The position numbers and the translations under genes are program-made. Positions 1-32,128 of a DNA stretch of 32,128 nucleotides are shown here, one piece after another. The DNA is from Bacteroidota bacterium. GTDB taxonomy: Bacteria > Bacteroidota > Bacteroidia > Bacteroidales > UBA10428. The stretch is taken from the NCBI GenBank assembly GCA_003252385.1, contig QKEH01000110.1, positions 1 to 32,128 of the forward strand, given 5' to 3'. A model generated the notes under the pieces. It searched no databases and was not told the DNA's origin. It saw only the letters and a list, made by a program, of their open reading frames with translations. Numbering within the stretch: the stretch's first letter is position 1; every line of letters begins with the position of its first letter.

Positions 1-16
1 GTTTTGCCTGCTATTG

Positions 17-39
17 CCATAAACCCGTTGGGTTTATGG
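17..39 (-). terminator. Hairpin, possible terminator
   Basis: Perfect 10-bp inverted repeat (CCATAAACCC / GGGTTTATGG) around a 3-nt loop. It lies 12 nt beyond the stop (52-54) of a minus-strand open frame, where a terminator would be expected. There is no strong T tract on either side, so termination is inferred from the stem alone. Confidence 0.45.
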
Positions 40-51
40 TGTTCGTTTCTG

Positions 52-530
52 TTAGATAGTATCTGGCTTTGCCAATTCTTTAGGGATCTCAAATGGAGGT
101 AGCCACAAACAAGCCATTATCCCGCATTCACCTCCATAAGAACGGAATGGGTCAGGTCTTACTTCTTCTTCAGGCTCCTGGTTTCCGGTAGATTAACCAA
201 ACGGAAACCCAATTACCCTCACTCTTCTACGCCAACGGTGTTGTGGCAATAGGCCGGGTAATTAACCCGGCCTGTTGCAATGGATACAAGCCCCCTGCCC
301 TGAAGGGGCACAAGCCATGCAACGAACGGATTTTTGCATGGATCATTCTCTGTTATCCAACTCTCGTAGTATAGATTTCGACTAAACGGCATCCATTCAA
401 ACGGGATAGGAGCATTCGAGCCTAGAATACCGCAACAGTAAGTAGCTCCCCATGCCCAGGCACATTCCGGCACCAGCCGGTTCACAGCCCCCATATAATG
501 GGTGTTTTTCCTTCGGGGATGTATGGCCAA
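52..530 (-). pseudogene. Possible decayed minus-strand gene (unrecognised)
   Basis: I recognise no secure gene in 1-576. On the minus strand one frame is open from 530 to 219 (103 codons, rich in Trp and Cys, ending ...HNTVGVEE). After a stop, a second frame is open from 192 to 52 (46 codons without a usable early start), reading as an acidic then compact stretch: EPEEEVRPDPF, GGECGIMACLWLPPFEIPKE, ending KPDTI. A third frame (585-397) overlaps the first. The second piece reads like a genuine protein C-terminus and is followed by the hairpin at 17-39. An 8-bp inverted repeat (180-187 / 202-209) sits near the break. One reading is a gene broken by frameshifts. Another is that the whole region is non-coding. 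I recognise no family and assign no function. Confidence 0.2.
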
Positions 531-576
531 ATAAAGGCAATTGCGTAACTTCTCCTGAAATTAACCACCGGAAACC

Positions 577-1329
577 ATGCCACAATGGGATGCTTCACGA
601 TTTATTGCCCACCGGGGAGCCTCGCGACCTGCCCCTGAGAATACCCTGGCGGCATTAAACAAAGCCTGGTCGCTGGGAGCCCGGGCTGCCGAGGTGGATG
701 TGCGACTTACCCGCGACCGGCAAATCGTTCTCCTTCACGACCGCTGTACCCGGCGTACCGGGGATAAAAACCTTCGGGTAGACCGATCCGATTTGCAGGA
801 GTTAAAGACGGTAGATGTGGGAAGATGGAAAGGTGCCGTGTGGCGCGGTGAACCCATACCCACCCTTCAGGAAGTTCTGCCTACGGTGCCATCGGGACGT
901 AAACTTCTGCTGGAAATTAAATGTGGCATGGAGCTACTGGATCCACTTCGGGATCTGCTCAACGAAAGTAACCTGCCCGACAATCAGGTAGAACTGATCT
1001 CTTTTGACCGGGAACTGCTGCGTGAGCTTAAAAGGCAACTGCCGCAAATTCGCATGTTTTGGTTGCTTGCGCTGGATTATTACCGCCCGGAGTGGCTGGC
1101 TCGCCACTCCCGGGAGGCCATAATCCGGAAAGTTCTGGAGTCCGGCCTCGATGGGGTGGATGCCTGGGCCGGAAGACTTCTGAATGCTTCCTTGGTTGCG
1201 GCTTGCAAAAATCAGGGCCTCGGCGTGTATGCCTGGACGGTGAACGATAAGCGCCAGGCCTTGCAGCTGCTGGAAATGGGAGTGGATGCAGTAACCACCG
1301 ATTGCGACGACTGGTTGGCCGGCCTGTAG
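577..1329 (+). CDS. ugpQ: Glycerophosphodiester phosphodiesterase, cytosolic type
   Basis: Hydrolyses glycerophosphodiesters from phospholipid turnover to sn-glycerol 3-phosphate and an alcohol. The 250-aa protein is a single GDPD TIM barrel. It has the H12-R13-G14 catalytic/metal motif, PENT at 20-23, the metal-binding Glu39/Asp41 pair (EVD), and His54-Asp55 (LLHD). LLLEIK further on supplies another family-conserved acidic position. There is no signal peptide or lipobox, and the length matches cytosolic UgpQ rather than secreted GlpQ, so I use that symbol with reserve. The next gene encodes glycerol-3-phosphate dehydrogenase, which would consume the product, though 166 nt and a possible promoter separate them. 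The ATG at 577 sits directly before the conserved barrel start. Confidence 0.85.
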   Translation: MPQWDASRFIAHRGASRPAPENTLAALNKAWSLGARAAEVDVRLTRDRQIVLLHDRCTRRTGDKNLRVDRSDLQELKTVDVGRWKGAVWRGEPIPTLQEVLPTVPSGRKLLLEIKCGMELLDPLRDLLNESNLPDNQVELISFDRELLRELKRQLPQIRMFWLLALDYYRPEWLARHSREAIIRKVLESGLDGVDAWAGRLLNASLVAACKNQGLGVYAWTVNDKRQALQLLEMGVDAVTTDCDDWLAGL

Positions 1330-1397
1330 TAATTAGGTTGTATAGTTCGATTTTAAAGCCGGTCAGAACATGAAAGGGAATGATGAACCCATATTCG

Positions 1398-1429
1398 TTT
1401 TGGCTCAACGCATTTTTCATTTACATTGA
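1398..1429 (+). promoter_or_regulatory. Putative Bacteroidota promoter for glpD
   Basis: TTTTG at 1398-1402, then 19 nt, then TACATTGA at 1422-1429. Spacing fits the Bacteroidota sigma consensus (TTTG, 19-21 nt, TAnnTTTG), but the -7 box matches only in part. It lies 67 nt upstream of the dehydrogenase start. Confidence 0.35.
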
Positions 1430-1495
1430 ACTAGAAACTCGTAAAGATCCTTTCATCGAAGGCATGGGGGCTAAGGAGGAAATAACACAGGGAGA

Positions 1496-3055
1496 ATGAA
1501 CAGAGAACTGACGTTGGCCGAACTGGCCGATCCCGCAATAACCTGGGATTTGGTGGTTATTGGGGGAGGAGCCACCGGAATGGGTATTGCACTCGATGCA
1601 GCGGCGCGGGGCTACCGGCTGTTGCTGGTCGAGCAGTACGATTTTGGCAAAGGTACTTCCAGCCGGAGTACCAAGCTGATACACGGAGGGGTGCGCTACC
1701 TGCAACAGGGTAACTTCTCGTTGGTGCTGGAAGCTCTGAAGGAACGCGGAATACTTTGGCGAAATGCTCCACAACTGGTGGGTCGTCTGGCTTTTGTGGT
1801 TCCTCTCTACCGGAGGTGGCAGCTGCTGTATTACGGAATGGGACTCAAACTCTACGATTTACTGGCAGGCAAAGGCGGCGGTGAACCTTCCCGTATACTC
1901 ACCCGAAAACAAACGATGGAAAAGCTCCCGGAGCTGGAAGCCCATGGACTGAAAGGGGGTGTATTGTATTACGACGGGCAGTTTGATGATACCCGGTTGC
2001 TCATCAGTCTGGCACAAACTGCTGTCGAAAAGGGAGCCCGGGTGGTCAACTACATGCAGGTAACCGGCTTGCTTCGGGAGCAGCAGCATGTAACTGGTGT
2101 TATGGTTTGCGATACGGAGACTCAAAAGGTTTATCCGGTGAAAGCCCGGGTGGTGGTGAATGCCACGGGCGTTTTTCTGGACACTATACGCAAAATGGAA
2201 GATAGCCGGGTGCAAAACCGGATTACCGGCAGCCGGGGTACTCATCTGGTACTCGATCGTGAGTTCCTTCCCGGTGATCACGCCCTGTTAATTCCCCGCA
2301 CCGACGATGGAAGGGTGCTGTTTGCCGTACCCTGGCACAACCGAGTACTGGTGGGTACCACCGAAATTGCGGTAAGTAGCTATCCGTCCGAACCGGAGGC
2401 CAGTTACGAAGAAGTGGTGTTTTTGCTCGAGCATATTGGCCGATACTTGCGGCGGAGCCCTTCCATTATGGATATACAAAGTGTTTTTGCCGGCTTGCGT
2501 CCGCTGGTTCATCATAAGGGGAAGCGTGCTACCGCCTGGCTGTCGCGCGAGCATTCGCTGCACGTTTCGCCAGGAGGTGTGCTATCGGTGGCAGGTGGCA
2601 AGTGGACTACTTACCGGAAAATGGCTGAAGACACCCTGCGCCTTGCTATTAAGCTGGGAAAACTGGAGCATCGTCCCTGCATTACCCGTGGGCTGCCGCT
2701 TTCGGCATACGATGTGCCGGCCTTTGGCGAAGGCGAAGATTCGGCCTCGGAAAGCCCCATGTTCCGGCAATTTCTTGCCGAAAATCCATCGTATTCCGAG
2801 TTGCTCCATCCTTCTTTTCCCTATCGGGTGGGCGATGTGGTATGGGCCGTGCGCCACGCCATGGCACGTACTCCCGAAGATTTTCTGGCTCGACGCAGCC
2901 GCCTGCTTTTTCTCGATACGCGAGCCGCCATGCAGGTGGCGCCGTTGGTGACCCGGCTAATGGCTGCTGAACTGGGACACAGCGCAACCTGGGAAAAGGA
3001 AATGCTGGATGCTTTTATGTTTTTGGCACAAAAGTACCTTCCGCCCGGGGGCTGA
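1496..3055 (+). CDS. glpD: Glycerol-3-phosphate dehydrogenase (FAD-dependent)
   Basis: Oxidises sn-glycerol 3-phosphate to dihydroxyacetone phosphate, passing electrons through FAD to the quinone pool at the inner face of the membrane. The 519-aa protein opens with an FAD Rossmann motif at residues 20-28 (VVIGGGATG). The family signature TSSRSTKLIHGGVRYL follows, then the DAO fold and a C-terminal helical domain (GDVVWAVRHAMART onward) typical of GlpA/GlpD. An AAGGAGG sequence lies at 1473-1479, somewhat far upstream of the ATG at 1496; strong Shine-Dalgarno sites are not typical of this phylum. The upstream phosphodiesterase supplies glycerol 3-phosphate. No glpK, glpF or glpB/glpC is visible, so I favour the single-subunit GlpD type. 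Confidence 0.92.
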   Translation: MNRELTLAELADPAITWDLVVIGGGATGMGIALDAAARGYRLLLVEQYDFGKGTSSRSTKLIHGGVRYLQQGNFSLVLEALKERGILWRNAPQLVGRLAFVVPLYRRWQLLYYGMGLKLYDLLAGKGGGEPSRILTRKQTMEKLPELEAHGLKGGVLYYDGQFDDTRLLISLAQTAVEKGARVVNYMQVTGLLREQQHVTGVMVCDTETQKVYPVKARVVVNATGVFLDTIRKMEDSRVQNRITGSRGTHLVLDREFLPGDHALLIPRTDDGRVLFAVPWHNRVLVGTTEIAVSSYPSEPEASYEEVVFLLEHIGRYLRRSPSIMDIQSVFAGLRPLVHHKGKRATAWLSREHSLHVSPGGVLSVAGGKWTTYRKMAEDTLRLAIKLGKLEHRPCITRGLPLSAYDVPAFGEGEDSASESPMFRQFLAENPSYSELLHPSFPYRVGDVVWAVRHAMARTPEDFLARRSRLLFLDTRAAMQVAPLVTRLMAAELGHSATWEKEMLDAFMFLAQKYLPPGG

Positions 3056-3086
3056 CTACCGGGCACGTCGCTATGGAGTTTTTTTA
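3043..3086 (+). terminator. Possible terminator after glpD
   Basis: GCCCGG (3043-3048) pairs with CCGGGC (3059-3064) across the glpD stop codon. A run of seven T (3079-3085) follows 14 nt later. The distance between stem and T tract makes this a weak terminator candidate. Confidence 0.3.
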
Positions 3087-3166
3087 CTTCTGTGAAATTC
3101 TGAAAGTGCCATTCTAATACTCGCGATTTATTCTAAATTTAATGCATTATACCAAATACTAAACCC

Positions 3167-5001
3167 ATGCATGCAGTGCTTAGAATGGGCGTGGTGATTG
3201 TGCTGTGCCTGACAACCATAACTTGGGTGTTCGGACAACAGGACATTCCTGGCGCCGATACGATCACGATGCCGTTAGCCGGTAATGCCACCGAATTACT
3301 GTCGGAAGCCGATTCGGTGGCACTGGTAAGGCACTTGCTGGAAAAACAGCTTTATGAGCTTCGGGGGAACGAACGTTCCAGGCGCGGCAAAATTGAAGCT
3401 GAGCTGGCAGGCATTCGCAGGCAGGATTCTCTGAGGAAGGTGGAAATGGTGCGGCTCGTTGCCCAGTTAAAAATTCAGCAACAAGGTTACCCGGTGGTTG
3501 TGTTTTTTACCTGTATACCAACCTGGGTTCTCTGAGCCCTCAGGAAAGAGCCAGGGTGATTACCGAAAGGTTGCAGTATGTGTATAAGTCTTTTTATCCG
3601 AAAACCGATACACTGGCTCTTTTGGATAACGGACAGGTGGCCGAGTTATACTATAAGGACAGGATAATCTTGAGCGTTACCGAACTGGACGAGTTGTGGA
3701 ACGAACAACCTCGAATACAAATTGCACGGGAGTACCAGTCGCTTATTGTTGAAGATATTCTTCGCTATAAAAAAGATACAAGCATTCTCAAAAAGCTTCG
3801 GGCCATTGGATTGGTTATGCTGGTGATTCTGCTTCAGGTGGCAGGCATAAAATGGATCAATTATCTGTTTCGGGGACGCGTTAACCGGTTTTTAATGAAC
3901 AAGCGAGGGGTTTGGTTTAAAGGTATACATTTTCGAAAACTAGAAATTATTGATGAAAACCGGGTAACAACAGCCGTAATTTTTATGGCTCGTATGCTGC
4001 GTTTTTTTAGTGTTGCCTTGTTGTTGTACATTTCCATTCCTGTAATTTTCTCCATTTTTCCTCCCACTCGCCGCATTGCAGAAACCCTCTTCGGATATTT
4101 GGTGTCGCCCTTGAAGGTTATTGCCAAATCGGTATTGGGTTACATTCCGGAGCTGATGACCATTGTGGTAATTGTGGTGATTACCCGTTACGTACTAAAA
4201 TTTTTACGCTTTGTGGCCAGTGAGTTGGAAGCGGGTAAAATCAACCTGCCCGGTTTTTATCCCGATTGGGCTAAGCCCAGCTACAACATCATTCGGGTAC
4301 TGATTCTGGCATTTATGTTTATTGTAATATTTCCGTATCTGCCTGGCTCCGATTCGCCGGTTTTTAAAGGGGTGTCGGTGTTTATCGGGGTGGTCTTCTC
4401 GCTGGGTTCGTCATCGATTATTGGCAATATGGTGGCCGGGTTGGTTATTACCTACATGCGGCCTTTCAAAATTGGCGACCGGATAAAAATTGGCGATGTA
4501 ACCGGAAACGTGGTAGAGAAAACCCCTTTTGTCACCCGCATTCGCACTCCGAAAAAGGAATTTATTACCATCCCCAATTCCAATGTGCTTTCTTCGAATG
4601 TAATCAATTACAGCAACTCCAAGCTTCAGGGAGGATTGGTAGTGTACACCACGGTAACCATTGGGTACGATGTTCCCTGGCGAAAGGTACACCAGCTGCT
4701 GATTAATGCCGCCAAGAAAACCTCCAACCTTAACCTTTCCATAGCTCCCTACGTGCTACAAACCAGTCTCGACGACTTCTACGTTTCGTACCAGCTCAAC
4801 GCACATACCAACGAACCCGACAAGCAACCTCTAATATACAGCGAGCTGCACCAGAACATTCAGGACGGGTTTAACGAGGCCGGCATTGAAATCATGTCGC
4901 CACATTACCGGGCAGCCCGCGATGGAAATGCCATGGCCATACCCCGCGAGCAGTGGCCCGAGGGCTATCAACCGCCCGGGTTTAAAATCAATCAGGAGTA
5001 A
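3167..5001 (+). pseudogene. MscS-family mechanosensitive channel, apparently frameshifted
   Basis: Two adjacent frames encode one protein. The first (3167-3535, 122 aa) has a signal peptide (cut near VFG/QQ) and a helical periplasmic segment, then runs into a stop soon after GYPVVVF. The second has its first listed start at GTG 3556, but is already open and family-like further upstream, reading FYLYTNLGSLSPQERARVIT from the T run at 3503-3508. It continues as the rest of the channel: several membrane helices, the pore-lining helix, and the MscS beta domain (LGSSSIIGNMVAG, RPFKIGDRIKIGDVTGNV, FITIPNSNV), ending at 5001. From memory of related Bacteroidota proteins, a few residues (of the GDTLF type) belong between the halves. 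A deletion of about 13 nt at the T run would explain both the loss and the frame change. If real, the channel is inactive or starts internally without its signal peptide; an assembly error is the alternative. The intact protein would gate on membrane tension and release solutes during osmotic downshift. Confidence 0.75.
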
Positions 5002-5054
5002 ACCAGCGTGATTTCCGGTTAATCAATTGTACTTATTTAAAAAAATCTATACCC

Positions 5055-5756
5055 ATGAAAAGACTTTGTATCCTGCTGCTGGCTTTGGTTTCTATGGTCG
5101 GCTTTTCGCAAACTAAAAACTTTATCGACCAGCCCTATATTGAGGTAACCGGAATGGCCGAAATGGAAATTGTCCCCAATGAAATTTACTTGAAAATTCT
5201 GTTGAATGAAGCCGATTATAAAGGAAAGGCGAGTGTGGAAGAGAAGGAGAGAAGCATGATACAGCAACTGGAAAGTATAGGAATTGCCACTTCAAAAGAT
5301 CTTGTGGTGCAGGATATTGCAAGCAATTTCAAGTTCTACCTGCTTAAATCGACCGCTATTATGGCCGTTAAGCAGTACCAACTAAAAGTGTCAGATGCCC
5401 TGACGGCGGCCAGGGTACTTAAAAATCTCGAAGAACTGGAGATTTCCAATGTTTCCATCGAACGGGTAGACCATTCGGACCTGGAGAAATACAAGGCGGA
5501 GGTGAAAGTAATGGCCATCAAGGCAGCCAAAACCAAGGCCGATTACCTGTCGGAGGCTATTGGGCAAACTTGTGGCAAAGCCATCTACATCCAGGAAATT
5601 GAAAATCGTATTTACGACGATCTTTCCGGAATGGCAGGAGGAATGAATGCCAACATCAAAATAAGAGGGGTATCCAGTTTGGAAGCCGAGCCCGATATTG
5701 AATTTGAAAAAATCAAGCTGGAAAGTACGATCATTGTGATGTTTAACCTGAATTAG
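5055..5756 (+). CDS. SIMPL-domain (DUF541) secreted protein
   Basis: 233 aa with a signal peptide (residues 1-18, ending VSMVGFS before Q). One SIMPL/DUF541 domain follows, beginning with the typical IEVTGMAEMEIVPNEIYL (a conserved G, then V.PN). The middle contains the repeated Ala/Lys-rich helix AIKAAKTKADYLSEAIGQ and the end has a final strand pair (ESTIIVMFNLN). SIMPL proteins are periplasmic or outer-membrane-associated; some bacterial members are linked to stress tolerance, but the family has no general biochemical function. The gene starts 53 nt after the channel gene on the same strand and may share its transcript. I see no lipobox, so a soluble periplasmic protein is likely. Confidence 0.82.
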   Translation: MKRLCILLLALVSMVGFSQTKNFIDQPYIEVTGMAEMEIVPNEIYLKILLNEADYKGKASVEEKERSMIQQLESIGIATSKDLVVQDIASNFKFYLLKSTAIMAVKQYQLKVSDALTAARVLKNLEELEISNVSIERVDHSDLEKYKAEVKVMAIKAAKTKADYLSEAIGQTCGKAIYIQEIENRIYDDLSGMAGGMNANIKIRGVSSLEAEPDIEFEKIKLESTIIVMFNLN

Positions 5757-6023
5757 GTTAATCGGTTATGGAGCTCCTTTCGGTTCAGGCTCCTACGGAG
5801 ATAGAGAAACGCGCCGGGAACAAATGCTGATCCTTCCGGCATTTAATTTTTACAGTGCTCGCTCCGGGGTCAGCATGTCTGCAACCATTCAACAGAAGCT
5901 ATAGGGCTAAGGTTCTTCCGGACAGGAGCCCGTCCAACCCATTGGGGGCTTCATGGGGCAGACACGAGAGATGGCGCAATCTGGAAGGGACTGTTTCCGG
6001 CCAGGAAGAGATTGAATAAATAC
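5757..6023 (+). other. Intergenic region, no gene seen
   Basis: Gene-free stretch between the SIMPL gene and the thiamine promoter. It contains small GC-rich inverted repeats such as GGAGCTCC (5769-5776) but no T-tract terminator I trust. Minus-strand open frames that run through here also cross the TPP riboswitch and are not credible genes. Confidence 0.5.
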
Positions 6024-6055
6024 TTGCATTCCATCCGAAAAAACACGTACATTTG
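6024..6055 (+). promoter_or_regulatory. Promoter of the thiamine operon
   Basis: TTG at 6024-6026, then 21 nt, then TACATTTG at 6048-6055, a full match to the Bacteroidota -7 consensus TAnnTTTG. Transcription would start around 6060-6065, just ahead of the TPP aptamer, which supports the call. Confidence 0.7.
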
Positions 6056-6064
6056 CTGCCATCA

Positions 6065-6140
6065 TTAACAAGGGGTGCCAGAATACGGCTGAGATCATAC
6101 CCTCTGAACCTGGGCAGGTAATGCTGCCAAGGAAAGAACT
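6065..6140 (+). promoter_or_regulatory. TPP (THI-box) riboswitch
   Basis: Conserved THI-box elements occur in order: GGGGTGCC (6072-6079), GGCTGAGATCATACCC (6087-6102), and CTGAACCTGGGCAGGTAATGC (within 6103-6124), closing with GCCAAGGAAAG. These are the J/P elements that bind the pyrimidine and diphosphate of thiamine pyrophosphate. The aptamer sits between the promoter and thiS, so bound TPP should reduce expression of the whole operon. The 36 nt before the thiS start show no clear intrinsic terminator, which favours control of translation start. Confidence 0.95.
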
Positions 6141-6176
6141 GCTCCTCGCCTGGTATTCCGCAATTAGACATATGAT

Positions 6177-6380
6177 ATGCATATTTACCTTAATGGCGAA
6201 GCTTTTCCGTTTTTCTCAGGAACAAGTCTCGGTAATTTTCTACAACTAAGCGGATTTGCCGACACCAAAGGCATTGCAGTAGCCGTGAACAATCAGGTGG
6301 TACCCCGAACCCAGTGGGGAGATCATGCTTTGGTGCCGGAGGATCAGGTGTTGGTTATTTCAGCTACTCAGGGAGGGTGA
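6177..6380 (+). CDS. thiS: Sulfur carrier protein ThiS
   Basis: 67-aa ubiquitin-fold sulfur carrier for thiazole formation. The C-terminal Gly66-Gly67 (SATQGG) is the site that is adenylated and converted to a thiocarboxylate, then donates sulfur to ThiG. The start MHIYLNGEAF and LPEDQV-like segment (LVPEDQVLVI) match the family, as does the length. First gene of the riboswitch-controlled operon. An ATG five nt upstream (6172) is in another frame and gives no ThiS sequence, so 6177 is the start. Confidence 0.93.
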   Translation: MHIYLNGEAFPFFSGTSLGNFLQLSGFADTKGIAVAVNNQVVPRTQWGDHALVPEDQVLVISATQGG

Positions 6381-8371
<1,991 letters not shown>

Positions 8372-8380
8372 TTCAACGTT

Positions 8381-8992
8381 GTGGAACTGATCTTACATAC
8401 CACGGAACATTTTTTTGAGGGTGAAGCCGAAATAATTAGCCGGTTGATGGAGGCATTCCAGTTTACCCTGCACCTGCGAAAACCTCAGGCAACCTGCGGG
8501 GAGTATCGTGCTTTGCTAAAAGCCCTGCCGGAGTCCATGCATCACCGGATTATGCTGCACGAGGCCTATGAGCTGGCTGAGGAATTCCCTTTGAAGGGGC
8601 TGCACTTTTCGGCTCGGAAACAGGTTTTAGCCAGGCACTTTCCGGAGGTGTTCAAGAGCACTTCGGCTCACAGTCTCGAGGAATTATCGGCTTTGCAATG
8701 TGAGTACAACTACATATTTTTGGGGCCTGTTTTTCCGAGTATCTCCAAATCGGGTTATTCCGGTACTCTGGAGCACGATCGGGTTGGCGAATTTTTGAAA
8801 ACGGCTTCCGGTGGCAGGGTGATGGCTATTGGAGGTATAGCACTCGACACCCTGGAGGCGGTTCGTACCTTGGGATTTCATGGTGTAGCCGTTTTAGGAA
8901 GTGTATGGGGCAATCAACCCGGGGAGGCCAATCGGGTTTTCGAAAACTTTAAAAAAATATACCAATGCATACATGCCGTCCCTACTGTTTAA
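8381..8992 (+). CDS. ThiE/TenI-family protein, probably TenI-like
   Basis: 203-aa TIM-barrel protein of the ThiE/TenI superfamily. The family frame is present: GPVF (115-118), SISKSGY, and AIGGI (149-153). The canonical ThiE phosphate/pyrimidine motifs are not: TLHLRK replaces QLR.K, IMLHEAYELA replaces INDRVDLA, and GLHFSARK replaces GVHLGQ.D. His97 in STSAHSLEEL aligns with the catalytic His of Bacillus TenI, the thiazole tautomerase that aromatises the ThiG product. A complete ThiE lies two genes downstream, so I infer a tautomerase or other auxiliary role rather than a second coupling enzyme. Start is GTG 8381, 9 nt after thiC. The gene overlaps thiD by 28 nt. A weak ThiE activity cannot be excluded. 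Confidence 0.75.
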   Translation: MELILHTTEHFFEGEAEIISRLMEAFQFTLHLRKPQATCGEYRALLKALPESMHHRIMLHEAYELAEEFPLKGLHFSARKQVLARHFPEVFKSTSAHSLEELSALQCEYNYIFLGPVFPSISKSGYSGTLEHDRVGEFLKTASGGRVMAIGGIALDTLEAVRTLGFHGVAVLGSVWGNQPGEANRVFENFKKIYQCIHAVPTV

Positions 8993-9678
8993 GCATTGCA
9001 GGTTTCGACCCCTGCGGGGGCGCTGGCATACTGGCTGATATTAAGACCTTCGAGCAGCTGGGGGTTTATGGTTTGGGTGTTTGTACGGCAGTTACCTATC
9101 AGAACGATACCCGATTTGAAGGCCTCCATTGGCTGGAAGCCGATGAAATACGTCGGCAGCTGGAAGCCTTGGCAGTATACGATGTTCAAGTGGTGAAAAT
9201 TGGCATCGTTGAAAATATAGAGCGATTGGAAGCTATTGTAAACTGGGTGGAAGGACTTTTCGCCGGTTGCCGCATCATTTGGGATCCTATCCTGAAGGCT
9301 TCGGCGGGCTTCAGTTTTCATTCTGCATTAAAATTAGATATCAGGCTGCTCAAACGCTTGTATCTTATCACGCCCAATCGAGAAGAATACGAACTGCTCG
9401 GACTGGATCGTTTCAGGGAACTACCTGTTTTGTTAAAGGGAGGCCATCGGGAAGAAAAGGGGGTAGATACCCTGTTCACTTTGGGTAAGGCTAAGGATAT
9501 ACCCGGAAAGCCTTTTTCTGAAACCGATAGTAAGCACGGTACCGGATGTGTGCTCTCGGCGGCTATTGCTGCCAACCTTGCACAGGGCAGTAAGCTGTTG
9601 GCTGCCTGTAAACAGGCCAAACACTATGTAGAGTCTTTTATGAAATCGAACCCCTTAAACCTGGGCTACCACGCATGA
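8965..9678 (+). CDS. thiD: Hydroxymethylpyrimidine/phosphomethylpyrimidine kinase ThiD
   Basis: Phosphorylates HMP-phosphate, the ThiC product, to the diphosphate used by ThiE. 237-aa ribokinase-fold protein. The N-terminal SIAGFDPCGGAGILADIKTF is a close match to the family SGSD..GGAGIQAD..T motif, with the Ser-Asp pair changed to AGFD. LITPNREEYELL is the usual TPN block. KHGTGC (190-195) is the anion-hole/catalytic motif. It is slightly shorter than the usual 255-270 aa. It overlaps the upstream TenI-like gene by 28 nt and the downstream thiE by 4 nt (ATGA), which indicates translational coupling. Confidence 0.93.
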   Translation: MHTCRPYCLSIAGFDPCGGAGILADIKTFEQLGVYGLGVCTAVTYQNDTRFEGLHWLEADEIRRQLEALAVYDVQVVKIGIVENIERLEAIVNWVEGLFAGCRIIWDPILKASAGFSFHSALKLDIRLLKRLYLITPNREEYELLGLDRFRELPVLLKGGHREEKGVDTLFTLGKAKDIPGKPFSETDSKHGTGCVLSAAIAANLAQGSKLLAACKQAKHYVESFMKSNPLNLGYHA

Positions 9679-10289
9679 TTGCAATACCCGATATCTACTA
9701 TATTACCCGCAACGATGCTCGCTATTCGCACGCCGAACAGGCACAACTGATGTTTAGCAGGGGCGTGGAGTGGGTACAACTCCGGATGAAGGATTACCCG
9801 CCGGAAGAAGTGCTTCGGCAGGCGCTGAAGGCTATGGAATTTGCCACCAGATACAGGCGGAAATTGTTCATCAACGATTCGGTGGAACTCGCTCTGGAGG
9901 TGAAGGCGCACGGGGTGCATTTGGGGCTGAAGGATACCCCGGTGGATGCCGCCCGGATCCGCCTGGGAAGCGGATACCTGTTGGGAGCTACTGCCAACAC
10001 CCTGGAAGATATCCGGTTGCAGGCTGCTCGCGGAGCCGACTATGTTGGATTGGGACCCTTTCGGTTTACCACCACCAAGAAGAACCTCAGCCCGGTAATC
10101 GGGTTGGAAGGATACCGGAGCCTGGTCAGTCAGGTGCGGCAACTGCAAATAGACATTCCCCTGGTAGCAGTGGGAGGCATTGAGATGAACGATATCGAAG
10201 CCATACGGGCTGCCGGAATGCAGGGAGTGGCCATTTCCGGGTCTTTATGGGCACATTATATGGAACATAGTAGAATGGAAGAAATATGA
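9675..10289 (+). CDS. thiE: Thiamine-phosphate synthase ThiE
   Basis: Joins HMP diphosphate and thiazole phosphate to give thiamine phosphate. 204 aa with every canonical motif: QLRMK (35-39), INDSVELA (66-73), GVHLGLKD (80-87), [12 protein letters not shown] (125-136) and VAVGGI. This is the complete ThiE of the operon, in contrast to the diverged paralogue at 8381. It overlaps thiD and thiG by 4 nt (ATGA) at each end, consistent with coupled translation. Confidence 0.95.
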
Positions 10290-11062
10290 AGGATTTGTGC
10301 ATAGCGGGTAAAATCTTTACTTCGCGGCTTTTTCTAGGTACGGGCAAGTTTAGCTCCAATACCGAAATGCAGGCGGCGGTCAGCGCTTCGGGAAGCCAGC
10401 TGGTAACCGTGGCTCTCAAACGGGTGAATAGGACCGACCCCAACGATGATTTGTTAAGTCACCTGGTATTGCCCGGCGTGAACCTGCTGCCGAATACTTC
10501 GGGGGTGCGTAATGCGCGCGAGGCGGTTTTTGCTGCCCAGTTGGCTCGCGAGGCGCTGGAAACCGACTGGCTGAAACTGGAGATACATCCCGATCCCAAA
10601 TACCTGCTTCCCGATGGGGAGGAAACCCTCAAAGCGGCGGAAGAATTGGTAAAGCTCGGATTTAAGGTACTGCCATACGTGCAGGCCGATCCGGTACTGT
10701 GTAAGAAACTCGAAGCCGTAGGCACGGCAGCCGTAATGCCATTGGGAGCACCTATTGGAACCAATAATGGTCTTCGTACGCTCGACTTTCTTCAAATTAT
10801 CATTGAACAAAGCCAGGTTCCTGTGGTTGTGGATGCCGGATTGGGGGCACCATCGCATGCTGCCTGGGCTATGGAAATTGGTGCCGATGCAGTATTGGTA
10901 AATACGGCTATTGCCGTTTCGCCCCATCCGGTGCAAATGGCAGCTGCCTTCCGAATGGCCGTAGAGGCCGGCCGAATGGCCTTCGAAGCACGACTGGCAG
11001 AACGATCGGTGCATGCCGAGGCCAGCAGTCCACTCACTCTCTTTTTGAATGAGCTGGAATAA
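10286..11062 (+). CDS. thiG: Thiazole synthase ThiG
   Basis: Builds the thiazole phosphate ring from deoxyxylulose 5-phosphate, the ThiS thiocarboxylate and dehydroglycine. 258-aa TIM barrel. Lys97 in WLKLEIHPD is the residue that forms the imine with the sugar substrate. [11 protein letters not shown] and the phosphate-binding [30 protein letters not shown] region are intact. It starts inside the thiE stop (ATGA overlap). ThiH downstream supplies dehydroglycine, as in anaerobes and facultative bacteria, in place of glycine oxidase ThiO. Confidence 0.96.
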
Positions 11063-11109
11063 TAGGGCTGGCGAACGGATTTCATTCATTCTTTATTTGA
11101 GGGGAACGT

Positions 11110-12222
11110 ATGAGCTTTTATGAAGAAATAAAAAAATACAACTGGCAGCAGGTTAGCGAGCAACTGTACCGGAAGACCGGAGCCGATGTAACGCGTGCAC
11201 TGGCCCGGGACAAGCTGACACTGGACGACTTTCAGGCGCTGGTTTCACCTGCCGCCGAGCCTTTTCTGGAACAGATGGCTCAAAAAAGCAGGCAGCTTAC
11301 CCAAAAACGCTTCGGAAAAACCATTCAGATGTACATTCCTTTGTACTTGTCGAATGCCTGTACCAATAGCTGCGTCTATTGTGGCTTCAATCACAGTAAC
11401 CGGTTTGCGCGTACCATACTGAGTCTGGAGGAGGTGCAGGCTGAAGCCCGAAAAATAAAGGAATTGGGCTTTGAACATATTCTTCTGGTTACCGGCGAAG
11501 ACGATAAACGCTGCGGGGTAGACTACCTTGGTCAAATGATGGAATGGCTTCACCAGAGTTTTTCCCTGATATCCATTGAGGTGCAGCCCTTAAAAACATT
11601 GGAATACCAGCAACTTAAAAACCAAGGTTTACATACCGTTTATATCTACCAAGAAACCTATAATGAGGCGAACTACAAAAACTATCATCCATCGGGTCGG
11701 AAATCCAATTACCGATACCGGTTGGAAACGCCCGACCGTTTGGGACAGGCCGGTGTACATAAAATTGGACTGGGTTGTTTGTTAGGTCTCGAAGACTGGC
11801 GGGTTGACTCCTTTTTTACAGCCTTGCATTTGAGTTATCTGGAGAAAAAGTACTGGCAAACCAAATATTCCCTGTCATTTCCCCGCCTGCGTCCGCACGC
11901 CGGAACGTTTACACCCCGCTACCATGTTTCGCAACGCAATTTGGTGCAGTTGATTTGTGCGTACCGTTTGTTTAACGAACAGCTGGAGTTGTCCCTTTCT
12001 ACTCGCGAAGAACCCCGGTTTCGGGATCATATGCTAAAATTGGGGCCGACCTCCTTCAGTGCGGGTTCCAAAACCAATCCGGGGGGGTATTCAGGAGGGA
12101 GCAATACCCTGGAACAGTTCGCAGTACACGACGATCGCCCGCCAGCTGAAATTGCGCATACCATACGGCAGAATGGCTACGAGGTGGTATGGAAAGATTG
12201 GGATCAGATTATGCAAATGTAA
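11110..12222 (+). CDS. thiH: 2-iminoacetate synthase ThiH (radical SAM tyrosine lyase)
   Basis: Radical SAM enzyme that cleaves tyrosine to dehydroglycine (2-iminoacetate) and p-cresol, feeding ThiG. 370 aa, with the cluster motif Cys84-X3-Cys88-X2-Cys91 (CTNSCVYCGF) and the ThiH-specific IYQETYNEANYKNYHPSG and SFPRLRPHAG stretches. The C-terminal region ends with KTNPGGYSGGSNTLEQF-like sequence, typical of ThiH. Its presence suggests thiazole synthesis that works without oxygen. It lies 47 nt after thiG and 5 nt before the ThiF-like gene. Confidence 0.96.
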   Translation: MSFYEEIKKYNWQQVSEQLYRKTGADVTRALARDKLTLDDFQALVSPAAEPFLEQMAQKSRQLTQKRFGKTIQMYIPLYLSNACTNSCVYCGFNHSNRFARTILSLEEVQAEARKIKELGFEHILLVTGEDDKRCGVDYLGQMMEWLHQSFSLISIEVQPLKTLEYQQLKNQGLHTVYIYQETYNEANYKNYHPSGRKSNYRYRLETPDRLGQAGVHKIGLGCLLGLEDWRVDSFFTALHLSYLEKKYWQTKYSLSFPRLRPHAGTFTPRYHVSQRNLVQLICAYRLFNEQLELSLSTREEPRFRDHMLKLGPTSFSAGSKTNPGGYSGGSNTLEQFAVHDDRPPAEIAHTIRQNGYEVVWKDWDQIMQM

Positions 12223-12227
12223 AGCTT

Positions 12228-12926
12228 ATGAATGAGAAACAACGAGAACGTTACAGCCGGCATACCCTGCTGGCTCAGATAGGAGAGGAAGGACAACAAA
12301 AGCTTCTTGATGCCCGTGTCTTGGTAATAGGCGCTGGCGGGCTTGGTGCCCCGATAATTCAGTACCTGATGGCCGCAGGCGTTGGAACGCTCGGCATTGT
12401 GGATGCCGATGTGGTAAGCCTTTCCAATTTGCAACGCCAGGTGTTGTATCGCGAAGATCAGTTGGGGCAGCCAAAAACCGAAATGCTGCGTGCCACCATG
12501 GCGCATTTGAATTCGGATGTTAAGCTGATCACTTACCCGTTTTGGCTCATCGAAAGCAATGTCTGCGAGATAGTTGCCGGGTACGATATGGTTGTGGGGG
12601 CTACCGATAATTTTGCTTCGCGCCGCTGTATCGACCGGGTCACCCGGGAGCAGGGGAAACCCTTTATACACGGTTCCATTGGTGAGTTCGAGGGTCAGGT
12701 GAGTGTTTTTAATTTTCAGGGAGGTATTTCCTATAGCGAGCTTTTTCCGGACACCCCTGATGAAAAGCTGCTACCCAAAGGTGTTATGGGGGTATTGCCC
12801 GGTATAATAGGCAGTTTGCAAGCCTGCGAGGTAATTAAAATTGTGGTTGGCATAGGTGAGGTGTTAAGCGGAAAGCTTCTGGTATACAATGCCCTTACCT
12901 GCGAAATGCGGAAATTCGAACTTTGA
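12228..12926 (+). CDS. thiF: ThiF/MoeB-family adenylyltransferase lacking Cys motifs
   Basis: By context this enzyme activates the ThiS C-terminal glycine as acyl-adenylate. From ATG 12228 it has 232 aa; the same frame opens at 12189 inside thiH, but the 12228 start (MNEKQRERYSRHTLL) fits the family and follows the thiH stop by 5 nt. E1-like features are present: RYSRH, nucleotide loop VIGAGGLGAP, D-D (VDADVVSLSNLQRQ) and GATDNFASRR. The two CxxC zinc-binding pairs of E. coli ThiF/MoeB are absent (ISYSELFP where YRCLFP is usual, and no C-terminal CxxC). The region of the catalytic Cys184 reads LLPKGVMGVLPG. The protein can plausibly adenylate ThiS, but sulfur transfer must differ from the E. 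coli scheme. Confidence 0.85.
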   Translation: MNEKQRERYSRHTLLAQIGEEGQQKLLDARVLVIGAGGLGAPIIQYLMAAGVGTLGIVDADVVSLSNLQRQVLYREDQLGQPKTEMLRATMAHLNSDVKLITYPFWLIESNVCEIVAGYDMVVGATDNFASRRCIDRVTREQGKPFIHGSIGEFEGQVSVFNFQGGISYSELFPDTPDEKLLPKGVMGVLPGIIGSLQACEVIKIVVGIGEVLSGKLLVYNALTCEMRKFEL

Positions 12927-13121
12927 CACAGGGGGTTTCTTACAGATTCGGTATCTGTAACAGTGTGTTTTTATGCCAGATAACTTCGGTGAAACGGCAC
13001 TATCCGGTAACCATTACCATTTTTCGCAAATATTTTGTATATTCCAAAGTACACCGGAGTGTAAGCAGGTGGTATACGCTGAAGACGCACCGGAAAATAC
13101 CAAACCAACCATCTATTGCCC

Positions 13122-13475
13122 ATGAACCCGAAAAGAGTATGCCCGGTGTGCGGGGATCCGATACTGGGGCGTATCGACAAGAAGTTTTGCAGCGATCAGT
13201 GCCGTTCCGATCACAACAATCTTCGGAACCGCGATACCAATCATGTGGTGCGTCGAATAAACGGAGTATTGCGAAAGAACCGCAGGATACTGGAGGAACT
13301 TAACCCCGATGGCAAAATTAAAATTGCCCGTCAGCAACTCAGTTCGAGGGGCTTCGATTTTAAGCATTTCACCAGTATTTACCGCACAAAAACCGGAAAC
13401 ACCTACTATTTCTGCTACGAACAGGGATATCTGCTGCTAGACGAGACCTATTGTGCTTTGGTGAAAAAGGACTGA
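13122..13475 (+). CDS. Small zinc-ribbon protein of unknown function
   Basis: 117 aa from ATG 13122; a TTG two codons upstream is the only alternative in frame. The N-terminus carries a likely zinc ribbon, Cys7-X2-Cys10-X12-Cys23-X3-Cys27 (CPVCG ... KKFCSDQC), followed by a basic helix (RSDHNNLRNRD, RRINGVLRKNRRIL). A conserved-looking C-terminal half contains YRTKTGNTYYFCYEQGYLLL. The pattern suggests nucleic-acid binding, but I cannot name a function; I recall similar small proteins in Bacteroidota. It stands alone after the thiamine operon (195-nt gap). Its stop lies 2 nt from the stop of the convergent protease gene. Confidence 0.75.
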   Translation: MNPKRVCPVCGDPILGRIDKKFCSDQCRSDHNNLRNRDTNHVVRRINGVLRKNRRILEELNPDGKIKIARQQLSSRGFDFKHFTSIYRTKTGNTYYFCYEQGYLLLDETYCALVKKD

Positions 13476-13477
13476 AG

Positions 13478-15907
13478 TTATTGTTTAATCACCTGCAAAA
13501 TTTCGCTTTTTCGGGAGGTGCTTACAACGAGTTGATACCCACCCGGAGCCAGCTGCGAAATATTCTCGATAAACTGGCCGTTGGATGGTAGCGCATCCAA
13601 CCGATTGTTGAGTACCTGTTGTCCGGACAGGGTATAAAGTTGTATCTGTACCGTTTCTCCTGCAAAAGAGTTGAGGTTAATGTGCAGATAATCGCTGGTT
13701 GGGTTTGGATAAACAGAAATTTGTTTAATCAGGTTCCCGGACAGTGCAGACGGTTGGGTAATGTTCACTGAAAAGGAAACCGATGCACTTAATCCGGAGG
13801 TGTTTGTTGCGGAAAGTTCCACTTCCAGAATTCCGGCTTCCTGAGGGGCTACTTTTAAATAACCATCCTGAATGCTCACCTGAGCTATAGTTGAATTGCT
13901 GGTGAAGAAATTGAAATACAAACTGGCTTTTCCCGGATCGGAAAATATATTGGTAAGAGCCAGGTTAAGTTCTTCATCAACCGACACTACGGTATCGTGT
14001 GGCAACCGGCTGATTATAGGAGACAGGCGGCTTCCATTTACAACGAAAACCGGAAGCGTAACCGAACTGATGGATGCACACTGTTGCTCACCGGAAGCAG
14101 TTAGTGTAATGGAATAAATGCCTTCGTGTTCGGTTTCAAATAGGGCATCGGTGTCGGTACTAAAGGGAATCCCGTTCACGGCCCACTGATAGCTGGTGGC
14201 ATTTACTGAGGTATTGGTCAGTTGTATCTGAGCAGGAAGTGTTCCCAGGTAGAGGCTGTCCACTTCGAAGGAGGCATTCACAGGGTTCATAACAGGTTCA
14301 CCCAAACCTACGGCATACCAGGCGTTGGTAACGGCCACGTATTCGTCGGAACACATGCCGTACAAATCAATGGCCGACTGCTGGGAATAGAAGCGGGCGT
14401 CTTCGTACTGGGCATTGGGTGTCAGGTATACGGTAAGTGTACGGTAGGCTATGCGGGCGGCTTTCTCCAGCCCAATTCCGGCAACCTGATAGGTGTTGTT
14501 CATGTCGTTGGTACCCGAACCTCCTTCGGCCAGCAAGTAGAACCAATGATTTTGCACGCCACTGTTGGTATGGATACCTCCGTTGTCGTTCTCACCGGAT
14601 ATCCAGTATGCACCTAAATAGGTGTCCGGATCGCGGAAAGCTTTCGGATCGGCCATACTGCGCGAGGCGGTTCCGGTTAGCGAGAATTCTTCACCCAACT
14701 GGTAGTTGGCCGTGTTTGGATTGGCATAAAAATCAACCACCACACCAAAAATATCGCTGAATGATTCATTTAAAGCACCCGATTCGCCCTCGTATACCAG
14801 AGCCGCACTGTGCTCGGTTATGGCATGGGTATATTCGTGGGCAACAATATCGGTGGAGGTTAGGGCAGAACGCTTCACTCCGTCGCCATCGCCAAAAACA
14901 AATTCGTAACCATCCCAGAAGGCGTTGTTGTAATTTTCGCCAAAGTGCAGGTAGCTGGTTATAGTGGCTCCCTGGTTGTCGAATGAATTCCGGTCAAATT
15001 TTTCCCGGAAATAATCGTAACAGGCCTGAAATGCATAGTGGGCATTGGTGGCGGCATCGTCCTGGTTTTCGTTGGAATCCCAATGATTGTCGTTGTCGTA
15101 AAAACTGACTGCAGCCGAAAACATATAGGAAGTATTCAGGTTCAGGGTGTTTATTGCGGTCTGACGCGATTGATCGTTCAGCGTATAACGAAGGCCGTTA
15201 AAATCGGTGCCAATGGCCTGAGTGCCGTTGTATTTGGTTTGGGCGACACCCATGCTACTCTCGGTATGCAAGCGATTGGTGGTTTTACGCACGGTGCCGT
15301 TCACTGCATCAACAAATACATAGCAGCGATTTACGGGTTGGATGGAATACAGGTCGATCTTATAGCAAAGAAAGTAGGTATTGTTCAGTGGCAGGATAAC
15401 CAATTGTGGAGCCTCAGTGGGCTGGTTTAAGCTGTCGTTGCGGTACTGAGCTGCACCCATTTCGTTCCTGGCAATTTGCTGGGCTTCCGATTCCGTAAGT
15501 ACCGGTCGGGTGGTAACCCTTTGAGGTACCGGATAATCGGTATTGATACTACGTACTTTGTTGTTTCGGGAATGGGTGTTAACCATAGCGCCTTCAATGG
15601 GCAGTCCACGGTAGCTAACCTGGTAGCGGGTATGCACATCACCCATCGGGTCGGTACTTTGTTTTTTTTCTACCAGTTGAAGTTCCGATGGTAAGCTGAT
15701 TAAGGTACTTGAGGAAGCGCTTTTGGAGTAGCGGGTGTTGTTTTCCTCAAATTCAATATAATGTCGGTTACTGTTTTGGGAGTTAACCCATGCTTTTTCC
15801 GCTCCTGGATAGTGCTTGGCGGCCTTGTCACCATAGAAAACCTGGGCATGGTTTGCCTGAAAGCTGGCAAATAACAGGACGAATACAATGGTTGAAGTTC
15901 GTTTCAT
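13478..15907 (-). CDS. M4-family (thermolysin-like) metalloprotease, T9SS-secreted
   Basis: Secreted zinc protease of 809 aa. Signal peptide at about 1-21 (to NHA). A fungalysin/thermolysin propeptide and PepSY-like region follow (about 60-210). The M4 catalytic domain has His357-Glu358-Tyr-Thr-His361 and the third zinc ligand Glu381 (GALNESFSDIFG). The M4 C-terminal domain includes GGIHTNSGVQNHWFYLLAEGG with the catalytic-type histidine. Next come a PKD-like domain (about 545-630) and an Ig/cadherin-like domain (about 635-720). Residues 730-809 form a T9SS type A sorting domain (SVYPNP start, LYTLSGQQV, LAPGGYQLVV). The protein should cross the outer membrane by T9SS and be released or surface-anchored to degrade external proteins. 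A minus-strand promoter is visible upstream. Confidence 0.94.
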   Translation of the reverse strand: MKRTSTIVFVLLFASFQANHAQVFYGDKAAKHYPGAEKAWVNSQNSNRHYIEFEENNTRYSKSASSSTLISLPSELQLVEKKQSTDPMGDVHTRYQVSYRGLPIEGAMVNTHSRNNKVRSINTDYPVPQRVTTRPVLTESEAQQIARNEMGAAQYRNDSLNQPTEAPQLVILPLNNTYFLCYKIDLYSIQPVNRCYVFVDAVNGTVRKTTNRLHTESSMGVAQTKYNGTQAIGTDFNGLRYTLNDQSRQTAINTLNLNTSYMFSAAVSFYDNDNHWDSNENQDDAATNAHYAFQACYDYFREKFDRNSFDNQGATITSYLHFGENYNNAFWDGYEFVFGDGDGVKRSALTSTDIVAHEYTHAITEHSAALVYEGESGALNESFSDIFGVVVDFYANPNTANYQLGEEFSLTGTASRSMADPKAFRDPDTYLGAYWISGENDNGGIHTNSGVQNHWFYLLAEGGSGTNDMNNTYQVAGIGLEKAARIAYRTLTVYLTPNAQYEDARFYSQQSAIDLYGMCSDEYVAVTNAWYAVGLGEPVMNPVNASFEVDSLYLGTLPAQIQLTNTSVNATSYQWAVNGIPFSTDTDALFETEHEGIYSITLTASGEQQCASISSVTLPVFVVNGSRLSPIISRLPHDTVVSVDEELNLALTNIFSDPGKASLYFNFFTSNSTIAQVSIQDGYLKVAPQEAGILEVELSATNTSGLSASVSFSVNITQPSALSGNLIKQISVYPNPTSDYLHINLNSFAGETVQIQLYTLSGQQVLNNRLDALPSNGQFIENISQLAPGGYQLVVSTSRKSEILQVIKQ

Positions 15908-15932
15908 AACGCCGTTGCCCGAGTAGTTTATT

Positions 15933-15969
15933 CAAAAGTACGCTTATGGCATTGAAGGCGTGGAACAAA
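15933..15969 (-). promoter_or_regulatory. Putative promoter of the protease gene
   Basis: On the minus strand, TTTG (plus 15966-15969) is followed after 25 nt by TACTTTTG (plus 15933-15940), which matches TAnnTTTG exactly. The spacer is longer than the usual 19-21 nt. The -7 box lies 25 nt upstream of the protease ATG. Confidence 0.45.
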
Positions 15970-16142
15970 CTTGACCAACGACAGGGTTTCTTTGGCTAAC
16001 GGAATAAATGCATCGATTGGGTCTTTCGGTAAATTCGGATAAGGGTTAACCGGCTAATTTATAACGGGGTGGATAGGCATTTAAAACCGGCTGTTCGACC
16101 GGAAAAGATTGCTCCAGCTTGTTGGCTGAGCCAATTGGAGTG

Positions 16143-19100
16143 CTACCCGGGTTTGTAGGGAATGGTAAAGTAAAAGGTGCTCCCTTTGCCTTCTTCGGAT
16201 TCCAACCAGATTTTACCTCCCAGAATCACTACATACGAGCGACAAAGAGCCAAGCCCAGTCCCAATCCTTCGTACTTTCGGGTATGCCCGGTTGAACCCT
16301 GTCGGAATTCATCAAATATCAGATCCTTCTGGCCTTCGGCTATGCCAATTCCGGTATCGGATATTGAATATTCAATGAAGCTATTCTTTATGGAACAGCC
16401 AATCCGGATTTCGCCCTGTTCGGTAAATTTAATGGCATTATCGAGCAGGTTATTCAGAACAATAAGAACTTTGTAATGGTCGGTATCCACAATTTGTTTC
16501 AGATCGGCAAGATTTTGTCGGAGAATTATGCGAATGGGTTTGTTTTCTGCCATCACCTTGTCTTTGGCTGTCAGGTTAGCTTCCATAAGCGAGGTTCCCA
16601 ACGGGCGTTTTTGTGTTTTTACCTGAATACTTCCTGAATGCACGGCCGATACATTGAGAATGGAATCCAGAATAGCCAGTAGTTCATTACTTTTTTCTTT
16701 TATGATATCACTGTACTGTTTACGGCGATCCGGTGAGAGCCCCTCACGAACCAGAATTTGGGCAAAGCCATTTATTCCGTTAATTGGAGTACGAATCTCA
16801 TGCGACAGGTTTGCAAGAATCGAACTTTTAAGGTTGTTGGATTCTTCGGCTTTAATTTTAGCTTCAGTGAGTAATTGTTCTTGTTCCTTTCGGTTGGCCA
16901 ATTCCGAGCGCAATTGCTGCAGGCGGTAACGGAAAAACAGTACCAGTGTAAGCACCGCGATAATTGTGGCAATAAGTCTAAATGCCAACGTTTGCCAGAT
17001 GGGTGGTACAATGTGCAGGGTTATCGTTTTGGGTGTTTTGCTCCAAATGCCATCGGAATTGGAGCCCAGTACGTTAAACCTATACTTGCCCGGTTCGAGG
17101 TTGGTGTACCGTGCAAAACGTGATTGGGAATTGGTACTGTTCCAATCCGTATCAAATCCGTCCAGTTTGTATTTGTATTTGTTTTTCTGAGGTGAGGCAT
17201 AATGCAATGCACTGAAGTGAATGGTCAGGCTGTTTTCGGTGTACTTCAGGCGCAGGCTGCTGGTTTGGTCGATACTCTCACTTAGGATTAGGCGTCCGTT
17301 GTAGGGATCGTTTACGTTAATGTCGGTATTAAAAAGTTGCAAGCGGGTGATTACCACTTTGGGTTGGGTGGTGTCTTCCTGGATATCCTTGGGAAAGAAA
17401 GCATTAAAACCGTTAACACCGCCAAATAGCAACTGTCCGGTGGCAAGTTTGCATCCGGCGAGTTCGCCAAATTCGTTGTCCTGAAGGCCGTCGTTACTAT
17501 CGTAATTATTCATTCTACTGCTGTATGGATTGTACCGTGTAAGGCCCTTATTGCTGGCAATCCAAAGGTTTCCTTTATGGTCTTCCAGTATTTCTTTGAT
17601 ATTGTTATTGGGCAGCCCCTGGCGTGTGGTGATATGCCGGAAATGCTCCGGAGTGTTGGCGGTGGGAGCAATATAGTGGTTTAATCCGCCGCCGAGTGTG
17701 CCAATCCAGATTTGGCCGGTTAGGGTCTGCATCACCCGGAGAATGTAGTTATGGCTGATAGTCAGTGTGTCGGTGCTTGAATGTTGATATACTATAAAGT
17801 GAAGATTGGCTTTGTCCTTTTGGTGAACGGGAAGCACACACAAACCGTTTCCGGTTCCTATCCAGAGTTGTCCCTCATCGTCTTCCATCAGGCTTCGAAC
17901 CACATCGGAGGGAAGGTTGGTGTTGTCGGAATTGAAAATTTCTACCCGGGGATCTTCACTAAAGGGATCGTATCGGCCAAGTCCTTCGGTATAGATGGCC
18001 AACCACACCAGGCTGTCGGAGGTCTGAAGTACGTTCATGTGCATTTTGTTGGCAGAGGCAATGGGGGTGATCCCGGAATTTACGCCAAGATGTACTTTAT
18101 TAAGCGATACCAATGTATTGGTAAAACCGCAACCAGCCCAGATTTGTGGTATGTTCGGGGTTTGTACATCGGCAATGCTGTACACACTGTGCCAAATGGA
18201 ATTTTTGTTGGGTTCAAAATGGATGTATGGAGCATTAAAGTTCGGGAAGTTCCCGGGCGATGGCAACAGAAACAGGTCGTGGTTGTCGGTGCCCAGCCAA
18301 ATATTTTGTTCCTTGTCCTGATGGATCGCACGCAATTTGATGCGGTAACTTTTAAGGTCGGTGTCTTGAATGTGCTGAACGTGATAAAAGCGGTTTTGCC
18401 TGGGGTTGAGAACACTCACCCCGCCTGCTTTGGTGCCGAACCAGAGAATGCCGGTGGCATCCCGGAAAATAGCATTCACAATATCTGTGGTCAGGCTGCT
18501 GTTTTCGGAGGTAAAGTGCTCGGTTGGTTGATACGGAAACGGAGAACCTGATTTTCTTTGGAAGAGATAAATACCATGGGTACTTCCTACCCAAAGATTG
18601 GTGTCGAGGTCGGTATTAAGGGCAGTAGCAACAATTTTAGAGAAGTATTCAATCTTTGGTTGGTCGTTTCGGAGGGAAGGATTTCGAATCAGAATCAGTC
18701 CGCACTGAAGTGCAACAACATAACCTTCGGGACAGGCTGTGGCCGTTTCGAACAAGTTGTCGCCAAAATGGATTGTTTCTGTTCTTCCCGTGGGTTCATA
18801 GTGCCTGTTGAGCCAGATAACATCAATGCCACCATAGGAGATTACCCAAAGGCAGGTATCGGAGGCTTTGAATAAATCGCGAATCTGGGGGCGTTTTACA
18901 TAAATGGGTAGTGAATCGGAGCGGTAGCTGTAATTATTAAGGTTGTACATTCCCTGCTGACTGGTTATGCGGTACAATGCCTGGCTGGTGTTAAACCATA
19001 CCGATCCATCCGGTAACGCCACGATGTCATCGATCATTAAATCGTTAAAAAGTGTTGCCTCGGCCTCCGATCGGGGGAAACGGGTGAAGTTCTCAGTGAC

Positions 19101-19421
19101 CGGGTTGAAGCGGCATATACCCGCATCGTCGAGGGTTATCCAGAGGTTGCCTTGGGGATCTTCGGTGATGGAATGGGTCAGATTGCTGCTTATAGAATAG
19201 GGATTATCCAACGATGATTGATAGGGTTTAAAGGAATATCCATCGTAGCGGTTTAAACCATCGTAAGTGCTAAACCACATGAAGCCACGGTGATCCTGGT
19301 GTATGTCTAATACATCGTTTTGCGATAATCCGTCGGTGGAAGTGAGGGAGCGGAAGAGATATTCGTGTGCACCCAGAACCGAGAACTTTACTACAAGCAG
19401 TATGATACCAATTATTCGCAT
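16143..19421 (-). CDS. Reg_prop/Y_Y_Y sensor histidine kinase without receiver
   Basis: 1092-aa membrane sensor of the architecture common in Bacteroidota glycan-sensing hybrid kinases, but cut short. Signal peptide or anchor at 1-18. Periplasmic two-component-regulator propeller repeats cover most of 20-690; motifs such as GFMWFSTYDGLNRYDG, LWVGSTHGIYLF and LWIGTGNGLCVL recur. A Y_Y_Y domain precedes one membrane helix at about 812-832. HisKA has phospho-acceptor His874 (LSHEIRTPINGINGF). The HATPase domain has an N box (NNLLDNAIKFTE), G1 (DTGIGI) and G2 (GLGLGLALC), ending at the stop. The receiver and AraC domains of classic hybrids are missing, and no response regulator lies nearby, so its partner is unknown. 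It may sense a polymer breakdown product. The protease gene is 235 nt downstream on the same strand. Confidence 0.93.
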   Translation of the reverse strand: MRIIGIILLVVKFSVLGAHEYLFRSLTSTDGLSQNDVLDIHQDHRGFMWFSTYDGLNRYDGYSFKPYQSSLDNPYSISSNLTHSITEDPQGNLWITLDDAGICRFNPVTENFTRFPRSEAEATLFNDLMIDDIVALPDGSVWFNTSQALYRITSQQGMYNLNNYSYRSDSLPIYVKRPQIRDLFKASDTCLWVISYGGIDVIWLNRHYEPTGRTETIHFGDNLFETATACPEGYVVALQCGLILIRNPSLRNDQPKIEYFSKIVATALNTDLDTNLWVGSTHGIYLFQRKSGSPFPYQPTEHFTSENSSLTTDIVNAIFRDATGILWFGTKAGGVSVLNPRQNRFYHVQHIQDTDLKSYRIKLRAIHQDKEQNIWLGTDNHDLFLLPSPGNFPNFNAPYIHFEPNKNSIWHSVYSIADVQTPNIPQIWAGCGFTNTLVSLNKVHLGVNSGITPIASANKMHMNVLQTSDSLVWLAIYTEGLGRYDPFSEDPRVEIFNSDNTNLPSDVVRSLMEDDEGQLWIGTGNGLCVLPVHQKDKANLHFIVYQHSSTDTLTISHNYILRVMQTLTGQIWIGTLGGGLNHYIAPTANTPEHFRHITTRQGLPNNNIKEILEDHKGNLWIASNKGLTRYNPYSSRMNNYDSNDGLQDNEFGELAGCKLATGQLLFGGVNGFNAFFPKDIQEDTTQPKVVITRLQLFNTDINVNDPYNGRLILSESIDQTSSLRLKYTENSLTIHFSALHYASPQKNKYKYKLDGFDTDWNSTNSQSRFARYTNLEPGKYRFNVLGSNSDGIWSKTPKTITLHIVPPIWQTLAFRLIATIIAVLTLVLFFRYRLQQLRSELANRKEQEQLLTEAKIKAEESNNLKSSILANLSHEIRTPINGINGFAQILVREGLSPDRRKQYSDIIKEKSNELLAILDSILNVSAVHSGSIQVKTQKRPLGTSLMEANLTAKDKVMAENKPIRIILRQNLADLKQIVDTDHYKVLIVLNNLLDNAIKFTEQGEIRIGCSIKNSFIEYSISDTGIGIAEGQKDLIFDEFRQGSTGHTRKYEGLGLGLALCRSYVVILGGKIWLESEEGKGSTFYFTIPYKPG

Positions 19422-19512
19422 AGGTGAATGGGTATTCCACCTTAAGATACAAAATTTCCGGCTTTTTTCGAATGCGAAACTGCTGAATAGGTTGCTACTA
19501 CGAAACGTGAAT

Positions 19513-19956
19513 TTACAAATGGTTTTCCGAGAATCTCTCCCAGTGTGCCACCGGCCCCTCTGTTAACCGGAACATCGGGTGCAGGGTGAAGTCGGTATGA
19601 TGGCAAAACTCCCGATAACGTTCCGGGGCACGATGTTCTAGTTTATTCAGCAGGTGATGGTGTTCGTAATTCATCTGTCCACGGCTTACTTCAATAGGCG
19701 GTACTTCATTATACACACGGAGTTTGGATGGATCAAAGCGGAACTTTCGCGCGGAAGCTTCGCAATAAACATCGGTCAGGTACCGGTTTATGGCATCCAG
19801 GGGCGATTCGTGTTCCCGGAACCGCCACAATTGCGGGTGGTGCCGGTAACCGTTGGTATTTCCTTCCAGCACCTTTCGGGCGAGCAGAGCTTCCCTCCAA
19901 AGGGCAACCAGTCCCTTGGTGTCGAGGTATTTCGGATGTATGGACCAAAGACGCAT
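19513..19956 (-). CDS. Pyrimidine-dimer DNA glycosylase family protein
   Basis: 147 aa. The start MRLWSIHPKYLDTKGLVALWREALLA, with HP.YLD..GL...WRE, followed by RHHPQLWRF and YL..VY.EA..R...FD, matches the family named after T4 endonuclease V (Pyr_excise, PF03013) as I remember it. T4 endonuclease V removes UV-induced pyrimidine dimers using its N-terminal Thr2 amine. Here residue 2 is Arg, so glycosylase chemistry by an N-terminal Thr is not supported, and the exact activity of this bacterial branch is uncertain. The C-terminal half (NYEHHHLLNKLEHRAPERY) is rich in His. Single gene, 91 nt upstream of the kinase gene in transcription order, with a 17-bp palindrome just upstream of its start. 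Confidence 0.75.
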   Translation of the reverse strand: MRLWSIHPKYLDTKGLVALWREALLARKVLEGNTNGYRHHPQLWRFREHESPLDAINRYLTDVYCEASARKFRFDPSKLRVYNEVPPIEVSRGQMNYEHHHLLNKLEHRAPERYREFCHHTDFTLHPMFRLTEGPVAHWERFSENHL

Positions 19957-20302
19957 GGGTCAGTGATTTGTTTATTCTGTTCTTACGGCAGAGAACCAGG
20001 TTCTCTTGTGTAACCTAAGTCAGCCAATTCTTCTCGCCGGGATGATCGGTACTGAGTCTTTTAGGGCGAAGAAGAAACACCGAAATCAAATACCATTTTT
20101 ATAAAATACATGGTTTACATGTATAGACAATTGAAAGTCGATTTGGTTGAATGGGGTATTAATTAACCTGTATAAATCAGCATTAAGTGGTGATGTATGT
20201 TAGCTTTTTACCGTTCGAATCCCTAAGAATAATGTGGAAATTTATAGCTACCTGCAGGTTCTCTTTTTGTTGAAATGAATTGGAAAGAACAGGCAATCCC
20301 AA
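19957..20302 (+). other. Intergenic region between divergent genes
   Basis: About 370 nt lie between the glycosylase start (minus strand) and the chemoreceptor start (plus strand). It is AT-rich in its right half. It contains the 17-bp palindrome at 19991-20007 and a second dyad, TACATG-N5-CATGTA, at 20107-20123. TATGTTAG (about 20197-20204) resembles a -7 box but has no good upstream partner. No gene seen. Confidence 0.5.
19991..20007. promoter_or_regulatory. 17-bp palindrome, possible operator
   Basis: AGAGAACC-A-GGTTCTCT is a perfect dyad with a single central base, centred 43 nt upstream of the glycosylase ATG. As DNA it looks like a dimeric repressor site; as RNA the hairpin would have to open its central bases. 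The GAAC...GTTC core resembles Gram-positive LexA half-sites, but with 3-nt rather than 4-nt spacing. Regulator unknown. Confidence 0.4.
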
Positions 20303-20329
20303 ATGTGGAATGCAAACTATCAACCCGTT

Positions 20330-22036
20330 ATGATGCGATTTAAAGATTTGAAAATTGGGACGAAACTTACCATAGGTTTCGGTTTTGTAGCGTTAGTATT
20401 ACTGGCGGTTTCGGTTAACCTGATCGTGAAACTCGATATACTGAGCGAGAAGCGAAGAAATCTGATTGAAAGTTACACCATCGCCGATCTGTCCTCCAAG
20501 TCGCAGCATGTAATTGCCCGCGAAAAGGAAGTAGCCATGAGTTTACTTTCGGTGGACGACATGAATTCCTTTGCCTCAGGCTGGCAGCAACATGAACAGT
20601 ATGCTGCCCGGTTCGAAGAGAATATGGAAGTGGTTAAGAAAAGCGTTCTGGATGAAAGTTGGGGCAATGATCATGGCAAGGATAAGGGAATGGTGGCAGA
20701 AATTATTCAGAAAACCATAGAGGATTACCAAGAGGTACATCGCTTGTTTGTTGAACTGCAATCCAATAAGGAAACCTACTTCAACGATCCGGAAGCAGAC
20801 TATTTTGCGTTGATTAATCAGGTGAGCGAACTGGAAACCCAGCTTACCCAGGCTACGGAGGGTGTGCTCTCCGATTTTGATCGTATAGAATCCACGGTGA
20901 TGCCCATAGTGGAAGACACCCGACAGGCGCTCAACCAGTATTCGGAGCGAACCAAGTATCAAACTTATGTTCTGCTGGGAATTGGACTTATGGCATCGGT
21001 ACTGCTGGCGTTTTTCATTGTACGTTCGGTTACCATTCCGCTGAAGAAGGCCATAGATGTTGCGTCCCGGATCACTTCAGGAGATGTATCGGTAGCTATT
21101 CAGGTTGATCAGCACGACGAAATGGGTTATTTGGTAACTACCTTGAAGAACATGGCGGTGCGGCTTCGCGAAATTGTGGTGCATATTAAGGACAATGCCG
21201 ATAACATTGCAACCGCAAGCCACGAAATTAAGAATATGTCGGGCCAGATGAGTCAGGGGTCGTTGCAGCAGACCAATTCGGCCGATGAGGTTTCCGGTAT
21301 CCTGGAACAAATCACGCAAAATATCAAACAGAACACGGATAATGCCCAACAAACCGAAATGATTTCGAGAGATGCGACCAACAGCATGAACCAAGTGATG
21401 CAGCAAGCGGATAAAACGGTGGAAGCCAATAAGTACATTGCCGACAGGATATCGGTGATTGAGGATATTGCCTTTCAGACCAATATTCTGGCGTTAAATG
21501 CGGCAGTAGAGGCAGCTCGGGCTGGCGAACACGGTAAAGGGTTTGCGGTGGTAGCTGCCGAGGTGCGTAAGCTGGCCGAGCGCAGTAAAAAGGCTGCTGA
21601 AGAGATTGTAGGGAAAGCCAAACACAGCCTCGATCTGGCCATGGGTACCGGAGAGGTGATGAAAGCATCGTTGTCGAAATTCGAGAATACCACTGTTCTG
21701 GTGCAGGAAATTGCGGCTGCCAGTTGCGAACAGAACAACGGAGCCATTGAGGCGACACGGTCGATGCACGAACTAACCAGCGTTACCCGGCAGAATGCCA
21801 CGGCCAGTAAGGAGCTGGCTGGCAGTGCCGAATGGTTGTCCGAAATGTCGACTCAGTTACTGAATGCTATTTCGTTCTTTAATACCCAAGGATCGGGAAC
21901 TTCCATACGGAATACCTCACCCGTTGCCAGGGTAAAAACAAAGGCGAAGGAGGATCCCGTTGTCCGGGTTGCACCGCCTGCCCCTCAGGAAGTGCGAATA
22001 CGGCTTGAGCAGGAGGAAGCCTTTGAAACTTTCTAG
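20330..22036 (+). CDS. Methyl-accepting chemotaxis protein
   Basis: Membrane chemoreceptor of 568 aa from ATG 20330. ATG 20303 and ATG 20333 are also in frame; [17 protein letters not shown] is the typical receptor start, so I reject the first nine codons. The first membrane helix ([19 protein letters not shown]) is followed by a periplasmic helical-bundle sensor of about 160 residues. The second helix ([19 protein letters not shown]) leads into a HAMP domain beginning [17 protein letters not shown] long signalling coiled coil contains the conserved hairpin [40 protein letters not shown]. It would steer a CheA/CheW complex in response to an unknown ligand. No che gene and no pentapeptide methylation tether are visible here. 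Confidence 0.93.
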
Positions 22037-22224
22037 TATCCGGCCGGCTCTATCATGATGCATGTTTTTTAGGTCCGGTAAAGACTACAAATGAACGAGG
22101 CTTCCGGGATGGACGGGTTAACCAATAGGCGCAAGGGGTACATGCAGGCCTCATTCCACGATGAAGAGGAGGGTTCTTAGTAGTGATTTTGCACGAAAGC
22201 AGATGGGAATGCCACCAAAATGTA

Positions 22225-22232
22225 TACATTTG
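22225..22232 (+). promoter_or_regulatory. -7 box of the btu operon promoter
   Basis: TACATTTG matches the TAnnTTTG consensus exactly and lies just ahead of the first cobalamin aptamer. I see no TTTG at the expected distance upstream; the nearest TTTTG (22187-22191) is too far away. Confidence 0.45.
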
Positions 22233-22237
22233 TAGCG

Positions 22238-22425
22238 CTTTGGTGGTACGATCCTTATCAGGATCGACCTTAAAATGGGAATCCGGTGCTCTTCGTTGTA
22301 AGAAATTCCGGAGCTGTACCCGCAGCTGTGAGTCTGTTATCGTTTCGGTATCCTACGCCATTGCCGGGGAAATATTCCCGGTGAGAAGGCACCGGAATCA
22401 GACCAGCCAGAAGACCTGCCAGATC
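22238..22425 (+). promoter_or_regulatory. Cobalamin riboswitch 1 (upstream of btuF)
   Basis: A 7-bp hairpin (22249-22255 / 22260-22266) precedes the aptamer core. The core elements are GGGAATCCGGTG (22278-22289), CCGGAGCTGTACCCGCAGCTGTGA (within 22308-22331, the B12-box helix pair), GAGAAGGCACCGG, and CAGCCAGAAGACCTGCCA (22404-22421). This order is diagnostic of the AdoCbl/cobalamin aptamer. It should lower expression of the transport/adenosylation operon when cobalamin is plentiful. Confidence 0.95.
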
Positions 22426-22661
22426 ATGTAGCTTGAATTCAAACTTCGGGGTGAAGAGTTTGAAAAGTTTCTGCGGTTTCCGATAGTATAACAGGTTTGT
22501 ACAAGGGTACTCTGTAAACGGGAGGTAGCGTTGTAGGCAGGTATGTGCCGTATCGTGTTATGCTTGAAAAACAGCTTGCTCTGAGTCCTTTCTTTATAAA
22601 CCGCATAGAAGCAAGGGCATGAACCCATACGAAACGAAATGTACCAATACGAAACGTACTG
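22426..22661 (+). promoter_or_regulatory. Long leader after riboswitch 1, with direct repeat
   Basis: 236 nt separate the aptamer from btuF. Directly after it, CAAACTTC (22440-22447) can pair with GAAGAGTTTG (22454-22463) with a 2-nt bulge. Just before the start codon, ATACGAAACG occurs twice exactly 20 nt apart (22627-22636, 22647-22656). No T-tract terminator is evident. Tiny open frames (for example 22560-22622, 20 codons) are present but nothing supports their use. Confidence 0.45.
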
Positions 22662-23480
22662 ATGAAGAATACCAAAGTAATTACCACATGCATTCTACTG
22701 GCTTTCCAGGCAGTATTTTTGTTTGGCCAGCCGTATCAGCGGGTGGTTTCGCTGGCGCCTTCAATTACCAAGAACATTTACCAGCTGAATGCACGCCAGA
22801 AACTGGTGGGGTGTACGAACTATTGTTTTCCGGCCAGCGAACAAGGGGTTGCTGTTGTGGCATCGCCGGTGGCTGTAAATCTGGAGCAGGTACTGAGCGT
22901 TCGTCCCGATTTGGTGATGGTTACCACCATCACCAATCCTGAAACGATTGAAATGCTCCGTAAATTGGGTATTCAGGTAGAAGTTTTTTCGACCCCAAAA
23001 AATTTCGACCAAATCTGTGAACAGTATGTGCGTATGGGAAAACTTCTGGGTAAAGAGCAGGAAGCCCTTGTCTATATCGCAGAAGTTACGAAACAGGTCG
23101 AAAGTATTCGGGTTGCCAGCAAAAAGTATCCGCGCGAACGGGTGTTTTTTCAAATTGGAGCCGATCCGTTGTTTACCGTTATTCCCAATACGTTTATGAA
23201 CGATTATATTACCGGCATGAACGGCATCAATATAGCGGCCGGCCAGAGTCGGGGAACCATTACCCGGGAGCGGGTGTTGAGCAGTAACCCCGATCAGATA
23301 TTCATTGTAACCATGGGTATTCTGGGTGCGGAACAACGCGCAGAGTGGCAGGCTTATAAAGAACTTTCAGCAGTTAAAAAAAACAAACTGTTTATTATCG
23401 ATTCGGACATGGCCTGTACGCCAACGCCACAAACATTTTTACAGACCTTACAAACCATGCAACAACTGCTGCATCATTAG
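22662..23480 (+). CDS. btuF: Cobalamin ABC-transporter substrate-binding protein BtuF
   Basis: Periplasmic binding protein of 272 aa that carries cobalamin or a precursor corrinoid to the BtuCD importer. Signal peptide (MKNTKVITTCILLAFQAVFL, cut near FG/QP). The class III solute-binding fold has RVVSLAPSITKNIYQL, where S-L-A-P-S is the BtuF/FecB family hallmark, a long connecting helix in the middle (FDQICEQYVRMGKLLGKEQE), and a C-terminal lobe (NPDQIFIVTMG). There is no lipobox Cys, so it is predicted soluble. First gene of the operon under cobalamin riboswitch 1, 2 nt before the adenosyltransferase gene. The riboswitch makes cobalamin far more likely than siderophore as the ligand. Confidence 0.92.
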   Translation: MKNTKVITTCILLAFQAVFLFGQPYQRVVSLAPSITKNIYQLNARQKLVGCTNYCFPASEQGVAVVASPVAVNLEQVLSVRPDLVMVTTITNPETIEMLRKLGIQVEVFSTPKNFDQICEQYVRMGKLLGKEQEALVYIAEVTKQVESIRVASKKYPRERVFFQIGADPLFTVIPNTFMNDYITGMNGINIAAGQSRGTITRERVLSSNPDQIFIVTMGILGAEQRAEWQAYKELSAVKKNKLFIIDSDMACTPTPQTFLQTLQTMQQLLHH

Positions 23481-23482
23481 GC

Positions 23483-24010
23483 ATGAAAACCGGACTTGTA
23501 CATATCTATACCGGAAACGGCAAAGGAAAAACCACGGCAGCAGTCGGACTCTGTATCCGTGCGCTGGGCTATGGCTGGAAGGTGGGGTTTGTTACTTTCA
23601 ATAAGAATCCGGAAAAGTATGGCTACAAAGAGCTGGAGATTCTACGGAAACTGGGCACCCATGTAATAAGCCTGACCGATGGGCATCCACACTGCGACCC
23701 GGCAGTGGAATGCCAAAAACTGAAACAGGATACTCTTACCGGAATGCACTCTGTTGCCCGGCTGGTTGCAAGCGAATCCTTGCAAATGTTGGTTTTGGAT
23801 GAAGTGCTGATATCCATTCGCGATGGTTTTCTGGACGAAGGCGAACTGATTCAATTTATCCGTAACAAACCACCCCGTTTGGAGTTAATCCTTACCGGGC
23901 GGGGGTGCACCGAAAATCTTGCTAAATTAGCCGACTATCTCAGCAATGTTGAATGTGTGTCGCATCCCTTCAGCAGAGGGATTACCAGCCGGGAAGGCAT
24001 AGAGTGTTAA
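23483..24010 (+). CDS. cobO: Corrinoid adenosyltransferase, CobO/BtuR type
   Basis: Transfers the 5'-deoxyadenosyl group of ATP to reduced cobalt of a corrinoid. 175-aa P-loop protein. GNGKGKTTAAVGLCIRALG (residues 12-30) is the reversed-orientation ATP site specific to this family. VLDEVLISIRDGFLDEGEL is the equivalent of the conserved LDE segment, and ELILTGRGCTENLAKLADYLSNV matches the C-terminal TGR/AD motif. It sits between btuF and btuC, 2 nt from the former and 10 nt from the latter. A second adenosyltransferase of a different fold ends the same operon at 25855. Confidence 0.92.
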   Translation: MKTGLVHIYTGNGKGKTTAAVGLCIRALGYGWKVGFVTFNKNPEKYGYKELEILRKLGTHVISLTDGHPHCDPAVECQKLKQDTLTGMHSVARLVASESLQMLVLDEVLISIRDGFLDEGELIQFIRNKPPRLELILTGRGCTENLAKLADYLSNVECVSHPFSRGITSREGIEC

Positions 24011-24020
24011 AAATGAATTC

Positions 24021-25037
24021 ATGCAAAAGAAACTTTTAGCCCGGTGGGCACTGTACCTGTTAGTAATACTTATCTTACTGGTATTGGCTGCTTTACTTTC
24101 ACTGGCCGTGGGGGAGATTACTATTCGTTTGTCCGATATTCCTGCTGTATTCCGGGCTAAAGAAGGTATGGAATACGTTATACTGACCAAACTTCGGATA
24201 CCTCGCATAGTGCTTGCTATTGCCATTGGTGGTTCTTTGAGTCTGGCAGGAACCCTGTTGCAGGGAATTTATCGCAACCCCTTGGTTGAGCCCTATACTA
24301 TGGGCATATCGGGGGGGGGCGCTTTTGGAGTAGCCATTTGTATCGTGCTGGGACTGCACCTGCGTTGGGGCAGCTACCTGTTGCCTGTTTTTGGTTTTCT
24401 GGGAGCACTTGCTACCATTTTTATGGTGTACACGTTGGGAACCCGTAAATCGCGAGGATTGAGCATCAATCGCATGCTGCTCATCGGAGTGATGATCAGT
24501 TTTATCGCTTCTTCCGGCATGCTCTTTCTGATGGCCTTGTCGTCTACCGAAAGTTTGCACAGCATTATCTTTTGGACTATGGGCTCTCTCAATGAACCGA
24601 ATACCGGTTTAATTGGACTGGTCCTGGTTATCTCCATACTGGGATTGCTGGTCAGTTACGGGTATGTGACACCGCTGAATGCGCTCAGGCTTGGCGAAAC
24701 CAAAGCGCAACACCTGGGGATCAATACCTCTTATACAATCAAAGTGCTTTTTGTAGTAGCCTCGGTAATTACAGGAGTAAGCGTGGCAGTGGCGGGCGTC
24801 ATTGGTTTTGTAGGCCTGGTTATTCCTCATCTGATGCGTAGAATCGTGGGGACTGATTATCGGATCCTGCTCATCAGTTCATTTTTTGGAGGGGCTGTCT
24901 TTATGATGCTGAGCGATCTGTTGGCTCGCACCCTGATAGCACCCAACGAACTGCCAATTGGAGTAATTACTGGTATAGTGGGAGGAGTAATGTTTATTGT
25001 GGCCTTAAGTAGTATGTATTCTAAAACCGAAAGCTAG
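24021..25037 (+). CDS. btuC: Cobalamin ABC-transporter permease BtuC
   Basis: Inner-membrane permease of the FecCD/BtuC family, 338 aa with about ten hydrophobic helices. Characteristic blocks are RIPRIVLAIAIGGSLSLAGTLLQGIYRNPL (split by helix 2), GISGGGAFGVA and AVAGVIGFVGLVIPHLMRRI, the last containing the coupling region that meets BtuD. GVITGIVGGVMFIVAL is the family C-terminus. It lies between the CobO gene and btuD, with only 1 nt before the latter. It should form a dimer with two BtuD subunits and receive ligand from BtuF. Confidence 0.94.
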   Translation: MQKKLLARWALYLLVILILLVLAALLSLAVGEITIRLSDIPAVFRAKEGMEYVILTKLRIPRIVLAIAIGGSLSLAGTLLQGIYRNPLVEPYTMGISGGGAFGVAICIVLGLHLRWGSYLLPVFGFLGALATIFMVYTLGTRKSRGLSINRMLLIGVMISFIASSGMLFLMALSSTESLHSIIFWTMGSLNEPNTGLIGLVLVISILGLLVSYGYVTPLNALRLGETKAQHLGINTSYTIKVLFVVASVITGVSVAVAGVIGFVGLVIPHLMRRIVGTDYRILLISSFFGGAVFMMLSDLLARTLIAPNELPIGVITGIVGGVMFIVALSSMYSKTES

Positions 25038-25038
25038 C

Positions 25039-25842
25039 ATGGACTTTTTGCATTTCAACGCAGCCAGTTATGGGTATGGGAAATCTTTTCATCTGCACGA
25101 GGTGAGTTTTACACTATCCCGTGGCCGGTTTTCGGGGATAATAGGGCCAAACGGTTCCGGAAAAACAACCTTACTAAAAGGAATTTCAGGCGAATTGCTG
25201 GTTGGACGGAATCAGATTTATTTGGATGGTTGCGACATGAGCCGGATGACCGGAAGGGAACGTGCCCGGAAAATTGCCTGTGTTACCCAGTTTGCCGAAT
25301 CAATAGATGTTACGGTGGAAGAATATGTTCTGATGGGGCGCATTCCATACCGCCGCAAGATGCAGGTTTTCGAGACCAGCGAAGATTTCGAAATTGCCGA
25401 AAAGTATATGAAGCTTACCGATGTGTATTCGCTGCGGCATAAAAAATTTTCCAAACTCAGCGGTGGCGAGCAACAACTGGTGAGCATTGCCAAAGCCTTA
25501 ACCCAGGAACCCGATTTATTACTGCTTGATGAGCCCACTTCGCACCTCGATATTATGCATCAGGTTCAGATGCTGAATTTGATTCAGGAGTTGGTTCAGA
25601 AGCTAAATCTTACGGTTCTGATGATTATTCATGATTTGAACCTGGCCAGCGAGTATTGCGATTACCTGGTGTTAATGAGTGAAGGAAGGGTGTTTGACTG
25701 TGGCACTCCCATGGAGATTTTGAACTATAAGAACATTGAAGAGGTTTATAAAACGGTGGTAATCACAGAAACCAACCCGCTTTCGAAAAAACCGGCCATA
25801 TTTTTGGTTTCCGGAAAAGTATTAAACAGTAGGAATGTATAA
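25039..25842 (+). CDS. btuD: Cobalamin ABC-transporter ATPase BtuD
   Basis: ATPase that drives corrinoid import through BtuC. 267 aa with Walker A at about 36-44 (GPNGSGKTT), Q-loop (VTQFAES), ABC signature LSGGEQQLVSIAKAL, Walker B LLLLDEPTSHLD and switch His (IHDLNLAS). The 20 or so residues after the core (NPLSKKPAIFLVSG) are a small extension seen in the FecE/BtuD group. The gene begins 1 nt after the btuC stop, indicating coupled translation. Confidence 0.94.
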   Translation: MDFLHFNAASYGYGKSFHLHEVSFTLSRGRFSGIIGPNGSGKTTLLKGISGELLVGRNQIYLDGCDMSRMTGRERARKIACVTQFAESIDVTVEEYVLMGRIPYRRKMQVFETSEDFEIAEKYMKLTDVYSLRHKKFSKLSGGEQQLVSIAKALTQEPDLLLLDEPTSHLDIMHQVQMLNLIQELVQKLNLTVLMIIHDLNLASEYCDYLVLMSEGRVFDCGTPMEILNYKNIEEVYKTVVITETNPLSKKPAIFLVSGKVLNSRNV

Positions 25843-25854
25843 ACATAACACCCC

Positions 25855-26418
25855 ATGAAAGTTTACACCCGTACCGGAGACAAGGGGCTGACCGGTATTT
25901 TTGGCGGTATGTCCGCTAAAAAGGACGATATCCGCATCGAATGCAATGGAATTCTGGACGAGGCCAATTCGTTTATTGGTTTGCTGCGCTCCAAGCTGGA
26001 ACCGGATCACGCCTGGCAAAAAGGGTTGTTCAAAGTGCAAATGGATCTGATGGATATCATGTCGCATGTGGCTACTCATTCGACCTTGCGATCGAAAAAT
26101 ACCGTTAACCGGCCGGAAGATGGTGAAAAATTTTGTGAAGAGTGGATAGATGCCATGCTGGCTGAAATGCCCGAACCGCACGATTGGTTCATACTACCGG
26201 GCGGAACCGAAATTTCGGCCTTATGCCATGTAGTTCGCACGGTGCTTCGTACCGCCGAGCGAAGGGCGTTTACCCTTAATCAGCAGGATCCGATGGAACC
26301 TTTTATCCTTCGCTACATTAACCGCTTGTCGGATTTGTTTTTTGTGATGGCGCGCTACCAATTGTTTGAGGCCCGTCTTTCTGAAGAAAAAGTCCGCCCG
26401 TTTAAAATGAAGCGTTAG
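25855..26418 (+). CDS. pduO: Corrinoid adenosyltransferase, PduO/MMAB type
   Basis: Second cob(I)alamin adenosyltransferase of the operon, unrelated in fold to CobO. 187 aa, a five-helix bundle expected to trimerise. N-terminal VYTRTGDKGLTGIFGG (residues 3-18) is the ATP-binding signature. IECNGILDEANSFIGLL is the equivalent of E..G.LDE.N...G. RTAERRAFTL is the conserved Arg-rich motif, followed by YINRLSDLFFVMAR. All key segments are present, so activity is plausible. The start ATG is 12 nt after btuD. Having both types may separate adenosylation during uptake or salvage from loading of AdoCbl-dependent enzymes; that split is inference. Confidence 0.93.
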   Translation: MKVYTRTGDKGLTGIFGGMSAKKDDIRIECNGILDEANSFIGLLRSKLEPDHAWQKGLFKVQMDLMDIMSHVATHSTLRSKNTVNRPEDGEKFCEEWIDAMLAEMPEPHDWFILPGGTEISALCHVVRTVLRTAERRAFTLNQQDPMEPFILRYINRLSDLFFVMARYQLFEARLSEEKVRPFKMKR

Positions 26419-26452
26419 TTGCGGTATTCGCAACGGAAAATGAATACCTTTG
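26419..26452 (+). promoter_or_regulatory. Promoter of the DUF4430-cobQ unit
   Basis: TTG (26419-26421) abuts the pduO stop. After 23 nt comes TACCTTTG (26445-26452), an exact TAnnTTTG match. A small dyad, TTGCG-GTAT(T)-CGCAA (26419-26432), lies between them. It would start a separate transcript carrying riboswitch 2. Confidence 0.5.
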
Positions 26453-26489
26453 CCACGATTGGTTTTTTGTCAGGCCATCGTCCGGACAA

Positions 26490-26652
26490 AATGAAAAGGG
26501 AATCCGGTGCTCCTGTTTTCAGGGAAAATCCGGAGCTGTACCCGCAGCTGTAAGTCCAATTTCGATTTTGAATTACCCCGCCACTGTGCAGGTTGAAGGC
26601 CAGCATGGGAAGGCATCAAAATCAGGACAAGCCAGAAGACCTGCCAGTTGTT
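26490..26652 (+). promoter_or_regulatory. Cobalamin riboswitch 2 (upstream of the DUF4430 gene)
   Basis: Complete aptamer core: AAAAGGGAATCCGGTG (26494-26509), CCGGAGCTGTACCCGCAGCTGTAA (within 26530-26553), CCGCCACTGTGC, CATGGGAAGGC (26604-26614), and CAAGCCAGAAGACCTGCCA (26628-26646). It is a second, independent cobalamin sensor 4.2 kb after the first, placing the DUF4430-like protein and CobQ under direct corrinoid control. Confidence 0.96.
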
Positions 26653-26724
26653 GTATTGCCCTGGCTTTCGGGATAAAGGCGGCGTGATTCCTGTTTCTAC
26701 TTTCCCTTAAAGGTTGGTGTCTGG

Positions 26725-26790
26725 TATCCGAAAATATCCTGAAAGATGCAGGAAGCGGGTTGTTAACCCGGTTTTGAATGCGGATATTTT
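26725..26790 (+). promoter_or_regulatory. Expression platform with competing stems
   Basis: CGGATATTTT (26781-26790), 15 nt before the ATG at 26806, can pair over 9 bp with AAAATATCC (26731-26739) or over 6 bp with TATCCG (26725-26730). A smaller stem TCCTG/CAGGA (26737-26741 / 26749-26753) competes for the first partner. CGGGTT-GTT-AACCCG (26756-26770) followed by GTTTT resembles a short terminator. The layout suggests a switch acting on translation start or termination. Confidence 0.5.
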
Positions 26791-26805
26791 AAAACGAAGA
26801 TAGCT

Positions 26806-27219
26806 ATGAAACAAATGACTTTTTGGCTGGGAATCCTGTTCTGTTCAGCAGTGCTGGCTGCCGACCCTGAGGAGGCATCCTTCCTCAAAAATGAATACAC
26901 CGTGCAGATTGATTACAGCGACAGTAAGCAACCCGTAACTCGCAGTTATAGCAGTTCCCGCGATATGTCTGCCCTGGAGGTGCTTATGCATGTGGCCGTT
27001 GTGGAAACCCACCCGGTTTCCGATTTCGTTTTCGTAACATCTATTGATCAGGTGGCTGGTGAACGCGGAAAAACAGCCTGGTACTACAAGGTAAATGGTC
27101 TACCGGCCAAGTTGTTAGCCATGGATAATATCCTTAGTCCGGGCGATACCCTGCAGTGGGTGTATAAAAAGGATGTATGCTCCATTACGGTGGATGGTAA
27201 ATGTAAAATGGCAGAATAA
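26806..27219 (+). CDS. Secreted DUF4430-like protein (transcobalamin C-terminal-like)
   Basis: 137 aa: signal peptide at about 1-19 (cut near VLA/AD) and one small domain. AWYYKVNGLPAKLLAMDNIL-SPGDTLQWVYK resembles DUF4430 (PF14478), in which a WYYYVNG-like motif precedes a DG/GD-I-W strand. This fold is the C-terminal half of animal intrinsic factor and transcobalamin, which caps the bound cobalamin, and it also occurs in bacterial surface proteins. The tail carries Cys pairs (DVCSITVDGKCKMAE) that could form a disulfide or bind metal. No lipobox is seen. It is the first gene after cobalamin riboswitch 2 and lies 37 nt before cobQ, so a role in handling corrinoids outside the inner membrane is a reasonable inference. 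Binding itself is unproven. Confidence 0.72.
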   Translation: MKQMTFWLGILFCSAVLAADPEEASFLKNEYTVQIDYSDSKQPVTRSYSSSRDMSALEVLMHVAVVETHPVSDFVFVTSIDQVAGERGKTAWYYKVNGLPAKLLAMDNILSPGDTLQWVYKKDVCSITVDGKCKMAE

Positions 27220-27256
27220 TTCCGCTAGTTTTAAAGTTGTAAATATCTTAAGAGGC

Positions 27257-28744
27257 ATGAAGAAATTGCGCCCGATTATGTTTGTCGGCACCGGTTCCGA
27301 TGTGGGTAAATCCATTATCAATGCTGCATTTTGCCGTATCTTTTTACAAGATGGTTACCGACCGGCACCATTTAAGGCTCAAAACATGTCGTTGAACAGT
27401 TATGCCACCCCCGATGGTTTGGAAATTGGCCGGGCACAGGCCATGCAGGCTGAAGCATCGGGCATATCCTGCAGGGTTGAAATGAACCCGGTATTGTTAA
27501 AACCTACCAGCAATACCCAGTCGCAGGTAGTACTTAACGGAAAACCCATAGGCGTTAAAAGTGCTTCGGAATATTTTATGGATACCGACCGGGATGCATT
27601 ATTTCATGAGGCGTTTTCTTCGTTTCGGAAACTTGCCGCCGAATACAATCCGGTGGTTGTGGAAGGGGCAGGGAGTATCTCGGAAATCAATCTATGGGAA
27701 AAGGATATTACCAATATGCGGGTAGCTCTGGAAGCCCGGGCAGCTACTTACCTGATAGCCGATATCGATCGGGGAGGGGTTTTTGGTAGTGTGTACGGCA
27801 CCCTCAAATTACTGCCCCAAGAGCAACTGGATCTGATTGAAGGGATCATCATCAATAAATTCCGCGGCGACATCAACCTTTTTACCCGGGGAAGGCAGCA
27901 GTTGGAAGAGCTTACCGGGAAACCGGTGATTGGGATTATACCGCACTTCCGCGATATTTATATCGAGCAGGAAGATTCCGTGGTTCTGGAGCAGAACCAG
28001 AGGTCGGCGACCTCCGGCAAGATTAATGTTGCGGTTGTGCTATTGCCTCACATGTCGAATTTTACCGATTTTAACAGCCTTCATCATATTCCGGAGGTGC
28101 ATCTGTACTATACGCATCGGGCCAGGGAGTTGGAAAAAGCCGATATCATTCTGCTTCCGGGCTCAAAGAATACCATTGCCGATTTGGAATTTATCCGCAG
28201 TCAGCAGATGGACACGATTATTCAGGAAGCTCACCGGCAGGGGAAACCGGTTTATGGGGTTTGTGGCGGTTATCAGATGATGGGGCAACGCGTATGCGAC
28301 CCGCACCATGTGGAAGGCGATGTGGATGAAGTGAACGGACTGGGCTTGCTGCCGGTAAGTACAATCCTCACCCGGGAGAAAAAAACCGAGCAGGTTGCAT
28401 TCCGTTATCTAACCTTCGAAACCCTTTGTTCAGGCTACGAAATACATATGGGGCAGACCGTGTCTCCATACGAGAATCCGCTCTGTACCATGGAAACGGG
28501 TTCCGATGGCTATTTCTTAAATGCGAAAACCTGGGGAAGTTACATTCACGGTATTTTTGACAATCCGGTCGTGGTTCAGCATATTCTGGAACAAGTACAG
28601 CCGGGTATTCAGGTAGATTTTAATTACAAGGCTTTCAAAGAAAAGGAATTCGACCGGTTAGCAGAGCTGGTAAGAGCTTCGGTGGATATGGAACAGGTGT
28701 ACTCGACACTCGAAAGGGAAGTCATTATTGAAGACAAAGGGTAA
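27257..28744 (+). CDS. cobQ: Adenosylcobyric acid synthase CobQ
   Basis: ATP- and glutamine-dependent amidation of four carboxylates of adenosylcobyrinic acid a,c-diamide to give adenosylcobyric acid. 495 aa from ATG 27257. A longer in-frame start at 27173 would overlap the upstream gene and precede the family N-terminus, so I reject it. The N-terminal dethiobiotin-synthetase-like domain has FVGTGSDVGKSIINAAFC and APFKAQNMSLNSY. The C-terminal type 1 glutamine amidotransferase domain has the nucleophile Cys336 (YGVCGGYQMMG) and His431 (SYIHGIFDN). The substrate is already adenosylated, which fits the adenosyltransferases just upstream. No other cob genes follow in the window. Confidence 0.95.
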   Translation: MKKLRPIMFVGTGSDVGKSIINAAFCRIFLQDGYRPAPFKAQNMSLNSYATPDGLEIGRAQAMQAEASGISCRVEMNPVLLKPTSNTQSQVVLNGKPIGVKSASEYFMDTDRDALFHEAFSSFRKLAAEYNPVVVEGAGSISEINLWEKDITNMRVALEARAATYLIADIDRGGVFGSVYGTLKLLPQEQLDLIEGIIINKFRGDINLFTRGRQQLEELTGKPVIGIIPHFRDIYIEQEDSVVLEQNQRSATSGKINVAVVLLPHMSNFTDFNSLHHIPEVHLYYTHRARELEKADIILLPGSKNTIADLEFIRSQQMDTIIQEAHRQGKPVYGVCGGYQMMGQRVCDPHHVEGDVDEVNGLGLLPVSTILTREKKTEQVAFRYLTFETLCSGYEIHMGQTVSPYENPLCTMETGSDGYFLNAKTWGSYIHGIFDNPVVVQHILEQVQPGIQVDFNYKAFKEKEFDRLAELVRASVDMEQVYSTLEREVIIEDKG

Positions 28745-28776
28745 AAGTAAAGGGGCAGAAGGATGAGAAAGGTGCT

Positions 28777-28818
28777 CTCAGTCTCAGTACCAAGTACTCT
28801 GTACTCAGTACTGAGTAA
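28777..28818. repeat. Tandem heptanucleotide repeat with 16-bp palindrome
   Basis: Six consecutive 7-nt units related to TCAGTAC: CTCAGTC, TCAGTAC, CAAGTAC, TCTGTAC, TCAGTAC, TGAGTAA. The right part contains the perfect palindrome TACTCAGTACTGAGTA (28802-28817). It fills the gap between the convergent cobQ and helicase genes and may serve as a transcript end for one or both. Neither side has a typical T tract directly next to the palindrome. Confidence 0.65.
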
Positions 28819-28853
28819 TCATAACTAAAAAATAACAACCATCCCCTATTTAC

Positions 28854-30266
28854 CTAATAGTAGAACTCCTTTTTAAAGTTTACCAGGTATAATTTCTCGG
28901 TGGCACGGGTAAGGGCAGTGTATAACCAACGCAGGTATTCCATGTCGAGTTGGGCGGTATCCACATATCCCTGATCGACAAATACAGCCTTCCATTGCCC
29001 GCCCTGGGATTTATGACCCGTTATCGCATAGGCGTATTTTACCTGTATGGCATTAAAGAATTCGTTATTACGCACTTCCTCGTACTGCTTTTTCCGGATT
29101 TTGATGTGAGTATAGTCTTCCAGAACTGCAAAAAAGAACTCCTTACTTTTTTCGGAACTAAGCGCCGGCCCTTCTATACTTAATACGTCCAGCATAAGTT
29201 TTACGTCCAATTCCACGTTGTAATCCAAAAGGCGAATCGTACAATCGACAAAGCGATACCCATACAACTCATAGTGTTTGCCTACGCGAAGGATTTCAAT
29301 AATATCGCCATTGGCAATGAAATCAAGCTTCTCGTCTTCTTTGAGCCAATAATAGTTGTTCTTGACCACCATAAGCAGTTCTCCGGGCACCAGTTCGGCT
29401 TCGTGGTAGAGCACCGTTTGTCGGATGCCTTCGTTGTATTTATTGGTTCGTTTGTTGGAACGACTGACCACAATGGTTTCCTCCTTGCCATATTTCGAAT
29501 AGCAATCCGATAGGGTTTCAATGAGTTCCTCACCACTTAAAGCTATGATATCAGGATAGCTGCCGGTGGTAAACAGAGGTAAAGCAACCTGCTGGTTGTC
29601 AATTTCCTGTCGAACATGGGTGGCATTGAACAAAATGCCCGATTCCGTTCTCTGACGGACCACATCGGTAAGATGCGCAGTAAACACCATATCGGAATGC
29701 AAGCGGAAGGAGGCTGCTTCCAAGGCAGGACTTTCCGGAAGACCCACCGGAGGAAGCTGTGCGGTATCGCCTACCAAAATGAGCTTACAGCCCCGGCCGT
29801 TGTACACGTATTCGAGTAAATCATCCAGCAGGCAGCCCGACCCGAAAATTGAGTTGGATTGCTTTTGGTTCGATATCATTGAAGCCTCATCCACAATAAA
29901 AATAGTTCGGGCATGCAGGTTACGATCCAGATCAAAGCCGGCCATTCCATCGCGTAACGATTTTTGGCGATAAATTTTTTTATGGATCGTGTACGCGGAG
30001 CGCCCCGTATAATGCGAAAGTACTTTAGCCGCTCTCCCGGTGGGTGCCAGCAATACCGAACGAACCTTTATATCGTTAAGCATTTCTACATAAGCACTTA
30101 AAATGGTTGTTTTGCCCGTCCCGGCATATCCGGTAACCAGTAAGATGGCATCCTCGTGCTCGCTGGTGGTAAATTCGCCCAGTTTTGCTATTAACTGATC
30201 CTGCGAGGGAGTCACCTCATCCTTCATTTTTCCCTTGATAACCGAAGCAATATGTTTTGCCAGCAT
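28854..30266 (-). CDS. RecD/Dda-like SF1B DNA helicase
   Basis: 470-aa superfamily 1B helicase, expected to unwind DNA 5' to 3' in repair or recombination. Walker A is GYAGTGKTT (46-54, Lys52). Next come motif Ia APTGRAAKVL, motif II IVDEAS, motif III LVGDTAQLPPVG, a middle insertion, and the C-terminal UvrD_C_2-type module AYAITGHKSQGGQWKAVFVDQGY (in two parts) ending RWLYTALTRATEKLYLV. It lacks the N-terminal helix-hairpin-helix region of RecD2, so it is closer to the short Dda/RecD-like proteins widespread in Bacteroidota. It is transcribed away from the membrane-protein/DUF3822/rsmD cluster and stands alone on its strand. Confidence 0.9.
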   Translation of the reverse strand: MLAKHIASVIKGKMKDEVTPSQDQLIAKLGEFTTSEHEDAILLVTGYAGTGKTTILSAYVEMLNDIKVRSVLLAPTGRAAKVLSHYTGRSAYTIHKKIYRQKSLRDGMAGFDLDRNLHARTIFIVDEASMISNQKQSNSIFGSGCLLDDLLEYVYNGRGCKLILVGDTAQLPPVGLPESPALEAASFRLHSDMVFTAHLTDVVRQRTESGILFNATHVRQEIDNQQVALPLFTTGSYPDIIALSGEELIETLSDCYSKYGKEETIVVSRSNKRTNKYNEGIRQTVLYHEAELVPGELLMVVKNNYYWLKEDEKLDFIANGDIIEILRVGKHYELYGYRFVDCTIRLLDYNVELDVKLMLDVLSIEGPALSSEKSKEFFFAVLEDYTHIKIRKKQYEEVRNNEFFNAIQVKYAYAITGHKSQGGQWKAVFVDQGYVDTAQLDMEYLRWLYTALTRATEKLYLVNFKKEFYY

Positions 30267-30362
30267 TCGTACATCTATTGGTGCTTTTCGGCATCTAATC
30301 TAATTTTTTTTTATAAATTCGCACCATCTCATAAAGCTAGTACTCATACAAAAATCTAAACT

Positions 30363-31076
30363 ATGTTTTTATATACCGTAATTATTCTCATTGCTGCAAT
30401 TGTGCTTGGTGCACTCACCATAATACTGGTGAATAAAAAACCCGCGTTACGCAAGTTATTCCAAACATTTTTTGCCTTACTGGCCATAGCACTAGCTGCT
30501 TTTATGGTGTTTCGTATAATGCAACCCATTCAGTTCGAAAAGGAACGGAAGCTGCGCGAGGATACCGCTATCGAAAAACTTAAGCAAATACGTACTGTTC
30601 AGGACGCCTTTAAAGATAAATATGGAAAATACACCGGCAGTTTCGATACGCTTTTTGCATTTGTGAACAACGATTCATTTGAAATCCCAAGTCTTACTCT
30701 GGTAAAAGAATGGAACCAGGATGAGGTAACCAAGGAAGATGCGTTGAAACTGGGAATCCTTGTACGTTCCATTAGCAAGAGAAGTGTAAAAGACTCGCTG
30801 TTTGCTCCCGATGCGGTAGTGGAGGATTTGAAATACATCCCATTTACCAATAAGGAACATGTTTTTGAGATGGGCGCTGGCGAAATTGAGACCGGATCAA
30901 AAGTTAAGGTTAAAGTTTTTGAGGCCTATGCCCTGTACGATATTCTATTCAATGGTATGAATCGTCAGGAAGTGATAAACTACAAGGACAGTCGCTATAA
31001 AATCATTGAGTTTGATGGAGTAAAAGTGGGTTCGCTCACCGAAGCGAATAACAATGCCGGTAACTGGGAGAAATAA
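30363..31076 (+). CDS. Two-helix membrane protein of unknown function
   Basis: 237 aa, not assigned to a named family. Two N-terminal membrane helices (about 3-24 and 34-52) are followed by a charged helix (EKERKLREDTAIEKLKQI) and a soluble domain. RTVQDAFKDKYGKYTGSFDTL resembles the start of pseudopilin globular domains (A..Y....G.Y....D.L), but there is no prepilin peptidase site, so this is only a fold-level similarity. The C-terminal half (FEAYALYDILFNGMNRQEVINY) is also unfamiliar. A TAAATTCG box at 30314-30321 may be a promoter. It is followed 13 nt later by the DUF3822 gene, suggesting one transcript with rsmD. Confidence 0.75.
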   Translation: MFLYTVIILIAAIVLGALTIILVNKKPALRKLFQTFFALLAIALAAFMVFRIMQPIQFEKERKLREDTAIEKLKQIRTVQDAFKDKYGKYTGSFDTLFAFVNNDSFEIPSLTLVKEWNQDEVTKEDALKLGILVRSISKRSVKDSLFAPDAVVEDLKYIPFTNKEHVFEMGAGEIETGSKVKVKVFEAYALYDILFNGMNRQEVINYKDSRYKIIEFDGVKVGSLTEANNNAGNWEK

Positions 31077-31089
31077 GCATTGTGATGAT

Positions 31090-31935
31090 ATGCATGATAT
31101 CAGCCTGATTGATCCCGCTTTAAAAAATTACCATAACGAAACGATGCTATCCATCCAGCTGCGGCTGGATGGATTTTCTTTTGCGATATATTCCTTAAAG
31201 GATCAACAGCTGAGAGCATTCCGTCATTACCCGTTCACGAATATTGTCCTTCAGGAAGATCTGTTGAATGCGGCCAGTCATGTACTTCATCAGGACGACT
31301 TGCTTCGGCTCCCGCAACAAAAGGTGAAGGCGATATTTGCCCATAATAAATCAACCTTACTGCCCAGTTCCTTTGTGCAACCCGAAAATCTGAAGCAAAT
31401 CCTGGAATTTAATCAGCCTATCGATGAACTGGATGAGATACACACCAATGAACTGTTGGAATATTCAACCCATCTGGTATTTACCCTGCCAACTTATTAT
31501 GGGAGTCTGCTAACCGAAAAGTTCAACGGAACCCGGTTTTACAATCAGGCAACTCCTTTGCTGACCCGGCTCAAAGAACAGCGGTCAGATAATGGGCAAG
31601 CGGCTATTACGATACAGCTTAATCGCGATTTTTTTGATTTAATGGTGGTGGATCAGGGTTCTTTGCGCCTGTACAATACGTACCTCTATAAGGACGTAAA
31701 CGATTTATTGTACTTTATCTTATATGTGTGTAAGCAATTGGATATTGACTCCAAGTTGGCACGTTTTGCACTTTGCGGACACAGTTCCCGGGATAGCCGT
31801 TTACAGTTAGAGTTGCTGCGTTTTTTGCCCAGATTGGAAATTCTAAATGCCGAAGCAAGGTGTGCGTCCCATAAAATGGACAAACTGGACAAATCCCGGT
31901 TCTATTCACTACTAAACCTGATTCATTGCGCATAA
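31090..31935 (+). CDS. DUF3822 family protein
   Basis: 281 aa from ATG 31090 (MHDISLIDPAL). The same frame opens at 31054 inside the upstream gene, which I reject. The sequence matches the DUF3822 family of Bacteroidota as I remember it: an N-terminal LSIQLRLDGFSFAIYS strand pair, a central TNELLEYSTHLVFTLP, and a C-terminal ALCGHSSRDSRLQLELLRFLPRLEIL. The fold resembles the actin-like ATPase (ASKHA) group, but I do not see clear phosphate loops. Its regular position directly ahead of rsmD in this phylum hints at a link to ribosome maturation or cell-envelope growth; neither is proven. It ends 10 nt inside the rsmD start. Confidence 0.82.
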   Translation: MHDISLIDPALKNYHNETMLSIQLRLDGFSFAIYSLKDQQLRAFRHYPFTNIVLQEDLLNAASHVLHQDDLLRLPQQKVKAIFAHNKSTLLPSSFVQPENLKQILEFNQPIDELDEIHTNELLEYSTHLVFTLPTYYGSLLTEKFNGTRFYNQATPLLTRLKEQRSDNGQAAITIQLNRDFFDLMVVDQGSLRLYNTYLYKDVNDLLYFILYVCKQLDIDSKLARFALCGHSSRDSRLQLELLRFLPRLEILNAEARCASHKMDKLDKSRFYSLLNLIHCA

Positions 31936-32128
31936 TAAGCGGAAAATACAAAGGACGTCAGATTCCGGTGCGGAAGGGATTTCCCTCGCGCCCAACTACC
32001 GATTTCGCCAAAGAAAATCTATTCAACATTCTGCAAAATAATTTCGATTTCGAACAGTTGCAGGTTCTTGATCTTTTCTCGGGAACCGGGAGTATGAGCT
32101 ATGAGTTTGCATCGCGGGGAGCCCGGGT
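31926..32128 (+). CDS. rsmD: 16S rRNA (guanine966-N2)-methyltransferase RsmD, 5' part
   Basis: Methylates N2 of G966 in 16S rRNA. Only the first 67 codons are in the window; the gene runs off the right edge. A TTG start at 31926 gives MRIISGKYKGRQIPV, the standard RsmD N-terminus, and an in-frame stop at 31914-31916 excludes an earlier start. RPTTDFAKENLFNIL is the family RPT.D..RE..FN.L motif, and VLDLFSGTGSMSYEFASRGA is the SAM-binding DLFAGSG-type loop. It overlaps the DUF3822 gene by 10 nt. Confidence 0.92.
   Translation, partial: MRIISGKYKGRQIPVRKGFPSRPTTDFAKENLFNILQNNFDFEQLQVLDLFSGTGSMSYEFASRGAR

Follow-up and report, generated by a model that had tools for sequence, protein, structure and literature searches.

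A cobalamin riboswitch-led, single-domain DUF4430 protein beside cobQ in Bacteroidota, with a predicted transcobalamin beta-like fold

Known corrinoid binders and transcobalamin-like domains

Transcobalamin-like domains of bacteria were described in 2007 (Burroughs et al. 2007, PMC1796856). In the parts of that paper drawn on here, a beta-grasp whose helix is followed by a hairpin was given as the hallmark of the transcobalamin clade of SLBB; the bacterial forms were mostly secreted, with scavenging of B12 or of B12 precursors as their predicted role, other ligands being allowed after a reviewer's concern; and the animal B12 carriers were proposed as descendants of bacterial secreted proteins. 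The forms covered there were Gram-positive, planctomycete, and euryarchaeal, often multi-domain, and placed beside CbiO/CbiQ, and the word 'riboswitch' was absent from the text of PMC1796856. Among the animal carriers transcobalamin (TC), intrinsic factor (IF), and haptocorrin (HC), the isolated beta domain of human TC (TC-beta) was crystallized with cyanocobalamin and with cobinamide, the alpha domain being absent (PMC5599065, in part), and a paper on rat TC stated, in the portion used here, that binding is possible for isolated domains and that the beta domain is the only one present in some organisms (PMC11107200); a lone beta half can therefore bind, at an affinity below that of the whole carrier.

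In Bacteroides, BtuG, BtuH (DUF4465), BtuJ, and BtuK were described as accessory corrinoid binders beside BtuB, encoded in riboswitch-controlled loci, with a propeller in BtuG, jelly-rolls in BtuH and BtuJ, and lipoprotein anchors (excerpts of PMC12751083, PMC8941943, and PMC13398666). BtuM of Thiobacillus denitrificans, a transporter embedded in the membrane and similar to ECF S-components, was described with a Cys as axial cobalt ligand on the periplasmic side and with decyanation (PMC6072759, in part). DUF4430 was mentioned in the part of PMC4350170 consulted, the text of PMC8941943 contained neither 'DUF4430' nor 'transcobalamin', and PMC12751083 gave no 'transcobalamin' and no match to 'DUF4430'. 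The open-licence literature, searched mainly at listing level, yielded neither a paper linking a Bacteroidota DUF4430 protein to B12 uptake nor any functional work on DUF4430 proteins of bacteria. For other lineages, a role of transcobalamin-like bacterial domains in B12 scavenging was already predicted in 2007, as far as the parts of PMC1796856 used here go. The literature searched appears not to describe the form found in Bacteroidota, the riboswitch control of this form, or its invariant Cys.

The protein analyzed here was encoded in a 32,128-nt stretch (contig QKEH01000110.1; hereafter the window) of the Bacteroidota genome GCA_003252385.1, a draft of 97.55% completeness in 182 contigs. 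Compared to the above systems, it displayed the following: (i) a predicted fold with hairpin insert in common with the beta domain of animal TC/IF/HC (5no0, 5np4, 2pmv, and 4kki), but bacterial origin, no alpha/alpha toroid domain (137 aa with DUF4430 alone in Pfam), 12–23% identity to its structural matches (a divergent superfamily), and an invariant D-x-C-S tail behind the final strand; (ii) a single domain and a Bacteroidota host, with its subfamily placed beside btuB/cobU and a riboswitch, unlike the forms in the consulted parts of PMC1796856; (iii) a riboswitch-controlled locus like those of the Bacteroides binders, but neither PF16819 nor PF14717 (Pfam); (iv) no PF01497, the domain of BtuF (Pfam), a separate btuF being present at 22662–23480; and (v) a possible parallel of its Cys to that of BtuM, mechanistic only.

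The DUF4430–cobQ unit, its window, and its host genome

The features of the window referred to below were as follows (all on the + strand).

22224 to 22437, +: second cobalamin riboswitch of the window, preceding btuF-cobO-btuC-btuD-pduO (89 bits)
22662 to 23480, +: btuF-like periplasmic binding protein (PF01497, 93.8 bits)
23483 to 24010, +: cobO/btuR-type corrinoid adenosyltransferase (PF02572, 162 bits)
24021 to 25037, +: btuC-like permease of the FecCD family (PF01032, 288.8 bits; best NCBIfam models BtuC, below cut-off)
25039 to 25842, +: btuD-like ABC ATPase, assigned by position (PF00005, 103.4 bits)
25855 to 26418, +: pduO-type corrinoid adenosyltransferase (PF01923, 176.2 bits; TIGR00636 over cut-off)
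26443 to 26662, +: aptamer of a cobalamin riboswitch (RF00174), preceding the DUF4430–cobQ unit (cmscan, 110.1 bits, E 5.4e-27; gathering threshold 31.5 bits)
26663 to 26805, +: leader from aptamer to start codon, a possible expression platform (repeat search)
26806 to 27219, +: single-domain DUF4430 (transcobalamin beta-like) protein, probably exported, 137 aa (PF14478, 35.9 bits; predicted fold similar to TC/IF/HC)
26806 to 26862, +: probable type I signal peptide, residues 1–19 at most (read by eye from the translation)
27007 to 27015, +: T68-H69-P70, first strand of the hairpin insert (T in 11/11, H in 9/11, and P in 10/11 subfamily members)
27079 to 27087, +: W92-Y93-Y94, invariant in 11/11 members
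27172 to 27183, +: D123-V-C125-S126 tail motif, immediately following the final beta strand (all 11/11 members share D, C, and S)
27257 to 28744, +: cobQ (cobyric acid synthase), following DUF4430 as the second gene (593.8 bits to NCBIfam PRK00784 against a cut-off of 273)

The preliminary description of this region had claimed a secreted DUF4430-like protein as the first gene behind its own cobalamin riboswitch and next to cobQ, and this held, secretion being probable: the ORF started with ATG, the aptamer ended 143 nt upstream of that ATG on the same strand, and the stop codon lay 37 nt upstream of the cobQ ATG at 27257. The DUF4430 match covered residues 55–122 and exceeded the PF14478 cut-off of 23.8 bits (E 1.1e-8); in the genome search it scored 36.6 bits and was the sole PF14478 match of its genome. 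DUF4430 was the only Pfam domain of the protein, Pfam gave no T9SS tail, an NCBIfam search returned no matches, and the strings WYYKVNG and GDTLQWVY reported earlier were both found in the translation. The N-terminus, MKQMTFWLGILFCSAVLA followed by ADPEE, was read by eye as a type I signal peptide, and no lipobox was seen there by eye. The leader contained a perfect 9-bp inverted repeat (26731–26739/26782–26790) enclosing a second stem (26753–26761/26765–26773), and the stretch 26640–26830 folded no better than shuffles (z −0.35).

The whole window genome (G000) contained four cobalamin riboswitches, two of them in the window. The third (contig C150, 59133–59366) was followed (L034:9524–15829) by a gene for a protein with two DUF4465 stretches plus a T9SS tail, then a gene for a 353-aa protein with no Pfam match, as well as a TonB receptor gene and a BtuG-type DUF5074 gene. 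Behind the fourth (contig C150, 37785–37996, − strand) lay an NRDD gene, encoding an anaerobic ribonucleotide reductase, and a radical SAM gene (L033:6593–9680), as would fit a B12-independent enzyme whose use is repressed by B12. Within the window, two unrelated adenosyltransferase genes (CobO/BtuR type at 23483–24010 and PduO type at 25855–26418) shared one co-directional run, and a thiamin run composed of ThiC, ThiE-like, ThiD, ThiE, ThiG, radical SAM/BATS, and ThiF genes was found at 6548–13303, with no TPP riboswitch for it at the Rfam gathering threshold. CobT and CobS had no match in the window genome, a draft in which such genes could be hidden.

Across 23 genomes of the family, cobQ was found in the window genome only (1/23, E≤1e-60), the same distribution as that of DUF4430, and with each gene in 1/23 genomes one gain and repeated loss were indistinguishable. 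The two genes perhaps arrived or persisted jointly, and the unit may be a reduced remnant of a salvage operon. The window CobQ was 59–63% identical to five Bacteroidota CobQ of subfamily loci (see below) and 45% identical to that of L040. The DUF4430 protein gave no match in 72,556 plasmid records and no confirmed match in viral contigs, and a recent horizontal gain of the DUF4430 gene had no support.

The DUF4430 subfamily and its gene context

The PF14478 search was applied to overlapping family, order, and phylum samples, and positive genomes numbered 1/23, 11/295, and 2/395, respectively (the phylum sample including the window genome); among 14 well-known control genomes, two matched (Lactococcus lactis and Methanosarcina acetivorans). 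With the gene in 1/23 family genomes, it could not be a general part of B12 uptake in that family. An association with B12 riboswitches and cob/btu genes in other genomes, on which the preliminary description had staked its case, was borne out: a same-strand cobalamin riboswitch lay ahead of the gene in 9/12 PF14478-positive Bacteroidota genomes (G000, G052, G122, G139, G141, G164, G221, G238, and G305), and 11/11 loci of the subfamily described below lay beside btu/cob genes. The protein of G141 (L032) scored 24.3 bits in the genome search and, as a whole protein, 20.2 bits, which was under the cut-off; leaving G141 out gave 8/11 genomes. Among the remaining positives, the G033 gene began at a contig edge inside a cob gene run, and in G247 and G488 the 8.1 and 20 kb examined contained no cobalamin riboswitch.

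The window protein as a single query found no relative in the genome contig collection and only itself in 99 class genomes, and a four-row profile, built from aligned DUF4430 proteins of the order, was therefore needed to find the subfamily. This profile found ten loci in the contig collection, of which three were contigs of genomes already in hand; with the window added, 11 distinct members were obtained. Profile A1 matched in 6/392 order genomes, four of them with the Cys tail, and the 11-row profile A2 gave no additional member in 198 phylum genomes. A distant relative without the Cys tail (L049 in G842, E 2.9e-9) and a weak hit (L050 in G247, E 2.1e-4) were left out of the counts.

The resulting subfamily was single-domain and sparse, comprising ten Bacteroidota members and one from an Omnitrophota MAG. 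Besides the window, its members were (i) L023/L042, a MAG labelled Porphyromonadaceae; (ii) L026/L043, Natronoflexus pectinivorans; (iii) L027/L044, L035, and L037, MAGs labelled Bacteroidota/Bacteroidetes; (iv) L036, Mangrovibacterium marinum; (v) L038 and L041, Prolixibacteraceae MAGs; (vi) L039, a Paludibacter MAG; and (vii) L040 (L040:8894-9343), a MAG labelled Candidatus Omnitrophota. The window genome and the genomes of L023, L026, and L027 had their order in common; in the NCBI taxonomy, Mangrovibacterium and Natronoflexus were placed in Marinilabiliales and Paludibacter in Bacteroidales, all within Bacteroidota. The L040 contig was probably not a stray Bacteroidota one, since its CobQ was just 45–46% identical to the other six CobQ compared.

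Pairwise identity among the 11 members ranged from 27 to 84% (median 38%), and 12 positions were invariant: L60, T68, V77, W92, Y93, Y94, L104, A105, W118, D123, C125, and S126. The H69 position was His in 9/11 members and Arg or Tyr in two. Both late Cys residues noted in the preliminary description (C125 and C133) were present, but only C125, within the D-x-C-S motif, was conserved (11/11), whereas C133 was private to the window protein. A disulfide between two conserved Cys was rejected accordingly: C133 occurred in the window protein only, and four of the 11 members (L035, L037, L039, and L044) had no Cys besides the C125 equivalent, which made a structural disulfide unlikely and a lone ligand-acting thiol, with cobalt as its possible target, plausible.

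All 11 members adjoined Pfam-identified genes for corrinoid uptake or assembly, the commonest order being riboswitch, btuB-like receptor, (btuG-like), DUF4430, and cobU. Downstream, cobU followed directly in seven loci (L023, L026, L035, L036, L037, L038, and L039), L027 had pduO and then cobU, L040 and L041 had a TonB-dependent receptor gene, and the window had cobQ; cobU, cobT, cobS, and cobQ were kept together in L023, L035, L036, and L038. Upstream, a receptor gene was immediately adjacent in L036, L037, L038, L039, and L041, while L026 and L027 had a receptor gene followed by a PF16819 gene (BtuG-type propeller). L041 also had PF01497 and CobD/CbiB genes as neighbors, and the L040 gene sat between btuFCD-type genes and the TonB receptor gene. 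No CbiO/CbiQ neighbors were noted among the scanned genes of the 11 loci, which had btuFCD-type genes instead.

A same-strand cobalamin riboswitch was found upstream in 8/11 members, six of them clean. In L026, L027, L036, L038, and L041, one or two co-directional genes stood between riboswitch and DUF4430, and only the window member, among the eight with a riboswitch, had DUF4430 as the first gene behind it. L037 (33.6 bits against the 31.5 threshold) and L039 were less clean, each with the riboswitch about 6 kb upstream and a small opposite-strand mechanical ORF in between. The L023 and L035 contigs started 70 and 445 bases before the gene, too close for a riboswitch to be judged, and L040 had none in 8.9 kb upstream. 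With a conserved subfamily of 11 members in cobalamin loci, the observation in the window was not due to chance.

Longer DUF4430 proteins were also encountered. A riboswitch directly preceded one in G122, G141, G221, G238, and G305, and such riboswitch-led proteins (L029:8470-10095, L030:8902-10062, L031:9045-10226, L032:2341-4209, and L025:5683-10071) carried a T9SS sorting tail in 5/5 scanned and up to three domain copies; these T9SS-tailed proteins are likely a surface-displayed branch. The protein encoded by L024:9356-11677 was a fusion of DUF4430 with a PQQ-type propeller and a T9SS tail; its gene belonged to a riboswitch-led run that also included a TonB receptor gene and BtuG-type genes. 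L022:3936-5444 encoded DUF4430 followed by a squalene-cyclase/TED-like toroid region (PF01122 hit below cut-off), i.e., a two-domain transcobalamin-like layout on a bacterial contig, with a second DUF4430 gene adjoining; a sequence search of this protein against the PDB gave only cyclase-type and unrelated hits.

Predicted fold and proposed role

The likeness to the cap domain of animal B12 carriers, proposed earlier, was upheld by structure prediction with AlphaFold2 on two members: the mature window protein (12-row alignment; mean pLDDT 81.6, pTM 0.71) and the Mangrovibacterium marinum member (11-row alignment; mean pLDDT 86.3, pTM 0.77). Both models displayed the order E-E-H-E-E-E-E, i.e., a beta-grasp plus a hairpin insert after the helix (in the window model, helix 37–44 followed by hairpin strands 47–52/55–61). 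With Foldseek, each model had 19 matches in the PDB at E≤0.001, which were exclusively 3u7z or TC/IF/HC and included isolated human TC-beta (5no0/5np4; TM 0.65–0.73 on target). The top match of both models was 3u7z, a Ruminococcus gnavus protein with the PDB title 'putative metal binding', which we take to be a DUF4430 protein. Viral structures gave no matches at E≤0.001, the window protein compared to the PDB by sequence gave nothing convincing (one hit at E 0.53), and the subfamily profile gave no hits against PDB sequences.

The gene product is probably a free-standing soluble periplasmic counterpart of the transcobalamin beta half, which would bind corrinoids entering through BtuB and hold them or hand them to BtuFCD. 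Riboswitches of the cobalamin class give expression under corrinoid shortage, and cobamide shortage would be expected to turn the DUF4430 gene on. The protein would then be exported to the periplasm, between BtuB and BtuFCD, and would bind corrinoids arriving via a BtuB-type receptor, in the window genome probably the TonB receptor encoded at another riboswitch locus, before holding the corrinoid or passing it to BtuFCD for import and salvage.

The strongest of the competing readings, a possible but doubtful one, was that of a specialist for corrinoid precursors, whose ligands would be incomplete corrinoids (derivatives of cobinamide or cobyric acid) instead of cobalamin and which would feed CobU or CobQ. 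It accords with cobU as the next gene in 7/11 loci and cobQ in the window, and in the TC-beta/cobinamide crystal a His takes the place of the lower base (PMC5599065, in part); 9/11 members have a His on the hairpin insert. That crystal His, however, belonged to the tag region of a neighboring molecule, not to the hairpin (same excerpt), the hairpin His was Arg or Tyr in two members, and with no CobT/CobS match the window genome looks incomplete for nucleotide-loop assembly and kept the protein anyway.

Surface or vesicle capture was considered unlikely: the protein would be displayed outside like BtuG, BtuH, and BtuJ and pass corrinoid inward to BtuB, as could be expected from the T9SS tails of 5/5 scanned riboswitch-led DUF4430 proteins of the order (L025, L029, L030, L031, and L032) and from the position of the gene directly after btuB-like plus btuG-like genes in L026 and L027. 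For the window protein, however, inspection by eye revealed no lipobox and Pfam detected no T9SS tail, so that the periplasm was more likely than the surface; among the other members, only L043 had a Cys near the signal end, in no canonical lipobox by eye. A partner of the outer-membrane receptor, capping or regulating BtuB and carrying no corrinoid itself, was improbable: a TonB-dependent receptor gene was adjacent in 6/11 loci (L036 to L041) and lay one gene away in L026 and L027, but the window had no adjacent receptor gene, and the animal proteins of this fold with solved structures are B12 binders. A non-corrinoid ligand such as a metal, suggested by 3u7z topping both structure searches, was very improbable given the cobalamin context of 11/11 loci and the cobalamin riboswitch ahead in 8/11, the title of 3u7z itself being merely 'putative'.

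Returning to the periplasmic corrinoid binder, a lone invariant Cys is unusual for an exported protein, and it may be hypothesized to act as an axial cobalt ligand or a redox thiol. C125 lay one residue before a short predicted helix in the window model and its equivalent C99 began a helix in the M. marinum model; the ten-residue Cys block had a mean pLDDT of 65 and 85, respectively, falling below 50 beyond. By analogy with a haptocorrin passage in PMC11107200, as far as the part consulted goes, the Cys tail would come near the upper face of the corrin. In a tentative and rather unlikely elaboration, the free-standing beta half would bring its own cobalt-seeking thiol: the T-H-P hairpin insert would grip the corrinoid on its lower-ligand side, and the Cys of D-x-C-S would reach the other face of the corrin and ligate cobalt, standing in for the His loop of the alpha domain of animal TC. 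Such a Cys could also remove upper ligands such as cyanide while in the periplasm, BtuM-like, before salvage by CobU or adenosyltransferase.

The DUF4430 subfamily was linked to B12 by three lines, namely predicted fold, riboswitch, and gene context, and two of its members came from named strains that have DSM numbers (Mangrovibacterium marinum and Natronoflexus pectinivorans). The protein is small, and its lone invariant Cys provides a sharp hypothesis. For Bacteroidota, in which corrinoids are modeled to pass from BtuG/BtuB to BtuFCD, the window protein would add a periplasmic binder.
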